A stretch of 64,000 bases of DNA, taken from assembly GCF_009811555.1 (NCBI RefSeq), contig NZ_BLIN01000003.1:620001-684000 (forward strand), in the 5' to 3' direction. Origin of the DNA: Streptomyces caniferus (GTDB taxonomy: Bacteria > Actinomycetota > Actinomycetes > Streptomycetales > Streptomycetaceae). Both the position numbers and the translations under genes were made by a program. Under the pieces are notes generated by a model that saw nothing but the letters and a program-made list of their open reading frames with translations, was not told the DNA's origin and made no database searches. Positions within the stretch are counted from its first letter, which is position 1. The number at the start of each line of letters is the position of its first letter. Positions 1-64,000 of this stretch are shown here, in pieces.

Positions 1-468
1 CCGCAGCGGGTGCCGGGGCCCCTTGAGGAGCGGCCGCATGACCGCGTCGGTCAGCGCCTCCGCATCGGCGGCCAGCGGCCCGAACAGCCGCCGCCAGGCG
101 GGGCCGTCGGCTCCGAGTCCTTCGGCGGTCCGCGCGACCGACCGGTACAGCGCTCCGGCGCCGCCGGAGTCCACCGGGTGCGCCAGGTCGATCTCGGGCC
201 AGAGCCACTCCAGCCCGTACGACGCGAGATCGAGCGTGCGCAAATAGGGGGAGCCGGCGCCCATCACATGCGTCGAGGAGCAGTGGTCGAACAGCACGCC
301 GGGGACGGACAGTTCGCCGCTGCGGACCCCACCGCCGATCTCATCGGCCGCCTCGAACACCGTCACCTGCAGCCCGCCGCGGGCCAGGGTGACCGCCGCG
401 GCCAGCCCGTTCGGCCCCGCCCCCACCACCACTGCCCGCTCCCGCGCGGGCCCGGCCCGCTCCGTCAT
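1..468 (-). CDS. FAD/NAD(P)-dependent oxidoreductase, N-terminal part (phytoene desaturase-like)
   Basis: Only the first 156 codons are present; the gene runs off the left edge. Near residues 12-48 the protein has a Rossmann dinucleotide-binding fold with the signature VVVGAGPNGLAAAVTLARGG, followed by a FEAADEIGGGVRS segment. This is the ADP-binding beta-alpha-beta unit and the second glycine motif of the amine-oxidase/phytoene-desaturase-like flavoenzymes. These enzymes bind FAD non-covalently and oxidise or desaturate lipophilic or amine substrates; the substrate here cannot be told from the fragment. The ATG at 468 opens directly onto the FAD motif, so the start is secure. It lies 70 bp downstream of the SDR gene on the same strand and may be co-transcribed with it. 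Confidence 0.85.
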   Translation of the reverse strand, partial: MTERAGPARERAVVVGAGPNGLAAAVTLARGGLQVTVFEAADEIGGGVRSGELSVPGVLFDHCSSTHVMGAGSPYLRTLDLASYGLEWLWPEIDLAHPVDSGGAGALYRSVARTAEGLGADGPAWRRLFGPLAADAEALTDAVMRPLLKGPRHPLR

Positions 469-538
469 GGCACCAGCATGCCCAGGGTCCCGGAATCCGG
501 CGGGAGCGGCCGCGGATTCCGCGCCGTCCTCGGGGCGT

Positions 539-2071
539 TCATGCCGGGTGGGCGTGGTGCTCGGCCGCGGCGGTGGCCGCGATATTGCGGGCCATCCCGC
601 CGAACACCGCGGCGTGGAACGGCGAGATGGACCACCAGTACGCATGGCCGGTCAGCCCGTGCGGGTGGAACAGGGCCCGCTGGCCGTAGCGCGTACGGCC
701 CTGGGCGTCCCGGCCGACCGTCAGTTCCAGCCAGGCGAGGCCGGGAAGGCGCATCTCGGCGCGCAGCCGCAGCAGCCGGCCCGGCACGACCTCCTCGACG
801 CGCCAGAAGTCGAGCGAGTCACCGACCCGCAGCCGGCCCGCGTCCCGTCGGCCGCGGCGCAGCCCCACCCCGCCGACCAGCCGGTCCAGCCAGCCGCGCA
901 CCGACCAGGCGAGCGGGAGGGAGTACCAGCCGTTGTCGCCGCCGATGCCTTCGACCACCCGCCACAGCACCTCGGGCGGGGCGTCCACGGTCCGCTCCCG
1001 CCGGTCGGTGTAGAGGCTGCCGCCGGCCCAGTCGGGGTCGGTGGGCAGCGGATCGCTCGGTGCGCCGCGTACCGCGGCGTTGGACCAGCGGGTGGTGACC
1101 TCCGCGTCCCGTACGCGGCGCAGCGCCAGTTCCAGCGCGTCGTCGAAGGCGATGGGGTGGCCCGGCGGGTCCGGGTCGGGGACGTAGCGGGTGATGTCGT
1201 GCTCGTGGCAGACGACCTCGTAGCGCAGCGATTCGGCCAGCGGGCGGGCCAGGCCGGGGGGTACGGGGGTGACCAGACCGATCCAGAGGCTGGACAGGCG
1301 CGGGGTGAGCATGGGGACGGGGAGGATCAGCCGTTCGGGCAGCGCGGCGACGCGGGCGTAGCGCTGCATCATGTCCCGGTAGGTGAGGATGTCGGGTCCA
1401 CCGATGTCGAAGGTCCGGCTGACGTCGCCGGGGAGGCGGGCACAGCCGACGAGGTAGCGCAGCACATCGCGGACGGCGACCGGCTGGATACGGGTGCGCA
1501 CCCAGCTGGGGGTGACCATGACCGGCAGCCGCTCGGTGAGGTAGCGCAGCATCTCGAACGAGGCGGAGCCGGAGCCGATGATGACGGCGGCGCGCAGTAC
1601 GGCGGTGGGGACGCCGGAGGCCAGCAGGATGTCGCCTACCTCGGCGCGGGAGCGGAGGTGGGGCGAGAGGTCCCGCTCGGGGACGCCCTGCGGACCGAGT
1701 CCGCCGAGGTAGACGATGCGGCGCACGCCGGCGGCGCGGGCCCGGTCGGCGAAGATCTCCGCGGCCCTGCGGTCGGTGTCCTCGAATCTCCGGCCGCTGC
1801 CCAGGGCGTGCACCAGGTAGTAGGCGACCTCGACGCCCTCCATGGCGGCGCGGACCGACTCGGCGTCGGTGACGTCGCCGCACAGGATCTCGGTGTGCGG
1901 GGCCCAGGGGTGGTCGCGCAGCTTCTCCGGTGTCCTGGCCAGCGCCCGTACGGCGTATCCGGCCTCGAGCAGCTCGGGCACCAGACGGCCGCCGATGTAG
2001 CCGGTGGCGCCGGTGACCAGGACGCACGGGCGGGGTGCGGACGGTGCTGGGGCCTCGCCGTTGTCGGCCAT
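539..2071 (-). CDS. SDR-family NAD(P)-binding protein with C-terminal DUF2867 domain
   Basis: This 510-residue protein starts at the ATG at 2071 (MADNGEAPAP). The N-terminal half is an extended/atypical short-chain dehydrogenase: the glycine-rich motif LVTGATGYIGGRLVPELLEAG sits near residue 18, with YYLVHALGSG and LGGLGPQG segments after it. This resembles complex-I-type NDUFA9/YwnB-like NAD(P)H-binding proteins more than classical YxxxK reductases. The C-terminal 150 residues (LYTDRRERTVDAPPEVLWRV onward) look like the DUF2867/SRPBCC-like domain often fused to this fold in actinobacteria. Substrate unknown. The FAD oxidoreductase follows on the same strand, suggesting a two-gene unit. The reading frame stays open upstream of 2071, but without a good ribosome site there. 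Confidence 0.85.
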   Translation of the reverse strand: MADNGEAPAPSAPRPCVLVTGATGYIGGRLVPELLEAGYAVRALARTPEKLRDHPWAPHTEILCGDVTDAESVRAAMEGVEVAYYLVHALGSGRRFEDTDRRAAEIFADRARAAGVRRIVYLGGLGPQGVPERDLSPHLRSRAEVGDILLASGVPTAVLRAAVIIGSGSASFEMLRYLTERLPVMVTPSWVRTRIQPVAVRDVLRYLVGCARLPGDVSRTFDIGGPDILTYRDMMQRYARVAALPERLILPVPMLTPRLSSLWIGLVTPVPPGLARPLAESLRYEVVCHEHDITRYVPDPDPPGHPIAFDDALELALRRVRDAEVTTRWSNAAVRGAPSDPLPTDPDWAGGSLYTDRRERTVDAPPEVLWRVVEGIGGDNGWYSLPLAWSVRGWLDRLVGGVGLRRGRRDAGRLRVGDSLDFWRVEEVVPGRLLRLRAEMRLPGLAWLELTVGRDAQGRTRYGQRALFHPHGLTGHAYWWSISPFHAAVFGGMARNIAATAAAEHHAHPA

Positions 2072-2220
2072 GGGCACGGCCTCCTCCGACTGGTGGCAGC
2101 ACGCTGAACCTGCCCGCCAAGTGTGGCACCGGCGTCGGCGCGGGGCATCACGGCGCGGGCCGGGACACGCCCGGCCGGGCGAACGGGCGGAGCGCCCGTG
2201 CGGGACTTTGAAGACAGGCC

Positions 2221-3348
2221 CTAGCGCGCCCCGGGTGCCCCGGTGCTCTCGCGTGCCTCCAGATGCGGCAGTTCGCCCTGCACGGTCCGCGGCTCTCCGC
2301 CGTCGAGGACCGCGAGGAGTTCCCCGGCGGCGAGCCTGCCGAAGCCGGGGGTGTCGCGGACGAGCGCGGTCAGCCGGGGGTGGGTGACGCGGCACAGGGC
2401 CGAATCGTCCCAGGCCACGATCGACAGGGCGGCCGGTACGGGGATGCCGCGCTCGGCGGCGACCGAGGCACCGGCCACGGCCATCACGTCGTTGTCGTAG
2501 ACGAGCGCCGTGGGCGGCCGGGCGGCGTCGAGGAGACGGCGGGTGGCCTCCGCCCCCTCGGCGTCGGAGTAGTCGGTGGTCACGGAGTGGACGTGCCGGT
2601 GGTCGAGGCCGCGCAGGTCGGCCTCGGTGCGCAGCGAGCGGATCCGGCGGGCGGTGTGGGCGAGGCCGGGCAGGCCCGCGATGTGCACGATGCGGCGGTG
2701 GCCGAGGCCGTGGAGGTGGTCGAGGATCCGGGCCATCGCCGTGGAGTCGTCGGCCCAGACGGTGGAGAGCGGCGGGTGGGGCGGGGCGTCGGCCGGCCTG
2801 GGCGCGGCCGGGTGCGGGGCCGGCGCGGCGGCGTCCCGCCCGGGTGGGGGCGGACCGCCGACGACGACGGCGGGCAGGCCGAGCGAGGAGAGCAGTTCCG
2901 GCCGTGGGTCCTCGGTGCGCGGGTCGACCACCAGGACGCCGTCCACCCGGCGTTCGGCCCACCAGCGGCGGTAGAGCGCGCACTCGGCGTCGAGGTCCTC
3001 GACGACCTGGAAGAGGAGCGCGATGTTCCGGGCGGAGAGCACTTCCTGGATGCCGGAGACGAGCTGGAGGAAGAAGGACTCCACGCCGAGGGTCCGGGCG
3101 GGCCGGGCGAGTACCAGCCCCAGGGCACCGGCGCGTTCGCCGGACAGTGCGCGGGCGGCGCTGTTGGCCTGCCAGCCGAGTTCCTCCGCGACCCGGCGTA
3201 CCCGGGCGCGGGTGTCCTGGGAGACGCCCGGCCGGTCGTTGAGCGCGAAGGAGACGGCACTCTCCGACACCCCGGCCCGGCGCGCGATGTCCTTGATCGT
3301 CGGCCGGCGGGCCGGCTTGGGCCGGGCCGCCTCACCGGGCGCTGTCAT
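2221..3348 (-). CDS. LacI-family transcriptional repressor of the adjacent glycan-utilisation operon
   Basis: This 375-residue protein starts at the ATG at 3348. The N-terminal LacI helix-turn-helix covers roughly residues 14-60 (PTIKDIARRAGVSESAVSFA, then NDRPGVSQDTR), including the hinge helix NSAARALSGERAGALGL. It is followed by a periplasmic-binding-protein-like sensor domain (VDGVLVV, ALVYDNDVMAVAG, LSIVAWDDSALCR). A low-complexity Pro/Ala insertion lies in the middle (about residues 165-195). The gene is divergent from the ABC transporter/glycosidase operon. Two near-identical palindromic boxes lie in the intergenic region, one beside its own start and one in the operon promoter, so autorepression plus operon repression is likely. 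The inducer is presumably a mannose-containing oligosaccharide (inference). Confidence 0.9.
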   Translation of the reverse strand: MTAPGEAARPKPARRPTIKDIARRAGVSESAVSFALNDRPGVSQDTRARVRRVAEELGWQANSAARALSGERAGALGLVLARPARTLGVESFFLQLVSGIQEVLSARNIALLFQVVEDLDAECALYRRWWAERRVDGVLVVDPRTEDPRPELLSSLGLPAVVVGGPPPPGRDAAAPAPHPAAPRPADAPPHPPLSTVWADDSTAMARILDHLHGLGHRRIVHIAGLPGLAHTARRIRSLRTEADLRGLDHRHVHSVTTDYSDAEGAEATRRLLDAARPPTALVYDNDVMAVAGASVAAERGIPVPAALSIVAWDDSALCRVTHPRLTALVRDTPGFGRLAAGELLAVLDGGEPRTVQGELPHLEARESTGAPGAR

Positions 3349-3365
3349 GGCGGGTTCCCCCTCGA

Positions 3366-3381
3366 ACTGAACCGCATTAGT
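3366..3381. promoter_or_regulatory. Candidate LacI operator O2 (autoregulatory)
   Basis: ACTGAACCGCATTAGT lies 18 bp upstream of the repressor start codon. It matches the operator in the operon promoter (3494-3509) at 14 of 16 positions, differing only at positions 4 and 7. It is a less perfect palindrome than the main site. Its position suggests that the repressor limits its own transcription. Confidence 0.55.
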
Positions 3382-3484
3382 GCGCCTCAGTCTGATCAGC
3401 GCGCAGCGGCCTGTCAAACGCCGTACGGGCGCCCCGGACAGGAACGATTTCACGCCTCTCCCGGGGAAGCCGACTACCGGGGTA

Positions 3485-3514
3485 TTGACACCTACTAAAA
3501 CGCATTAGTAGCGT
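3485..3514 (+). promoter_or_regulatory. Promoter of the ABC transporter/glycosidase operon with embedded LacI operator O1
   Basis: A consensus -35 TTGACA (3485-3490) is followed by an 18-bp spacer and TAGCGT (3509-3514) as a -10. The spacer is almost filled by the palindrome TACTAAAACGCATTAGTA (3493-3510), whose 6-bp arms TACTAA/TTAGTA are perfectly inverted around AACGCA. A LacI dimer bound here would block RNA polymerase directly. The predicted leader to the first gene is about 150 nt. Confidence 0.65.
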
Positions 3515-3669
3515 CTGCCGCGTCGTCACCCGAGGCCTCATGGAATACCCGGCCCGAGGGGCGGAGAAGCTCGCCGCATTCTCTTTTCCGGTTGCCGAAA
3601 ATCAAGGGGCACCCTGACCCGTCGAGAGCCTTTCGCCGGCGTCCGGCCCGAGCAAAGGAGCCGCCAGTC

Positions 3670-4962
3670 ATGCGTCTGACCCGTCGAGCAGCCGCCGCCA
3701 CCGCGGCCCTGGTCACTTCGGCGCTCGCCCTGACCGCATGCGGGCCCTCAGGGGACTCCGGCGGTTCGGACAGCGCGTCCGGGAAGGTCGAGGGGCAGGT
3801 CACCTTCCAGACCTGGAACCTCAAGGCCAATTTCAAGAAGCATTTCGAAGGCATCATTGCGGATTTCGAGAAGAAATACCCTGATGCCGAGGTGAAATGG
3901 GTGGACCAGCCGGCCGAGGGATATCCGGAAAAGCTGAGCGCGGACGCCGCGGGCGGCACCCTTCCCGATGTCGTCAATGTGTCACCGGATCTCGCCTATC
4001 CGCTGGCCAAGGCCGGTCTCGCGCTCGATCTGGAAAAAGCGGCGGGTACCTACCGTGGGGAGTATCTCGACGGGGCGTGGCGGAGCCAGCGGATGCCGGG
4101 GCTGCCGGGCGTCTACGCCTTCCCCTGGTATCTGAACACCGGGCCGATGTTCTACAACAAGGCGCTCTTCACCCGGGCCGGGCTCGATCCTGAGAAGCCG
4201 CCGACGACCTACGACCAGCTCTTCGACGATGCGCTGACGATGGCGCACCGGAGCGGCCGCAAGACAGCGATGCTCGCCGGCACCCCGTCGATCGAGGACT
4301 TCGGGCGCTACGGCGTCCGGCTCATGAACTCCCAGGGCACACAGTTCACCTTCAACGAGCCCAAGGGTGTCGAACTGCTCCGCCACTACAAGGAGCTCTA
4401 TGCGGCCGGAGCACTCGACTCGCAGGCCCTCACCGCACAGGCCGAGTCCGCCGGGCGGAAGTTCCAGCAGCAGTCCGTGGCCATGAACCCGGGCAGCGCG
4501 CACGATCTGGAGAACTTCAAGAAGGAGGCGCCGAGCCTCTACCGGCACATCGGCATCACGAACGCGGTCAACAACACCGGCAGGGCCAATATGTACGTCC
4601 AGGGCCTGATGGTGAACGCCCGGAGCAAGGTCAAGCCGGCCGCCGTCGCGTTCGCGCACTTCGTCACCGACCGGAAGAACCAGATGGCCTTCGCCAAGGA
4701 GGTCACGATCTTCCCCAGCACCAAGGGCTCACTGGACGACCCGTACTTCACCGAGGAGGACGGCACCGATGCGACCCGGGTGCGGGTCGCATCGGCCAAG
4801 TCGCTGAAGACCGCGGTGAATTACACCCCGGTGCTGCTCAGCGACCAGATGAAGACCGTGCTGCGCAATGCGGTCGCCAAGGCGGTGCAGGGCGAGCAGT
4901 CCCCCCGGGCGGCGCTCGATGGCGCGGCCGCCGAGTGCAACCGCCTGCTCAAGACCGGCTGA
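3670..4962 (+). CDS. Sugar ABC transporter, extracellular substrate-binding lipoprotein (family 1)
   Basis: This 430-residue protein starts at the ATG at 3670, after AGGAG. It carries a lipoprotein signal: RLTRRAAAATAALV, a hydrophobic stretch, and lipobox LTAC with Cys21 as the lipidated residue. The mature part has the family-1 solute-binding fold (VTFQTWNLKANFKKHFEGII near the start, LPDVVNVSPDLAYPLAKAG, FPWYLNTGPMFYNKALF, AMNPGSAHD). It would sit on the outer face of the membrane and hand an oligosaccharide to the two permeases that follow. It is the first gene of the operon controlled by the divergent LacI protein. Given the GH85/GH38 enzymes downstream, the ligand is likely a released high-mannose glycan or a fragment of one (inference). 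Confidence 0.92.
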   Translation: MRLTRRAAAATAALVTSALALTACGPSGDSGGSDSASGKVEGQVTFQTWNLKANFKKHFEGIIADFEKKYPDAEVKWVDQPAEGYPEKLSADAAGGTLPDVVNVSPDLAYPLAKAGLALDLEKAAGTYRGEYLDGAWRSQRMPGLPGVYAFPWYLNTGPMFYNKALFTRAGLDPEKPPTTYDQLFDDALTMAHRSGRKTAMLAGTPSIEDFGRYGVRLMNSQGTQFTFNEPKGVELLRHYKELYAAGALDSQALTAQAESAGRKFQQQSVAMNPGSAHDLENFKKEAPSLYRHIGITNAVNNTGRANMYVQGLMVNARSKVKPAAVAFAHFVTDRKNQMAFAKEVTIFPSTKGSLDDPYFTEEDGTDATRVRVASAKSLKTAVNYTPVLLSDQMKTVLRNAVAKAVQGEQSPRAALDGAAAECNRLLKTG

Positions 4963-4975
4963 GGCCGAGGCCTTC

Positions 4976-5941
4976 ATGAGGACCGCAACGACTCCGCGCG
5001 GCCGGGGCACCGCAGCCCGCTCCCCGGCCGCCGCTCCCCCGGCGTCCCCCGGGCCGCGGCGCGGCGGCCGCATCCGGACCCATCTGCCGTCCAGCCCCTG
5101 GCTTTTCCTGGCTCCGGGGCTCTTGATCGTCGCCGCCTTCGGCCTGTATCCGTTCCTGAGCACGGTGGCCGGTTCCTTCACCGATGCCCGCACCCTCACG
5201 GCCGGGCAGTTCGTCGGCGGCGCCAATTACCGGGAACTGGTCCATGACGCCCTGTTCTGGACGGGCCTGCGCAACAGCCTGCTGTACGTCCTCGGCGTGG
5301 TGCCGCTCCTGGTGGTGCTCCCGCTGCTGCTGGCGATGCTGGTGCGGCGGCAGATACCCGGGATCACCTTCTTCCGGGCCGCCTTCTACACGCCGGTGGT
5401 CGCCTCCGTCGTGGTCGTCGGTCTGATCTGGGTGTGGCTGCTGGACGACCGGGGGCTGATCAATGCGCTGCTGGAGGCCCTGGGGTTCGGCAGGGTCGGC
5501 TTCCTCAGCGATCCGTGGCTGCTGTTGCTCAGTGCGATGGCGGTCACGGTCTGGAAGGGCCTCGGCTACTACATGATCATTTATCTGGCGGCGCTGGCCA
5601 ACGTCCCCCGGGAGCTGCACGAGGCCTGCGCGGTCGACGGCGCGGGGGCCCTGCGCCGCTTCCTGACCGTCACGGTCCCCGCCGTGCGCTCCACGATGGT
5701 GCTGGTGGCCGCGCTCTCCTCGGTCGGGGCCTTCAAGGTGTTCTCCGAGGTCTATCTGATGGCCGGCCCGACCGGCGGCCCCGGCGGCGAGGACACCACC
5801 TTGGTGATGCTCGTCCAGCAGGTGGGCACCGGGCTCAGCGGGCGGGTCGGCTATGCCTCCGCGCTGTCCGTCGTGGTCTTCGTGCTCACGCTGGGCCTGA
5901 TGCTGCTGGTCCTGCGCGCCCACCGCACGGAGGAGCGATGA
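4976..5941 (+). CDS. Sugar ABC transporter permease, MalF-type
   Basis: This 321-residue inner-membrane protein has about six transmembrane segments, beginning at WLFLAPGLLIVAAFGLYPFL after a Pro/Arg-rich cytoplasmic N-terminus of some 40 residues. The EAA loop for contact with the ATPase is visible (ELHEACAVDGAGALRRFLTV). It lies 13 bp after the binding-protein gene and overlaps the next permease gene by 4 bp (ATGA), so translation is coupled. No ATPase gene is present in the locus. In Streptomyces, many sugar permeases of this class share the unlinked ATPase MsiK (family knowledge), and I infer the same here. Confidence 0.93.
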   Translation: MRTATTPRGRGTAARSPAAAPPASPGPRRGGRIRTHLPSSPWLFLAPGLLIVAAFGLYPFLSTVAGSFTDARTLTAGQFVGGANYRELVHDALFWTGLRNSLLYVLGVVPLLVVLPLLLAMLVRRQIPGITFFRAAFYTPVVASVVVVGLIWVWLLDDRGLINALLEALGFGRVGFLSDPWLLLLSAMAVTVWKGLGYYMIIYLAALANVPRELHEACAVDGAGALRRFLTVTVPAVRSTMVLVAALSSVGAFKVFSEVYLMAGPTGGPGGEDTTLVMLVQQVGTGLSGRVGYASALSVVVFVLTLGLMLLVLRAHRTEER

Positions 5942-6852
5942 GCATCCGCACCCGGCAGCAGCCGGACCGGCGGGACGGCCGGGAGCACGGCGGGCGGGAG
6001 CGGGACGGCCGGGAGCACGGCGGGCGCCGGATGCCGCGGTGGCAGCTGCTGCTCCGCTACCTCCTGCTGCTCGCCGTACTGGCCCTGACCATCGGGCCGT
6101 TCCTGTGGCAGCTGTCCACCTCGCTCAAGGGCCCCGGCGAGGACATCTACCGCTATCCGCCGAGCCTGCTCCCGCACGAGGTCACGCTCGGCAACTACGC
6201 CGGTGTCGCGCAGATCATCCCCGTCTGGGACTTCGCCCTGAACTCCCTCAAGGTCGCCCTCGCCAATGTGCTCACCAACTGCGCGGGTGCGGCGCTCGCG
6301 GGCTATGCGCTGGCCCGGATGCGCTTCAGGGGCCGTCGGGCCGCGCTGGTCGTCTTCATCATGGCGATGCTGGTGCCGGTCGAGAGCATCATGATCGCCC
6401 AGTTTGTGACGATGCGGGAGCTGCAGCTCAACAACACCCTGCTCGGGGTGGTGCTGCCCGGCTGCATCGGGGCGATGAACGTGCTGCTGATGCGCAACGC
6501 CTTCGCGGCTCTGCCGTACGAGGTCGAGGAGGCCGCGTACGTCGACGGCGCCACCGTCTGGCAGCGGTTCGTGCGGATCGCGCTGCCGTCGGTCCGGGGC
6601 ACCCTCGCGGTGGTGGCGGTCTTCGCCTTCATGGGGGCCTGGGACGACTTCCTGTGGCCGCTGATCGTGCTGAGCGACCAGTCGAAGTTCACCCTGACCA
6701 TCGGCCTGAACTTTCTGCACGGCACCTTCGCCGACAACCAGCGGCTGGTCGCGGCCGGCACCGTGATCGCCGTGCTACCGCTGATCGTGCTCTTCGCCTG
6801 TCTGCAGCGCTCCTTCTTCCGCGGTGTCGGCGAAGGCGCCGTCAAGGGCTGA
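5938..6852 (+). CDS. Sugar ABC transporter permease, MalG-type
   Basis: This 304-residue protein starts at the ATG at 5938, overlapping the previous stop. It has about six membrane segments (LLLRYLLLLAVLALTIGPF first) and the EAA motif LPYEVEEAAYVDGATVWQRF near residue 195. It forms the transport channel with the preceding permease. Its cytoplasmic N-terminus has a 10-residue tandem repeat (DGREHGGRER, then DGREHGGRR) encoded by a perfect 26-bp direct repeat; the rest of the protein is ordinary for the family. An upstream in-frame extension is only the shadow of the preceding gene. Confidence 0.93.
   Translation: MSIRTRQQPDRRDGREHGGRERDGREHGGRRMPRWQLLLRYLLLLAVLALTIGPFLWQLSTSLKGPGEDIYRYPPSLLPHEVTLGNYAGVAQIIPVWDFALNSLKVALANVLTNCAGAALAGYALARMRFRGRRAALVVFIMAMLVPVESIMIAQFVTMRELQLNNTLLGVVLPGCIGAMNVLLMRNAFAALPYEVEEAAYVDGATVWQRFVRIALPSVRGTLAVVAVFAFMGAWDDFLWPLIVLSDQSKFTLTIGLNFLHGTFADNQRLVAAGTVIAVLPLIVLFACLQRSFFRGVGEGAVKG
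5971..6026. repeat. 26-bp direct repeat inside the permease gene
   Basis: Positions 5971-5996 and 6001-6026 are identical (they start CGGGACGGCCGGGAGCACGG). The 30-bp period keeps frame and duplicates ten residues near the permease N-terminus. This is a likely slippage product and a place where strains may differ in length. Confidence 0.9.
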
Positions 6853-6891
6853 CGGCCCGCCCCGCACCGCTCCCCACTCACAGGAAGCCCC

Positions 6892-8244
6892 GTGCCCGTG
6901 CCGCACCCCACCCGCCACCCTGCGCCCACGTGCCCCGACTCCCCTCCCGGCCAGGGGCCGCCGCCGCGCTTCGGCGTCAACTACACACCCACGCACGGCT
7001 GGTTCCACCACTGGCTGGACTTCGACCTGGATTCCGTACGCGCCGACCTCGACTCCCTCGCCGCCCTCGGCCTGGACCACATCCGGGTCTTCCCGCTCTG
7101 GCCGCTGTTCCAGCCCAACCGCACCCTGATCCGGCCGCGCGCCGTGGCCCAGCTGGTGCAACTGGCCGATGCCGCGGCCGAACGCGGCCTCGACGTCAAT
7201 GTCGACGGGCTGCAGGGCCATCTGTCGAGCTTCGACTTCCTGCCCGCCTGGACGCGGACCTGGCACCGCCGCAACCTCTTCACCGACCCCGAGGTGCTGG
7301 CGGGCCAGGAGGAGTACCTGCGGACGCTGGCGGCCGCGCTCGCCGACCGGCCCCACTTCCTCGGGATGACGCTCGGCAACGAGATCAACCAGTTCTCGGA
7401 CGGCCCGCATCCGGACCCCGACCGGATCACCGGCGCGCAGGCCACGGCCTGGCTGGAGCGGATGCTCGCGGCGTGCGAGCGGGGCGCGCCGGGGCGGATG
7501 CATCTGCATGCCGCGTACGACGCCGCCTGGTACCGGGACGGCCATCCCTTCACCCCCGCCCAGGCGGCCCGGCTCGGCGCCGTCACGGCCGTGCACTCCT
7601 GGGTGTTCAACGGCACCGCACAGCGGCACGGCCCAGCCGGCACCGCCACCGAGCAGCACGCCGCCTATCTCATCGAGCTCTCCAAGGCCTGGGCGAGGGA
7701 CCCGCACCGCCCGGTGTGGCTCCAGGAGGTCGGTGCCCCCGCACCGCACATCCCCGAGGAGCGGGCGGCGCGGTTCACCGAGGCCACCGTCGCGGGCGCG
7801 CTGGACTGCCCCGACCTCTGGGGCGTCACCTGGTGGTGCTCCCACGACGTGTCGCGGTCCCTGGCGGACTTCCCCGAGCTGGAGTACGGGCTGGGGCTGC
7901 TCACCGCCGACCGGACGGTCAAGCCCGCGGGGAAGGCGATCGCGGCGCTGATCGCGGACCGGCGCGGCCGTGCGCACCGTCCGCCGGTCCGCGGCACCGC
8001 GCTGGTGGTCGACGTCGGCGGGGCCGAGGCCGCGCCCCGTCGCTCGGTGTGCGCGCCGGGCGGCCCGGTCTTCGAGGCCTGGGCCGAACTCACCGCCCAG
8101 GGCGTCCGCCCGGCCCTGGTGCTGGCCGAACTCGCCGCGGATGCAGCGCATTTGGCATCCCGTGGCATCACCGAGGTCTGCACACCCGACGAGGTCGTCC
8201 GCCGGCCGTCGCCGGCCGTCCCCCACCGGAGGAGCACCTCATGA
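6892..8244 (+). CDS. GH5-like glycoside hydrolase, probably a beta-mannosidase acting on the N-glycan core
   Basis: This 450-residue protein starts at the GTG at 6892, eight bases after AGGAAG. No signal peptide is visible, so it is probably cytoplasmic. It has a (beta/alpha)8 clan-A fold: FGVNYTPTHGWFHHWLDFD at the first strand, and LGMTLGNEINQF with Glu164 as putative acid/base. VWLQEVGAPAP carries Glu279 as putative nucleophile, and TWWCSHDVSRSL follows. The layout resembles GH5 subfamily 18, whose characterised Bifidobacterium members cleave Man-beta-1,4-GlcNAc (family knowledge). That would suit this locus, because GH85 and GH38 action leaves exactly that disaccharide. The subfamily assignment is inference. 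The gene overlaps the GH85 gene by 4 bp. Confidence 0.8.
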   Translation: MPVPHPTRHPAPTCPDSPPGQGPPPRFGVNYTPTHGWFHHWLDFDLDSVRADLDSLAALGLDHIRVFPLWPLFQPNRTLIRPRAVAQLVQLADAAAERGLDVNVDGLQGHLSSFDFLPAWTRTWHRRNLFTDPEVLAGQEEYLRTLAAALADRPHFLGMTLGNEINQFSDGPHPDPDRITGAQATAWLERMLAACERGAPGRMHLHAAYDAAWYRDGHPFTPAQAARLGAVTAVHSWVFNGTAQRHGPAGTATEQHAAYLIELSKAWARDPHRPVWLQEVGAPAPHIPEERAARFTEATVAGALDCPDLWGVTWWCSHDVSRSLADFPELEYGLGLLTADRTVKPAGKAIAALIADRRGRAHRPPVRGTALVVDVGGAEAAPRRSVCAPGGPVFEAWAELTAQGVRPALVLAELAADAAHLASRGITEVCTPDEVVRRPSPAVPHRRSTS

Positions 8245-10334
8245 ACCGGCAACCGTCCCCCGTCCCGCGCCGCCGTGTGCTGCTGGCCGGGGCGGGCACC
8301 GCGGCCGCCCTGCTCGGTCCGTCCCTCGGGGGCGGCGCGGCGGTGGCGGCCGACCGGGCCCGGGCCGGCGCCGCGGACCCCCTGCAGCCGTACGCGTCGT
8401 ACTGGTTCCCCGATTCGCTGCCGGCGGGCACGCCCGGGGAGGGCATCACCTGGCGGAGCCTGGCCGCCTGGGCTCCCGAGCACGACCGGGATCTGGCGTT
8501 CAACACGGCGACGGTGCCGCTCGCCGAGCGGTTCACCCCGGTCCCGGCGAACACCACGGCCCGCGCGGGCCAGGCCCGGATCAGCGCCCTGGCGGCCTTC
8601 GACCACACCGCGGGCAACCCGTCGCAGGGCTCGGCGACCGCGGACTACTACGCACCGACCCACTGGGCCTACCTCGACGAGCTGGTCTTCTGGGGCGGCT
8701 CCTCCGGCGAGGGCCTGATCCTGGCGCCCAACGCGCCGGTCGTCGATGCCGCGCACCGTCATGGCGTCCCCGTACTGGGCACGGTCTTCCTCCCGCCGGT
8801 CGCCTACGGCGGGCAGCTGCGCTGGACCCGCGATCTGGTGCGGAAGGATGCGGCGGGGCGCTTCCCGCTCGCCGCGAAGCTGGTGCAGGTCGCGACGGTG
8901 TATGGCTTCGACGGCTGGTTCCTCAACGCGGAGACCGGCGGCGGTGACTCCGCGCTGGCCGCCGACATGCAGGCGTTCCTGCGGGCGCTGCGCGCAGCGG
9001 GCGCCGGGCACGGCCTGCGGATCACGTGGTACGACGCCATGAACCGGACCGGGCAGGTCGGCTGGCAGGGTGCGCTCGACGAGCTCAACCGGCCGTTCTT
9101 CCAGGACGCCGCCGGGCCGGTCGCCGACTCCCTGTTCGTGGACTTCCGGTGGAGCGCCGGGCGGCTGGCGGACTCCGGGCGGCTGGCGGAGCAACTGGGC
9201 CGCAGCCGCTACGAGTTGTGGGCCGGGGTGGATGTCGAAGCCGCGGGCTGGGACAGCGACACGGACTGGGACGCCATCGTCCCGGCCGACCGCGATCATG
9301 TCGTCTCGTACGGCTTCTACCGGCCGGAGTGGACCCTCGGCCATCTGCCGGAGGGGCGTACCCCCGGCGAGTTCCATGCCGCCGACGACCGGTTCTGGTC
9401 CGGTGAGGGCCTCGATCCGACCCGGCCCGGCGGCACCGGCAGCGGATGGCGGGCACCGGCCACCGCCGTCGCCGACCGTTCGACACTCACCACGCTGCCC
9501 TTCGCCACCACCTTCAACACCGGCCACGGTCTGCGCTGGTACGAGGACGGCGCGGCCACCTCCGCCACCCCCTGGAACCACCTCGGCCTGCAGGACCGGC
9601 TGCCGCCGAGACGGTGGGCGGTCCGCACCGAGGGGCCACGCCCCGACGTGTCCCTGGACTTCGCCGACGCCTGGCGCGGCGGCAGCAGCCTGCTGGTTCG
9701 GGGCGCTCTCGACGCCCCCGCCACCCTGGAGCTGTTCTCCGCCCGGCTGCCGACGGGCGCCGCCTCGGTGCTCGACCTCACCCATCGGCTCGACCCGGCC
9801 TCGGGGCCGGTGACCGTCGAGGTGGCCCTCGCGCTGCGCGAGGCCCCCGCGCCCGGCGAGCCCGCCCCGTACGCGTATCTCCCGGCCGGGACCCTGGAGC
9901 CGGGCGCCGGCTGGCGCACCACCTCCCTGCGCCTCGGCTCCCTCGGCCCGGGGACCCTGCACGCCCTGGGGGTACGGCTGACCGGCCGCGGGGGCACCGC
10001 GGTGGCCTGGCGGCTGGGGGCGCTCGCCGTCCGCGAGACCACCGCGTCCCCCGCCGCCCCCAGTGGGCTGCAGGTCATCGGCAGCGCCACGACGGACGGG
10101 GCGACCGCCGTACGGCTGAGCTGGCGGCGCGCCCCGGGCCCGGTGCGCCACTACGAGCTGTACCGCCGCTTCCCGGACGGACGGCGGGAGTTCCTCGGCG
10201 GTACCTGCGGTACCGCCTTCTACGCGTCGGGCCTGCGCCGTGCGGCGAAGGAGCCGTCCGCATGCCTCGAAGTGCGCGCCGTGCACGAACTGTTCACCGT
10301 CTCGAAGCCGTCGCGGACCCGGCTGCCCTGGTAA
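8241..10334 (+). CDS. Secreted endo-beta-N-acetylglucosaminidase, GH85
   Basis: This 697-residue protein starts at the ATG at 8241, with GGAGGAG upstream. A twin-arginine signal is present (PRRRVLLAGAGTAAALLG, then AAVAA), so it is exported folded. The GH85 catalytic domain is recognised by YASYWFPDSLPAGTPGEGITWRS, VPVLGTVFLPP and VYGFDGWFLNAETGGG. In the last of these, Asn229 and Glu231 form the N-x-E pair that does substrate-assisted cleavage between the two core GlcNAc residues of N-glycans. The C-terminal 100 residues look like a fibronectin-type-III-like module (PVRHYELYRRFPDGRREFLGG). It releases high-mannose glycans from glycoproteins outside the cell and so feeds the transporter. Translation is coupled to the preceding gene. 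Confidence 0.92.
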   Translation: MNRQPSPVPRRRVLLAGAGTAAALLGPSLGGGAAVAADRARAGAADPLQPYASYWFPDSLPAGTPGEGITWRSLAAWAPEHDRDLAFNTATVPLAERFTPVPANTTARAGQARISALAAFDHTAGNPSQGSATADYYAPTHWAYLDELVFWGGSSGEGLILAPNAPVVDAAHRHGVPVLGTVFLPPVAYGGQLRWTRDLVRKDAAGRFPLAAKLVQVATVYGFDGWFLNAETGGGDSALAADMQAFLRALRAAGAGHGLRITWYDAMNRTGQVGWQGALDELNRPFFQDAAGPVADSLFVDFRWSAGRLADSGRLAEQLGRSRYELWAGVDVEAAGWDSDTDWDAIVPADRDHVVSYGFYRPEWTLGHLPEGRTPGEFHAADDRFWSGEGLDPTRPGGTGSGWRAPATAVADRSTLTTLPFATTFNTGHGLRWYEDGAATSATPWNHLGLQDRLPPRRWAVRTEGPRPDVSLDFADAWRGGSSLLVRGALDAPATLELFSARLPTGAASVLDLTHRLDPASGPVTVEVALALREAPAPGEPAPYAYLPAGTLEPGAGWRTTSLRLGSLGPGTLHALGVRLTGRGGTAVAWRLGALAVRETTASPAAPSGLQVIGSATTDGATAVRLSWRRAPGPVRHYELYRRFPDGRREFLGGTCGTAFYASGLRRAAKEPSACLEVRAVHELFTVSKPSRTRLPW

Positions 10335-10392
10335 GCCCTGACGGTCACCGATCCGCCGCCGCCCGCACCCTCAACGCCGGGGAGTCCTCCTC

Positions 10393-13300
10393 ATGCATGA
10401 CGACCGCGCACTGATCGAAGCCCGCCTCGACCGCGTCCTGAACGAGCGCATCCGGCCCGCGCTGTACCCGGAATCGGTTCCCCTCCAGGTCGCGGCGTGG
10501 GTCGCACCGGACATCGGGGCCTCCCCCGCTCACACGGAGTCGAACGCCCGGGGAACGGCATCGGTGGCCGAGGGCCTGGACGCGGCCCATACGCCGGTGG
10601 CGGTGGGCGATGCCTGGGGCGCCCCCTGGGGCACGACGTGGTTCAAGGTCCACGGGGAGGTGCCGCCGGAATGGGCGGGCCGCACCGTGGAGGCAGTGCT
10701 CGACCTGGGCTTCGACGAGCGGATGCCGGGCTTCCAGTGCGAGGCGCTGGTCCACCTGCCCGACGGCACCCCGGTCAAGGCGATCAATCCGCGCAATCAG
10801 TGGGTCCGCGTGGGCGCGCCGGTACGCGGCGGTGAGCGCGTCGAGTGGCACCTGGAGGCCGCGTCCAACCCCGTCATCCTCGATGTCCACCCCTTCCGGC
10901 CCACCCCGTTGGGCGACCCGGAAACGGCGGGCAGCACGCCGCAGTACCGGCTGGCGCGGATGGATCTGGCCGTGTTCGACACCGAGGTGTGGGAGCTGAT
11001 CCAGGATCTCGAGGTGCTGGGCGAGCTCATGCGGGAGCTCGCGGTGGACAGTCCGCGCCGCTGGGAGCTGCTGCGGGCGGTGGGCCGGTCGCTGGACGCG
11101 GTGGATCTGCAGGACGTCAACGGGACGGCGGTGGCGGCCCGTGCGGAGCTGCGGAGCGTGCTGGCGGCGCCGGCCGGTGCCTCCGCGCACCGCATCAGCG
11201 CGGTGGGGCATGCGCACATCGATTCGGCGTGGCTGTGGCCGCTGCGCGAGACGGTACGGAAGGTGGCCCGTACGGCGTCCAACATGACGGCGTTGCTGGC
11301 GGACGAGCCGGAGTTCGTGTTCGCCATGTCGCAGGCGCAGCAGTACGCCTGGATCAAGGAGCACCGGCCCGAGGTCTACGCCAAGGTCAAGAAGGCGGTC
11401 GCGGAGGGGCGGTTCGTTCCGGCGGGCGGCATGTGGGTGGAGTCGGACACCAATATGCCCGGCTCGGAGGCCATGGCGCGGCAGTTCGTGCACGGGAAGC
11501 GGTTCTTCCTGGAGGAGTTCGGCATCGAGAACGAGGAGGCGTGGCTGCCGGACACCTTCGGTTTCGCCGCGGGGCTGCCGCAGATCATCAAGGCGGCGGG
11601 GTCGAAATGGCTGCTGACGCAGAAGATCTCCTGGAGCCGGACCAATGCGTTTCCGCATCACACCTTCCGCTGGGAGGGCATCGACGGCACCCGGATCTTC
11701 ACCCACTTCCCGCCGGTGGACACCTACAACTGCCAGATGGCGGGCAGCGAAATCGCCCATGCGGCACGGAACTTCAAGGACAAGGGGGTGGCCAGTCGCT
11801 CGCTCGCCCCGACCGGCTGGGGCGACGGCGGCGGTGGCACCACCCGCGAGATGATCGCCAAGGCCCGCAGACTGCGTGACCTGGACGGTTCGGCGACGGT
11901 GGAGTGGGAGAAGCCCGCCGACTTCTTCGCGAAGGCCGAGGCGGAGTACCCCCGGGCGCCGGTGTGGGTGGGCGAGCTCTATCTGGAGCTGCACCGTGCG
12001 ACCCTCACCAGCCAGGCCAGGACCAAGCACGGCAACCGGCGCAGCGAACACCTGCTGCGGGAGGCCGAACTCTGGTCGGCCACCGCGGCCGTACGGGCTC
12101 ACCACCCCTACCCCTACGCCGCGTTGGACCGCCTCTGGAAGACGGTGCTGCTCCACCAGTTCCATGACATCCTGCCCGGTTCCTCCATCGCGTGGGTGCA
12201 CCGCGAGGCGGCGAGGACGTATGCGGCGGTCGCCGCCGAGCTGGAGGACATCATCGCCTCCGCGGTGGCCGCGCTGGCCGGCCCGGGAGCCACCGAGCTG
12301 GTGGTGAACTCCGCGCCGCACGCCCGGGGCGGAGTCGCCGCCGGAGCCGTGGCGGCCCCCTCGGTGGGCGAGGGGAGCGAGGTGGCGGCGGCGCCGCGCG
12401 GGGACGGCGGCTTCACCCTCACCAATGATCTGCTGCGGGTGGAGATCGACGGCCGCGGCCTGGTGGTCTCCGCGTACGACCGGGTCGCCGAACGCGAGGC
12501 CGTCGCGCCCGGCGGGGCGGCGAATCTGCTGCAGATCCACCCGGACTTCCCCAACATGTGGGACGCCTGGGACGTGGACGCCTTCTACCGCAACGTGGTC
12601 ACCGATCTGACCGAGGCGGACGAGGTGGTGCTCGGCGAGGTGTCCGGGGAGGCCGCCACGGTGCGCGTCACCCGTACGTTCGGCGGCTCCCGGGTGGTGC
12701 AGTCGCTGACGCTGGAGCGCGGGCAGCGGCGGCTGGACATCGACACCGAGGTCGACTGGCACGAGACCGAGAAGTTCCTCAAGGCCGCCTTCCCGCTGGA
12801 CCTGCACGCCGAACGCTACGCCGCGGAGACCCAGTTCGGACATCTGTACCGGCCGACCCACACCAACACCACCTGGGAGGCCGCCAAGTTCGAGGCCTGC
12901 GCGCACCGGTTCGTCCACCTCGAAGAGCCGGGCTGGGGCGTGGCCCTGGTCAATGACGCGACCTACGGCCATGACGTCACCCGTACCGTCCGGGAGGACG
13001 GCGACCGTGGCACCACCACGACCGTCCGGCTCTCCCTGCTGCGGGCCCCTCGGTTCCCCGATCCGGAGACCGACCAGGGCCTGCACCGCTTCCGCCATGC
13101 GCTCGTCCCCGGCGCCGCCCTCGGCGACGCGGTGCGCGAGGGCCATCGCCTCAACCTGCCCGAGCGCCGGACCGCCGGTGGCGGGGCGGTCGCACCTCTG
13201 GTCACGGTCGACAACGACGCGGTGGTGGTCACCGCAGTCAAGCTCGCCGACGATTCGAGCGGCGATGTGATCGTCCGCCTCCACGAGGCGCACGGCGGGC

Positions 13301-13476
13301 GGGCCACGGCCACCCTGACCACCGGCTTCGAGCCGGCCGGCGCCACGGCCACCGATCTGCTGGAGCGCCCCGTCGACGACGGTCCGGTGCTCGTACGGCA
13401 GGGGAACACGGTCCGGATGCGGCTCCGCCCGTTCCAGATCGTGACCGTGCGGCTGCCCCGGGCAGCGGGCCGGTAG
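10393..13476 (+). CDS. Alpha-mannosidase, GH38
   Basis: This 1027-residue protein is full length for the family. GH38 signatures are clear: GHAHIDSAWLWPLRE with the zinc-site residues His273 and Asp277, MWVESDTNMPGSEAMARQ, LPDTFGFAAGLPQI with the nucleophile Asp387, and HQFHDILPGSSIAWVHREA for the second metal-binding region. The C-terminal beta-rich domains (HLYRPTHTNTTWEAAKFEAC, RFRHALVPGA) are typical. No signal peptide is visible, so it should act in the cytoplasm, trimming alpha-linked mannose from imported glycans. It starts at the ATG at 10393 after GGGGAGTCC and lies 58 bp after the GH85 gene. It is the last gene of the operon, followed by a strong hairpin. Confidence 0.94.
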   Translation: MHDDRALIEARLDRVLNERIRPALYPESVPLQVAAWVAPDIGASPAHTESNARGTASVAEGLDAAHTPVAVGDAWGAPWGTTWFKVHGEVPPEWAGRTVEAVLDLGFDERMPGFQCEALVHLPDGTPVKAINPRNQWVRVGAPVRGGERVEWHLEAASNPVILDVHPFRPTPLGDPETAGSTPQYRLARMDLAVFDTEVWELIQDLEVLGELMRELAVDSPRRWELLRAVGRSLDAVDLQDVNGTAVAARAELRSVLAAPAGASAHRISAVGHAHIDSAWLWPLRETVRKVARTASNMTALLADEPEFVFAMSQAQQYAWIKEHRPEVYAKVKKAVAEGRFVPAGGMWVESDTNMPGSEAMARQFVHGKRFFLEEFGIENEEAWLPDTFGFAAGLPQIIKAAGSKWLLTQKISWSRTNAFPHHTFRWEGIDGTRIFTHFPPVDTYNCQMAGSEIAHAARNFKDKGVASRSLAPTGWGDGGGGTTREMIAKARRLRDLDGSATVEWEKPADFFAKAEAEYPRAPVWVGELYLELHRATLTSQARTKHGNRRSEHLLREAELWSATAAVRAHHPYPYAALDRLWKTVLLHQFHDILPGSSIAWVHREAARTYAAVAAELEDIIASAVAALAGPGATELVVNSAPHARGGVAAGAVAAPSVGEGSEVAAAPRGDGGFTLTNDLLRVEIDGRGLVVSAYDRVAEREAVAPGGAANLLQIHPDFPNMWDAWDVDAFYRNVVTDLTEADEVVLGEVSGEAATVRVTRTFGGSRVVQSLTLERGQRRLDIDTEVDWHETEKFLKAAFPLDLHAERYAAETQFGHLYRPTHTNTTWEAAKFEACAHRFVHLEEPGWGVALVNDATYGHDVTRTVREDGDRGTTTTVRLSLLRAPRFPDPETDQGLHRFRHALVPGAALGDAVREGHRLNLPERRTAGGGAVAPLVTVDNDAVVVTAVKLADDSSGDVIVRLHEAHGGRATATLTTGFEPAGATATDLLERPVDDGPVLVRQGNTVRMRLRPFQIVTVRLPRAAGR

Positions 13477-13494
13477 CAGCCGGGTACGGCGGAC

Positions 13495-13521
13495 GCCCGG
13501 GGCGTGGTCTACGCCCCGGGC
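13495..13521. terminator. Bidirectional hairpin between convergent genes
   Basis: An 11-bp perfect stem (GCCCGGGGCGT at 13495-13505 and its complement at 13511-13521) encloses a 5-nt loop. It lies 18 bp after the mannosidase stop, and the stop of the convergent small gene falls in the loop, so one hairpin could end both transcripts. Confidence 0.75.
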
Positions 13522-13796
13522 CCGCGCGGGCGCGACCGGGCGTCACGGCAGGTGTCGCGCCGCAGCTCCTGGCGCCGCTCGCGCCCGGCACCCCGGTCAC
13601 GGCCCGGTGGACGGCCGTACGCCGCCTCATGGTCCGGATCGCGGCCCGGGTCCAGGCCCAGCATGTCCATCAACAGCGACAGGTCGTCCGCGTCCCGCGC
13701 ACGGCCGGCCAGCGCCTTCCTGGCGAGCCGCCGTTCCTCGTCACACGGCACGGCGCACGGTCCGGGCTCCTCGGCATTGCGGTGTTCATCGCTCAC
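13509..13796 (-). CDS. Small hypothetical protein, 95 aa
   Basis: I do not recognise a named family. The protein starts at the GTG at 13796 and has an acidic, cysteine-bearing N-terminus (NAEEPGPCAVPCDEERR) and a short helical core (ARDADDLSLLMDMLGLDPG). The tail is Arg-rich and disordered-looking. The core resembles short conserved Streptomyces proteins with a DDLxLLxDMLGL segment (impression from memory only). No membrane segment or signal is visible. It is convergent with the mannosidase gene and monocistronic. Confidence 0.5.
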   Translation of the reverse strand: MSDEHRNAEEPGPCAVPCDEERRLARKALAGRARDADDLSLLMDMLGLDPGRDPDHEAAYGRPPGRDRGAGRERRQELRRDTCRDARSRPRGPGA

Positions 13797-14014
13797 CGCT
13801 GCATTCTCGGCCGGACCGCACGGCCGTGCCCGTCGAGCGCGTCACGGGCGGCCCGAGGGCAACCACCGTGGACGCACTGCTCCATATGGGTGAACCGAGG
13901 AGCGAACCCAGTGGTGATCCGAGCCCGCACAACGACCCAGGGCAAGGGAACCTCCGCGGCACGTTTTCCCTCTTTATGGGCACTTGCACTTGATCATCCA
14001 GTCGCGGAGTCCCC

Positions 14015-15040
14015 TTGAAACGCCTCTCTGCCGTCGCGTTCGCGGCCGCCCTCGTCACCGCCTGCGCACTGCTCACCGGCTGCTCGGAGACCGGAAACCC
14101 GGTCGACTTCAACGCCGGTGCCGAGAACAACGGCGCCGCGCGGGTCGGGCCCGTCGACGACGACACCCTCCTGCCGACCGGCCCCAAGAACGACTTCCGG
14201 ATCACCCGGACCCTGGACGACGGCACCCATATAGCGCGGACGACGCTGAAGGGCCCGAAATCCGGTGTCACCGGAAGCGTCTGGGTCTGGGCGCCGAAGG
14301 AGTACCGCGACCCGAAATACGCCAAGAGCGGATTTCCCGTGCTGATAGCCCTGCCGGGTGGCCTGGGCAGCCCCGCGGAGCCCGGCGGTGTCACGAATTA
14401 CTGGGTGGGCGGCGATATCGAGCTGCAGGAGAACCTCACCCGGTGGACCGCGGAGGGCAAGAGCCTGCCGTTCCTCGTGGTGATGCCGATGCTCAACCCG
14501 GACACCCGGTACCACGACGCCAGCGACATACCCGGCCGGCAGAAGATGGGGACCTGGCTGACCGACGACGTCGTCCAATTGACCAAGGCCAATTTCCGTA
14601 CGTTCAAGTCCCGCGACGGCTGGGCCTTCATGGGGTCCTCCTCAGGAGGCTTCGCCGGGCTGAAGTCCGTGCTGAAACATCCGGAGAAGTTCAAGGCGGC
14701 GATAGCCAGCGGCCCGGACATGGCGCCGGATTCGCCCTTGTGGGCGGGGCACCGGGCAGAGAAGGAAGCCAACGATCCGGAAAGGCTCGCCCGGCGGCTG
14801 CTGCGGAAGGGCGGCCCGGACGTCTACCTCGCCTTCCAGGCCGGCACCAGGGAATCCACCGCCGTCAAGGCCCCCATCGAGCGGTTCCGCCGGCTCTACG
14901 GCAAGGGTCCGATCCACACCGCCCTCCAGCTGATCCCCGGTGGCCGGCACAACGCCTGGGACTACCAGAAGGGCATGGCCGCCGGTTCGATCAAGTTCAT
15001 CAGCGACCACATGAAGGCACCGGTACCGAGCGGCTCGTGA
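14015..15040 (+). CDS. Secreted lipoprotein esterase, alpha/beta-hydrolase (esterase D/PF00756-like)
   Basis: This 341-residue protein starts at TTG 14015 after GGAGT. The lipoprotein signal is KRLSAVAFAAALVTACALL with lipobox LTGC (Cys23 lipidated). The hydrolase core carries PVLIALPGGLG (oxyanion strand) and the nucleophile elbow GWAFMGSSSGGFAGLKS, followed by IASGPDMAPD. The catalytic histidine is probably in LIPGGRHNAWDYQKG. The fold is the S-formylglutathione-hydrolase/antigen-85-type esterase group. It would act at the outer membrane face; the natural ester substrate is unknown. It is monocistronic, preceded by a 218-bp gap in which I see no convincing gene. Confidence 0.85.
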   Translation: MKRLSAVAFAAALVTACALLTGCSETGNPVDFNAGAENNGAARVGPVDDDTLLPTGPKNDFRITRTLDDGTHIARTTLKGPKSGVTGSVWVWAPKEYRDPKYAKSGFPVLIALPGGLGSPAEPGGVTNYWVGGDIELQENLTRWTAEGKSLPFLVVMPMLNPDTRYHDASDIPGRQKMGTWLTDDVVQLTKANFRTFKSRDGWAFMGSSSGGFAGLKSVLKHPEKFKAAIASGPDMAPDSPLWAGHRAEKEANDPERLARRLLRKGGPDVYLAFQAGTRESTAVKAPIERFRRLYGKGPIHTALQLIPGGRHNAWDYQKGMAAGSIKFISDHMKAPVPSGS

Positions 15041-15155
15041 ACCGTGCGCCACGGCGGTCCCGGGCGCCCCGGCGGTGACCCGGCGCGCAGATGCAGATCA
15101 CCTGGCAGGGGGTGATGCTGGAGTCGTGGGGGGACCGTGGTGAGGAGGACCACTC

Positions 15156-15347
15156 ATGTCCATGATGGACAAGATCAAGAGCATGCTGAAGGGCCACGAA
15201 AGCCAGACGGACAAGGGCATCGACAAGACCGGCGACATGGTCGACGACAAGACCCAGGGCAAGTACAAGGGCCAGGTCGACACCGCGCAGGACAAGATGC
15301 GGGACCAGTTCGGCGGGCAGGGCCAGGACCGGCCGCCGCAGCCCTGA
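15156..15347 (+). CDS. MT0933-like (Rv0909-type) antitoxin-family small protein
   Basis: This 63-residue, highly charged protein starts at ATG 15156 after a strong GAGGAGG. The pattern MDKIKSMLKGHE followed by DKTGDMVDDKTQGKYKGQVD matches the actinobacterial MT0933 antitoxin family (PF14013). It resembles CsbD-like stress proteins in composition. No toxin gene is adjacent: the neighbours are the esterase and, convergently, a cold-shock gene. In Streptomyces it is therefore more likely a free-standing stress protein than half of a toxin-antitoxin pair (inference). Confidence 0.8.
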   Translation: MSMMDKIKSMLKGHESQTDKGIDKTGDMVDDKTQGKYKGQVDTAQDKMRDQFGGQGQDRPPQP

Positions 15348-15500
15348 GCCGGCGGCTCCTCGGCGGAGGTCCGTCCGCCCGCACGGGCCGGCGGCCCTTT
15401 GCCGCCGCCTGCGGCCGACCGGGTGAGGCGTACGGCGCGCTCCACGCGCGGGCGCCCGCCCCCGGGCCGGGAACGGGCGCCTAGGGCGAGTCCGCCGGGC

Positions 15501-15704
15501 CTACGCCAGACGGATCTTCTCCGCCTGGGGGCCCTTGTGCCCCTGGGTGACCTCGAAGGTCACCTTCTGGCCCTCCTGCAGCTCGCGGAAGCCCGTGGCA
15601 TCGATGTTGGAGTAGTGCGCGAAGACGTCGGCACCGCCGCCGTCCTGCGCGATAAAGCCGAAGCCCTTCTCCGAGTTGAACCATTTCACCGTGCCGGACG
15701 CCAT
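15501..15704 (-). CDS. Cold-shock domain protein (CspA family)
   Basis: This 67-residue single cold-shock domain is complete and of standard length. The nucleic-acid-binding motifs are RNP1 [10 protein letters not shown] and RNP2 DVFAHYSNI, with the usual VKWFNSEKG start. It binds single-stranded RNA/DNA as an RNA chaperone or antiterminator. It starts at ATG 15704, after GGAGAC. The gap of about 290 bp upstream would hold a long 5' leader, as is common for csp genes. It is transcribed alone. Confidence 0.97.
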
Positions 15705-15996
15705 TTCCGTCTCCTTCGTTCAAGGGGCTCGAATCGGGTTCCGCGTGCTGCGGACCCCGGAGGTGATCGCCCTGGTCCGGAGACGCGCTACACAGCAAGG
15801 ACGCCCGTGAATGCGACACGGGCGCCCGGCACTTCGGAACCACGACAGCTGATCAGGACGCTACACCGAGCAACGCCCGGCAGGCCGCACAACCGTGACG
15901 GACGCGTCGCCCTTCACCGGGCAAGGCCATCGTGCGTCCTCCGTATCCCTGACCGATCGGATGGATGTACGACGGCCGGCGGCCCGGGGCACGGCC

Positions 15997-17244
15997 TCAG
16001 TCGGACTCCCCGCCCGCGCTCGCCTGCGGTCTGCGACGGCGCCGCCACAGACCGGTACCGAGCGCCGCGAGGCCGATGACCCCGACGCCTCCCGCGGCGG
16101 ACAGCAGCCACCAGTACCGCGCGGGCGCGTCGGTGTCCGGCCGCGCGGCGATCGCCGTCCTGTGCAGCGGCACGGCGGCCCGCGGCCGGTGGACGGCGGG
16201 CTGCGCCACGCCGCTGCCGCGGTCGTGCGCGAGGGCGGGCAGCACGCCGACGGCCGCGGCCCGGGGAGCCGCCTCGAATCCCCAGTCCAGCAGGGCGCGG
16301 GTCTCCTCGTAGACGGCGTTGCGGCTGCCGGACTGCGGGTTCATCACGGTGACCAGCAGCGTCCGGCCGTCGCGCCGGGCGGCGGCGATCAGGGTGTTGC
16401 CCGCGTGGGTCGTATAGCCGTTCTTCACCCCGATCAGGCCGTCGTACGGCTTGACGCCGTGCGAACCGACCAGCAGCCGGTTGGTGTTCTCGATGCCGAA
16501 CGCGTCCGGGCCGCCTTCCTCCGGCAGCTCCGCATGCTTCGTCGAGGCGAACTCGGCGAAGTCGGGGTCCGCGAGACCGGCCCGGCCGAAGAGCGTCAGG
16601 TCGTAGGCGGACGAGAACTGGCCCGGCGTGTCGAACCCGTCGGCGGATTCCACCGTGGTGTCGCGGGCGCCGAGGCGCCGCGCCGTCTCCTGCATGTCGT
16701 CGATGGTCTTGCCCCAGCCGCCGTTCATGCCGGCCAGGGTGTGGACCGCATCGCTGCCCGAGCGGAGGAAGACGCCGTGCCACAGGTCCGCGACACGGTA
16801 CGGAAGGTCTTCCTTGAGCCCGGCGAGCGAGCTGCCCGACTCGATACCGCCCAGGTCCTCGAGGGAGACGGTGTGCACCTCCGCCGGGGAGAACTTCGGC
16901 AGCACCGTCACGGCGAAGAGCGCCTTGAGGGTGCTGGCGGGCGGCAGCGGCCGGTGGGCATCCTTGGCCGCGAGGACCTTGCCGCTCGCCATGTCGGTCA
17001 CCATCCACGACAGGGCGGAGACGTCCGGGGGCTCCGGCACGTCCGGTCCGGGAAGGAACTGCACTCCCCGGTCGTCCAGCCGGCTGGGGGTGTGCACCGG
17101 GTGGGTCACGTGCGCGGCGGCCCGCAGGTCGTCGATGCCATTGGGGCCATCGGCGGCCGCCCGGCCGGGCACGGCCAGCAGGCTCACGGCACAAAAGGTG
17201 GCTGCGGTAACGACTCTGACGGAGGCCCAACTCGCGCTCGACAT
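15997..17244 (-). CDS. D-alanyl-D-alanine carboxypeptidase (PBP, peptidase S11), membrane-anchored
   Basis: This roughly 415-residue protein starts at ATG 17244; an in-frame GTG at 17253 is the alternative. A signal peptide (VVTAATFCAVSLLAVPGRAAA) is followed by the S11 transpeptidase domain, with the SxxK motif in PPASTLKALFA and the KTG-equivalent in GVKNGYTTHAGNTL. The SxN position reads SGSDAVHTLAG, that is SGS where the family normally has SGN. A C-terminal membrane anchor (WWLLSAAGGVGVIGLAALGTGLW) is capped by an Arg-rich tail. It should trim the terminal D-Ala of peptidoglycan at the outer membrane surface. The SxN substitution may lower activity. Confidence 0.88.
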   Translation of the reverse strand: MSSASWASVRVVTAATFCAVSLLAVPGRAAADGPNGIDDLRAAAHVTHPVHTPSRLDDRGVQFLPGPDVPEPPDVSALSWMVTDMASGKVLAAKDAHRPLPPASTLKALFAVTVLPKFSPAEVHTVSLEDLGGIESGSSLAGLKEDLPYRVADLWHGVFLRSGSDAVHTLAGMNGGWGKTIDDMQETARRLGARDTTVESADGFDTPGQFSSAYDLTLFGRAGLADPDFAEFASTKHAELPEEGGPDAFGIENTNRLLVGSHGVKPYDGLIGVKNGYTTHAGNTLIAAARRDGRTLLVTVMNPQSGSRNAVYEETRALLDWGFEAAPRAAAVGVLPALAHDRGSGVAQPAVHRPRAAVPLHRTAIAARPDTDAPARYWWLLSAAGGVGVIGLAALGTGLWRRRRRPQASAGGESD

Positions 17245-17330
17245 GTGGCCCACGCTAAAAACGACCTCGGCCGCGCGCTGGCTGGCCTACGCCATCCGAT
17301 GTGCGGGCGCCCGACTGCCGTACACGCCAC

Positions 17331-17362
17331 GCCGGGGCGGGCGGAAGAACCGCCCGGCCCCG
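17331..17362 (-). terminator. Terminator hairpin of the endonuclease I gene
   Basis: The stem CCGGGGCGGGCGG (17331-17343) pairs with CCGCCCGGCCCCGG (17349-17362) across an AAGAA loop with one bulged G. It lies 22 bp beyond the endonuclease stop on the minus strand. Confidence 0.6.
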
Positions 17363-17383
17363 GCCCGGCCGACCGGATGCGGT

Positions 17384-18265
17384 CTACCAGATCGCGTCGA
17401 CCCACTCCGGGTGGTCGATGAACGGGTTCCGGTTGTGCTGGTACTTGTCGAAGATCACCTGGTTGCGGTGCTTCTCGAAGGAGTCCGGCGGGTCCTGCTT
17501 GCTCCACTGCTTCAGGACGGAGAGCCGTCCGATGTGCGGCTGGGTGCCATTGCCGACCTTGTCATTGGGCTCCAGGTCGGCGAAGCCGTCGCCGCCGTCG
17601 TAGCGGACGGCCATGTAGAGGATCATGCGGGCGACATCGCCCTTGACCGCGTCACGGGGCTCGAAGGAGTCGTCGTCGGTGCGGTTGCCCGGCGCCTCGC
17701 TCACCTCCGTACCGCCGTTGTCGAAGTCCTTGTCGCCGCGAGCGCTGTTGACGGACACATCCGCCGGGCGCAGGTGGTGGATGTCGGTGCCGGGACCGGT
17801 GTCCGTGCCGAAATCGCCATGGGACTTCGCCCAGACGTGCTCGCGGTTCCAGTCGTCGGGATTTCCGCCGTGGGCTTCCTTGCTCTGCGATCGGCCGCTG
17901 TACAGCAGAATGACGTTCGCGCTGTTGGCCGGGTCCTGGTCGGTGTCCTTGAGGGCGTCCCAGACCTGGTCGTACGTCAGCTTTCCGGTCTGGGTGGTGC
18001 TGATGATCTTGTGCAGCGAATCCTTGAGCGCCTGGCCGGTCTTGCCGAGGGCGTCCTTGTAGTACGTGTCGTCATAGGACGTGTCGTCATATCCGCCGAC
18101 GGATATGGATGAGTGCTGGGTGCCGGACGTGGCAGCGGCACGGTGGTCCGCGGCCGGAGCGGCCGTCGCACCGGCCGGGAACTGTCCGACCACCACCGTC
18201 AATACCGTTCCGGCGGCGAGGGCCAGCGCCGTCCGGGCGCGACGGTTCACGCGGGTGTTGTCCAC
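17384..18265 (-). CDS. Secreted endonuclease I family nuclease
   Basis: This 293-residue protein starts at GTG 18265, placed by GAGAGGA about ten bases upstream. It has an export signal (RRARTALALAAGTVLTVVV, then AGATAAPA). The endonuclease I (PF04231) metal-dependent core is visible: NREHVWAKSHGDFG and TDIHHLRPADVSVNSARGD, the His/Asn metal-site segments. KGDVARMILYMAVRY and NDKVGNGTQPHIG follow, and the C-terminal EKHRNQVIFDKYQHNRNPFIDHPEWV is diagnostic. It degrades extracellular nucleic acid. It is monocistronic, with a terminator downstream and a 316-bp upstream gap. Confidence 0.92.
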   Translation of the reverse strand: MDNTRVNRRARTALALAAGTVLTVVVGQFPAGATAAPAADHRAAATSGTQHSSISVGGYDDTSYDDTYYKDALGKTGQALKDSLHKIISTTQTGKLTYDQVWDALKDTDQDPANSANVILLYSGRSQSKEAHGGNPDDWNREHVWAKSHGDFGTDTGPGTDIHHLRPADVSVNSARGDKDFDNGGTEVSEAPGNRTDDDSFEPRDAVKGDVARMILYMAVRYDGGDGFADLEPNDKVGNGTQPHIGRLSVLKQWSKQDPPDSFEKHRNQVIFDKYQHNRNPFIDHPEWVDAIW

Positions 18266-18581
18266 GAAGGGTGTCCTCTCCCCGAATTGTGGCGCCGAGT
18301 CGCGAAAATGTGGGGCACGACCCGCGCCGGCCGTAGGGAATACGGCCGCAGGCAGCTTTCCATTGCGGTAATCACCACGGTGTGAACATCGGGGAGAGTT
18401 ATGTGACCAGGCTGTGGCAATCACAGAATTCCCCCGAAAAGCCACGCCCGTGCAGCCCGCCGATTCCTCGTCAGAAGTGCTCTTGCGCACACGGCTTTCC
18501 GCTTGACGGTGCGCCAGACAGCCGTCCCGGAAGTCCGCCGCGAACAACGGGGCGACCACGGAGGCGCCCCGCCTTGCCCGT
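18266..18581. other. Intergenic region upstream of the endonuclease gene
   Basis: No gene is supportable in these 316 bp. The stretch 18340-18430 is clearly less GC-rich than its surroundings and is presumably the endonuclease promoter. On the plus strand TGTGAA (18381-18386) and TGTGAC (18402-18407) form a loose direct repeat 21 bp apart. Confidence 0.4.
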
Positions 18582-18755
18582 TCAGGGGCGCGGTTTGTCC
18601 CACACGAGCGAATAGCGCCACAGCAGATGGCGGCGGTAGCGGCTGCCCGGCAGAGCGCCGCGCGCCGCGCGCCGGACCTGTCGCCATGTCATGCCCGGTT
18701 CCAGCACGGGCATCCCCGGCGGTCCGGACTTGCCGCCGTGGCGCCGCGCGAGCAT
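18582..18755 (-). CDS. Possible small basic protein, 57 aa (unrecognised)
   Basis: The frame from ATG 18755 to TGA 18582 encodes a basic peptide ending GSRYRRHLLWRYSLVWDKPRP. It has three tryptophans, clustered aromatic/basic residues and GC-rich third positions, which look coding rather than accidental. A second ATG-led start at 18692 (MTWRQVRRAARGALPG) would give a 36-residue version. The frame is closed upstream by a TGA with no other plausible start, and no strong ribosome site is visible, so it may be the surviving 3' part of a longer gene. A GGTTCCAGNACGGG repeat lies in the same stretch. No function is assignable. Confidence 0.4.
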   Translation of the reverse strand: MLARRHGGKSGPPGMPVLEPGMTWRQVRRAARGALPGSRYRRHLLWRYSLVWDKPRP

Positions 18756-18982
18756 GCGGGCGGCGGGGACACCGGCCGCACGTTGTGGTTCCAGTACGGG
18801 GGCGACGGTCCGTCAGGGCGAGGCGTCCGGCAACCGTAACGAGGACGGCCGGCATCCCTTGGGCCCATCGGGTGAACCCTCGCCCCTTCCGCAACCGGAC
18901 GAGCGCCCTCCGGCTTCCGAAGAATTGACACAGTCTTCGCCGAATCTGTGAACCCTTCGGACCGCGAGTTGTGGAGGCCCCC

Positions 18983-19414
18983 ATGTCGCCTTACCGCCCC
19001 ACTCCCCCGCCGTACGGTGCGACGCCGGATTATGTGCTCGCGCCGCCGCGCCCCGAGGAGCGCCTCGGCGCGCCCGCGTACCCGCTGGAACCGCCGCACC
19101 CGTCCACGCACGCGACGCACCCCTTCCTCCCGCCGCCCCGCCCGGAGGACCGGCTGCCCTTCGAGCCCCCGCAGCGCTACGGCCTGCCCACTCCCCCGCG
19201 GCCGGAGGAACAGCGGCAGGGGCCGGTGGCGATGCCCGATCACCGGCGGCTGGAGCTGCACGCCGCCCTGACCGCGGCCGGTGTCGCACCGGCCGACGGG
19301 GACCTGGCCGCGCTGGCGGAGATCGCGAGCCTGGGCGACACCACGGTCGGTGCCGTCATCGGCTGGCTCGCCGCCGCCGCGCAGGCGTCCTGGCCGCGGT
19401 CGCGCGCGGTGTGA
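18983..19414 (+). CDS. Proline-rich hypothetical protein with C-terminal helical segment
   Basis: This 143-residue protein starts at ATG 18983, placed by GGAGG five bases upstream; the GTG at 18971 overlaps that ribosome site and is less likely. The N-terminal 85 residues are disordered and contain three spaced PPRPEE-type repeats (APPRPEERLG, PPPRPEDRLP, PPRPEEQRQ). The C-terminal 55 residues (HRRLELHAALTAAGVAPADGD, then LAEIASLGDTTVGAVIGWL) form a compact helical unit. No enzymatic motif is seen. It ends 18 bp from the convergent MurJ-like gene. I cannot assign a role. Confidence 0.65.
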   Translation: MSPYRPTPPPYGATPDYVLAPPRPEERLGAPAYPLEPPHPSTHATHPFLPPPRPEDRLPFEPPQRYGLPTPPRPEEQRQGPVAMPDHRRLELHAALTAAGVAPADGDLAALAEIASLGDTTVGAVIGWLAAAAQASWPRSRAV

Positions 19415-19432
19415 GGGCGTCCGCCGCCCGGG

Positions 19433-21220
19433 TCACCGCAGGCCGGGCAGGCTGCGCAGCTCACCTATCTTCAGGGCCCGGGCCAGGACCAGGAAGATCA
19501 GGGCCATACCGAGTCCGCCTGCGGTCAGGCCCAGGACAGGGGTCCAGGCCGCCGGGACGGGCACGCCGGAGCAGGCACGGGCCGCGAGCCCGCCGGCCAC
19601 GGCGGCCAGGGCGGAGGCCGCGGCCAGCTTGCCGTAGGTGCGGCACAGGCGCCGACCGTCGAGACGTCCGGAGAGCCGCCGGCGCAGCAGCAGCGCGGTG
19701 ATCAGCAGCCCGATGCCGTAGGCGACCCCGTACGCGGCGGCCATACCGGTGGCCGCCCAGCGGGCGGGCAGCAGCAGATGGCATGCGGTGGCCAGGGCAA
19801 TGTTGACGGCGGCGATCCAGACGGCCATCCAGAACGGCGTACGGGTGTCCTCGAAGGCGTAGAAGCCGCGCAGCAGCAGGTACTGGGCCGAGTACGGGAT
19901 CAGGCCGAGCCCGAAGGCCTGCAGCATGTGCCCGGCAGGCACGGCCGACGCGGCGTCCGCGGTGCCGTGTGCGAACAGGAGCTGGGCCGTCTGCGGGCCG
20001 AGGGCGAGGAAGAAGAAGGCGGCCGGGACGATGACGACACCGCTGACGCGCAGTCCCCGGGAGAGGTCGCCGCGCAGGTCGTCCAGACGGTTCTCGGCGA
20101 CCGCGCGGCTCATCCGCGGCAGCAGTGCCGTCACCAGCGAGACGGTGACGATCGACTGCGGCAGCGTCCAGATGATCTGGGTGTAGCTGTAGGAGGTGTA
20201 TCCGACACCTGCGGTGGGGAGCTCCTGGTCGGCGGCGCTCGAGTAGCGCATGACGACGGCCATCGCGACGAGGTTGACGAGCACGAACAGCAGGGTCCAG
20301 CGGGCGGCCGTGATGCTCTTGCGCAGACCGGTGCCGCGCCAGTCGAAGCGCGGCCGGAAGCGGAATCCGGCGGCGCGGACGAAGGGGATCAGGGCCAGGC
20401 CCTGCACGGCGATGCCACCGGTGGTGACGATGCCGAGGAGGTCGACCTGACCGGGGGTGATGTCCTCGATGCGGTCGGCGGCCGTCAGCAGGCCGAGGTA
20501 GAGCCCGAACATCGAGATCAGCACGATGTTGTTGAGGACCGGGGTCCACATCATCGCGCCGAACTTGTTCCGGGCGTTGAGTACTTGGCCGAGCATGAAG
20601 AACAGCCCGTAGAAGAAGATCTGCGGCAGCAGGAAGCGGGCGAACACCACGGTGAGCTCGAAGGCGGCATGGTGCTCGGGCGAGTCCGGCGTGAAGACGG
20701 CGATGATCTGCGGCGCAGCCCAGACCGAGAGCACGGTGCCCACCGCCAGCACGCTCAGGACCAGGGTGACCAGGCGCTGTTCGTAGGCGCGGCCGCCGTC
20801 CGCGTGCTCGACCCTGGCACGTACCAGCTGCGGCACCAGCACCGAGTTCAACGCGCCGCCGATCAGCAGGGTGTAGATGCTCATCGGGACGGCGTTGGCG
20901 GTGTTGTACGTCGTGGCGAGCAGCCCCGTGCCGAGTGCGCCGGCCTGGAGCACCTGCCGGATCACCCCCGTGCCGCGGGAGACCACGGTCCCCAGCGCCA
21001 TCAGGAGCGAGGAGCGCTGCAGTCCCCCGCCTTCGGCGTCCCCGGTGTTCGCGCCCTCGTCGCCCCGTTCACCCGCGGCGGGCCGGTGCGGCGCCCGTCC
21101 GTCCGGTTCCCGCTCGCCGCCGGGCACCGGCCCGTCGTCGGCGAAATCGTCGTCCGTCCACCGGTCCGGCAGACGGAGCGGCAGTGTGTCGTGTGACGTG
21201 TGTGGTGTCCCCTCCAGCAT
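19433..21220 (-). CDS. murJ: MurJ/MviN-type lipid II flippase paralogue
   Basis: This 595-residue integral membrane protein has about 14 transmembrane segments after an acidic, disordered N-terminus of 65 residues. The MurJ signature GTVVSRGTGVIRQVLQAGALG begins the first helix, and NSVLVPQLV, VLNARNKFGAMMWTPVLNN, TQIIWTLPQSIVTVSLVTAL and FYAFEDTRTPFWM follow. These belong to the MOP-superfamily lipid II flippases that translocate the peptidoglycan precursor outward. It lacks the long C-terminal kinase-like extension of the main actinobacterial MviN, so it is probably a second copy rather than the essential one (inference). It starts at ATG 21220 and is convergent with the upstream small gene. 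Confidence 0.88.
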   Translation of the reverse strand: MLEGTPHTSHDTLPLRLPDRWTDDDFADDGPVPGGEREPDGRAPHRPAAGERGDEGANTGDAEGGGLQRSSLLMALGTVVSRGTGVIRQVLQAGALGTGLLATTYNTANAVPMSIYTLLIGGALNSVLVPQLVRARVEHADGGRAYEQRLVTLVLSVLAVGTVLSVWAAPQIIAVFTPDSPEHHAAFELTVVFARFLLPQIFFYGLFFMLGQVLNARNKFGAMMWTPVLNNIVLISMFGLYLGLLTAADRIEDITPGQVDLLGIVTTGGIAVQGLALIPFVRAAGFRFRPRFDWRGTGLRKSITAARWTLLFVLVNLVAMAVVMRYSSAADQELPTAGVGYTSYSYTQIIWTLPQSIVTVSLVTALLPRMSRAVAENRLDDLRGDLSRGLRVSGVVIVPAAFFFLALGPQTAQLLFAHGTADAASAVPAGHMLQAFGLGLIPYSAQYLLLRGFYAFEDTRTPFWMAVWIAAVNIALATACHLLLPARWAATGMAAAYGVAYGIGLLITALLLRRRLSGRLDGRRLCRTYGKLAAASALAAVAGGLAARACSGVPVPAAWTPVLGLTAGGLGMALIFLVLARALKIGELRSLPGLR

Positions 21221-21229
21221 GTCACCAAC

Positions 21230-22177
21230 CTATGTCGAACCCCGGGTGGATCTGCGCCGATCGGGTGCCCCGGGCGCACGCGGGGAGGTCGCACGGGGCA
21301 GTGGGCGGGCCCGGCCGGGGTCGAGGAGCGGGGCGAGCAGGTCGCCGTGGCCGGCGAGGCGGGGTGCGATCTCGTCGAAGAGGAAGGTGAGTTGCCGTGG
21401 GTCGGTGCACTCGGCGATCTCGTCCCAGGTGACCGGGGCGGAGACGGTGGGGGTGGGGCGGGCGCGCAAGGTGTAGGCGACGGCGGTGGTCTTGGCGGCG
21501 GCGTTCTGGGAGAAGTCGATGAAGACCTTGCCGGGGCGCAGGGACTTGGTCATCTTGTGCACGACCAGGTCCGGGAGGGCCGCAGCGGCCTCGACGGCGA
21601 GAGTCCTGGCGTAGGCGGTGGCCCGCTCGGAGGGTGCGGGTTCGATCGGCACGACGAGGTGCAGGCCCTTGGAGCCGCTGGTCTTGGCGTAAACGTCCAG
21701 GCCGTCGGCGGTCAGCCGGTCGTGCAGCCACTGCGCCGCGGTGCAGCACTCCACGATGGAGGCCGGGGCACCGGGGTCGAGGTCGAGGACCAGACGGTCC
21801 GCGACGCCCGGGTCCTGGCACCTCCACTGCGGGGTGTGCAGTTCGACGACCAGGTTCGCGGCCCAGACCAGTGAGGGCAGGTCCTGCAGCAGGACCTGCC
21901 GGGCGGGCCCGGACGTCGAATGGGGGACCTCGCAGGTCTTCACCCAGGAGGGTGTGCCGGGCGGCACGTTCTTGGTGAAGAAGCGCTGGCCCTCCGGCCC
22001 GTCGGGATACCGCAGGAAGGAGAGCGGCCGGTCCTGGAGCTGGGCGAGCAGCGGACCCGCGACGGTGGTGCAGTAGTGGAGCACCTCACCTTTGGTGGTG
22101 GCGGTCTCGGCGTAGAGGACCTTGTCGAGGTTGGTCAGCGAGAGGCGCCGCCCCTCCACCTCGGTGATCGGCGACAT
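21230..22177 (-). CDS. ligD: LigD-type DNA polymerase/primase domain protein (NHEJ)
   Basis: This 315-residue stand-alone polymerase domain starts at ATG 22177. It belongs to the archaeo-eukaryotic primase superfamily: RRLSLTNLDKVLYAETATTKGEVL at the start, LVLDLDPGAPAS with the catalytic DxD, KTSGSKGLHLVVPIEP with the conserved SGxKGxH, and KVFIDFSQNAAAKTTAVAYTLRARPTP. It adds ribonucleotides or deoxynucleotides at double-strand breaks during end joining. The ATP-ligase and phosphoesterase domains found in other LigD proteins are absent, so a separate ligase must complete repair. It is divergent from ku with only 30 bp between the start codons. Confidence 0.93.
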   Translation of the reverse strand: MSPITEVEGRRLSLTNLDKVLYAETATTKGEVLHYCTTVAGPLLAQLQDRPLSFLRYPDGPEGQRFFTKNVPPGTPSWVKTCEVPHSTSGPARQVLLQDLPSLVWAANLVVELHTPQWRCQDPGVADRLVLDLDPGAPASIVECCTAAQWLHDRLTADGLDVYAKTSGSKGLHLVVPIEPAPSERATAYARTLAVEAAAALPDLVVHKMTKSLRPGKVFIDFSQNAAAKTTAVAYTLRARPTPTVSAPVTWDEIAECTDPRQLTFLFDEIAPRLAGHGDLLAPLLDPGRARPLPRATSPRAPGAPDRRRSTRGST

Positions 22178-22207
22178 ACCATGAGAATCCCACACAAGGG
22201 ATGAAAG

Positions 22208-23311
22208 ATGCGATCTATCTGGAACGGCTCCATATCGTTTGGTCTGGTCACCATCCCCGTGAAGACCTACAGCGCCACCGACCGCACCTCGTCGGTCTCC
22301 TTCGTCCGCATCCATGAGAAGGACGGTGCGCAGATCCAGTACCGGAAGATCTGTGAACTGGACGGCAAGGAAGTCCCGAACGAGGAGGTCGGCAAGGCCT
22401 ATCAGCCGCCGGGCGACGAGACCCTCGTGCCGATCACCGACGACGACCTGTCCCAGCTGCCGCTGCCGACCGCCAAGACGCTGTCGATCCTGTCGTTCGT
22501 CGACCCCGCCGAGATCGACCCGCTCCAGATGGACAAGGCCTACTACCTGGGGCCCAACGGGACCACCGCCACCAAGCCGTACACGCTGCTGCGGGAGGCG
22601 CTGGAGCACCACCGGAAGATCGCGGTCGGCAAGGTGGCGATGCGGGGACGGGAGTCGCTGGCGATGGTGCGGGCGCACGACGGGGCGCTCGTGATGCACA
22701 CACTGCTGTGGCCGGATCAGATCCGGCCCGCCGACGGTGTGGTGCCCGATGATGTCGAGCTGCGCGAGAACGAGCTGACGCTGGCCGAGACGCTGATGGA
22801 CTCCCTGGGCGAGCTGGACCCCGCCGAACTCCACGACGACTACCGCGAGGCCGTCGAGGAACTGGTCGCCGCCAAACTGGAGGGCGAGGAGCCGGCCGCC
22901 GCCGCGGCGTCGGACACCGGCGCCCAGGTCATCGATCTGACGGCGGCCCTGGAGAAGAGCGTGCGGGCGGCCCGGGGCGGCGGTGAGCACGACGCCGAGG
23001 CGGAGTCGGCGTCCGTGACGCCCATACGGGGGCGGAAGGCGGCGAAGAAGAGCGAGGCCGGGCCGCGCACCACGCAGCGGAGCGGCACGCCGGCGAAGAA
23101 GGCGACGGCGAAGAAGACCGCCTCGGCCACCACGAAGAAGACTCCCGCCAAGAAGACGTCAGCCGCGCGCAAGACCTCCGACGGACGGAAGAAGACCGCG
23201 TCGTCGGCCGAGAAGACCGGCACGAGCACCCGCACCCCAGCCGGCGGCACGGCCAAGAAGGCAGCTTCGAAGACCACCGCCAAGAAGGCGACGGGCCGGA
23301 AGACGGGCTGA
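22208..23311 (+). CDS. ku: Ku DNA-end-binding protein (NHEJ) with long Lys-rich tail
   Basis: This 367-residue protein starts at ATG 22208. The Ku core covers about residues 1-255: RSIWNGSISFGLVTIPVKTY, IQYRKICELDGKEVPNEEV, FVDPAEIDPLQMDKAYYLGP and ALVMHTLLWPDQIRPAD. The last 110 residues are a histone-H1-like tail built of PAKK/TAKK/SGTPAKKATAKK units. Such tails bind DNA and promote end bridging in other bacterial Ku proteins (family knowledge). Ku homodimers thread onto broken ends and recruit LigD. The gene shares a 30-bp divergent promoter region with the polymerase gene. Confidence 0.96.
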   Translation: MRSIWNGSISFGLVTIPVKTYSATDRTSSVSFVRIHEKDGAQIQYRKICELDGKEVPNEEVGKAYQPPGDETLVPITDDDLSQLPLPTAKTLSILSFVDPAEIDPLQMDKAYYLGPNGTTATKPYTLLREALEHHRKIAVGKVAMRGRESLAMVRAHDGALVMHTLLWPDQIRPADGVVPDDVELRENELTLAETLMDSLGELDPAELHDDYREAVEELVAAKLEGEEPAAAAASDTGAQVIDLTAALEKSVRAARGGGEHDAEAESASVTPIRGRKAAKKSEAGPRTTQRSGTPAKKATAKKTASATTKKTPAKKTSAARKTSDGRKKTASSAEKTGTSTRTPAGGTAKKAASKTTAKKATGRKTG

Positions 23312-23440
23312 TGGTCGAGCGGGGAGGGCGCGGACGACCGGGGCCGGGCGGGACGGATTCCGGAACCTGCCCCGCCCGGACTCCAAGCCTCGTCCCGCCC
23401 GGCCCGGCCGTCGGATCCCCGCGCCCCGGGCCACCCGTTC

Positions 23441-23453
23441 TAGAGTCTTGGTA
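23441..23453 (+). promoter_or_regulatory. Possible promoter for a leaderless transcript
   Basis: TAGAGT (23441-23446) fits a Streptomyces -10, and the ATG of the S4 gene begins seven bases later, where transcription would start. No Shine-Dalgarno sequence lies upstream of the ATG. No good -35 is visible. Confidence 0.4.
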
Positions 23454-23827
23454 TGGCTTCAGACGAGGGGACCACCCGCATCGACAGCTGGATCTGGTCC
23501 GTGCGGCTCACCAAGACGCGGTCGATGGCCGCGGCGGCTTGTCGCGCGGGGCATGTGCGGGTCAACGGGGAACGGGTGAAGCCGGCCCATGCGGTGCGCA
23601 ACGGCGACGAGGTGCGGCTGCGGCACGCGGGGCGGGAGCGGATCGTGGTCGTCTCGCGGCTGGTGCGCAAGCGGGTGGGCGCGGCCGTCGCCGCCGAGTG
23701 CTTCATCGACAACAGTCCGCCGGCCCCGCCGCGCGAGGAGGTTCCGGTGATCGCACTGCGCGAACGCGGCGCCGGACGTCCCACCAAGCGCGAACGCCGC
23801 GAGATCGACCAGCTGCGCGGGCTCTGA
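23453..23827 (+). CDS. S4-domain RNA-binding protein (Hsp15/HslR-like)
   Basis: This 124-residue protein has an N-terminal S4 domain: RIDSWIWSVRLTKTRSMAAAACRAGHVRVNGERVKPAH, followed by NGDEVRLRHAG. This is the layout of heat-shock protein 15, which recycles 50S subunits carrying nascent chains after translation stalls. The C-terminal 40 residues are basic (GRPTKRERREIDQLRGL), as is usual for the family. The start at ATG 23453 seems to be leaderless. Confidence 0.9.
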   Translation: MASDEGTTRIDSWIWSVRLTKTRSMAAAACRAGHVRVNGERVKPAHAVRNGDEVRLRHAGRERIVVVSRLVRKRVGAAVAAECFIDNSPPAPPREEVPVIALRERGAGRPTKRERREIDQLRGL

Positions 23828-23939
23828 ACCGGAACGGACCGCGGGCCCGGGAGGAACCACCCCGTCGCCGGGCCGGCGGACGAAGGTCACGTGCGGGCGG
23901 CGGTCCCTCAGGGCCGGCGTCCGCACCCGCGGGCAGCGC

Positions 23940-24389
23940 CTACACGGACGGCAGCGCGTCGAGATAGACCCACTGGCCGTCCTCGCGGACGAAGCGGCTG
24001 TTCTCGTACTGGCTGTCGGCGTGGCCGTGCAGGGTGAAGTGGGCCCGGAATTCCACGGTGCCCTCGGTGTGGAAGGCGCTGCCGCCAGTGGTGCCGAGGA
24101 TGTCCAGGCCGCTCCAGCGCTGGGCCGGTTCGAGGTCGAGGCTGCCGGGACGGGTCGTCGGGTGCCAGGTGCGCAGCAGGTATCCGGTGTCGCCGACGAC
24201 GAAGGCGCTGTAGCGCGAGCGCATCAGGCGCTCGGCGGTCGGGGCGGTGGCGAGCCCCTGGTGAAAGGGGCCGCAGCAGTCGCGGTAGGCCTCGGTGCGG
24301 CCGCACGGGCACGGCGAGGCGGGGGTGACGGCGGCGGCCGGGCGGCGCGGCGCGTTCTTCGGCTTGTTCAGCTTGTTCGGCTTCGACAC
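23940..24389 (-). CDS. YchJ-family (UPF0225) SEC-C motif protein
   Basis: This 149-residue protein starts at GTG 24389. The N-terminal SEC-C zinc motif (SPCPCGRTEAYRDCCGPFH) is followed by the YchJ-type cystatin-like domain (TAERLMRSRYSAFVVGDTGYLLRTWHP, then TVEFRAHF). The cysteine pattern CxC-N8-CC binds zinc. The biochemical function is not established for the family. A short Lys/Asn-rich repeat (KPNKLNKPKN) precedes the zinc motif. Upstream codons stay open to 24512 but are poorer in coding character. Confidence 0.85.
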   Translation of the reverse strand: MSKPNKLNKPKNAPRRPAAAVTPASPCPCGRTEAYRDCCGPFHQGLATAPTAERLMRSRYSAFVVGDTGYLLRTWHPTTRPGSLDLEPAQRWSGLDILGTTGGSAFHTEGTVEFRAHFTLHGHADSQYENSRFVREDGQWVYLDALPSV

Positions 24390-24595
24390 CCCACGATTGT
24401 GCCGGGTCGGCGGATCCCTGCCGCGACACACCGGGCACCGGCCGAGCACACGCCGGAGCGGCACGCCCTGGAGATACGCCCATTTGGGGAATTCCCACGA
24501 CAAATCACCCATTTGCAGCTTTTCCTGGCTTGATACGTACTGTGAGGCTGGAAGAACTCATGGTGTCCGTCCCCACCACCCAGGAGAGAACCCCC

Positions 24596-24790
24596 ATGAT
24601 TCTGTCCATTTCCGGCGTCGTCCTGCTCGGTGTCATCGTCTTCCTCTTCTTCCGCAAAGACGGCCTGAAGTTGTCGCATGCACTGGTCTCCGCGCTCTTC
24701 GGGTTCTATCTCGCCAGCTCCGCCATCGCACCCAGCATCAAGGCCGGCGGGGCGAGCCTGGCGAGCCTCCTCGGGGGGATCAAGATCTAG
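24596..24790 (+). CDS. smeA: SmeA, small sporulation membrane protein
   Basis: This 64-residue protein starts at ATG 24596 after AGGAGAG. It has two hydrophobic stretches, ILSISGVVLLGVIVFLFF and ALVSALFGFYLASSAIA, separated by a short basic loop (RKDGLKLSH). The C-terminus is GGASLASLLGGIKI. Size, topology and position just upstream of a SpoIIIE/FtsK-like gene match smeA of S. coelicolor. There, SmeA targets SffA to sporulation septa and affects spore maturation and chromosome segregation (established knowledge). A GACAC word, the WhiA core, lies at 24425-24429 but could be chance. The 177-bp gap to sffA contains no other gene. Confidence 0.82.
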   Translation: MILSISGVVLLGVIVFLFFRKDGLKLSHALVSALFGFYLASSAIAPSIKAGGASLASLLGGIKI

Positions 24791-24967
24791 CGGGCACACT
24801 CCCGCCTGCCCAGGGGCGTCCGGAATCCCCGACCGGCGCCACCCCACGGGGCCCGCCCGAACGGGCCGCACCACCTCCCGTCCGGGCGGCTCCGCGTACG
24901 GCACCCTCCCGGCTCGCCGCCCCACCGAGCCGCCCCACGACCACCGCCACGAGCAACAGGAGACGAT

Positions 24968-26881
24968 GTGGCCCGGCGCCCCCTGCCCCGCATCCTGACC
25001 GACAGCGCACCGCTCGCCCGCATGGCCAACAGTCCCTCCCTCGCCCGCAGCCGGGAACTGGCGCGGACCGCCGCCGACAGCGCCTCCGATGTGCTCCATC
25101 CGCTGATCACCATCGGCCGGGGCCTGCGCCGCCTGGGGGCGGCCGGCCGGGGACGCTGGATGGAGACGCCCCGGGAGAGCCGCGGTCCGCTGGCGTTCTT
25201 CGTCGGCGCGTGTGTGCTGGTCATGTGCCTGGTGCCGTACGGACCACTGCTCGCCCTGATCACGGTGATGGGCGCGGGGGCCTGGGCGGGGCGGGAGCGC
25301 ACGCCCGTGGAGACGGGCCCCAGTGAGGCGGAGAGGGAGCGGCTGCAGGCGCTCTACGAGGCGCTGGTGCCGTACTTCTCCGTCGAGGGCGACACCGGTC
25401 CCCTGTACGCGTACGGCGGTGACTGGGAGCGGGCCTTCAGCGAGTACGTCTTCGACGACGCCGGGCGGATCGAGCGACTGCAGCTGAAGTACCCGGCGTA
25501 CTTCACCGATGGCGAGGACCAGTCCCGGGTCCGCATCGAGCAGGTGTTGTACGCCAAGGCCGGCCGGGGCCGGGAGTACCACTTCGGGTGGGACGAGCTG
25601 TCCAATCAGCTCACCCTGACGGCGCTCGGCGCGCTGCCCGCCGATATCGCCGCGCAGCGCTTCGTCACCGCACCGGGCGAGACAGTGCTCGGGTTCACCG
25701 ACCCGGACGCCGTCCAGCGGACCCTGCCGGTCACCGCCGGGGAGGAGACGCGGGATGCGCCGCCGGTGGTCTGGCGTACCGGACCGCGCGCCACCGAACC
25801 GCATCTCCTCGTCCTGGGACAGCCGGGGACGGGCGCCACGACGCTGCTGCGCTCGATCGCGGTGCAGGCGCTGCAGCACGGGGACGTGCTGGTCGTCGAC
25901 GGCAGCGGCACCGGCGAGTACGGCTGCCTGTCCGGGCGCCCCGGCGTGCTGGCGGTGGAGAGCGGTCTCGCGGGGGCGCTGGCGGCGCTGGAGTGGGCGT
26001 CCCACGAGACCGAGCGGCGGCTGATCACGGCGAACCGGGCCCGCCAGGCCGGCCGGGCCGCGCCGGAGGACACCCGGCGGCCGCTGTGGATCATTGCGGA
26101 CCGTCCGACGGCGCTGGCCCATGTCGCGGTCGCGGAGGGCCGGGACGATCCGCAGCGGTGGCTTCAGGTGCCGCTGCGGCACGGCCGGGCCGCGCAGGTC
26201 ACGGTGGTCGTGGCCGACCAGTTCGAGAGCGCCGAGCTGCTCAGCGACCCCGTACGGGCACACACCAAGGCGCGCGTCGTGCTCGGCCCCGCCACGGCGG
26301 AGGAGGTACGGGCGGTGCTCGGGGCGCCGCCGCACACCACGCCGACCGCGAGCGTGCCGCCGGGCCGCGGCTATGCCCGCCTGGGGTCCGCCCCGGTGCT
26401 GCGCCTCCAGGTTCCGGCCACGCCGGACCCGCTCGACGATGCCACCGGCCAGAAGCTCCGGCAGGCCGTCCTGTCCCTGCTGCCGGAGCGTACGGGGCCG
26501 GCCGACGAGGCGGGGCCGGCCGATGAGGCTGAGCTGACCGGCGAGGCGCGGCCGACCGGCCAGGAGGAGCCGGCCGAGCCGGTGACCGGTGGCAAGCCGG
26601 AGGGCGCGGGCGAGTCCGCCGACGCCGCCGGGCCGGTGGACCTCGCCAAGAGCGCCGAAGCCGATCGGCCGGTGCGCCTCCGCAAGTCCCCGGATGCCGA
26701 TGCGACTGCGGAGGCGGAGGGGGACAGCGGCGGCGCGGCGGCCGACGCGGTACCGGCTGCCGGGACGGGCAGCGGGGACACCGCCGAACCCGTGGGCGCT
26801 GCCGGGCGGATGCGGACCGTCGGGGACGGCGCGCCCCGCCCGGTCAACGGCTCGGCAAAGGCCGTCCGCGCGGAGGGATGA
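24968..26881 (+). CDS. sffA: SffA, SpoIIIE/FtsK-like DNA translocase
   Basis: This 637-residue protein starts at GTG 24968 after AGGAG. A membrane segment near residues 75-100 (AFFVGACVLVMCLVPYGPLLAL) is followed by the FtsK/SpoIIIE-type P-loop ATPase: Walker A LGQPGTGATTLL near residue 285 and a Walker B-like DVLVVDGSG. Further ATPase segments are LWIIADRPTALAH and VTVVVADQFESAELL. The C-terminal 130 residues are Ala/Glu/Gly-rich and disordered, with PADEA-type repeats and no recognisable DNA-sequence-reading gamma domain. With smeA upstream, this is the sporulation-specific translocase thought to clear DNA from closing spore septa. The ATPase domain is compact compared with FtsK. Confidence 0.85.
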   Translation: MARRPLPRILTDSAPLARMANSPSLARSRELARTAADSASDVLHPLITIGRGLRRLGAAGRGRWMETPRESRGPLAFFVGACVLVMCLVPYGPLLALITVMGAGAWAGRERTPVETGPSEAERERLQALYEALVPYFSVEGDTGPLYAYGGDWERAFSEYVFDDAGRIERLQLKYPAYFTDGEDQSRVRIEQVLYAKAGRGREYHFGWDELSNQLTLTALGALPADIAAQRFVTAPGETVLGFTDPDAVQRTLPVTAGEETRDAPPVVWRTGPRATEPHLLVLGQPGTGATTLLRSIAVQALQHGDVLVVDGSGTGEYGCLSGRPGVLAVESGLAGALAALEWASHETERRLITANRARQAGRAAPEDTRRPLWIIADRPTALAHVAVAEGRDDPQRWLQVPLRHGRAAQVTVVVADQFESAELLSDPVRAHTKARVVLGPATAEEVRAVLGAPPHTTPTASVPPGRGYARLGSAPVLRLQVPATPDPLDDATGQKLRQAVLSLLPERTGPADEAGPADEAELTGEARPTGQEEPAEPVTGGKPEGAGESADAAGPVDLAKSAEADRPVRLRKSPDADATAEAEGDSGGAAADAVPAAGTGSGDTAEPVGAAGRMRTVGDGAPRPVNGSAKAVRAEG

Positions 26882-26919
26882 GCCCCGTCCGCCCCGCGGG
26901 CCGGTCCGCTGATCCGCCG

Positions 26920-28425
26920 TCAGGCCACGAACGTATGCCGCATCTCCGTGTCGATCGGCGCGCCCGTCGCGACCAGTCGCGCGGCTCCGGCCAGCCGGAC
27001 CGCGGCCTCGTCGGCAACGGCTCCGTTGACCGTGAACGGCAGCCGTACGAAGCCCTCGAAGGCACCGTCGACACCGAACCTCGGGCCGGAGGGCACCCGT
27101 ACCCCGAGCCGCTCCCCCGCCTCGGCGATCCGGGAGCCGGAGAGGCCTCCCGTGCGCGCCCACAGGGTGAGACCGCCGCGGGGGACGCTGAACTCCCAGT
27201 CGGGGAGGTGGCGGTGCAGCGCCTCGACGATCGCGTCGCGGTTCTCGCGGGCCTGCTCGCGGCGGATGTCGATGGCCGCTTCCCAGCCGCCGGTCTGCAG
27301 CAGCGAGGCGATGGCGAGCTGTTCGAGAACCGGTGAGCCCAGATCGGAGTAGGCGCGGGCGGCGACCAGGCTGCGGATGATGTCGGGGGCGGCGCGCACC
27401 CAGCCGATCCGCATCCCGGCCCAGAACGCCTTGCTCGCCGAGCCGACCGTGATCACCGCGCTGCCGGCCGGATCGAAGGCGCAGACCGGACGGGGCGGTG
27501 CGGTGTCCTGGTCCAGCTGGAGTTCGGCCATGGTCTCGTCGACGACGAGCAGGGTGCCGGCCGATCGCGCGGCGTCGACGAGGCGCCGGCGCTGGTCGTC
27601 GGTGGCGAGCGTGCCGGTGGGGTTGTGGAAGTCGGCGACGACATACGCCATCCGGGGCGCGGCATCGCGCATCACCTGGCGCCAGGCCGGGATGTCCCAG
27701 CCGGCCAGCTTGTCGGCGAGCGCGACCGGGACGAGCCGGGCGCCGGCGTCCCGCATCAGCTGGAGGATGTTGGCGTACGACGGGGAATCGACGGCCACCC
27801 GCTCACCGGGGCTCGTACACAGCCGGCAGATCGCGGCCACCGCGCCCATCGCGCCCGTGGTCACCATGATCTGCTCGGGCATGGTGGGGATGCCGCGGGC
27901 GGTGTAGCGGTCGGCGAGGGCCTGGCGCAGGACGGGCAGTCCGGCCGGGTAGTCACCGTGGGTGTGGGCGTAGAGCGGAAGGTCGGCCATCGCGCCCTGG
28001 ACGGCGCGGGTGAGCCAGGGTTCGGGAGCCGGGAGGGCGGCGCAGCCGAGGTCGATCATGGAACCGGCGGCCTCCGGGGGCAGCGGTTCCAGGCCGCGGG
28101 TGGGCAGCGGGTTGCCGGCCGGGACGGCGGTCCAACTGCCCGAGCCGCGCCGGGACTCCAGGAATCCTTCGGCGCGCAGCGCTTCGTAGGCGGCGGCGAC
28201 GGTGGTGCGGCTGACATTGAAGGCCGCGGCCAGCTCGCGCTCGGCGGGCAGGCGCGCGGCGACCGGCACCCTGCCCTCCAGTACGAGCAGGCGGACGCCG
28301 TCGGCGAGGCTGCGGTAGGCGGGCAGCCGGCGCCCGGCCGCGGTGAGTTGGGCATCGCGCGGGTCCTGCGACCGGAGCAGCCGGGCGAGTTGGGGCGCAC
28401 CCACCGCTGAAGTCCACTGAGCCAT
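26920..28425 (-). CDS. MocR-family GntR/aminotransferase regulator (YczR-like)
   Basis: This 501-residue protein starts at ATG 28425. It has a GntR winged helix-turn-helix at about residues 30-100 (LPAERELAAAFNVSRTTVAAAYEALRAEGFLESRRGSGSW). This is fused to a fold-type-I aminotransferase domain with LRQALADRYTARGIPT and ADFHNPTGTL. The lysine region ITVGSASKAFWAGMRIGWVR is expected to hold PLP. MocR proteins use bound PLP as a sensor rather than for catalysis. It is divergent from a YczE-type membrane protein gene, the pairing that defines the YczR subgroup. It probably controls that gene across the 100-bp gap. Confidence 0.9.
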   Translation of the reverse strand: MAQWTSAVGAPQLARLLRSQDPRDAQLTAAGRRLPAYRSLADGVRLLVLEGRVPVAARLPAERELAAAFNVSRTTVAAAYEALRAEGFLESRRGSGSWTAVPAGNPLPTRGLEPLPPEAAGSMIDLGCAALPAPEPWLTRAVQGAMADLPLYAHTHGDYPAGLPVLRQALADRYTARGIPTMPEQIMVTTGAMGAVAAICRLCTSPGERVAVDSPSYANILQLMRDAGARLVPVALADKLAGWDIPAWRQVMRDAAPRMAYVVADFHNPTGTLATDDQRRRLVDAARSAGTLLVVDETMAELQLDQDTAPPRPVCAFDPAGSAVITVGSASKAFWAGMRIGWVRAAPDIIRSLVAARAYSDLGSPVLEQLAIASLLQTGGWEAAIDIRREQARENRDAIVEALHRHLPDWEFSVPRGGLTLWARTGGLSGSRIAEAGERLGVRVPSGPRFGVDGAFEGFVRLPFTVNGAVADEAAVRLAGAARLVATGAPIDTEMRHTFVA

Positions 28426-28525
28426 GAAGATCAGTCCACCTTCCCCGAATTGGCTCTACTTACCGAGCCCGGACATGCCACATGGTGTCATGCGTCGGTC
28501 CAATCCTGCCAGGAGGGGGAAAATC

Positions 28526-29209
28526 GTGCCCATATTCAGGGAAACCGGCCCGGGAAGGGGACTGCCGGTGCGCCGGCTGGTCCAGCTCTACACGGGCCTG
28601 ACGCTGTACGGCGTGAGCATGGGCCTGATGCTGCGGGCCGATCTCGGCCTGGAGCCGTGGAGCGTACTGAACCAGGGCATATCTCGCCATACGGGACTGA
28701 CGATCGGCACGGTCACCATCGTGTCCGGCGTGCTGATCCTGCTGCTGTGGATCCCGCTGCGCCAGCGGCCCGGCCTGGGCACGGTGTCCAATGTGGTGAT
28801 CCTCGGGCTGGTGATGGACGCGACGCTGGCCTGGACTCCGGAGCTGCACGCGCTGGGCGCGCGCATCCCGCTGCTGGTGGGCGCCGTCCTCCTCAACGGC
28901 GCCGCGACCGGTCTGTACATCTCCGCCCGTTTCGGTCCGGGGCCGCGGGACGGGCTGATGACCGGGCTGCATCTGCGGACCGGCCGCCCGGTGCGGCTGG
29001 TGCGGACCTGCATCGAGGTGACGGTGCTGGCGACCGGCTTCCTGCTCGGCGGGTCCGTCGGGGCCGGCACGGTGGTCTATGCGCTGGCCATCGGGCCGCT
29101 GGCGCAGTTCTTCCTCCGCCGCTTCGCGATCGAGGACGGGACCGTGACGCCCTCACCGGGGGTGGCCCGCGGAGAGGCTTCACCCGAGCACGCGATACTG
29201 CCGGAGTGA
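28526..29209 (+). CDS. YczE/YitT-type integral membrane protein
   Basis: This 227-residue protein starts at GTG 28526, chosen for the very strong AGGAGGGGG nine bases upstream. It has about five membrane segments (LYTGLTLYGVSMGLMLRADLG, VTIVSGVLILLLWIPL, IPLLVGAVLLNGAATGLYIS). The diagnostic stretches are LGLEPWSVLNQG and FGPGPRDGLMTGLHLRTGR. It is paired with the divergent MocR regulator, and its stop overlaps the GDPD gene by 4 bp. The transported or sensed substrate is unknown; the PLP-binding regulator hints at a vitamin B6 or amino-group connection (inference). Confidence 0.85.
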   Translation: MPIFRETGPGRGLPVRRLVQLYTGLTLYGVSMGLMLRADLGLEPWSVLNQGISRHTGLTIGTVTIVSGVLILLLWIPLRQRPGLGTVSNVVILGLVMDATLAWTPELHALGARIPLLVGAVLLNGAATGLYISARFGPGPRDGLMTGLHLRTGRPVRLVRTCIEVTVLATGFLLGGSVGAGTVVYALAIGPLAQFFLRRFAIEDGTVTPSPGVARGEASPEHAILPE

Positions 29210-30006
29210 CCCCAGCGATACGCATCCGCCACCCCTATCTCGACCACCCCGTACCGCTCCCCTTCGCCCACCGGGGCGGGGCGGCCGAGGGCCTGGAGAA
29301 CACCGCCGCCGCCTTCCGCCGCGCGGTCGGCCTCGGCTACCGCTATCTGGAGACCGATGTGCATGCCACATCGGACGGCAGGCTCGTCGCCTTCCACGAC
29401 GCGACGCTCGACCGCGTCACCGACACCCGCGGCGCGATCGGGCAGCTCCCCTGGCGGGCGGTGAGCCGGGCCCGGGTCGGCGGCCGGGAGCCGCTGCCGC
29501 TGTTCGAGGAGCTGCTGGAGGAGTTCCCCGACGCCCGCTGGAACGTCGACCTCAAGGCGGACGCCGCCCTCGCGCCGCTGCTCGGCCTGCTGCGCCGCAC
29601 CAACGCCTGGGACCGGGTGTGTGTCGGTTCGTTCTCGGAGGCCCGGGTGGCCCGCGCCCAGCGGCTGGCCGGACGGCGGATGGCGAGCTCGCTCGGCACC
29701 CGCGGCGTGGCCGGCCTGCGGCTGCGGTCCTACGGCCGCGGGGTGCTGCCGCTGGACCGGCTGCTGGGGGCTGCGGTACGGCGCAGCGCGGTCTGCGTGC
29801 AGGTCCCCGAGCGGCAGTCCGGCCTCCCCGTCGTCGATCCGCTCTTCCTGCGCGCCGCGCACGCCCTGGGCATGCAGGTCCATGTCTGGACGGTCAATGA
29901 CGCGGATCGGATGGCGGCACTCCTGGACCTCGGCGTGGATGGCATCATGACGGACCACATCGAGACGCTGCGGACGGTACTGACCGAGCGAGGGTGCTGG
30001 ATCTAG
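29206..30006 (+). CDS. Glycerophosphodiester phosphodiesterase
   Basis: This 266-residue protein starts at GTG 29206, overlapping the previous TGA (GTGA). GDPD TIM-barrel motifs are complete: FAHRGGAAEGLENTAAAF near the N-terminus (catalytic His), ETDVHATSDGRLVAFHDATL (metal-binding Glu/Asp and second His), WNVDLKAD, and the C-terminal HVWTVNDADRMAALLDLGVDGIMTD. It hydrolyses glycerophosphodiesters to glycerol-3-phosphate and an alcohol. No signal peptide, so probably cytoplasmic. It is translationally coupled to the YczE-type gene. Confidence 0.93.
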   Translation: MTPAIRIRHPYLDHPVPLPFAHRGGAAEGLENTAAAFRRAVGLGYRYLETDVHATSDGRLVAFHDATLDRVTDTRGAIGQLPWRAVSRARVGGREPLPLFEELLEEFPDARWNVDLKADAALAPLLGLLRRTNAWDRVCVGSFSEARVARAQRLAGRRMASSLGTRGVAGLRLRSYGRGVLPLDRLLGAAVRRSAVCVQVPERQSGLPVVDPLFLRAAHALGMQVHVWTVNDADRMAALLDLGVDGIMTDHIETLRTVLTERGCWI

Positions 30007-30122
30007 GGCGGACACGCCCCGGCGCGATGCGCCCCGGACGGCAGGTGCGGACACGCTCGGGTGCCCGGGACCCTCGGCCGTCGGCCGCCGCGGTGCAGGG
30101 GGACAGGAAGACGGGGGTGGGC

Positions 30123-31490
30123 GTGGAGAGCGCACAGGCCGTGGCCGAGGGCGTGGACGATGCGGCCGCCCGGCGCCGTGAACAGCGCGGCTGGTACTGG
30201 TACGACTGGGCCAACAGCGTCTATTCGACGACCGTCCTGACCGTGTTCCTGGGGCCGTATCTGACCTCGGTGGCGAAGGCCGCGGCGGACTCGGACGGCT
30301 TTGTGCACCCTTTGGGCATCCCGGTGCGCGCGGGCTCCTTCTACGCGTACGCGGTGTCCGCGTCGCTGCTGCTGTCGGTGCTGGCGATGCCGCTCGCCGG
30401 GGCGCTGGCCGACCGGACCGGGCGGAAGAAGCCGCTGCTGGGCTGCTGCGCCTACACGGGTGCCGCGGCGACCACGGGGATGTTCTTCCTGGACGGCGAG
30501 CGCTATCTGCTGGGCGGTGCGCTGCTGGTCCTCGCGAATGTGTCGTTCGTGGTGTCGATGATGCTCTACAACTCCTTCCTGCCGCAGATCGCCCGGCCCG
30601 ACGAACGGGACGCGGTCTCCTCCCGCGGCTGGGCGTTCGGCTACGCGGCCGGGGCGCTGGTCCTCGTCGCCAATCTGGTCCTCTACGGCGCGCACGACTC
30701 CTTCGGCCTGTCCACGGGCACGGCGGTGCGTATCTGCCTGGCCTCGGCGGGCCTGTGGTGGGGCGCGTTCTCGGTGATTCCGCTGCGCCGGCTGCGCGAC
30801 CGGCGGGCAGCGGCCGAGGCGCCCGCCGCGGCCGGCGCCGCCACGCTCGGCCAGGGATGGCGGCAACTGCGGGAGACGCTGCGCACCATGCGCCGCCATC
30901 CCCTCACCCTTTCCTTCCTCCTCGCCTACCTCGTCTACAACGACGGGGTGCAGACGGTGATCACCCAGGCCTCCGTGTACGGGTCCGAGGAGCTCGGCCT
31001 TGACCAGACGACGCTGATCGTGGCGGTCCTCCTGGTCCAGGTGCTGGCCGCGGCGGGCGCCCTGCTGATGGGGCGCCTCGCCGGACGGTACGGCGCACAG
31101 CGGACGATCCTGGGCTCGCTGGTGGCGTGGGTGCTGACGATCGCGGCCGGCTACTTCCTGCCCGCACGGGCACCCGGGTGGTTCTTCGGGCTGGCCGTCG
31201 GCATCGGCCTGGTCCTGGGCGGAAGCCAGGCGTTGTCCCGTTCGCTCTTCTCCCATCTGGTGCCGCGCGGCAAAGAGGCGGAATACTTCTCCGCGTACGA
31301 GATGAGCGACCGGGGGGTGAGCTGGCTGGGACCACTGGTGTTCGGGGTGGCCTATCAGCTCACCGGGAGCTACCGGGATGCGATCGTGTCCCTGGTGGCG
31401 TTCTTTGTGATCGGATTTGTCCTGTTGGCAAGGGTGCCGGTGGGGCGGGCGATCGCCGCGGCCGGAAATCCGGTGCCTGACCGGATTTAG
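30123..31490 (+). CDS. MFS transporter, Atg22/UMF1-like
   Basis: This roughly 455-residue, 12-helix transporter starts at GTG 30123; a GTG about 30 bases upstream is an alternative. The REQRGWYWYDWANSVYSTTV opening and ALADRTGRKKPLLG between helices 2 and 3 are typical of the UMF1/Atg22-like branch of the major facilitator superfamily. So are YNSFLPQIARPDERDAVSSRGWAFGYAAGAL and GGSQALSRSLFSHLVPRGKEAEYFS. Related fungal vacuolar proteins export amino acids; the bacterial substrate is not known. It is the third gene rightward of the MocR promoter, and the gap of about 115 bp after GDPD may hold its own promoter. Confidence 0.88.
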   Translation: MESAQAVAEGVDDAAARRREQRGWYWYDWANSVYSTTVLTVFLGPYLTSVAKAAADSDGFVHPLGIPVRAGSFYAYAVSASLLLSVLAMPLAGALADRTGRKKPLLGCCAYTGAAATTGMFFLDGERYLLGGALLVLANVSFVVSMMLYNSFLPQIARPDERDAVSSRGWAFGYAAGALVLVANLVLYGAHDSFGLSTGTAVRICLASAGLWWGAFSVIPLRRLRDRRAAAEAPAAAGAATLGQGWRQLRETLRTMRRHPLTLSFLLAYLVYNDGVQTVITQASVYGSEELGLDQTTLIVAVLLVQVLAAAGALLMGRLAGRYGAQRTILGSLVAWVLTIAAGYFLPARAPGWFFGLAVGIGLVLGGSQALSRSLFSHLVPRGKEAEYFSAYEMSDRGVSWLGPLVFGVAYQLTGSYRDAIVSLVAFFVIGFVLLARVPVGRAIAAAGNPVPDRI

Positions 31491-31715
31491 TCCCAGGGCG
31501 CGCGGGGCGGTAGTGTACGCCTTTGGCTCACCAGGCGGACCGTTACTGCGCGCTTGACTAGGGAAGGCGCTGGGTGACATCTGCTGCTAGATGTGACAAA
31601 CCGGGCGCTGGTGGGTACAACAAGGGGCGGCACGAAGGAAGGCAGCGGCGCACAGCGCCTCCATCATGGGCGGTGGTGGGCGACGGGTGGGCGCATGTCC
31701 CGAATTTCGATTACG

Positions 31716-31741
31716 GGAATCTTCACCGCCGACCGGACGTT
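31716..31741 (+). promoter_or_regulatory. Sigma-R-type promoter of rbpA
   Basis: GGAAT (31716-31720), exactly 18 bases, then GTT (31739-31741) is a perfect match to the SigR consensus GGAAT-N18-GTT. It lies 62 bp upstream of the rbpA start. SigR control of rbpA under thiol-oxidative stress is known in S. coelicolor. Confidence 0.8.
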
Positions 31742-31802
31742 GACCGGATGACGACGACAGCGACACCTGTCCTGTGGGCGACAAGCCCGGGAGGCACGAT
31801 TC

Positions 31803-32180
31803 ATGAGTGAGCGAGCTCTCCGCGGCACGCGACTCGTGGTGACCAGCTACGAGACCGACCGCGGCATCGACCTGGCCCCGCGCCAGGCGGTGGAGTACGC
31901 ATGCCAGAACGGACATCGATTCGAGATGCCGTTCTCGGTTGAGGCCGAGATTCCGCCGGAGTGGGAGTGCAAGGTATGTGGTGCACCTTCGCTTCTGGTG
32001 GATGGCGATGGCCCTGAGGAGAAGAAGGGTAAGCCCGCGCGTACGCACTGGGACATGCTCATGGAGCGGCGCACCCGCGAGGAGCTCGAGGAGGTGCTGG
32101 CCGAACGGCTGGCAGTCCTGCGCTCCGGCACCATGAACATTGCCGTGCATCCGCGCGACAGCAACCGCAAGTCCGCCTGA
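31803..32180 (+). CDS. rbpA: RNA polymerase-binding protein RbpA
   Basis: This 125-residue protein starts at ATG 31803 after GGGAGG. The sequence is the conserved actinobacterial RbpA: GTRLVVTSYETDRGIDLAPRQ at the N-terminus and a core domain with a CxxH/CxxC-type metal site (VEYACQNGHRFEMPF, then EWECKVCGAPS). The basic linker KKGKPARTHWDMLMERRT and the sigma-interaction region ELEEVLAERLAVLR complete it. RbpA stabilises the open complex with principal sigma factors and raises basal rifampicin resistance. It is monocistronic, driven by a sigma-R promoter and closed by a strong terminator. Confidence 0.97.
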   Translation: MSERALRGTRLVVTSYETDRGIDLAPRQAVEYACQNGHRFEMPFSVEAEIPPEWECKVCGAPSLLVDGDGPEEKKGKPARTHWDMLMERRTREELEEVLAERLAVLRSGTMNIAVHPRDSNRKSA

Positions 32181-32207
32181 CAACGGACCTGCGCCAAGCA
32201 GCACGAA

Positions 32208-32244
32208 GGGCCGGGGCCACCGCACTGCGCGGTGGCCCCGGCCC
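32208..32244 (+). terminator. rbpA terminator
   Basis: A 16-bp perfect stem (32208-32223 and 32229-32244) encloses the loop ACTGC and is followed by TTGCTGCGTCTTT. It lies 28 bp after the rbpA stop. Confidence 0.9.
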
Positions 32245-32261
32245 TTGCTGCGTCTTTGACC

Positions 32262-32304
32262 CTTGCCACGTCGCCCGCCCGCTCGGGGCGGGCGACGTGG
32301 CAAG
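32262..32304 (-). terminator. fxsA terminator
   Basis: A 19-bp perfect stem (CTTGCCACGTCGCCCGCCC at 32262-32280, complement at 32286-32304) with loop GCTCG lies 15 bp beyond the fxsA stop. With the rbpA hairpin 17 bp away it separates the two convergent genes. Confidence 0.88.
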
Positions 32305-32319
32305 GCCGGCCGGTCGGCC

Positions 32320-32922
32320 TCAGCCGGTCAGCGGCGGGTCCTGACGGCGCGGGGCGGACGGCTCGTCGTCACGGATGACCTCGCCCTGGACGACCTTGCC
32401 GTCGGGGCGGTGCATCCGGGCCTGCTGGAAGGCGTCGCCGAACGAGCCCGGCGCGTAGCCCGTGCGCCGGTTCAGCAGCTTCTCGGTCCGGCGCTGGATC
32501 AGCTTCCCGGTCGGCGGGAAGAGGAAGAGCAGCCCCAGTGCGTCGGACACCAGCCCGGGGAGCATCAGCAGCAGCCCGCCGGCCATCGGGAGCGTGTTGC
32601 CGCTGCCCGGCTTGCTGTCCCCGGAGGCTCGCTTGCCGGACGAGGCGGCGTCGCCGGGAGCCGACGGACCGCCGGTGGCCTGCAGGCTCTCCGCGAGGTT
32701 GCGCCAGGCACGACGGCCGGCCCGCTTGACCACATAACCGCCGACGATCACCCCGGCGACCAGCAGGAGAAAGACCGTCAGGCCGTTGGTGGCCCCGGCG
32801 ACCACGGTCAGCAGCCAGATCTCCAGGACCATCCAGGCGGCAATGCCCAAGGGAACGAACCGGCGGGCGCGCGAGCGCTGGGGCGGGCGGGGACTCGGCG
32901 ATGGCGTGGCTCCGAACGTCAT
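32320..32922 (-). CDS. fxsA: FxsA-family membrane protein
   Basis: This 200-residue protein starts at ATG 32922. The FxsA domain spans the hydrophobic segments RFVPLGIAAWMVLEIWLLTVVAG and TVFLLLVAGVIVGGYVVKRAG, then NTLPMAGGLLLMLPGLVSDALG, LLFLFPPTGKLIQRR and a basic tail. A Gly/Ser-rich insert of about 25 residues separates the second and third segments. FxsA alleviates F-factor exclusion of phage T7 in E. coli when overproduced; its normal role is unknown. It sits between rbpA and the polyprenol-mannose genes. Confidence 0.92.
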   Translation of the reverse strand: MTFGATPSPSPRPPQRSRARRFVPLGIAAWMVLEIWLLTVVAGATNGLTVFLLLVAGVIVGGYVVKRAGRRAWRNLAESLQATGGPSAPGDAASSGKRASGDSKPGSGNTLPMAGGLLLMLPGLVSDALGLLFLFPPTGKLIQRRTEKLLNRRTGYAPGSFGDAFQQARMHRPDGKVVQGEVIRDDEPSAPRRQDPPLTG

Positions 32923-33004
32923 GCCTCAAGTGTGCCTGGCCCCCGCCGTCACCCCCGGTGAGGGTCGCGCGGGACGGATCATCTCCGGGCCGCCGGGCGC
33001 GGCG

Positions 33005-33760
33005 TCAGCGGCCGCGGATCTTGTCCACCCGGGAACCGACGCCCCAGGCCGTGACCCGCCACAGCGCCTCCACGACGATGTCGCGGCTCATCTTGCTGTC
33101 GCCCAGTTCCCGTTCGACGAACGTGATCGGCACCTCGACGACGTGGTAGCCGGCCTGCACGGCACGGCGGGCGAGGTCGACCTGGAAGCAGTAGCCCTGC
33201 GAGGCCACGTCGTCCAGACCCAGCCCCTTGAGGGCCTCGGCGCGAAAGGCACGGTAGCCGCCGGTGATGTCGCGCAGCGGCAGGTCCAGCGCCAGCCGCG
33301 AGTACGTGCTGCCCCCGCGGGAGATGAGCTGGCGGTACTTGGGCCAGTTGACGGTGCGGCCACCGGGCACCCAGCGCGACCCGAGGACGAGATCGGCGCC
33401 CTTGAGGGCGGTGAGCAGCCGCGGCAGCTCCTCGGGCTGGTGCGAGCCGTCGGCGTCCATCTCGACCAGCACGTCGTAGCCGTGGTCGATGCCCCAGTGG
33501 AAGCCCGCGAGGTAGGCGGCGCCGAGGCCTTCCTTGCCCTTGCGGTGCAGGACGTGGACCTGCTCGTCGTCGGCGGCCAGTTCGTCGGCGAGCTTGCCGG
33601 TGCCGTCCGGGCTGTTGTCGTCCGCGACGAGGACATGCGCCGTGGGGACGGCGGACCGCACCCGCGAGACGATCGGCTTGATGTTCTCCGCCTCGTTGTA
33701 CGTCGGAATGATCACCAACGTGGTGCCGAGCGGACCGTACTGCCGCTGCCCGTCTGTCAC
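33005..33760 (-). CDS. ppm1: Polyprenol monophosphomannose synthase (GT2)
   Basis: This 251-residue GT-A-fold family-2 glycosyltransferase has LVIIPTYNEAENIKPIVSRV at the N-terminus, VLVADDNSPDGTGKLAD, the metal-binding VEMDADGSHQPEELPRLL and YRAFRAEALKGLGLDD. This is the dolichol/polyprenol-phosphate mannose synthase pattern. It transfers mannose from GDP-mannose to polyprenyl phosphate, providing the donor for protein O-mannosylation and phiC31 phage receptor formation in Streptomyces. The GTG start at 33760 overlaps the lnt stop (GTGA). In mycobacteria the two activities are domains of one protein, so the overlap preserves a functional pairing. Confidence 0.93.
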   Translation of the reverse strand: MTDGQRQYGPLGTTLVIIPTYNEAENIKPIVSRVRSAVPTAHVLVADDNSPDGTGKLADELAADDEQVHVLHRKGKEGLGAAYLAGFHWGIDHGYDVLVEMDADGSHQPEELPRLLTALKGADLVLGSRWVPGGRTVNWPKYRQLISRGGSTYSRLALDLPLRDITGGYRAFRAEALKGLGLDDVASQGYCFQVDLARRAVQAGYHVVEVPITFVERELGDSKMSRDIVVEALWRVTAWGVGSRVDKIRGR

Positions 33761-35430
33761 TGCTGTCCCTTCTCGTCCTTCGTACGCCCGCGCCTGCCGA
33801 CGACTACGGCGCCGGCGCAGGACAGAAGCCCCACGATAGCGAGCACCCACTCGGGAGCGGCACCGACGCGGTCGGCGAGCGACGTTTCGTCCCGCAGCGG
33901 AATCCGCGCGGACACCACGCCGCGGGTGAACTCGGGGATCCGGTGGGTGATCTTGCCATCCGGGGCGACCACGGCGCTGATCCCGCTGGTGGCCGCGGTG
34001 ACCACGGCCCGGCCGTGCTCGACGGCGCGCAGCTTGGACATCGCCAGCTGCTGCTCGGGCTGGCCGGAACCGCCGTAGGTGGCGTTGTTGGTCTGGATCA
34101 CCAGGGCGCGGGCGCCCGCGTCGACGGTGTCGTGCACGATCTGGTCGTAGGCGACCTCGAAGCAGATCACGTCGCCGAGCCGGGCGGGGCCGACGTGGAG
34201 CACGCCGGTGTGGTCACCGGGGTAGAAGTCGCGGGGCACCCGCTGGAAACGCGTGATGACCTTGCTGAGCTGCTCGCGGAACGGCACGTACTCGCCGAAC
34301 GGCACCGGGTGCTGCTTGGTGTAGGAAGCGCCCGGCCCCTTCTTCGGGTCCCAGACGATGCCCTCGTTGAAGACATAGCCCTTCTTGGAGGGGTGGTCGA
34401 CAAGGGCGCCGACGAGGACGGGCACTCCGATGGCCTTCACGGCCTCGTCGATCCGGTCGTAGGCCTGCGGGTACTGGTACGGGTCGAGGTCGGAGGAGTT
34501 CTCCGGCCAGATGACCAGGTCCGGCTTCTTGGCCCGGCCGGCCTTGACGTCGGCGGCGAGCTTCTCGGTGGCCTTGGCATGGTTGTCGGTGATCATCATG
34601 GGGCGGCCCAGGAAGTCCATGCCGGGCTGCTGGACGTTGCCCTGGACGACAGCGATGTCAACGGTGTCGTCGGCCTTCGTGGGAACGGGCACCAGGACGC
34701 CCGCCAGGGTCACCGCGGCGGCGAGCCCGAACGCTTCCAGTGCCGGGACGGCCCGGCGCAGCGATCCGTTGGCGCGCAACTGCCAGAGGGCGGCGGCGCA
34801 GGCGGCGAGCAGCGCGCCGGCCAGCGCGACGGCGAAGGTCACCAGCGGGGCGCCGCCGAGCGCGGCGAGCGGGGTGAACGGCGAGCCGGTGTGGGCGAAG
34901 GCGAGCCGGCCCCACGGGAATCCGCCGAACGGCAGCCGGTCGCGGGCCCATTCCTCGGCGACCCACAGGCAGGCGGACCACAGGGGCCAGCCCGGCAGCC
35001 GGGAGGTGAGGGCGAGCGCCGCGCCCAGCAGCGTCAGGAAGAGCGCCTCGGCGACCGAGAGGCCGAACACCGCGTCCCAGCCGACGACATGGAGCCACTT
35101 CAGCAGGATCAGGAAGAACGGCAGCCCGAAGGCGAAGCCCGTCCAGGCGCCCTGGCGCGCGGTGCGGCCGCGGGTCAGCAGCGACAGCGCGGCGACGGCC
35201 GCCAGGGACAGCGGCCACAGGTCGTACGGCGGGAAGGCCAGACCGAGCGCGATGCCGAAGAGGGCCGCAAGACCGGTGCGCAGCGCCTCCCTGCGGGCCA
35301 GGGCGGCGAGGCGCCGGACCCGCCCTGGGCGCGCGGGCGCCGCGGTGGCGCCCGTCTCGGCGCTGGGCACCGGGCCGTCGGGCGAGGTGCCGCTGACGGC
35401 TTCTTCGGTGGTGTCGGAACCCGATGGCAC
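33757..35430 (-). CDS. lnt: Apolipoprotein N-acyltransferase
   Basis: This roughly 557-residue protein is taken to start at GTG 35430 because GGAAGG lies nine bases upstream; ATG 35478 is an in-frame alternative. About seven membrane segments (LAALFGIALGLAFPPYDLWPL, FAFGLPFFLILLKWLHVVG and others) precede a nitrilase-type domain. The catalytic triad is visible: Glu in LVIWPENSSDLDPY, Lys in SYTKQHPVPFGEYVPFRE, and Cys in GDVICFEVAYDQI. It N-acylates the lipid-modified cysteine of lipoproteins at the outer membrane face. It is co-translated with the polyprenol-mannose synthase downstream. Confidence 0.92.
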   Translation of the reverse strand: MPSGSDTTEEAVSGTSPDGPVPSAETGATAAPARPGRVRRLAALARREALRTGLAALFGIALGLAFPPYDLWPLSLAAVAALSLLTRGRTARQGAWTGFAFGLPFFLILLKWLHVVGWDAVFGLSVAEALFLTLLGAALALTSRLPGWPLWSACLWVAEEWARDRLPFGGFPWGRLAFAHTGSPFTPLAALGGAPLVTFAVALAGALLAACAAALWQLRANGSLRRAVPALEAFGLAAAVTLAGVLVPVPTKADDTVDIAVVQGNVQQPGMDFLGRPMMITDNHAKATEKLAADVKAGRAKKPDLVIWPENSSDLDPYQYPQAYDRIDEAVKAIGVPVLVGALVDHPSKKGYVFNEGIVWDPKKGPGASYTKQHPVPFGEYVPFREQLSKVITRFQRVPRDFYPGDHTGVLHVGPARLGDVICFEVAYDQIVHDTVDAGARALVIQTNNATYGGSGQPEQQLAMSKLRAVEHGRAVVTAATSGISAVVAPDGKITHRIPEFTRGVVSARIPLRDETSLADRVGAAPEWVLAIVGLLSCAGAVVVGRRGRTKDEKGQQ

Positions 35431-35478
35431 GGTCGCGGGCCTTCCTGCAGGTCGTGCGGTGGTGAGCTGACCGTACAT

Positions 35479-35989
35479 CGGGAGGCCGGGATTGCGGATA
35501 CGGGGTGCACAAAAGGTGAAGGGGGCACCGCGGAGGGTGCGGGCGGGCCGCGGTGCGGTTAGGGGCCCGGTGCCCTTCGGGCCGACCTGGGACCCGCTGG
35601 CTGCGGGTCGACCGAAAGCCGTTGTCTACTGAGCGTCCGGGCCCCACCCGGGTCGCACCGTCCCCCAGGCTCTCGAGGAGCAGGGAGGGACCCCCATCCA
35701 GCCGAAACACTCCGTTGTCCCGTGCCGCTGGTGCTGGACCTGGCTCCCAGTGGCGGTGTGCCCAGTGGCGCACCGCCCCATGGCCCAGCTGCGTTCGACG
35801 ACTGCGCGGAGGTCTCCCGGTCGGACGTCCTGGTGGTGGACTCGGCCGAACCTACCGGCCGTCGACCGTCTGCTGTCAACAGGTGCTCTGCCTGCGTCGT
35901 TTTCGCGTCGCCCCAGGTCAGCCGCGAGCGCCCCCAAGTGAGGCAAGGAGCGCCAAGCGCAGCCCGCGTCGGCACCTGCCCGCACGATG
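35479..35989. other. 511-bp intergenic region upstream of lnt
   Basis: I find no gene I can support here. The first part must contain the lnt promoter. The frame 35722-36069 (plus) starts with acceptable codon use but loses it and runs antisense into the amidohydrolase. The frame 35626-35985 (minus) has poor coding character. A palindromic repeat-like element lies at 35660-35696. Confidence 0.5.
35660..35696. repeat. Streptomyces-type interspersed palindromic element (GTCCCCCAGG ... GGGACCCCC)
   Basis: The stretch starts GTCCCCCAGGCTCTCGAGGA and ends GGGACCCCCAT. It resembles a short imperfect palindrome commonly scattered between Streptomyces genes, built from CCCCCAG, CTCGAG and GGGGG blocks. 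The family resemblance is from memory; a genome-wide search would settle it. Confidence 0.45.
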
Positions 35990-37654
35990 TCACTCGTTCG
36001 GCGGCCCGAAGACCGTTCGCCCGCCGACGACCGTGGTCAGGCAGACCGGGAGGTCGTTGCCGGGGGTGAGATCGGGCAGGCCAGGGGTGCCGGAGCGGGG
36101 GTCGGTGGACCAGCGCTGCACCCGCTCGTCGGGGGCCTGGACGACCAGGTCGCCGGTGCGCCAGACCGCGTAGTCGGCCGGGGCGCCGGGCACCAGGACG
36201 CCCGCGTCGTCCCGGCCGATGGCGCGCCAGCCGCCGCGGGTGTGGGCGGTGAACGCGGCGCGGGCGGAGATGCCGTGGGCGCGGGTGCGGTGGAAGACGG
36301 CGGCGCGCACGGTGCCCCAGGGGTCGAGCGGGGTGACCGGGCTGTCGGACCCGAGCGCGAGCGGGACACCGGCCTTGAGCAGCGCGGCGTACGGGTTGAG
36401 GGTGCGGGCCCGGTCGGCTCCGAGGCGGGCCGCGTACATGCCCTCCGCGCCGCCCCACGCCGCGTCGAAGGCGGGCTGGACGGAGGCGGTCAGGGCCAGT
36501 TCGGCGAAGCCGGCGATGGTCTGCTCGGTGAGCATCTCGGCATGTTCGACGCGGTGCCGGGCGGCACGGACACGGTCCAGGCCGATCCGGTCGGCGGCGG
36601 CGCGCACACCGGCGACGACGCTGGTGAGGGCGGCGTCGCCGATGGCGTGGAAGCCCGCCTGGAGCCCGGCCTCGGTGCAGGCGGCGACATGGGCGGCTAC
36701 GGCCTCGGCGTCGAGCTGGGCGGCGCCGGTGTGCGCGGCGTCCGCGTAGGGGGCGTGCAGGTGGGCGGTGTGGGAGCCGAGCGAGCCGTCGGCGAACAGA
36801 TCGCCCGCCGCGCCGAGGGCCCCGAGGTCACGGATACGCTCCGCGTCCTTTGCGGATGCGATGGCCTCGGCCCAGTAGCCGACGACGCGCGGGCCGTTGC
36901 CCTCGCGGGCCAAGGCGAGCAGGCCCGTGAAGTCGTCCTCGCCGGAGATGTCGGGGCCCGCGCACTCGTGGATGCTGCCGATGCCGAGCGAGGCGGCGCG
37001 GGCGAGCGCGGCGGCCTGGGCCTCGGCCCGCTGGGCGGGGGTGACGGTGGCGTACGCGGCCTTGCGCACCGCGTGGTGGGCGGCACCGGTCAGCGGGGCG
37101 CCGTCGCGGAACCCGTCCAGGTCGCGGATGCCGGGGACCAGATCCAGCAGCGCCGTGGTCACGACCGCGGAGTGCACGTCGACCCGGGTGAGGTAGAGCG
37201 GACGGCCACCGGCGGCCGCGTCCAGCTCCGCGCGCGACGGCGGGCGTCCCTCCGGCCAGACGCCGGCGTCCCAGCCGTGTCCGAGCAGAATCCGGTCCGC
37301 CGGACGTGCGTCCGCGTAGTCGCGGATCCGGGCGAGTGCGTCGGACAGCGTGCCGACCCCGACCAGATCGAGGCCGGTGAGCGCCAGGCCGGTCGCCGTG
37401 GTGTGCACATGTGCGTCCGTGAACGCCGGGGTGACCAGCGCACCGTCGAGCTGGACGATCTCGTCCACGCCCTCGGCGAAGGAGTCGGCCGCGCCCTCCT
37501 CGCCGACCCAGGCGATGCGGTCGCCCTCCACGACCATGGCGGTGGCGAAGGGGTCCGCGGGGCTGTGCACCTCACCACCGCGCAGCAGGACGGTGCGGGG
37601 CGGGACCGGGCGGGAATCGGGCTGCCGGACCGGGTGGGAAAGGTGCTCGCTCAT
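35990..37654 (-). CDS. Amidohydrolase family protein (YtcJ-like)
   Basis: This 554-residue protein starts at ATG 37654. The metal-dependent amidohydrolase fold is shown by TPAFTDAHVHTTATGLALTGLDL (HxH metal motif near residue 83), GLQAGFHAIGDAAL, RVEHAEMLTEQ, and LALGSDSPVTPLDPWGTVRAAV with the catalytic Asp. The order and spacing are those of the YtcJ/N-substituted formamide deformylase group (PF07969). No signal peptide. The amide or ester substrate is unknown. The AsnC/Lrp regulator gene lies 56 bp upstream on the same strand and may regulate or be co-transcribed with it. Confidence 0.9.
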   Translation of the reverse strand: MSEHLSHPVRQPDSRPVPPRTVLLRGGEVHSPADPFATAMVVEGDRIAWVGEEGAADSFAEGVDEIVQLDGALVTPAFTDAHVHTTATGLALTGLDLVGVGTLSDALARIRDYADARPADRILLGHGWDAGVWPEGRPPSRAELDAAAGGRPLYLTRVDVHSAVVTTALLDLVPGIRDLDGFRDGAPLTGAAHHAVRKAAYATVTPAQRAEAQAAALARAASLGIGSIHECAGPDISGEDDFTGLLALAREGNGPRVVGYWAEAIASAKDAERIRDLGALGAAGDLFADGSLGSHTAHLHAPYADAAHTGAAQLDAEAVAAHVAACTEAGLQAGFHAIGDAALTSVVAGVRAAADRIGLDRVRAARHRVEHAEMLTEQTIAGFAELALTASVQPAFDAAWGGAEGMYAARLGADRARTLNPYAALLKAGVPLALGSDSPVTPLDPWGTVRAAVFHRTRAHGISARAAFTAHTRGGWRAIGRDDAGVLVPGAPADYAVWRTGDLVVQAPDERVQRWSTDPRSGTPGLPDLTPGNDLPVCLTTVVGGRTVFGPPNE

Positions 37655-37710
37655 ACCGGACAGTTTGGCCCCTGCGGACGGACGGGCCGCGCGCAGGGGG
37701 GCGCTTGCCG

Positions 37711-38151
37711 TCAGATGCGCGGCGGGCGGGCCTCGTAGGGCGTGGAGAGCACGACCGTGGTGCGGGTCGAGACGCCGGCGAGGGTGCGTATACGGGTGAG
37801 CAGATGCTCCAGCTCCAAGGGGGTGGCGACCCGCACCTTGAGGATGTAGTTCTCGTCGCCCGCGACGCTGTGGCAGGCCTCCAGCTCGGGGACCTCGGCC
37901 AGGCGGTCGGCGATGTCGTCCGGCGCGCTGGGGTCGAAGGGTTTGACCGAGATGAAGGCGGTGAGCGGCAGGCCCACGGCTTCGGGGTCCACGAGGGCGG
38001 CATAGCCCCGGATGACACCGCGCTGCTCGAGACGGCGCACCCGCTGGTGCACCGCCGAGGTGGACAGGCCGGTGGCCTTGCCCAGGTCGGTGTAGCTCAT
38101 CCGCCCGTCCTTGACGAGCAGATCCACGATTTGTCGGTCCAACTCCTCCAC
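37711..38151 (-). CDS. Lrp/AsnC-family transcriptional regulator
   Basis: This 146-residue protein starts at GTG 38151. The N-terminal helix-turn-helix (LDRQIVDLLVKDGRMSYTDLGKATGLSTSAVHQRVRRLEQRG) is followed by the RAM effector-binding domain (AFISVKPFDPSAPDDIADRLAEVPELEACHSVAGDENYILKVRV). Such proteins form octamers and respond to amino acids. The gene precedes the amidohydrolase, the likely target or partner, and diverges from a zinc-ribbon hypothetical gene. Confidence 0.95.
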   Translation of the reverse strand: MEELDRQIVDLLVKDGRMSYTDLGKATGLSTSAVHQRVRRLEQRGVIRGYAALVDPEAVGLPLTAFISVKPFDPSAPDDIADRLAEVPELEACHSVAGDENYILKVRVATPLELEHLLTRIRTLAGVSTRTTVVLSTPYEARPPRI

Positions 38152-38369
38152 CCGTTCAACCTACTGTGCGCGGGGGCGTATGCGCACCGTGCGCCGGATC
38201 GTGGACCCCTCCGCGCCGGTCCGTGTGACCAATGCCACAGGCGTGATCCGGTGTCGAGGGGGTGCCGGCGATTATGCGTGCGGCATGAAGGGAATTGCTG
38301 CTGGTGGCCGGGACCGCCCGTCACAGGAAGTCAGCGGTACGACCGGCCCACCCGAGGGGGATGGACATC

Positions 38370-38786
38370 ATGCGACGCCTTGAGCAGGACTCCGCTGCCG
38401 CACACACCGGCGCCCAGGAGGGCGAATATCCCGGCGGCCCCGGCGACGACGGTGCTGACGACTCTTTCGACACCTATGAGATCTACCGGGTGACCTGCCC
38501 CGACTGCCTGCAGCCGATCGGGCTGCTGGCGGACGAGGACACCCTCCCGGAGCACGCCCTGTGCGCCTCGCCGTGGAACCCGTTCGGCCTGACGGTGTGC
38601 CAGGGCTCCGGGCGGACGGCGTCCGAGGCTCCCCGGACCGCCGACACCCTGGACACCCGGGAACAGGACGCGGCCATGCTGCTGACGCTCCCGGAGAGCC
38701 TGGACTGGCGCCGCCAGCCGTTCTCGCACCTCGGCGGGCCCGGGACCCGGCCGGTCCGGGTGCCGCGGATGCGCCCGCTCGCCTGA
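38370..38786 (+). CDS. Conserved hypothetical protein with Cys-rich segment
   Basis: This 138-residue protein starts at ATG 38370 with GAGGGGG nine bases upstream (ATG 38361 overlaps that site). An acidic, Gly-rich N-terminus leads to YRVTCPDCLQPIGLLADEDTL followed by HALCASPWNPFGLTVCQGSG. The CxxC and the two later cysteines suggest a small zinc-binding or disulfide-containing unit. The remainder is Arg/Pro-rich. I know similar Streptomyces proteins but no function. It lies between divergent asnC-like and convergent phosphotransferase genes. Confidence 0.75.
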   Translation: MRRLEQDSAAAHTGAQEGEYPGGPGDDGADDSFDTYEIYRVTCPDCLQPIGLLADEDTLPEHALCASPWNPFGLTVCQGSGRTASEAPRTADTLDTREQDAAMLLTLPESLDWRRQPFSHLGGPGTRPVRVPRMRPLA

Positions 38787-38821
38787 GCACGCCGGCCGGC
38801 CCGTAGGACCGGCGGCCGGTC

Positions 38822-39940
38822 TCACCAGTAACGGCCCTCGATCATCGCCTCCAGGGTGTCCCGGTGGAGGATCAGCGCATCGGCGTCGGCCGGGGCCGGT
38901 ATCTCGCCGAAGTGCACCCGGCGGTAGGCCACGCGCAGCATGACGATGGCGTGCCGCAGAGCCGCGTAGAGGGTGTGGAACTCCATCTCGCGGGGCGGGT
39001 GTCCGGTCAGCCGTGCATAGCGGCTCTCGACGCGGTCGCGGCACAGGAAGCCGGGCAGTCCCCGTTGGCCGCCGCTCTCGGCGAGGTCCTGGAAGAAGCG
39101 GTGGAGGAAGACCATCCAGCCCAGGTCGAGTTCACGGGGCCCGAGGGCGGCCATCTCCCAGTCGAGTACGGCCGTCGGCTCGAAGCCGTCGTAGACGATA
39201 TTGCCGATCCTGGCGTCGCCCCAGCTCAGCACGGTCTCACCGGGGTCCGACGGCCAGAGCTCGGCCAGCCGGGCGAAGCCGCGCTCGATGAGCGGTGAGC
39301 GGGGGCGGCCGTCGACGACCCATTGGTAGTAGGCCTGTTGGTCCTCCACATGCCGCTGCAGCGCGCTCCCCGTACCGGAGGAGGCGAGGAATTCCGCGGC
39401 GCCGGGCGGGACCTGGTCGTGCAGCCGGGCGAGGACCGAGACGCTGGCGGCTTCCAGCCGGTCGCGCTCGGCGTCGGTGGCGTCGTACAGCCAATTCCCC
39501 TCGTACGTATAGGGCATGACGTCCGGCGGGACGCGGCCGACGGCGCGCGTCATGACGAAGAACGGCGCGCCGAGGTGCACCGGGTCCTCTTCGAGCCAGA
39601 GGGTGCGGGGCACGGGCAGGTCGGTGTGTGCGGCGACCAGGCGCATGGTGCGGTACTGCCGGGCCATGTCGTACCGCGGGAAGACGGTGTAGGCGGCGGG
39701 GTCGGCGGCGAGGCGCAGTGCGCAGGAGACGGGGGCGTGCGAGGCCGGGAGCCCGGGGGACGGCGAGTGGGGGTGGTCGATGTCGAAGAGCAGGGTCTCG
39801 CTGGACATGCCGTTGGAGTCCGGGACGGCGGCGGCGACGGCGCGGGCGCCGGGGAGCCGGGTGCCGAGCCAGGCGGTGAGCCGGTGGGTGAGCTCTTCGG
39901 GGTCGCGGGTGGTGGTGCGAGGACGGGGCGCCGTGGTCAT
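38822..39940 (-). CDS. Phosphotransferase family protein (APH/ACAD10-like kinase fold)
   Basis: This 372-residue protein starts at ATG 39940. Aminoglycoside-phosphotransferase-type kinase motifs are clear: VLSWGDARIGNIVYDG (a variant Brenner motif with Asp and Asn) and AVLDWEMAALGPRELDLGW (the metal-binding DxE/D motif). The N-lobe segments are SSETLLFDIDH and CALRLAADPAAYTVFPRYDM. This layout is that of ACAD10-like hydroxyacyl kinases rather than antibiotic-resistance enzymes. It lies 2 bp after a DUF7064-type gene, so the two are coexpressed. An acyl-CoA dehydrogenase is encoded nearby, as is common for this family. Substrate unknown. Confidence 0.85.
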   Translation of the reverse strand: MTTAPRPRTTTRDPEELTHRLTAWLGTRLPGARAVAAAVPDSNGMSSETLLFDIDHPHSPSPGLPASHAPVSCALRLAADPAAYTVFPRYDMARQYRTMRLVAAHTDLPVPRTLWLEEDPVHLGAPFFVMTRAVGRVPPDVMPYTYEGNWLYDATDAERDRLEAASVSVLARLHDQVPPGAAEFLASSGTGSALQRHVEDQQAYYQWVVDGRPRSPLIERGFARLAELWPSDPGETVLSWGDARIGNIVYDGFEPTAVLDWEMAALGPRELDLGWMVFLHRFFQDLAESGGQRGLPGFLCRDRVESRYARLTGHPPREMEFHTLYAALRHAIVMLRVAYRRVHFGEIPAPADADALILHRDTLEAMIEGRYW

Positions 39941-39942
39941 CG

Positions 39943-41076
39943 TCAGGCCTCCTGGGCGACGGAGTCATAGCCGGTGAAGCCGCTCGGGTCGTGCCGGCCG
40001 AAGCTGCCGTGCTCGAAGATGCCGTAGCCGGTCCGGCCGTCGAGGGTGAAGCGGGCGGCGTGGTCGGTGACTCCGTAGGCGGCGAGGGGGTGGGCGGCCG
40101 GGTCGGAGAGGTCGTAGCTGCGGCGGTCGGTCCAGCCGCGGCCCCGCCAGGTGCCGTGCTGCCAGTCCTCGGCGCTCGCGGGAGGGTAGCCGGCGCCCAC
40201 GGCGAGGGGTGAGGAGGTGAGGATCTCGGCGGTGAGTTCGCGGGGGGTGCGGTCCGGGCCGGTGAGGTGGATGACGGCGCGCTCGGGGTGGCGGGTGCCC
40301 GGACGGTAGCCGATGTCGGTGTGCGGCCAGCCGAGTTGGGTGTCGTGGGTGCCGTCGCGGATCATGGTCGCCTCGTTCAGGGTGCGGTGGCCGTCGGCGT
40401 CCTCCTGGACGATGACCATCACGAAGCGGTCGTCGAAGCGCACCGGGCACCAGATCCAGTGGAAGCCCTCGGGGCGCAGCTCCTCGGCCGCCCGCCCGGC
40501 GTCCTCACCGGCGATCGGGCGGACGCCCCAGCTGCGGTCGCGGGTGCCGGTCCACTCCCCCGCCGTGACGGCGAGTTCCTGGCCGGCGACGCGGATGCTG
40601 CCGCTGCAGGTGCCCGCCTGGACGAACCGCCGGCCTTCGAGCAGCAGCCGGTCGCCGCGGTACTGGGTGTGGTGCGGCTCCCAGGTGGCGGGGAACGCCG
40701 CGGTCCAGGTCAGGTCGTACGCCAGGCCGTCCGGGTCGTCGGGGTCCGCGTCGCAGGTCAGCCGCAGGCGGGCGAGCGGCTCCTCGACGGTGATGGTGAG
40801 CGGGCCGACGGTGAGCGCGAGGCGGTCGTCGCCGAGTGCGTCGGAGGCCCGTACGGCGTGCAGCCGGTCGCCGAGGCGGAGGGTGGCATAGGCGTCGATG
40901 ACGCCGGTGTTGGGGTAGACGCCGAGACCGGCGATCAGCAGCGCGCGGCCGGAGTGGTCCATGACGTGGAAGATGCAGCGGTCGTAGGCGTTGCGGTCGC
41001 CGGTGGCGACATGGCGCATGGACAGCGGGACCTGGTGGATCGGGTACTCGTCGAGCGCGATCGGGCGGTCGGGCAC
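39943..41076 (-). CDS. DUF7064/hydroxyneurosporene synthase-like protein
   Basis: This 377-residue protein starts at GTG 41076, placed by GAGGAG. It is beta-rich with two lipocalin-like halves, with landmarks VYPNTGVIDAYATLRLGD, EWTGTRDRSWGVRPIAGED, GFHWIWCPVRFDDRFVMVIV and FTLDGRTGYGIFEHGS. It resembles the CrtC/AttH-like proteins that actinobacteria keep beside a phosphotransferase gene, as here (2-bp gap). The biochemical role is unknown; binding of a hydrophobic or acyl ligand is a reasonable guess. No signal or membrane segment is present. Confidence 0.72.
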   Translation of the reverse strand: MPDRPIALDEYPIHQVPLSMRHVATGDRNAYDRCIFHVMDHSGRALLIAGLGVYPNTGVIDAYATLRLGDRLHAVRASDALGDDRLALTVGPLTITVEEPLARLRLTCDADPDDPDGLAYDLTWTAAFPATWEPHHTQYRGDRLLLEGRRFVQAGTCSGSIRVAGQELAVTAGEWTGTRDRSWGVRPIAGEDAGRAAEELRPEGFHWIWCPVRFDDRFVMVIVQEDADGHRTLNEATMIRDGTHDTQLGWPHTDIGYRPGTRHPERAVIHLTGPDRTPRELTAEILTSSPLAVGAGYPPASAEDWQHGTWRGRGWTDRRSYDLSDPAAHPLAAYGVTDHAARFTLDGRTGYGIFEHGSFGRHDPSGFTGYDSVAQEA

Positions 41077-41253
41077 GGTCTCCTCCTGGGCGCACGGTCG
41101 GCAGGGAGATGCCCGGGAAAGGGCCCCCACGGCGGGAGTTGACGGTACGTCAGCTCAGGACGGACGACCAGACCCGAAAAATTGAGTAGGGGGTCAATCG
41201 GCCTTACACCTGTTACCGTTCGGGACGATACCGGACCGACCCCTGGAGCCACG

Positions 41254-42405
41254 GTGACCTCACGACCTCCTCTGCACTGCCTGCGCTGCGCCCGCGCCGC
41301 GGACAGCTTCGCCGGGTGCCGGACCTGCGCCGCGGAGGGCATCGGCGTCAACACGATGCCGCCGCTCGCGGATCTGGCCGGTGTGGACCTCGCCGCGTAC
41401 CCGGGCGGGCCGTGGGGTCTGCCGACGGCCCTGCCGGTATCCGGCCCGCCGGTTACGCTCGGCGAGGGCAACACCCCGTGCGTGAGGCTGCGGACGGACC
41501 GGGACCAGGGCGGCTCGGCCGAAGGGGAGTTGTGGCTGAAATACGAGGGCGCGAACCCGACCGGTTCCCACAAGGACCGGGCGATGGCCGTCGGGGTCGC
41601 CGCCGCGGTGGCAGCGGGCGCCGACACCGTGGTCGCCGCGTCGTCCGGCAATGCGGGGGCGGCGGCCGCGGCGTATGCGGCACGGGCCGGCCTGCGCTGT
41701 GTGGTGTTCACCAACGAGAGGGTGCCGGCCGGACTCCGGGCCCAGATCGACGCGCTGGGCGCCGAGCGCAGGGTGCACCCGGGCGCCGCCGGCGCCCGCA
41801 ACGCGGCAATGGCACAGGCCGTCGAAGAACACCACTGGTACCCGCTGACCAGCTACTCCTCGCCCTCGCCCGGCGGGAATCCCTACGCCAACGAGGGCTA
41901 CAAGTCGGTCGCCTACGAGCTGGCGCGGGACTTCGCCGGGCGGTGGCTGGACGCGGTGGTGGTGCCCACCAGCCGGGCGGATCTGCTGGCCGGAATCGGC
42001 CGTGGTTTCCGGGAGTTGGCGGCCGCGGGGCTGATCGCGCACGAGCCGAGGCTGGTGGCCGCTGAACCGTCCGCCGCGGCGCCGTACACCGCCGCGCTGC
42101 GCCGCCCGGACCGCGCGGAGCAGGAGCGTACGCGGGTGGCGGCACAGCCGACGGTGGCGTTCTCCCTCGGGGAGGAGCGGCCCTGCTGGCAGGGGCTCGA
42201 CGCGCTGTGGCGCACCGCGGGCGCGGCCGTCGCGCTGGACGACGAGGCGATCACGGCGGAGGGGCGGAGGCTGGCGGCGGAGGGCCTGGTCCTGGAGCCG
42301 TCCTCGGCCGTCGGGTCCGCCGTGGCCCGGGATCTGGCCCGTACGCCCGGCTCGATGGTGGTCGCCATCGGGACGGCGACGGGGCTCAAGGGTCTGGTGG
42401 GCTGA
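41254..42405 (+). CDS. PLP-dependent threonine synthase-like enzyme
   Basis: This 383-residue protein starts at GTG 41254 with GGAG six bases upstream. An N-terminal zinc ribbon (HCLRCARAADSFAGCRTC) precedes a fold-type-II PLP domain. The Schiff-base lysine is in LKYEGANPTGSHKDRAM, the Ser/Asn phosphate loop is VAASSGNAGAAAAAYAARAG, and IGTATGLKGL ends the protein. This is the threonine synthase layout, but it lies alone and not with other threonine genes. It may be a paralogue acting on a related O-phosphorylated or hydroxylated amino acid. It diverges from the DUF7064 gene across 177 bp. Confidence 0.85.
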   Translation: MTSRPPLHCLRCARAADSFAGCRTCAAEGIGVNTMPPLADLAGVDLAAYPGGPWGLPTALPVSGPPVTLGEGNTPCVRLRTDRDQGGSAEGELWLKYEGANPTGSHKDRAMAVGVAAAVAAGADTVVAASSGNAGAAAAAYAARAGLRCVVFTNERVPAGLRAQIDALGAERRVHPGAAGARNAAMAQAVEEHHWYPLTSYSSPSPGGNPYANEGYKSVAYELARDFAGRWLDAVVVPTSRADLLAGIGRGFRELAAAGLIAHEPRLVAAEPSAAAPYTAALRRPDRAEQERTRVAAQPTVAFSLGEERPCWQGLDALWRTAGAAVALDDEAITAEGRRLAAEGLVLEPSSAVGSAVARDLARTPGSMVVAIGTATGLKGLVG

Positions 42406-42471
42406 GACCGGGCGGTCGGGGCCGGGAGTCGCGAGACCGGACGCACGGGCCGGCGAACCGGCATACGGAAG

Positions 42472-42520
42472 GCCCGGCGGGCGAGGAGCGTCCGGTGCGG
42501 GGGGCCAGCGCCCGCCGGGC
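42472..42520. terminator. Hairpin between convergent genes
   Basis: A 12-bp perfect inverted repeat (GCCCGGCGGGCG at 42472-42483 and its complement at 42509-42520) with a 25-nt loop lies between the convergent threonine synthase-like and acyl-CoA dehydrogenase genes. Confidence 0.55.
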
Positions 42521-42579
42521 GGCAGGGGCGGACCGGAGGCCCCAGGTCACCCCGGCCCTCGCCCCGCCCCCGCCCCTAC

Positions 42580-43752
42580 TCAACGCGTCTCGGGCCCCGC
42601 GAGGTGGCGGGCGATCACCATCCGCTGGATCTGGTTGGTGCCCTCGACGATCTGCAGGACCTTGGCCTCGCGCATATAGCGCTCGGCCGGGAAGTCGAGG
42701 GTGTAGCCGTAGCCGCCGAGGAGCTGGACGGCGTCGGTGGTCACCCGCATCGCGGTGTCCGTGCAGAACAGCTTGGCCATCGCCGCTTCCTTGGAGAACG
42801 GCAGACCGGCGTCGCGCAGCCGGGCGGCGGTGAGGTAGAGGGCGCGGCCGGCCTCGATCTGGGTCGCCATGTCGGCGAGCATGAAGCGCAGGCCCTGGAA
42901 GTCGACGATCGGGCGGCCGAATTGCTGCCGTTCGGCGGTGTACGCGAGCGCCTCGTCCAGCGCCGCCTGGGCGACACCGACGGCGCAGGCCGCGATGCCC
43001 AGGCGCCCGGAGTCCAGGGCGGACAGGGCGATGGCGAAGCCCTGCCCCTCGTCCCCGAGGCGGCGGGAGTCGGGGATGCGGACGGCGTCGAAGTGCAGCT
43101 GGGCCGTCGGGGAACCCTTCATGCCCATCTTGCGCTCGGGCGCCGCGGCGCTGAGACCCTCGGCGTCGCCGGGAACGAGGAAGGCGGTGATGCCATGGGC
43201 GCCGCCGCCGCCGGTCCGGGCCAGCACGGTGTAGAAGTCGGCGACGCCGCCGTGGGTGGTCCAGGCCTTGGTGCCCTCCAGCCGCCAGGTGTCGCCCTCC
43301 CGGGTCGCCCGGGTGGTCAGGGATGCGGCATCGGAGCCCGAGGAGGGCTCGGAGAGGCAGTAGGCGCCGACGAGTCCGCCGCCGAGCATGTCCGGCAGGT
43401 GTTCGGCGCGCTGCTCCTTGGTGCCGTAGCCGGCGAGCGCATGGCAGGCGAGGGTGTGCACGCTGACGCCGAGGCCGACGGTGAGCCGGGCGGCGGCGAG
43501 TTCCTCCAGAACCTGGAGATAGACCTCGTAGGGCTGTCCGCCGCCGCCGAACTCCTCGTCGTAGGGCAGCGAGAGCAGTCCGGATTCCGACAGCAGTGTG
43601 AAGGTCTCGCGCGGGAAGTGCCCGGCGTCCTCCTCCTCGGCGGCCGTCGGCCTGATCTCGCGCTCGGCGAGCTCACGTACGAGGGTCAACAGGTCGCGGG
43701 CTTCCTCCGTGGGCAGCCTGCGGTCCACCGGCCGGGGGCCGTACTCGGTCAT
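42580..43752 (-). CDS. Acyl-CoA dehydrogenase
   Basis: This 390-residue flavoenzyme starts at ATG 43752. All three domains are present: an N-terminal helical domain (ARDLLTLVRELAEREIRP), FAD-contact motifs (AYCLSEPSSGSDAASLTTRA and KAWTTHGGVADFYTVLAR) and a C-terminal helical domain. The last carries AVQLLGGYGYTLDFPAERYMREAK and KVLQIVEGTNQIQRMVIARH, where the conserved Glu is the catalytic base of short-chain family members. It performs the first oxidation of acyl-CoA beta-oxidation or branched-chain amino acid breakdown. It diverges from the chitinase gene. Confidence 0.94.
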   Translation of the reverse strand: MTEYGPRPVDRRLPTEEARDLLTLVRELAEREIRPTAAEEEDAGHFPRETFTLLSESGLLSLPYDEEFGGGGQPYEVYLQVLEELAAARLTVGLGVSVHTLACHALAGYGTKEQRAEHLPDMLGGGLVGAYCLSEPSSGSDAASLTTRATREGDTWRLEGTKAWTTHGGVADFYTVLARTGGGGAHGITAFLVPGDAEGLSAAAPERKMGMKGSPTAQLHFDAVRIPDSRRLGDEGQGFAIALSALDSGRLGIAACAVGVAQAALDEALAYTAERQQFGRPIVDFQGLRFMLADMATQIEAGRALYLTAARLRDAGLPFSKEAAMAKLFCTDTAMRVTTDAVQLLGGYGYTLDFPAERYMREAKVLQIVEGTNQIQRMVIARHLAGPETR

Positions 43753-43967
43753 GGCGGCGCTCTCCTCCCTGTCGGGCGCTGCGGCGACACGCGCGGGGTG
43801 GGCGGCGGCGCCGGTTTCGTCGTGCCAGGCCGATGATCGCGTTCCGGGTCGCGGAAGGCGATGACCTGCGGCGGTGGCGCTAGGAGTATGCCCGATCGGC
43901 GGCCCCGCGTCACGGGTTGATCATCACGGACTGCGGGAATCCGGTCCGCGCACCGGCCGGTCGCCGA

Positions 43968-44010
43968 ATTGGTCCGAACCATTGACTCACTGGTCTAGTC
44001 CTTCTACCTT
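43968..44010 (+). promoter_or_regulatory. Chitinase promoter with DasR-like/chi direct repeats
   Basis: TTGACT (43982-43987), 17 bp, TACCTT (44005-44010) forms the promoter. Two 12-bp repeats, TGGTCCGAACCA (43970-43981) and TGGTCTAGTCCT (43991-44002), flank the -35 and are 21 bp apart, about two helical turns. The second lies within ACTGGTCTAGTCCTTC, which agrees with the DasR element ACTGGTCTAGACCAGT at 12 of 16 positions. The first agrees at 11 of 16. Confidence 0.75.
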
Positions 44011-44090
44011 CTCCTCCAACGTTCAACGCGTTCATGCCAATTCGGAACGCAGGTCAGGCTCCACCCCTCGCCCCCCTCCGAGGAGACGAC

Positions 44091-45374
<1,284 letters not shown>

Positions 45375-45398
45375 GCCCCGGAGAGCGCGGAGCGGGAC

Positions 45399-45426
45399 GG
45401 GCGGGAGGCGGCGGCCTCCCGCCCGT
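45399..45426 (+). terminator. Chitinase terminator
   Basis: A 12-bp perfect stem CGGGCGGGAGGC (45399-45410)/GCCTCCCGCCCG (45415-45426) with the loop GGCG starts 25 bp after the chitinase stop. Confidence 0.85.
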
Positions 45427-45623
45427 TCGTCGTACGGCGGCGGCGGCCCCTCCGGCGGCAGCGCCCGGCACCGGCAGGACGGCCCGCTCCGGTGGCGACT
45501 GGGTGCACGGTGATTACGGTGACGCCCGTGGGTGACCCGGCGCGCCCGCGGGGTTTACGCCCCCGCCCGGTACGAGCACCATCGGCCGTACGGGGGCAGG
45601 AGCCGCATGTGAAGAGGTGACGC

Positions 45624-46946
45624 GTGGTCAACCCTTGGCTGGCGATGGAGACCGGGGCCGATCCGGTGGAGCGCACTCGCACGGTGCGCCGGGCCCATGC
45701 GGCCTTCCTGAGCGACGGGACCGTCGCGCCACCGGTCCGCCAGGTCGTCGCCGACTCCTGGCGCCGCTCCGCCGACGCCCGGGCGGCGGCGGACGGCGCC
45801 GCGCCCATCGACCTGGACGAGGCCGCCCTCGGCGCCTACCGGGACGGGCATCCGCTGGCCCGCGCGATGCCCGTCTTCCGGGAGCTGCTGGGCAGCTTCG
45901 CACAGGACGGGGCGCATCTGCTGGCCGTCTGCGATCCGCAGGGACGGCTGCTGTGGGTGGAGGGTCACCGCGGGGTGCGGCGCAGTGCCGAGCGGATGAA
46001 CTTCGTGGTCGGTGCCCGCTGGGACGAACGGCACGCGGGCACCAATGCCCCCGGCACCGCGCTCGCCGCCGATCACGCCGTACAGATCTTCGCCGCCGAG
46101 CACTACAACCGGCAGGTGCAGCGCTGGACCTGCGCCGCCGCCCCGCTGCACGATCCGCGGACCGGGCGGCTGCTGGGCGCGGTCGACATCACCGGCGGCG
46201 ACCATCTGGCGAGCCCGCACAGCCTGGCGCTCGTCCAGGCCACCGCACGTGCCGCGGAGGCCCATCTCGCCGCGGACGTACCGGAGTTGGGCGTCTGCCT
46301 GTCGGCGCTCGGCCGGGACGAGGCGCTGCTGGTGGTGGACGGACAGCGACTCCGGCTCGGCCGCCGGCACAGCGAGATCATGGTGCTGCTGGCCCGGCAC
46401 CCCGACGGGCTGACGGGCGATCAGCTCTCGGTGCTGCTCTACGGCGAGCGCGAGATGCGCCCGGTGACGCTGCGGGCCGAGCTGTCCCGGCTGCGCCACC
46501 TCGTCGGCACACTGCTGCATTCGCGTCCGTACCGGCTCAGCCGGCCCGTCGAGACCGACCTGTGCGCCGTCGAGGAGGCCTTGGCGGCCGGTGAGGTGCG
46601 CGCCGCGCTGGGCGCGTACCGCGGCCCGCTGCTGCCCCTGTCGGAGGCGCCCGGCGTACAGCGGCAGCGCGGAGCGCTGGAGGACCGGCTACGGCGTACG
46701 CTGCTCGCCGTCCGCGACCCCGGCCTGCTGCGCGAGTGGTCGCGCACCCCCTGGGGCGAGGACGACCTGGAGATCTGGGAGGCCCTGGTGGACGCCCTCC
46801 CGGAGCGCTCCCCGGCCCGCAGCGCGCCGATGGCCACCGCGGACCGGCTGCGCGCGGCGTACGGCCTGACCGGCGCTTCCTCCCGTGCCGTGCACGCGCC
46901 GGCCGCCGCGCGCGTCGCAACGTTCACGCAACCTCCGCCGCCTTAG
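45624..46946 (+). CDS. GAF-domain transcriptional regulator of the aldehyde dehydrogenase gene
   Basis: This 440-residue protein starts at GTG 45624 with GAGGTGA upstream. The N-terminal 230 residues resemble the sensor part of AcoR-type activators: [10 protein letters not shown], then a GAF-like domain ([65 protein letters not shown]). In place of the sigma-54 AAA+ module there is a winged-helix region ([51 protein letters not shown]). This is followed by a helical BTAD-like segment. It should therefore act with ordinary RNA polymerase. The ALDH gene follows after 67 bp and is the likely target. Confidence 0.85.
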
Positions 46947-47013
46947 CCTGCGCACAACGCCCGTCACACGGGAGTGGCGGGCACCGCGCCGAGAGCGATT
47001 GGGAGGCCGCACC

Positions 47014-48537
<1,524 letters not shown>

Positions 48538-48545
48538 AGGTCTCA

Positions 48546-48588
48546 AGTCGGTTGCCCGGAGACTCCGTTCCACTCCAGGCAACCGACT
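48546..48588 (+). terminator. Terminator-like inverted repeat after the aldehyde dehydrogenase
   Basis: AGTCGGTTGCC (48546-48556) and its exact complement (48578-48588) are separated by a 21-nt loop and begin nine bases after the stop codon. No other feature is seen between here and the pseudogene at 48715. Confidence 0.6.
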
Positions 48589-48714
48589 GCACCTGCGCTA
48601 CTCTCCGCGATCGCCTCAGCACCTCGCGCCACGATTGGCGTCTCAAGCGAATTCTCCCGGACCAGTAGCGGACCGAACGACCCCGTCGACCCCTGCCCGG
48701 ACGACGCACACAAG

Positions 48715-49034
48715 CTAGACATCCACCGCGTCGTGCCGCTGGCCGAACCCTGGGGCTCCGGCGCTTCGACGTGGTCTGCGGCCGAGCGGAAGCGCTACGC
48801 GAACGACTCGGTGATCCGCGGTCCCTGCGGGTGGTATCGGCGGCGACAAATAGACCGAAGGGAAACCGAGACCCGGCCCAGTGTCTACCCTCGTTCTCCG
48901 GCGACCGGTGCACCTACCTCACAGACTGTGTGACGAAGAAGATGTGCTGGCAGCTCGCCGTCGTAGAGGCGGAACAGGCAGCCCCTACCCAGGAGTTGGC
49001 CGCCTGCCCGAACGCGCCCGTAAGGTCACGTTAA
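48715..49034 (+). pseudogene. Remnant of a secreted HNH (DUF1524-type) endonuclease gene, frameshifted
   Basis: Two adjacent frames give the C-terminal half of the common Streptomyces HNH endonuclease. Frame one reads LDIHRVVPLAEPWGSGASTW and SAAERKRYAND; frame two continues LGDPRSLRVVSAATNRPKGN and RCTYLTDCVTKKMCWQLAV. The switch falls after C48807, where loss of a single C would explain it (AACGAC-TCGGT for AACGACCTCGGT). The core DIDH motif also lacks its second Asp (DIHR). The signal peptide and N-terminal half are missing. It is non-functional and marks the junction between core genes and the biosynthetic region. Confidence 0.75.
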
Positions 49035-49089
49035 GGACAGATCTCCTCGCGCCGACCGAACCGTTCGGTGGCGGGCAGCTGGTCGACGG

Positions 49090-50070
49090 CTATGCGGACA
49101 TCCCCAGCAGGAGCACCCCGGCGCCGACCAATGCGACACCGCCCCAGGCTGCTAGGCCCAGGTGTTCGCCGACCACCAGCACGCTGAGCACGGCAGCGAC
49201 CACCGGCTCGACGAGGCTCAGGGACGTGGCCGTGCTGGCGGAGACCCTGGACAGGCCGATGCCGAAGAGCACATAGGCCAACGACATGGGCACCACTGCG
49301 AGGTATGCCGAGACCACCAGGCCGCTTGCTGACTGGAACAGGGGGCCGCCGGTGAGCACGAGGACCGGCAGCAGCAGCACTGCGCCGCCGCCGAAGATGA
49401 GCCCCATGACCGGGCGGGAAGCGGCTCCCTGGCGCATCAACCGGCCGGCGGCGTACGAGTAGCCGGCGTACGTGGCTCCCGCGACCAGTCCGAGTGCCGT
49501 CCCACCCGCCACCGCGGCCAGGCTCTGCGTTTGGTCGCCCGCACCGTGATGGCCGTTGACCAGAAACACGACTCCGATGGCCGACACCGCAGTGGCGGCG
49601 GCCCATCTGGCGTTGAGCCGGGAACCGTCCAGTACGCGCTCGATCAGGACCGCGAAGACGGGCGAGGATCCGATGGACACCACCGTGCCGATCGCCACGC
49701 CCGCGATGGCCATCGACGAGTAGAAGGCCAGGGGATAGATCGCGACGCAGAGCGCGCCCGCGAGGGCGGTGAGGAGAGCGCGGCGACCGGCGCGGAGCAG
49801 GGGAAGGACCGATCGGCCCGCCAGGGCGAGGAGGATCAGACCGCCGCAGCCCATGGTGACCGCACCGATGGCCAAGGGTGAGGCGGCAGTGGGGGCGAAG
49901 TGTGCGGCCGTGCCGGTGGTGCCCCACGTGAGGGCGGCGATGAGTACGGGGAGGGGGCCCCGCCGGAAGGAGCGCCGGCGTGAGGCGGGGGCGGGCAGGC
50001 TGCCGGGAAGCTCCGTGAGGCCGGCCGACGGCCCGCTCACGGGCGTCGCACTTCCTTGGGTGGTGGACAT
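49090..50070 (-). CDS. EamA/DMT-family exporter
   Basis: This 326-residue protein has ten predicted membrane helices in two EamA repeats (first helix LPVLIALTWGTTGTAAHFAP-like; second repeat AAVAGGTALGLVAGATYAGYSY). A Pro/Ser-rich cytoplasmic N-terminus of about 35 residues precedes them. DMT transporters of this type export amino acids or small metabolites. The ATG at 50070 shares its A with the TGA of the upstream aminotransferase gene (TGATG), so the two are coupled. As part of the putative NRPS cluster it may export the product or an amino-acid intermediate (inference). Confidence 0.87.
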   Translation of the reverse strand: MSTTQGSATPVSGPSAGLTELPGSLPAPASRRRSFRRGPLPVLIAALTWGTTGTAAHFAPTAASPLAIGAVTMGCGGLILLALAGRSVLPLLRAGRRALLTALAGALCVAIYPLAFYSSMAIAGVAIGTVVSIGSSPVFAVLIERVLDGSRLNARWAAATAVSAIGVVFLVNGHHGAGDQTQSLAAVAGGTALGLVAGATYAGYSYAAGRLMRQGAASRPVMGLIFGGGAVLLLPVLVLTGGPLFQSASGLVVSAYLAVVPMSLAYVLFGIGLSRVSASTATSLSLVEPVVAAVLSVLVVGEHLGLAAWGGVALVGAGVLLLGMSA

Positions 50071-51248
50071 CAGCGGCCCAGGTTCCGCAGGCGCCGGACG
50101 GCCTCATCCAGGGTGCCGCGCCGCTTGCAGAAGGCGAAACGGACGAACGGTGCGCCCTCGGTGCTGTCGTAGAAGACCGAGTTGGGGATCGCGACCACAC
50201 CGCTGCGTTCGGGGAGGGAACGGCAGAAAGCCGGTCCGTCCTCGCACTGGGGGACACCGGCAGCGGCGAGCGGGCGGATGTCGGCGGTGACGAAGTAGGT
50301 GCCGCGCGGCGGGAGGACGGTGAAGCCGGCTTCGCGGAGCCCGGTGACCATCAGGTCGCGCTTTCCGGCCAGTTCGTCGCGGAGCTCCTTGAAGTAGGTG
50401 TCGGGAAGCCGCAATGCCTCCGCGATGGCGTACTGGAAGGGCCCGGAGCTGACGTAGGTCAGAAACTGCTTCACGGAACGTACCTCCGCCACGAGCTCCG
50501 GCGTACCGGTCACCCAGCCGACCTTCCATCCCGTGAAGGAGAAGGTCTTCCCCGAGGAACTGATCGTCAGGGTTCGTTCGCGCATGCCGGGCAGGGTGGC
50601 GATGGGGAGGTGCTGCCGGTTGCCGTATACGAGGTGCTCGTAGACCTCATCGGAAATGACCAACAGGTCGTGCTCGCAGGCCAGTTCGGCGATGGCCGAT
50701 AGCTCGTCCCGGGCGAGGACTGTGCCGGTCGGGTTGTGCGGCGTGTTGAGCAGGATCACCTTGGTGTGGCGGGTGACCGCAGCGCGCAGTTCGTCGAGGT
50801 CCAGCGTGAAGCCGTCCGCGCCCGCGTGCAGTGTCACGGGTACCCGGGTGCCGCCGGCGAGGGCGATGCAGGCCGCGTACGAGTCGTAGTACGGCTCCAG
50901 GACGAGCACTTCGTCACCGGGTTCAACCAGGGCCAGGAGGGCGGCGGCGAGGGCTTCGGTCGCTCCGGCCGTGACCAGTACCTCCGCCTCCGGGTCGTAG
51001 GACAGGCCGTACCAGTGGAACTGGTGGTGGGCGATCGACTGGCGTAACTCAGGGATTCCGGGCCCTGGGGGGTACTGGTTACCCCGGCCCTCGCGGATGG
51101 CGCACACGGCGGCCTCACGTATTTCCGGCGGCCCGTCGGTGTCGGGGAATCCCTGGCCGAGGTTGATCGCGTCGGTGGCGGCGGCGAGCGCGGACATCTC
51201 GGCGAAGATCGTGGTGTTGAAGGCGGACAGGCGGTGGTTCGGGCTCAT
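50070..51248 (-). CDS. PLP-dependent aminotransferase, probably methionine-salvage (MtnE-like) transaminase
   Basis: This 392-residue fold-type-I aminotransferase starts at ATG 51248. Motifs: INLGQGFPDTDGPPEIREAA, ATEALAAALLALVEPGDEVLVLEP, LLNTPHNPTGTVLARDEL, VISDEVYEHLVYG, and SSSGKTFSFTGWKVGWVTG with the PLP lysine. The pattern is that of the YbdL/KAT methionine and kynurenine aminotransferases. These convert 2-keto-4-methylthiobutyrate to methionine, the last step of methionine salvage. All other mtn genes lie 5-10 kb to the right and no other transaminase is present, so assignment as MtnE is reasonable but inferred. Two TGCAATGCATG boxes lie in its upstream region. Confidence 0.85.
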   Translation of the reverse strand: MSPNHRLSAFNTTIFAEMSALAAATDAINLGQGFPDTDGPPEIREAAVCAIREGRGNQYPPGPGIPELRQSIAHHQFHWYGLSYDPEAEVLVTAGATEALAAALLALVEPGDEVLVLEPYYDSYAACIALAGGTRVPVTLHAGADGFTLDLDELRAAVTRHTKVILLNTPHNPTGTVLARDELSAIAELACEHDLLVISDEVYEHLVYGNRQHLPIATLPGMRERTLTISSSGKTFSFTGWKVGWVTGTPELVAEVRSVKQFLTYVSSGPFQYAIAEALRLPDTYFKELRDELAGKRDLMVTGLREAGFTVLPPRGTYFVTADIRPLAAAGVPQCEDGPAFCRSLPERSGVVAIPNSVFYDSTEGAPFVRFAFCKRRGTLDEAVRRLRNLGR

Positions 51249-51309
51249 GAACTGCCTTTCCTGCGGGCGACCGGGCCAGGGCTCCTGGTGCGGGTCCGAG
51301 GCTCACGCG

Positions 51310-51349
51310 ATGCAATGCATGGTTCACGCGTCGGGAAGTGCAATGCATG
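51310..51349. repeat. Paired TGCAATGCATG boxes upstream of the aminotransferase gene
   Basis: TGCAATGCATG occurs at 51311-51321 and 51339-51349, 28 bp apart, 60-100 bp upstream of the aminotransferase start. Each contains the palindrome ATGCAT and the half-site TGCAA. The same ATGCAA word makes up the inverted repeat over the MFS promoter at 52452-52469. One regulator, probably the RpiR protein encoded between them, could bind both regions. Confidence 0.6.
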
Positions 51350-51475
51350 TTGCCATTCGCGCTCACGCCTGACAACCAGCGTCCCGGGGCGCGAGGCGGG
51401 TGGGCGGGCCGGTCGCCCCGGGGGACGGCCGGCCCGCCTCGCACGCACCCCGCACCGCGGCGGGAAGGCGGAGCG

Positions 51476-52327
51476 CTAGCTCTCGTGCTGCAGGTCCATT
51501 TCCTGCCAGATCTTCCCCATGTTGGTGAGGGCGGCGGACACCGTCGCACCGCCCCGCCGCTCCAGCTCCGCGACGACCGCGTTGGCCGCACAGACACCGG
51601 CCACTATCGAGGGGAACCAACTGCCGCTCTCCGACGGCACCGTGAGCATGTGGGTGGCGATCTCAGCCAGTGGCGAGGTGGAGCTGTCGGTGATGACGCA
51701 CACGGTGGCGCCGCGGCTGCCGGCGACCCGCGCCGCCCGTAGCACCTCTTTGTGCAGCCGCCAGAAAGAGACGACGACCAGACAGCTGCGGGGCGACATC
51801 CGGCCAAGTTCATTGGCGAGATGGACGCCACCCTGGCTCTCCATGACCACCGGGTAGCCCATCACGGCGGACAGATGGGCCAGCGGCGCGCCGACGCCCG
51901 CATAGCTCCCGACCGCGACGACTACGGTCCGGTCGGCGCCCGCGATGGCCGCCGCGAACGCCTCGACCGCCGTCGGATCCAGGCTTCGCGCCAGCAGGGT
52001 GAGGCTGGCGATGTCCTGTCGCAGGGCCCGCGCAGAGGCCCGCTCCGAGCGGTCGGCCCGTTCGGCCAGGATCTCCAGCGCGGTCAAGGACGCCAGGTAC
52101 CGCGACCGCACTTCGGCGCGGAGGCTCAGCCAACCGTCGAAGCCCAGCGATTGGGCGGCCCGGACCACGGTCGCGGTGTTCACCCCCGCCCGCTCGGCGA
52201 CCTCGGCCGCCGATGCGTAGGACGCCAGGCGCGGCTGACCGGCGATCACGTCCAGCACCGTCGCGATCTTCGGTGAAGCGGTGTGCCCCTTCCGCAACTC
52301 AGCGAGCCATTCACGGACTTGTGACAT
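51476..52327 (-). CDS. MurR/RpiR-family transcriptional regulator
   Basis: This 283-residue protein starts at ATG 52327 with GAGGAAG upstream. The N-terminal RpiR helix-turn-helix (IATVLDVIAGQPRLASYASA, then EVAERAGVNTATVVRAAQSL) is followed by a SIS domain (TVVVAVGSYAGVGAPLAHLSAVMGY, SCLVVVSFWRLHKEVLRAAR, TVCVITDSSTSPLA). SIS domains bind phosphosugars; a phosphorylated methylthioribose from the salvage pathway would be a fitting ligand here (inference). It lies between the leftward aminotransferase/EamA pair and the rightward biosynthetic operon. The 313-bp divergent region contains a candidate operator. Confidence 0.88.
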   Translation of the reverse strand: MSQVREWLAELRKGHTASPKIATVLDVIAGQPRLASYASAAEVAERAGVNTATVVRAAQSLGFDGWLSLRAEVRSRYLASLTALEILAERADRSERASARALRQDIASLTLLARSLDPTAVEAFAAAIAGADRTVVVAVGSYAGVGAPLAHLSAVMGYPVVMESQGGVHLANELGRMSPRSCLVVVSFWRLHKEVLRAARVAGSRGATVCVITDSSTSPLAEIATHMLTVPSESGSWFPSIVAGVCAANAVVAELERRGGATVSAALTNMGKIWQEMDLQHES

Positions 52328-52451
52328 GTCTGCTTCCTCTCTCCGTTCGGCCCGGAGCCCACGCGACACGGACTCGGCGTGAGCGCAGTCCCGACAAGGG
52401 CATGGACGCCGTCCCCAGGAGCCCGCTCGGGCGGCGACCATCGCCCCTCCG

Positions 52452-52492
52452 ATGCAACGTCCCTTGCATGGAAGTCGCTCGTGCACTATATG
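52452..52492 (+). promoter_or_regulatory. MFS/biosynthetic operon promoter with overlapping operator
   Basis: The perfect inverted repeat ATGCAA-N6-TTGCAT (52452-52469) ends in a -35 hexamer TTGCAT. After a 17-bp spacer comes the -10 TATATG (52487-52492). A dimer bound to the repeat would cover the -35. It lies 149 bp upstream of the MFS start codon. Confidence 0.65.
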
Positions 52493-52640
52493 TTGTTCGG
52501 CATGCCAGCATGACCCATGTCCGATCCGGCTCACCGGAAGCCCCAACTCCGTTGTCCGACATGCCATTTCGTCGGCCGGGAGCGACAGCTCCGCCGGTGT
52601 CACGGACTCTCAGTTCGAGAAAGGGCCTGTCATTTCTGAT

Positions 52641-54065
52641 GTGATCGCTCGACTTGAGCGCATCCCCCTCTGTCGCGCACATTACCGATTACTGGTGATG
52701 GGTGGACTGGGACTGACATTCGACGGGCTCGACGTGGCGTCACTCGCCTTCCTCCTGCCCAGTGCGAGTGCGGAGTGGCACCTCAGTTCCGCCCAGACCG
52801 GCCTGCTGGGCAGTTCAACCCTGATGGGCTACCTGGTGGGGGCCCTGCTGGCCGGAATCGTCGGTGACCGGGTGGGCCGTCGCCGGGTCATGATGTGGGC
52901 GCTGACCCTGTACTGCACCGCAACCCTCCTCGCCGCATTCGCCCCGAACTGGGAATTCTTCTTCGCCGCCCGGGTGCTCGCCGGAGTGGGCACCGGATCC
53001 GAATCCGTGATCATTCCGTCGTTCCTCTCGGAATTCGCTCCGGGCAGGTTGCGCGGACGGTTCGTGGGCGGACTCGCGGGTTTCTTCTCGTTCGGCTACG
53101 TCATGGCCGCCCTGCTGGGGCGCTTCGTCGTGCCGGCCTCCGCCGACGGCTGGCGGATCGTACAGGTCATCTGCACATTGCCGGTGCTGATGCTGCTGTG
53201 GTGGCGTCGTTCCGTCCCCGAGTCGCCGCGCTTCCTGGTCGCCGTCGGCCGCGAGGACGAGGCCCGCAGGGTGGTCGACGAACTGGAGGCACAGGCGGTG
53301 TCCGCGCTAGGCCGCGAACTGCCGCCCGTCCCGCCGAGCGCCCCCGCGCCCGTCCCGCCGCGCACGCCCCCACCCACCGTGTTGCAGGGGCTGGCGGCCC
53401 TGTGGCGGGGTGGACTCGCCCGCCGGACAGCTCCCTTGTGGCTGCTGTGGCTGGTCAACACCTTTGCCTTCTACGGGTTCTTCACGTTCGTGCCGACCCT
53501 GCTGGCGGAGGGCGGGCTGACGATCACCAAGAGCTTCAGCTACTCGATCGTCATCTACCTGGCACAGATACCGGGTTACTACGTGGCCGCGCTGCTCAAC
53601 GACGTGATGGACCGCAAGTGGACGATCGGAGTGTGCCTGGGCGGCGGGGCCGTCTCCGCCGCTCTGCTGTCCTCGTCCGGAATCTCCGCCCAGGTCATGG
53701 TCTACGGGGCCATGCTGTCGTTCTTCATGAACGGGGTGTACGCCTCCATCTACGCCTACACCCCCGAGGTGTACCCGACGGTGATCCGCGCACAGGGAGT
53801 GGGCGCGGCCTCGGCCTTCGGACGGGTGGGGGGCATCGCGGCTCCCCTCATCATCGGGTCCGCCTACCCCACGCTGGGCTTCACCGGCGTCTTCGTGATG
53901 ACCGCCGCCGCCCTGCTCGTCGGGGCTCTGGCGATCCTCGCCTTCGGTGTCTCGACCAAGGGGCGGACCCTGGAAGACATCGCCCTGCCGTCGGCCGCGC
54001 CGCCCGGTCCCGCACCGGACACGGCCGCGCATTTCACGCCGGCCGACGCGCCCCGCTCCCCCTGA
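52641..54065 (+). CDS. MFS transporter (sugar/aromatic-acid porter-like)
   Basis: This 474-residue, 12-helix transporter is taken to start at GTG 52641, which begins the family-typical IARLERIPLCRAHYRLLVMGG; the frame is open further upstream but without a start that fits. Signature loop GDRVGRRRVMMW lies between helices 2 and 3, PESPRFLVAVGREDEARRVV before the central loop, and YTPEVYPTVIRAQGVG between helices 10 and 11. These features match the SV2/AAHS-like porters. The central loop contains a Pro-rich insertion (PVPPSAPAPVPPRTPPP). As the first rightward gene from the RpiR-flanked promoter, it may export the cluster product or import a precursor. Confidence 0.88.
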   Translation: MIARLERIPLCRAHYRLLVMGGLGLTFDGLDVASLAFLLPSASAEWHLSSAQTGLLGSSTLMGYLVGALLAGIVGDRVGRRRVMMWALTLYCTATLLAAFAPNWEFFFAARVLAGVGTGSESVIIPSFLSEFAPGRLRGRFVGGLAGFFSFGYVMAALLGRFVVPASADGWRIVQVICTLPVLMLLWWRRSVPESPRFLVAVGREDEARRVVDELEAQAVSALGRELPPVPPSAPAPVPPRTPPPTVLQGLAALWRGGLARRTAPLWLLWLVNTFAFYGFFTFVPTLLAEGGLTITKSFSYSIVIYLAQIPGYYVAALLNDVMDRKWTIGVCLGGGAVSAALLSSSGISAQVMVYGAMLSFFMNGVYASIYAYTPEVYPTVIRAQGVGAASAFGRVGGIAAPLIIGSAYPTLGFTGVFVMTAAALLVGALAILAFGVSTKGRTLEDIALPSAAPPGPAPDTAAHFTPADAPRSP

Positions 54066-54135
54066 CGCCACAAGGCACCCCCTTCACCTTCCCCTGAATC
54101 CTGTGACTTCCCATGACTCCATGTGAGGAGGGACG

Positions 54136-55386
54136 ATGCCCGTGCAGAGCACGCCCCGCACCTGGCTGTTGACCAACGCCACCGTACTCGACCCCGAGTC
54201 CGGCGACCTGACCCCCGACCGACGCATCCTCGTCGTGGACGGCACCATCGCCGAGGTGGGGGGCAAGGAAACCACCCACCGCGAGGCCCCCGTCGTCGAT
54301 CTGCGCGGCAGCGTCGTGCTGCCCGGACTGATCGACGCCCATGTACACGTCGCGGCGGCCGAGGGGGACCTCGCGGCGCTGCCGGGGCTCTCCCCGTCGT
54401 ACGCGGCGCTGCACGCGGCCCGTGCCCTGGAAACCATGCTGTACCGGGGCTTCACCACCGTGCGCGACTGCGGGGGTGCCGACTTCGGCATCGCGCAGGC
54501 ACAGCATGCGGGGCTGCTCACCGGATCCCAGCTGCGGTTCGGCGGCAAGGCGCTGTCCCAGACCGGCGGTCACGGCGACGTCCGGCACCGGGGCGACGAC
54601 TCCCCCGATCCGGGCTACTGCTGCCCCGGCTTCGGCCGGGTTTGCGACGGCGTCAGCCAGTGCCGGGCCGCGGCTCGTGACGAGCTCCGCAAGGGGGCCG
54701 ACCACCTGAAGATAGTCATCAGCGGCGGCGTCACCTCACCCACTGACCGCATCGACAGCACGCAGTTCTCCATCGAGGAGATCACCGCGGTCGTCGAGGA
54801 GGCCACCGCCGCCAACCGGTACGTCGCCGCGCACGCCTACACACCGCGCGCCATCGAACGCGGACTGCGCTGCGGCGTCCGGTCGATCGAGCACGGGAAC
54901 TTCCTCGACGACGCCACCTCGCGGCTCTTCAACGAGACCGGTAGCTACCTCGTGCCGACGCTGGTGACGTACTCGGCGCTGGCCGATGTGGAACGCGCCA
55001 AGTCCGGGCCGGGCAACCGGAACGGCAAGGTCTTCGAGGTGCTGGACGCCTCGCTCCAGGGGCTGGAGACCGCGTACCGCAACGGGGTGCAGATCGCCTT
55101 CGGGACCGACCTCCTCGGCGCGATGCAGCGCCACCAGCTCACCGAGTTCCGGCTGCGCGCGGAGGTGGTGAAGCCCCTCGACATCATCCGCTCCGCCACC
55201 TCCGTCGCGGCGCGGCTGCTGCGGGCCGAGGACACCCTCGGCCGGGTGGCCCCCGGAGCCCGTGCAGACCTCCTCGCTGTGGACGGCAACCCAGTGGAGG
55301 ACATCGGGATCCTGACCGCCCCCGAGCAGCACCACCGACTGCTGATGCTCTGCGGAGCGCTTGTCAAGCGTCCCTCGTGGACGTAG
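54136..55386 (+). CDS. Metal-dependent amidohydrolase (prolidase/imidazolonepropionase-like)
   Basis: This 416-residue protein starts at ATG 54136 with AGGAGGG upstream. Amidohydrolase motifs: VVLPGLIDAHVHVAAAEGD (HxH), LKIVISGGVTSPTD (carboxylated-lysine strand), VAAHAYTPRAIERGLRCGVRSIEHGN (metal histidines) and IAFGTDLLGAMQRHQLTEF (catalytic Asp). It belongs to the group that includes bacterial Xaa-Pro dipeptidases and imidazolonepropionases. An extra Cys-rich stretch (PGYCCPGFGRVCDGVSQCR) sits mid-protein. In the biosynthetic region it may process or detoxify a peptide-bond or lactam intermediate (inference). The SAM-binding protein gene begins 32 bp later. Confidence 0.87.
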   Translation: MPVQSTPRTWLLTNATVLDPESGDLTPDRRILVVDGTIAEVGGKETTHREAPVVDLRGSVVLPGLIDAHVHVAAAEGDLAALPGLSPSYAALHAARALETMLYRGFTTVRDCGGADFGIAQAQHAGLLTGSQLRFGGKALSQTGGHGDVRHRGDDSPDPGYCCPGFGRVCDGVSQCRAAARDELRKGADHLKIVISGGVTSPTDRIDSTQFSIEEITAVVEEATAANRYVAAHAYTPRAIERGLRCGVRSIEHGNFLDDATSRLFNETGSYLVPTLVTYSALADVERAKSGPGNRNGKVFEVLDASLQGLETAYRNGVQIAFGTDLLGAMQRHQLTEFRLRAEVVKPLDIIRSATSVAARLLRAEDTLGRVAPGARADLLAVDGNPVEDIGILTAPEQHHRLLMLCGALVKRPSWT

Positions 55387-55418
55387 CGGTTCCCACGCCT
55401 GTCAAGAAGAACCAGCTC

Positions 55419-56168
55419 ATGCCAAGGGAGAACAGATTGCGTACCGGCGAACTTCGCACCCAACCTGCAGGCGAGACAGCGAGCAGCGAGGAGTTCTACA
55501 GCGCAAGAGGAGCCGCCGCGATCATGCGGGCGGCCCACTTCCCCGACGAAGTCCTGTTCTTCCTGCAGATGGAGAGCCTGGTCACGCTCGGCGCCGCCGC
55601 CCGGTACGGCTGTGATGCCCTGGTGGAGTTCGGCTGTTACGACGGCCGGGCGCTGGAGGTCGCCCGCGCCGCGGGCGTCGGCTACTTAGGGGTCGACGTC
55701 AACGGGCGCGCCATCGCCGCTCTGCGGCGGCGGATCAACGACGAAGCCCTGGAGGGGAAGGCCGAAACCCTGATCGGCAACGTCCTCAAGCCGGAGACCT
55801 GGTCGCACCAGCTGTCGGGCCCCCATCCCCTCTACCTCCTGCCGTTCAACCTGATCGGCAACTTCCCGGAGCCTGAGCAGGTGCTGCACAGTGTGCGGTC
55901 GGTGGGTGGTACGGCGGTGATCTCCGTGTTCAACGAAGCCCCCTGGACCACCGAGGTGCGCCGGGAGTACTACGCGGCCTGCGGTATCGAGATGCTGGAG
56001 CAGGACGAGGGTTCGCACGGCGGGGTGCTGTTCCGCGGCGCCGACGGGTTCCGGTCCCAGTCCTTCAGCACCGACGGCATGTCCGCGCTCCTGCGGGCCT
56101 GTGGGGCCCGGGTACTGGAGGAGACGGCCAACCGGTACGGGCGTTGCCTCACCGTGCGCTTCCCGTGA
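55419..56168 (+). CDS. Class I SAM-binding methyltransferase-like protein, copy 1
   Basis: This 249-residue protein is taken to start at ATG 55419; GTG 55377, inside the preceding gene, is an alternative. Motif I (LVEFGCYDGRALEVARAAGVGYLGVDVNGRAI) shows the SAM-binding GxxxG loop and acidic ribose-binding residue. The motif IV region reads LLPFNLIGNFPEPEQVL instead of an N/DPPY. It is a close paralogue of the protein at 62875-63606, sharing IMRAAHFPD, FLQMESLV, CYDGRALEVAR, YLGVDVNGRAI and GGVLFRGADGF. It sits directly before metK and the MTA-salvage genes. That context suggests a SAM-consuming step releasing MTA rather than a plain methyl transfer (inference). Confidence 0.8.
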   Translation: MPRENRLRTGELRTQPAGETASSEEFYSARGAAAIMRAAHFPDEVLFFLQMESLVTLGAAARYGCDALVEFGCYDGRALEVARAAGVGYLGVDVNGRAIAALRRRINDEALEGKAETLIGNVLKPETWSHQLSGPHPLYLLPFNLIGNFPEPEQVLHSVRSVGGTAVISVFNEAPWTTEVRREYYAACGIEMLEQDEGSHGGVLFRGADGFRSQSFSTDGMSALLRACGARVLEETANRYGRCLTVRFP

Positions 56169-56237
56169 ACACGCCTGCCGCTTTCCCCTGCGCCGGTTCG
56201 CTCAGCGTCTTCCCGTTGTCACGCTTTTGGAGAACCC

Positions 56238-57479
56238 ATGACTCGCCGTCTGTTCACGTCGGAATCGGTGACCGAAGGTCACCCGGACAAGATCGCTGAC
56301 CAGATCAGCGACACCGTGCTGGACGCACTGCTGAAGGAGGACCCGGCCTCCCGGGTCGCGGTGGAGACGCTGATCACCACCGGCATGGTGCACGTGGCCG
56401 GGGAGGTCTCCACCACGGCGTACGCCGACATCGCGGCGTTGGTGCGCGAGAAGGTCCTGGAGATCGGTTACGACAGCTCCGCGAAGGGCTTCGACGGCGC
56501 GTCCTGCGGCATCTCGGTGTCCCTCGGCGCCCAGTCCACGGACATCGCCCAAGGGGTTGACTCCTCGTACGAGGTCCGGGGCGCGGCGTCGGCCGCGGGC
56601 GTCGGGAACGATGCACTGGACCAGCAGGGAGCGGGCGACCAGGGCCTGATGTTCGGCTACGCCTGTGACGAGACGCCGGAACTCATGCCGCTGCCCATCA
56701 CGTTGGCGCACCGGCTGTCCCGCCGGCTGGCGCAGGTGCGCAAGGACGGGACGCTGCCCTACCTGCGACCGGACGGCAAGACGCAGGTCACCATCGAGTA
56801 CGACGGTGACCGGCCGGTGCGGCTGGACACCGTCGTCGTCTCCTCCCAGCACGCGCCGGAGGTGGGCCAGGACGCCCTCGCCGAGGACGTGCTCCTGTCG
56901 GTCGTCCGGCCCGAGCTGACCACTCTGCGGGACCAAGGCGTCGAGTGGGACACCGAGGGCCACCGGCTGCTCGTCAATCCCACCGGGAGGTTCGAGATCG
57001 GCGGTCCCATGGGAGACGCCGGACTGACCGGCCGGAAGATCATCATCGATACCTATGGCGGAATGGCCCGGCACGGCGGCGGTGCCTTCTCCGGCAAGGA
57101 CCCGTCCAAGGTGGACCGCAGCGCCGCGTACGCGATGCGCTGGGTCGCCAAGAACGTAGTGGCCGCGGGGCTTGCGACGCGCTGTGAGGTCCAGGTCGCC
57201 TACGCCATCGGGAAGGCCGAGCCGGTCGGGCTGTTCGTCGAGACCTTCGGCACCGAGAAGTTCGGCGCGGACCGGATCGCGCGAGCCGTCGGCGAGGTCT
57301 TCGACCTGCGGCCGGCCGCCATCATCCGGGACCTGGACCTGCTGCGTCCGATCTACGCGCAGACCGCCGCGTACGGCCATTTCGGCCGCGACCTGCCGGA
57401 CTTCACCTGGGAGCGCACCGACCGCGTCGAGGCACTGCGGCGGGCCGTAGGGGCCCAGGCCGGGGAGGGGAACGCGTGA
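56238..57479 (+). CDS. metK: S-adenosylmethionine synthetase (cluster-specific copy)
   Basis: This 413-residue enzyme starts at ATG 56238 after TTGGAG. MetK signatures are complete: [20 protein letters not shown] at the N-terminus, the ATP-site [16 protein letters not shown], and the P-loop-like [19 protein letters not shown]. It makes SAM from methionine and ATP. Streptomyces already have one essential metK elsewhere, usually near the bldD/pyr region (general knowledge). A second copy here points to heavy local SAM demand. Its stop overlaps the start of the MtnA-Apt gene (GTGA), so the two are translated together. Confidence 0.95.
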
Positions 57480-59041
57480 AGACCTCACTGCACTGGGACG
57501 GCGAGGCGATCGTCGCCGTCGATCAGCGCGTACTGCCGCGCGAGTACCGTCTGTTGCGCATCACGTCGGTAGCCGAACTCATCGGCGCCATCCAGTCCCT
57601 GGCCATCCGGGGAGCGCCGGCGATCGGCCTCGCCGGTGCGCTGGGCGTGGCCTTATCCGCGCACCTTCACCGAGCTGCGGGTGAGACCGGCGCGGCAGCG
57701 GTGGAGGCCGACGCGGCGCGCCTGGCGCAGGCGCGCCCGACGGCGGTGAACCTCGCGTGGGGCGTCCGGCGGGCCCTCGGCCGGCTCGCCGAGGGGCCCG
57801 AGGCCGTACTGGCCGAGGCGACGGCGATGTTGGCGGAGGATGCCGCGGTCAACGGCGCGGCGGCCCGGCGGGCGGCGGATCTGGTGCGGTCGCTCACCCC
57901 CGACCGCCCGTTGCGCCTGCTCACCCACTGCAACACCGGCCGGCTCGCCACCGCCGCCGTGGGAACGGCACTCGGCACCATCCTCGAACTGGCCGAACGC
58001 GGCTGTGTGGCGGAGGTCCTGGTCGACGAGACCCGTCCGCTACTCCAAGGGGCCCGGCTGACGGCCTGGGAGCTGGGCGAGGCCGCGGTCCCCTACCGGA
58101 TATGCGTCGATTCCGCCGCGGCGGCCGCCATGGCCCAGGGGCTGGTGGACTGCGTCCTGGTGGGGGCGGACCGGATCGCGGACAACGGCGACACGGCGAA
58201 CAAGATCGGCACCTATACCCTCGCCGTCGCCGCCGCGCACCACGGCATTCCCTTCCTCGTCGTCGCGCCCGAGTCGACCTGGGACCGCACGCTGCCCGAC
58301 GGATCCGGGATCGTCATCGAGGAACGCGATCCCGCGGAGGTCACCCACTACGCGGGGACGGCCGCGGCGCCCGTCGACGCGGGCGTCTACAACCCGGCGT
58401 TCGACGTCACTCCCGCCCGTCTGATCACAGCGATCGTGTCGGAGCGGCGGACGGTGTCCGGCGGACGTGCGGCGGAACGCGGCACGTCGGCCGACACCGT
58501 GGTCGACGCGTCGCCGTCAGACCGGATCGCGGCCCTGCTGACCTCGTTCCCGGACTGCCCGGAGCCGGGGGTCGTCTTCCGCGACCTCGCCGGGGTGTAT
58601 GCCGAGCCGGGGCTGCTGGCCCAGCTCGCCGGTCACGTCACGCGGCACCTCGGCGCCGGCTTCGACCGGATCCTCGCGGTGGAGTCCCGTGGGTTCGTGC
58701 TCGGCTCGGCGCTGGCCGTCCTCGCGGGCGTCCCGCTCACGCTGGCCCGTAAGCCGGGGAAGCTGCCCGGCCCGGTGTATGAGGCCGCCTACGACCTGGA
58801 GTACGGCTCCGACCGGCTGGAGCTGCAGAAGGGGGCGATCGCGCCCGGCGAGCGGGTGCTGTGCGTCGATGACGTGCTGGCCACCGGGGGCACCCTGTCC
58901 GCCGCGGCTGCCCTGGTGGAGGCCGGCGGTGCGGAAGTCGCGGGGCTGGCCGTGGTCGTGGCGCTGGCCGGGCTCGGCGGTCGCGAGCGGCTCTCCGGAC
59001 ACCCGCTGCTCGCGCTCCACGAAGTAACCGACGCGAAGTGA
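57476..59041 (+). CDS. mtnA-apt: Fusion: methylthioribose-1-phosphate isomerase (MtnA) + adenine phosphoribosyltransferase (Apt)
   Basis: One 521-residue reading frame holds two complete enzymes. Residues 1 to about 335 are Mtn[37 protein letters not shown] with the catalytic Cys152, and [20 protein letters not shown] with the catalytic Asp232. After a linker of some 15 residues ([15 protein letters not shown]), residues 349-521 are Apt. These contain [60 protein letters not shown] and the PRPP loop [13 protein letters not shown] (461-473). MtnP splits MTA into exactly the two substrates of this protein: methylthioribose-1-phosphate for MtnA and adenine for Apt. No frameshift joins them: codon character is continuous through the linker. 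The GTG start overlaps the metK stop. Confidence 0.93.
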
Positions 59042-59090
59042 CCGACGCACCACACGGACCCATTGACGCAAACGACGACAAGGAACAGGC

Positions 59091-59903
59091 ATGACGGGCC
59101 AGACACAGCAGGCCGAGATCGGCGTCATCGGAGGCAGCGGCTTCTACGAGCTGCTCACCGATGCCCGGCACGTGGACGTCGACACGCCCTACGGCGCCCC
59201 GTCGCACGCCCCGGCGACGGGCGTCGTCGGCGGCCGGAGGGTCGCCTTCCTGCCCCGGCACGGTGCGGGACACCGCTTCCCACCGCACATGATCAACTAC
59301 CGGGCGAACCTGTGGGCGCTGCGTTCCCTGGGAGTGCGCCAGGTTCTGGCCCCCTGCGCGGTCGGCTCCCTCCGCCCGGACCTCGGTCCGGGCCGCATCG
59401 TGCTGCCTGACCAGGTCGTGGACCGCACCAGCGGACGGGTGCAGACGTACTACGACACGGGGGCGGTGCACGTGCCGTTCGCGGACCCGTACTGCCAGGA
59501 GGGCCGGCAATCGGTGCTCAAGGCGGCCTCCTCCGCCGGGACCGAGGCGCACGACGGCGGAACGATGGTGGTGGTGGAGGGCCCACGGTTCTCGTCCCGT
59601 GCCGAGTCGCAGTGGTACGCCCGGGCGGGCTGGTCGCTGGTCAACATGACTGGTCAGCCGGAGGCAGCACTGGCCCGCGAAATCGGGCTCTGCTATACCG
59701 CCGTGGCGCTGGTGACCGATCACGACGCGGGCATCGAGTCGGGTGAGGGTGTCGACCAGGAGAGTGTCTTCGAGGTGTTCCAGGAGAACATCGAGCGCTT
59801 GCGGTCCGTCATTCTCGGGGCGGTCGAGCTGCTCCCTGAGCAGCGCACCTGCCGATGCGCCACGGCCCTGGACGGGCTGCCGCTGCCTTTCGAACTCCCC
59901 TGA
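59091..59903 (+). CDS. mtnP: S-methyl-5'-thioadenosine phosphorylase
   Basis: This 270-residue PNP-superfamily enzyme starts at ATG 59091. [52 protein letters not shown], the phosphate/purine segment [16 protein letters not shown], and [19 protein letters not shown] are diagnostic, with [12 protein letters not shown] near the C-terminus. It cleaves MTA with phosphate to adenine and 5-methylthioribose-1-phosphate. Because this route makes MTR-1-P directly, no MtnN nucleosidase or MtnK kinase is needed, and none is present. It lies 49 bp after the MtnA-Apt gene. Confidence 0.94.
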
Positions 59904-59962
59904 CCCGCACCCCACTTGCACCGGATGCCGCCCTCCGCTCACTGCCTTTCGCTGGAGTCCTC

Positions 59963-60559
59963 ATGACGCTGCTGACCACCTGGCCGGAGTCCGGCCCGCA
60001 GACCGTCGTCCGCCGTACCGCCGACCCCGCCGAGATCGCCGCCGCCCTCGCCCCACTCGGGGTGCGCTACGAGCAGTGGCCGGTCCGTGCCGACGTTCCG
60101 GCGGACGCCGGCGGTGACACCGTCTTGACCGCCTACCGCACGGAGATCGACCGGCTGAACTCAGAGGAGGGCTTCTCCAGCGTCGACGTCGTCGCCCTGC
60201 ACCCCGGTGACGCCCCGGACTGGCCGCAGCGGGCCCGTGCCGCCCGGGAGAAGTTCCTCACCGAGCACACCCACGATGACGACGACGAAGTGCGCTTCTT
60301 CGTCTCGGGGGCGGGCATCTTCTATCTGCACGTGGCGGGCGAAGTGCACGCCGTGTATTGCGAGAAGGGCGATCTGCTGGGCGTCCCCAAGGGGACGACG
60401 CACTGGTTCGACATGGGCACCGAACCGTCCTTCACCGCGATCCGCTTCTTCCACGAGGAGGACGGCTGGATCGGCAACTTCACCGGCTCCGGCATCGCCT
60501 CCCGCTTCCCCGGCTTCGACGACATCCACGCCGGCCATGTCCAGGCGCAGACCGCATGA
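59963..60559 (+). CDS. mtnD: Acireductone dioxygenase
   Basis: This 198-residue cupin starts at ATG 59963 with TGGAG upstream. The metal ligands are the cupin HxH...E set in [19 protein letters not shown] and the later histidine in [12 protein letters not shown], followed by [14 protein letters not shown]. It oxidises the acireductone 1,2-dihydroxy-3-keto-5-methylthiopentene with O2. The iron form gives 2-keto-4-methylthiobutyrate and formate, whereas the nickel form is off-pathway. Its stop overlaps the mtnC start by 4 bp (ATGA). Confidence 0.95.
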
Positions 60560-61311
60560 GCGTCGAGTTCGAAGCCGACGCCGTGGTGCTGGACATCGAG
60601 GGCACCACGAGCGCCACCGGATTCGTGACGGAGGTGCTGTACCCGTACTCGCGGGAGCGGTTGGGCCGGCTGCTCGTCGAGCGGGGCGACGAGTCGGACG
60701 TGCGCCGTGCGACGGACCAGGTGCGCGAACTGCTCGGTGAACCGGAGGCGGACGCGGCGCGCGTCGAGCAGGCGCTGACGGGCTGGTTGGACGAGGACCG
60801 CAAGGCCACACCGCTCAAGACCCTGCAAGGCATCCTGTGGTCGGAGGGTTTCGCCCGTGGCGAGTTGGTCTCGCACTTCTATGACGACGTGGTGCCGGTC
60901 CTCCGCCGCTGGCGGGCCGCGGGTCTGCGCCAGTACGTGTACTCGTCGGGTTCGGTGGCGGCCCAGCGCGCCTGGTTCGCGCACAGCCCGAACGGAGACC
61001 TGCTCCCGCTGATGGACGGGTTCTTCGACACCGAGAACGCCGGTCCCAAGCAGTCCGCCGACGCGTACCGGACGATCACCGCGGCGATCGCGATCCGGCC
61101 CGGCCGGACCCTGTTCCTGTCCGACCGGCCGGCCGAACTGGACGCCGCCCGTACCGCGGGCTGGTACACGGCCGGCGTCCGGCGGCCGGGGGAGCCCTAC
61201 TACGACCACGGCACCGGTGGCCATCCCGAAGTCCGGTCGTTCGACCACATCACGGTCGGCAGCTCAGTCGGCCAGGCCCGGCCGCTGCCGGAAACGTCCC
61301 GAGGAAGGTGA
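60556..61311 (+). CDS. mtnC: Enolase-phosphatase E1
   Basis: This 251-residue HAD-superfamily enzyme starts at ATG 60556. The N-terminal motif is [20 protein letters not shown] (nucleophile Asp in DIEGT). [18 protein letters not shown] carries HAD motif [22 protein letters not shown] and [19 protein letters not shown] carry motifs III and IV; the Arg in SDRPAEL replaces the more usual Asn/Val. It enolises and dephosphorylates the MtnB product, giving the acireductone used by MtnD. It overlaps mtnD by 4 bp and ends at the mtnB start region. Confidence 0.94.
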
Positions 61312-61319
61312 AGAGCGCA

Positions 61320-61979
61320 GTGACCGCAAAACGAGCCGGAACCCCCCACAATCTCAGCCTGGAGCAGGCCGGAGCCGTGCTCGCCGAAGAGGCCGCCCGC
61401 TTCGCGTCGTTCGGCTGGATGCGCGGGACGTCGGGCAACCTGTCCCTCGTCGTCGACCGCGAGCCGATGCGCCTCGCGGTCACCGCCAGCGGCCTGGACA
61501 AGGGCGAACTGACCGCTGCGGACGTGGTGCTGGTGGACCAAGCCGGCGCCGCGGTCGGCGCTGGTCGGCCCTCCGCCGAAGCCGCGTTACATGCCCGGGT
61601 GGCTCGGGTCACCGGTGCCGGTGCCATCGTCCACGTCCACACCCTGGCCTCGGTCGCCGTTGGGCGGCTGCGGCCCGGGGGGATCGTCTTCCGCAACCTG
61701 GAGATGCTGAAGGGCATCGGCCGCTCGGCGCACGACGAGGAGGTCGTCCTCCCGGTCATCGAGAACAGCCAGGACATGACTGTGCTCGGCGACCGGTGGG
61801 AGGCCGCCCACGACCCCGGCGTGCCGGCCGTCCTCGTCGCGGGGCACGGGTTGTACGTGTGGGGTGCCGACGCCCGCGCGGCACGTCACCACACGGAAAC
61901 CGTGGAGTGGCTGCTGGAACTCGAACTGACCGGGTACCAGGGCGCTGCTCCGCATCCGGGAAGCACTGCGGCGCGGTGA
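61320..61979 (+). CDS. mtnB: Methylthioribulose-1-phosphate dehydratase
   Basis: This roughly 219-residue class II aldolase-fold enzyme is taken to start at GTG 61320. The GTG at 61308 overlaps the mtnC stop but leaves no space for the GAGGAAG ribosome site. Zinc-site motifs: GRPSAEAALHARV (Glu base), IVHVHTLASVAVG (HxH) and AARHHTETVEWLLE (third His), with FGWMRGTSGNLSLVV at the substrate phosphate loop. It dehydrates 5-methylthioribulose-1-phosphate to the diketone used by MtnC. It is the last mtn gene of the block. Confidence 0.94.
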   Translation: MTAKRAGTPHNLSLEQAGAVLAEEAARFASFGWMRGTSGNLSLVVDREPMRLAVTASGLDKGELTAADVVLVDQAGAAVGAGRPSAEAALHARVARVTGAGAIVHVHTLASVAVGRLRPGGIVFRNLEMLKGIGRSAHDEEVVLPVIENSQDMTVLGDRWEAAHDPGVPAVLVAGHGLYVWGADARAARHHTETVEWLLELELTGYQGAAPHPGSTAAR

Positions 61980-62051
61980 CCGCCGCCGGTCCGGCGCCGG
62001 TTCCGCAGCGGCCGCCCGTTGCCGTCGTACCGGAGCGGGTTTCACCAGGGC

Positions 62052-62096
62052 GGGCTCCACTGGAGAGGTGCGGCCGGAGAGGGCTCCACCGGAGAG
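62052..62096. repeat. Short direct repeat upstream of the stress-protein gene
   Basis: GGGCTCCACTGGAGAG (62052-62067) recurs as GGGCTCCACCGGAGAG (62081-62096), 15 of 16 identical, 29 bp apart. Each copy can also fold on itself (CTCCA-N-TGGAG). It could be a local duplication or a binding site. Confidence 0.5.
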
Positions 62097-62132
62097 TTTT
62101 GCGCGAAAGGCTTCCGCGAGGAGGACGAGATC

Positions 62133-62651
62133 GTGGCATGGACAACCGGTACCCGGCGGTTCGTGGTCGGGGTGAGCGGTTCGCTGGGCAGTCTCGCGGC
62201 GCTCCACCGCGCGGTGGGCGAGGTCCGGCACGGCGGCGCCGAACTGCTGGTGGTCCTGGCTTGGGAAGCACCCGGTGGCGCCCCTGCCTGCCATCGCGCG
62301 CCCTGCCCGCCGCTCCTCGCCGCCGTCCACCGGAGGGCGGAGGAACGGCTCCGCGCCGCCTTGGACGCGGCCTTCGTGGGCGACCTGGTCCCGTACCGCG
62401 CCACAACGGTGCGGGGCCCGGCGGGCGAGGTACTGGTGGCCGCCGCCGACCATCCGGGTGACGTCCTGGTGGTCGGCGTGGCCCGGGGCGGACGCTGGCG
62501 CCGGTTGGTGTGGCCGTCGGTGGCGCGCTACTGCGTGTCCCACGCCACCTGCCCGGTGTTGACCGTGCCGCCCTCGCCGCTCCAACACGACCTCTCGGTG
62601 CTGCGCCGCCGCATCGCCATGCGACTTCCCCTTCCGCGAATCGGCCGCTGA
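62133..62651 (+). CDS. Universal stress protein family member
   Basis: This 172-residue protein starts at GTG 62133, placed by GAGGAGGACGAG. The UspA-like fold is indicated by FVVGVSGSLGSLAALHRAVGE at the first strand, LLVVLAWEAPGG, and the ATP-loop region VLVVGVARGGRWRRLVWPSV followed by HATCPVLTVPP. The usual G-x2-G-x9-G-S/T nucleotide loop is modified (GVARGGRWRRLVWPSVARYC), so ATP binding is uncertain. It follows mtnB in the same direction. A link to the pathway is not evident. Confidence 0.75.
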   Translation: MAWTTGTRRFVVGVSGSLGSLAALHRAVGEVRHGGAELLVVLAWEAPGGAPACHRAPCPPLLAAVHRRAEERLRAALDAAFVGDLVPYRATTVRGPAGEVLVAAADHPGDVLVVGVARGGRWRRLVWPSVARYCVSHATCPVLTVPPSPLQHDLSVLRRRIAMRLPLPRIGR

Positions 62652-62712
62652 CACCGGTCAGCCATCCGAACAGGCCGCGCGAAATGGCCCATGACAAGCA
62701 TCACATCACTGA

Positions 62713-62738
62713 ATGCGATATCGCTGTTACAGTCGCAT
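62713..62738. promoter_or_regulatory. Inverted repeats in the AT-richer gap before the second SAM-binding gene
   Basis: GCGATATCGC (62715-62724) is a perfect 10-bp palindrome, and ATGCGA (62713-62718) with TCGCAT (62733-62738) forms a second inverted repeat. They lie in a 223-bp gap with clearly lower GC than the rest of the region. The gap also has a possible -10 TATAAAT at 62817-62823. A new transcript may start here. Confidence 0.45.
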
Positions 62739-62874
62739 GCCGATGATGGGGCTGCTGCATCCGGATGGTTTTACAGGTCACTCTTCCGTCGCCAGAAGCA
62801 GAAAACTGAACGACCGTATAAATAGCGTCGCGAGGGAACGGCTGCCCGTATCCCCCTACCTTCCTGGAGGACTG

Positions 62875-63606
62875 ATGGCTCCCACTGAATTAGGTCCTGT
62901 CGCCACGCACCCGGCTTCCGAAAGCGAGAGTTTCTACCGCGAACGAGGCGCTTTTGCGATCATGCGGGCTGCGCACTTCCCGGACGACCTGCTCTCGTTC
63001 CTCCAAATGGAGTCCCTGGTTGCCGGGGAAAGCGTGGCCCGGTACGGCTGTGACGCCATCGTCGAACTCGGCTGTTACGACGGCCGGGCCCTGGAAGTGG
63101 CCAGGTTCGCCGGTGTTCGCTATCTCGGCGTCGATGTGAACGGCCGGGCCATCGACGCGCTGCGCCGCCGCATCGCGGACGAAGGGGTGGCGGAGCAGGC
63201 GGCCGCGATCCAGGGGAACGCCCTGCACAGCGAGGAATGGCAGCCCCGACTGCCGGGTCAACACCCCCTTCAGCTCGTTCCGTTCAACCTCCTGGGGAAC
63301 TTCCTGGAGCCGGCCGCCTTGCTGCGTGCCATGCGTGCGGTGGGTGGCACCGCGGTGGTCTCCGTCTTCAATGCCCAACGCGCCACCACCGAGGTGCGTC
63401 GGGCGTATTACTCAGCCTGCGGTATCGACTACCTGACGGAGGAGCCCGGCCCGTACGGCGGCGTCCTGTTCCGCGGCGCCGACGGATTCCAATCGCAGTC
63501 CTTCAGCGGTGAGGGCTTTCATGCGCTCATGGCGGAGGCGGGCATCCGGATCGTCGACGAATCAGCGAACCGCTTCGGGCGGTACGTCACGGTGCAATTC
63601 ACCTGA
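62875..63606 (+). CDS. Class I SAM-binding methyltransferase-like protein, copy 2
   Basis: This 243-residue protein starts at ATG 62875 after TGGAGGA. It is collinear over its whole length with the protein at 55419-56168: same ERGA.AIMRAAHFPD opening, motif I VELGCYDGRALEVARFAGVRYLGVDVNGRAI, LVPFNLLGNFLEPAALL in the motif IV place, GTAVVSVFNAQRATTEVRRAYY, and GGVLFRGADGFQSQSF. Both keep all putative SAM-binding residues, so neither looks like a decaying copy. The two copies bracket the metK/mtn block, and this one immediately precedes the NRPS. One may make an amino acid from SAM for loading onto the NRPS and the other may act on a tailoring step (inference). Confidence 0.8.
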   Translation: MAPTELGPVATHPASESESFYRERGAFAIMRAAHFPDDLLSFLQMESLVAGESVARYGCDAIVELGCYDGRALEVARFAGVRYLGVDVNGRAIDALRRRIADEGVAEQAAAIQGNALHSEEWQPRLPGQHPLQLVPFNLLGNFLEPAALLRAMRAVGGTAVVSVFNAQRATTEVRRAYYSACGIDYLTEEPGPYGGVLFRGADGFQSQSFSGEGFHALMAEAGIRIVDESANRFGRYVTVQFT

Positions 63607-63694
63607 CCGCGGGCGCGATCGTCAGTGAAACTCGCTATACCCGCCCCGCTCCCCCTTTGTCCCGTTTCCCCATCCCGCACCAGGAGGACGCAAG

Positions 63695-64000
63695 TTGCCG
63701 AGCGCTCGCAGTCGTCAGGTCAGGGCATCCGCAGCACAGGCAGAAATGTGGCTCGGGCAGCAGCTGGATACGACCGGAATCGGCTTCAACATCGCCCATT
63801 ACCTGACGCTTTATGGTCCCGTTGATATTCCGTTGCTGACCCGGGCAATCAAACAGGGATACGCCGAGGCCGAAACCTTTTGGGCGACGTTCCAGGAAAT
63901 CGGAACCACCGTCCACCGCAGCATCCGCGCCGTACCGGAATGGGACCTGCCGGTCCTGGACCTGAGCGACCACGACGACCCGACCGGCGCGGCCGAGGAA
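63695..64000 (+). CDS. Non-ribosomal peptide synthetase, N-terminal condensation domain (partial)
   Basis: The first 102 codons of a gene that runs off the right edge. It starts at TTG 63695 with AGGAGG upstream. The sequence begins a condensation domain: core motif C1 is recognised in RASAAQAEMWLGQQLDTTG, followed by FNIAHYLTLYGPVDIPLLTRAI and the NRPS-typical TVHRSIRAVPEWDLPVLDLS. The HHxxxDG motif would lie beyond the window. An N-terminal C domain means the protein either extends a chain begun elsewhere or is an acylating starter. It sets the biosynthetic context for the SAM-recycling genes. Confidence 0.88.
   Translation, partial: MPSARSRQVRASAAQAEMWLGQQLDTTGIGFNIAHYLTLYGPVDIPLLTRAIKQGYAEAETFWATFQEIGTTVHRSIRAVPEWDLPVLDLSDHDDPTGAAEE

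What the first reader, a model, noticed from the sequence alone, without database searches (positions are those of the whole stretch)
54136..64000. Complete SAM-MTA-methionine-SAM recycling cassette embedded in an NRPS gene cluster
Seen: metK, mtnA-apt, mtnP, mtnD, mtnC and mtnB lie consecutively on one strand between two SAM-binding proteins, 1 kb before an NRPS start. An MtnE-like aminotransferase is 4 kb to the left. Known: MtnP, MtnA, MtnB, MtnC, MtnD and MtnE together turn MTA into methionine, and MetK turns that into SAM. Methylation yields SAH, not MTA. Inference: the pathway uses SAM as a C3/C4 donor (azetidine-2-carboxylate, 3-amino-3-carboxypropyl group, aminocyclopropane carboxylate, polyamine or similar) at high flux, and the cluster carries its own regeneration cycle. 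I do not know of a described cluster of this kind.
Basis: partly seen in the sequence, partly recalled or inferred. Interest (0 to 1): 0.85.

Follow-up and report, generated by a model that had tools for sequence, protein, structure and literature searches.

The report
Sulfur-recycling operon that feeds azetidine synthesis
A Streptomyces gene cluster that appears to build the rare four-membered-ring amino acid azetidine-2-carboxylate from the cofactor SAM also carries the enzymes needed to turn the leftover by-product back into fresh SAM, and some related bacteria pair the same two functions in other gene orders.

Summary
The two "SAM-binding proteins" (55377-56168; 62875-63606) are homologues of AZE synthase AzeJ (E 2e-56 and 1e-55) and keep its SAM-contacting residues. 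Such enzymes split SAM into azetidine-2-carboxylate (AZE) plus MTA. Between them lie metK, mtnA-apt, mtnP, mtnD, mtnC and mtnB; an MtnE candidate lies upstream and an NRPS follows.

In this genome mtnD and mtnC were found only here. The pairing recurs: 4 of 23 AZE-synthase loci read have an mtn cassette beside the synthase, in three gene orders. Similar cassettes lie near ArsL-like genes (8 of 19) or AdoMet decarboxylase (2 of 19) in other Streptomyces.

Corrections: the NRPS is not a constant partner; a bicyclomycin-type cluster begins 3 kb beyond it; 19 of 23 AZE loci show no cassette in the flank read; ordinary mtnDCB loci without AZE synthase are common. My searches found no printed description of the pairing. 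Activity, flux and product are untested.

The parts
50070..51248 (-). PLP aminotransferase, MtnE candidate
   Evidence: PF00155; NF005855 above cut-off, NF006569 (methionine aminotransferase) just below. A second copy, 73% identical, is at C5:4198834. A 71% identical gene is divergent from the AZE synthase in G791.
49090..50070 (-). EamA-type amino-acid/amine exporter, possible member
   Evidence: TIGR00950, 112 bits, below its cut-off of 230; role is inference
52452..54065 (+). MFS transporter, possible member
   Evidence: PF07690, PF00083; same strand, 70 bases before the amidohydrolase
54136..55386 (+). Amidohydrolase, nearest NCBIfam model Xaa-Pro dipeptidase (below cut-off)
   Evidence: PF01979; NF051886 235 bits, cut-off 500; overlaps AZE1 by 10 bases
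55377..56168 (+). AZE synthase homologue 1 (AZE1); true start may be further in
   Evidence: AzeJ 8RYD E 1.9e-56, 29ST 5.6e-65, VioH 8RYG 3.6e-19; residues kept; model pLDDT 86.5
56238..57479 (+). metK, SAM synthetase (third copy in the genome)
   Evidence: TIGR01034 above cut-off; 3 copies
57476..59041 (+). mtnA-apt fusion: methylthioribose-1-phosphate isomerase and adenine phosphoribosyltransferase
   Evidence: TIGR00512 and NF002636 above cut-off
59091..59903 (+). mtnP, MTA phosphorylase
   Evidence: NF005876 above cut-off; second copy C5:3672848, 63%
59963..60559 (+). mtnD, acireductone dioxygenase; only PF03079 match in the genome
   Evidence: PF03079 above cut-off
60556..61311 (+). mtnC, enolase-phosphatase; only TIGR01691 match in the genome
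   Evidence: TIGR01691 above cut-off
61308..61979 (+). mtnB, methylthioribulose-1-phosphate dehydratase
   Evidence: TIGR03328 above cut-off
62019..62651 (+). Universal stress protein; a Usp gene is also near the AZE synthase in G791
   Evidence: PF00582
62875..63606 (+). AZE synthase homologue 2 (AZE2)
   Evidence: AzeJ 8RYD E 1.3e-55, 29ST 1.8e-63; residues kept; 63% identical to AZE1; start by RBS
63695..64000 (+). Start of the NRPS (2061 aa, C-A-[MT]-T-C-T, no thioesterase), ending at contig C3:689880
   Evidence: Pfam domains

Best explanation
The operon is an azetidine-2-carboxylate (AZE) factory with its own SAM regeneration cycle. The two AZE-synthase homologues cyclise SAM to AZE and MTA. 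MtnP phosphorolyses MTA to adenine and methylthioribose-1-phosphate; the fused Apt domain returns adenine to AMP. MtnA, MtnB, MtnC and MtnD carry the sugar phosphate to 2-keto-4-methylthiobutyrate plus formate. An aminotransferase (the one at 50070, or its paralogue) makes methionine, and MetK makes SAM again. Net, sulfur and the S-methyl group are catalytic, and the four-carbon chain that leaves as AZE is re-drawn from ATP ribose, as in the plant Yang cycle. AZE or a derivative is then probably used by the adjoining NRPS. Shown here: gene identities, kept residues, operon-like layout, single-copy mtnD and mtnC, recurrence of the pairing. Inferred: enzyme activity, coupling, flux direction, use by the NRPS, product.
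For: AzeJ, 29ST and VioH are the only strong solved-structure hits of both flanking proteins. AzeJ Tyr18, GxxxG, Asp85, Phe134, Leu136, Asn139, Arg172, Tyr175, Tyr176 and Ser203 are kept in both (roles from PMC11794875). metK, mtnA-apt, mtnP, mtnD, mtnC and mtnB are in one same-strand run with both synthases. mtnD and mtnC were found nowhere else in the genome. Four of 23 AZE loci read carry a cassette, in three orders: window; K. phosalacinea L131 and G661 (mtnA-mtnB fusion, mtnD, mtnC, mtnP, CsaA); G791 (metK, mtnA and apt, mtnB, mtnD, mtnC, mtnP, divergent aminotransferase). Nine contig lengths besides the window's own are shared between AZE-synthase and MtnA proteins, 0.14 expected.
Against: 19 of 23 AZE loci read show no mtn cassette in the flank held (about 10 kb a side, some cut by contig ends), including S. 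luteolus L135, whose NRPS is 68% identical to that of L131: the cassette is not required for AZE clusters. AzeJ's second-shell Thr193 is Val in both window proteins. The genome has other copies of metK, mtnA, apt, mtnP and the aminotransferase. The methionine-aminotransferase model is just missed. No A domain for AZE was recognised; the single A domain reads glycine-like. No activity, expression or product data.
Confidence: 0.82

Rival explanations
1. An ordinary methionine salvage operon that happens to lie beside an AZE/NRPS cluster and serves general metabolism.
For: The window mtnDCB are 65-83% identical to an ordinary Streptomyces mtnD-C-B locus, usually facing a convergent mtnA, seen at 46 of 76 fetched mtnD places. 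mtnD and mtnC here are the genome's only copies found, so they could also serve the whole cell.
Against: The cassette sits between two AZE synthases in one tight run. It joins type-H mtnDCB to mtnA-apt, mtnP and metK; none of the 46 ordinary loci shows metK or apt. Other AZE loci carry differently built cassettes, and contig matches exceed chance.
Confidence: 0.07
2. The cassette's main job is to remove MTA, an inhibitor of SAM enzymes, rather than to resupply SAM.
For: MTA is described as an inhibitory metabolite (PMC5893883 abstract start in a search listing). The first step, MtnP, would do both jobs. Some AZE loci manage without a cassette.
Against: Clearance needs only MtnP, of which the genome has another copy. 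Extra mtnA, B, C, D, apt and metK, repeated in G791, fit full regeneration.
Confidence: 0.2
3. One or both paralogues make another SAM-derived product, such as an aminocarboxypropyl adduct or methylated AZE, not AZE itself.
For: AZE1 and AZE2 are only 63% identical and fall in different parts of the tree; AZE2 groups with the G791-type protein P0010, so they may differ in role. VioH, in the same family, has low AZE activity alone (PMC11794875).
Against: All AzeJ residues named as SAM or AZE contacts are kept in both. MTA would still be the by-product, so the recycling reading survives.
Confidence: 0.12

Closest known systems
AZE synthases and their clusters (AzeJ, VioH, Cac6; azetidomonamide, vioprolide, clipibicyclene)
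   Same: Same enzyme family and, by residues, same expected chemistry SAM to AZE + MTA (PMC11794875, sections read).
   Different: The main text of PMC11794875 has no 'salvage', 'recycl' or 'metK' (supplement and figures not seen). Here two synthases bracket a full MTA-to-SAM cassette; the NRPS architecture differs from the C-A-T-C-A-T-TE of L131.
Plant methionine (Yang) cycle supplying mugineic acids
   Same: Rice iron-deficiency genes pair SAM use for mugineic acids with SAM synthetase, MTR-1-P isomerase, dehydrase-enolase-phosphatase, acireductone dioxygenase, aminotransferase and adenine phosphoribosyltransferase (PMC4883707, passages). The window holds the same set of functions.
   Different: Plants co-regulate scattered genes and use nucleosidase plus kinase; here one operon with a phosphorylase.
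Bacterial methionine salvage operons
   Same: Same enzymes; mtnDCB close to the common Streptomyces locus.
   Different: metK, mtnA-apt, mtnP and AZE synthases in the same run; seen at none of the 46 ordinary loci.
Arsinothricin-type clusters (ArsL)
   Same: ArsL uses the 3-amino-3-carboxypropyl group of SAM (PMC8552651, passages); mtn cassettes lie 6-12 kb from ArsL-like genes in 8 Streptomyces loci.
   Different: Other chemistry, no metK or apt seen in those cassettes.
Fluorometabolite pathway of Streptomyces
   Same: Salvage-type phosphorolysis and isomerisation inside secondary metabolism (PMC6302742, passage).
   Different: There the steps build the product; here they would regenerate the substrate.

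Membership tests
AZE synthase (AzeJ family) | Sequence homology to AzeJ over the whole domain | tested here: met
   E 1.9e-56 and 1.3e-55 over about 220 residues
AZE synthase (AzeJ family) | GxxxG motif and SAM/AZE contact residues | tested here: met
   Tyr18, Asp85, Phe134, Leu136, Asn139, Arg172, Tyr175, Tyr176, Ser203 kept; second-shell Thr193 is Val
AZE synthase (AzeJ family) | Conversion of SAM to AZE and MTA | not testable with these tools
   needs an assay
AZE synthase (AzeJ family) | Fold match to AzeJ | not tested
Methionine salvage pathway | MtnP, MtnA, MtnB, MtnC, MtnD | tested here: met
   all above curated cut-offs
Methionine salvage pathway | MtnE aminotransferase for ketomethylthiobutyrate | tested here: inconclusive
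   412 bits against a cut-off of 420; homologues at 49-55% identity lie inside mtn operons L055, L071, L114
Return to SAM | MetK | tested here: met
   TIGR01034
NRPS cluster | C, A, T domains in the same run | tested here: met
   C-A-[MT]-T-C-T
NRPS cluster | Chain-release (thioesterase) domain | tested here: not met
   no such Pfam match in the NRPS
Clipibicyclene/azetidomonamide-type cluster | C-A-T-C-A-T-TE synthetase as in L131 | tested here: not met
   window NRPS has one A domain and no TE
Bicyclomycin cluster (right neighbour, C3:692954-701974) | Opposed MFS gene, CDPS, five 2OG oxygenases and one P450 in bcm order | tested here: met
   MFS, CDPS, P450 and four 2OG genes by Pfam, the fifth (699157) by eye; order from PMC5930311 passages

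The most novel reading that the evidence does not exclude
Actinobacteria carry a repeatedly re-assembled 'bacterial Yang cycle' module, hard-wired to whichever enzyme of a biosynthetic cluster breaks SAM into MTA: AZE synthase, ArsL, AdoMet decarboxylase and others not yet recognised. Through it the carbon of AZE comes from the ribose of ATP while sulfur is catalytic. An mtn cassette in a gene cluster is then a general marker of SAM-cleaving chemistry; 9 of the 19 compact cassettes in the Streptomyces sample have no recognised MTA-forming partner in the flank read.
Probability: 0.5. Interest if true: 0.78.

Novelty: new variant of a known kind. Interest (0 to 1): 0.66.

Why it matters
If true, it explains how bacteria afford pathways that spend one methionine per product molecule, gives a genome-mining marker for clusters that use SAM as a carbon donor, and offers ready-made regeneration operons for making AZE and other SAM-derived building blocks. 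It also makes the parallel with the plant Yang cycle testable in one operon.

Tried and rejected
Considered and rejected. (1) That the 2OG oxygenases, P450 and cyclodipeptide synthase to the right modify AZE: they follow the bicyclomycin order. (2) A bonnevillamide- or clipibicyclene-type product: a heptamodular NRPS is proposed for the former (PMC5532637, section read), and the L131 type has another architecture. (3) AZE1 and AZE2 as a recent duplication: the tree puts AZE2 with P0010. (4) That the window aminotransferase is nearer to the G791 one than to the housekeeping copy: pairwise identities of 70-72% do not decide. (5) Plasmid records: no AZE-synthase match. (6) Promoter and terminator scan: nothing above chance. 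(7) 60 relatives chosen by the tool: no other AZE synthase.

Limits. Of 80 non-own mtnD places over the Pfam cut-off, 76 were fetched; G032, G066, G056 and the second of G255 were not. Extra flank was fetched for 9 of the 19 type-B cassettes. Five AZE loci are cut short by contig ends (L132, L133, L138, L147, L148). Gene calls outside the window come from a simple caller of mine; arsR, ACR3, ArsM, KS and similar labels in other loci are by eye. The ArsL label rests on a Pfam radical-SAM match for one member, a CX3CX2C motif read by eye and the arsenic setting; no known ArsL sequence was compared. One search scored a capped candidate list and listed 120 of 225. mtnB paralogues and the MtnW/MtnX route were not searched in the genome. 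G-handle identities (G759 = L131, G391 = L133, G289 = L135, G434 = L136, G538 = L139, G791 = K. viridis) rest on contig lengths and coordinates. G791 mtnA and apt are adjacent; that they are fused there was not checked.

Full report
Observation. The window is contig C3:620001-684000 of a 9.15-Mb genome, about 71% GC and of the genus Streptomyces by its relatives. metK, mtnA-apt, mtnP, mtnC and mtnB match NCBIfam models above cut-off; mtnD matches PF03079 above cut-off. From the amidohydrolase at 54136 through AZE1, metK, mtnA-apt, mtnP, mtnD, mtnC, mtnB, Usp, AZE2, the NRPS and an ApbA-like reductase, gaps are -10 to +88 bases, all on one strand; an O-methyltransferase follows after 105 bases.

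The two SAM-binding proteins. Against solved structures, 29ST, AzeJ (8RYD-8RYF) and VioH (8RYG) are the only strong hits. The AzeJ residues that contact SAM or AZE (PMC11794875, Results part 1 read) are kept in both; second-shell Thr193 is Val. AZE1 and AZE2 are 63% identical and not sisters in the tree; AZE2 groups with P0010. Why there are two is open.

Is the cycle complete and specific? MtnP, MtnA, MtnB, MtnC, MtnD and MetK are in the run, and the fused Apt would return adenine to AMP. The aminotransferase at 50070 is the MtnE candidate, not settled. The genome has other copies of metK (3 in all), mtnA, apt, mtnP and the aminotransferase but only this mtnD and mtnC. mtnB and the MtnW/MtnX variant were not searched.

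How common? Of 392 Streptomyces genomes, 77 have mtnD over the Pfam cut-off and 5, own included, an AZE synthase. I fetched 76 mtnD places: 46 are an ordinary mtnD-C-B locus (type H), 43 of them with an mtnA in convergent orientation; 19 are compact type-B cassettes (mtnB, D, C; 17 with mtnA and 15 with mtnP); 11 are other. Within type B, metK at 80-82% identity lies in the 20 kb of 3, apt in 3 and the aminotransferase homologue in 3. The window is a mosaic: its mtnDCB resemble type H, its mtnA-apt and mtnP type B.

Recurrence beside AZE synthases. I read 23 distinct AZE-synthase loci: 18, G236 and G376, G661 and G791, and the window. Four have an mtn cassette beside the synthase: the window, K. 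phosalacinea L131, G661 and G791. Within Streptomycetaceae that is 4 of 12; among the 8 positive genomes it is 4 of 8. L131 and G661 are related clusters, so these are three arrangements rather than four independent cases. With mtnD in about 20% of genomes, a chance neighbour within 10 kb is about 0.0004 per locus (my estimate). G791 reads AZE synthase, metK, mtnA, apt, mtnB, mtnD, mtnC, mtnP on one strand, then a cupin and a MetG-like tRNA ligase (PF09334), with a divergent aminotransferase and a Usp gene near; no NRPS was seen in 34 kb. L131 and G661 use an mtnA-mtnB fusion (PF01008 + PF00596) and end in CsaA; L131's NRPS is C-A-T-C-A-T-TE. Nine contig lengths besides the window's own are shared between 86 AZE-synthase proteins and 119 of the 120 listed MtnA proteins, 0.14 expected. 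Seven of the nine contigs are under 60 kb; four pairs carry the same organism label. For the two long contigs nearness is not shown.

Results against. 19 of 23 AZE loci show no cassette in the flank read, so AZE clusters can do without. Type-H loci show mtnDCB has an ordinary life elsewhere.

Other MTA-forming partners. Of 19 type-B cassettes, 8 lie 6-12 kb from an ArsL-like radical SAM gene in an arsenic locus, the label resting on context, and 2 lie with an AdoMet decarboxylase (PF02675 in L055; L071 by 91% identity). Nine have no recognised partner in the flank read; three of these (L069, L117, L120) have NRPS-type A domains near.

The NRPS and the cluster's edge. The NRPS is C-A-[MT]-T-C-T with no thioesterase. 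Its A-domain code, read by eye as DILQLGVIWK, is glycine-like by recall; with the methyltransferase this would give sarcosine. How AZE enters is unresolved. From C3:692954 to 701974 the flank is a bicyclomycin-type cluster (PMC5930311 passages).

Literature. None of my searches (listings and passages) showed an mtn cassette in an AZE cluster. The library holds only open-licence papers, and the supplement of PMC11794875 was not available. The nearest parallel is the plant methionine cycle that supplies mugineic acids (PMC4883707 passages).

Verdict. Observation confirmed, main inference supported. The pieces are known; their repeated joining appears undescribed in what I searched. Activity and flux remain untested.

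Noticed in passing
own contig C3:692954-701974 (L003/L004), just right of the window: A bicyclomycin-type cluster (opposed MFS gene, cyclodipeptide synthase, five 2OG oxygenases, P450) directly follows the AZE/NRPS genes.
   Followed up: yes
L186:4632-5993: A MetG-like class I tRNA ligase (PF09334) follows the G791 AZE/mtn operon; PMC11794875 also notes tRNA ligases beside azeJ-like genes. It might activate AZE without an NRPS.
   Followed up: partly
L055, L071: mtn cassettes with metK and an aminotransferase beside an AdoMet decarboxylase and, by eye, a Rieske-type oxygenase and methyltransferases: perhaps a polyamine-derived product.
   Followed up: partly
L058, L059, L061, L062, L063, L065, L085, L092: Arsenic loci with an ArsL-like radical SAM gene 6-12 kb from an mtn cassette in eight Streptomyces genomes.
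   Followed up: partly
L056, L069, L087, L097, L109, L111, L114, L117, L120: Compact mtn cassettes with no recognised MTA-forming partner in the flank read: leads for unknown SAM-cleaving enzymes.
   Followed up: no
L117 with L179, and own contig C3:706364-713854: By eye, genome G137 has its NRPS/mtn locus beside the same flanking genes (hydrolase, PgsB-like and others) that lie to the right of this cluster: possibly a shared insertion neighbourhood.
   Followed up: no
protein P0202: A 364-aa AZE-synthase homologue listed with a carrier-protein domain (PF00550): possible fusion of synthase and carrier.
   Followed up: no
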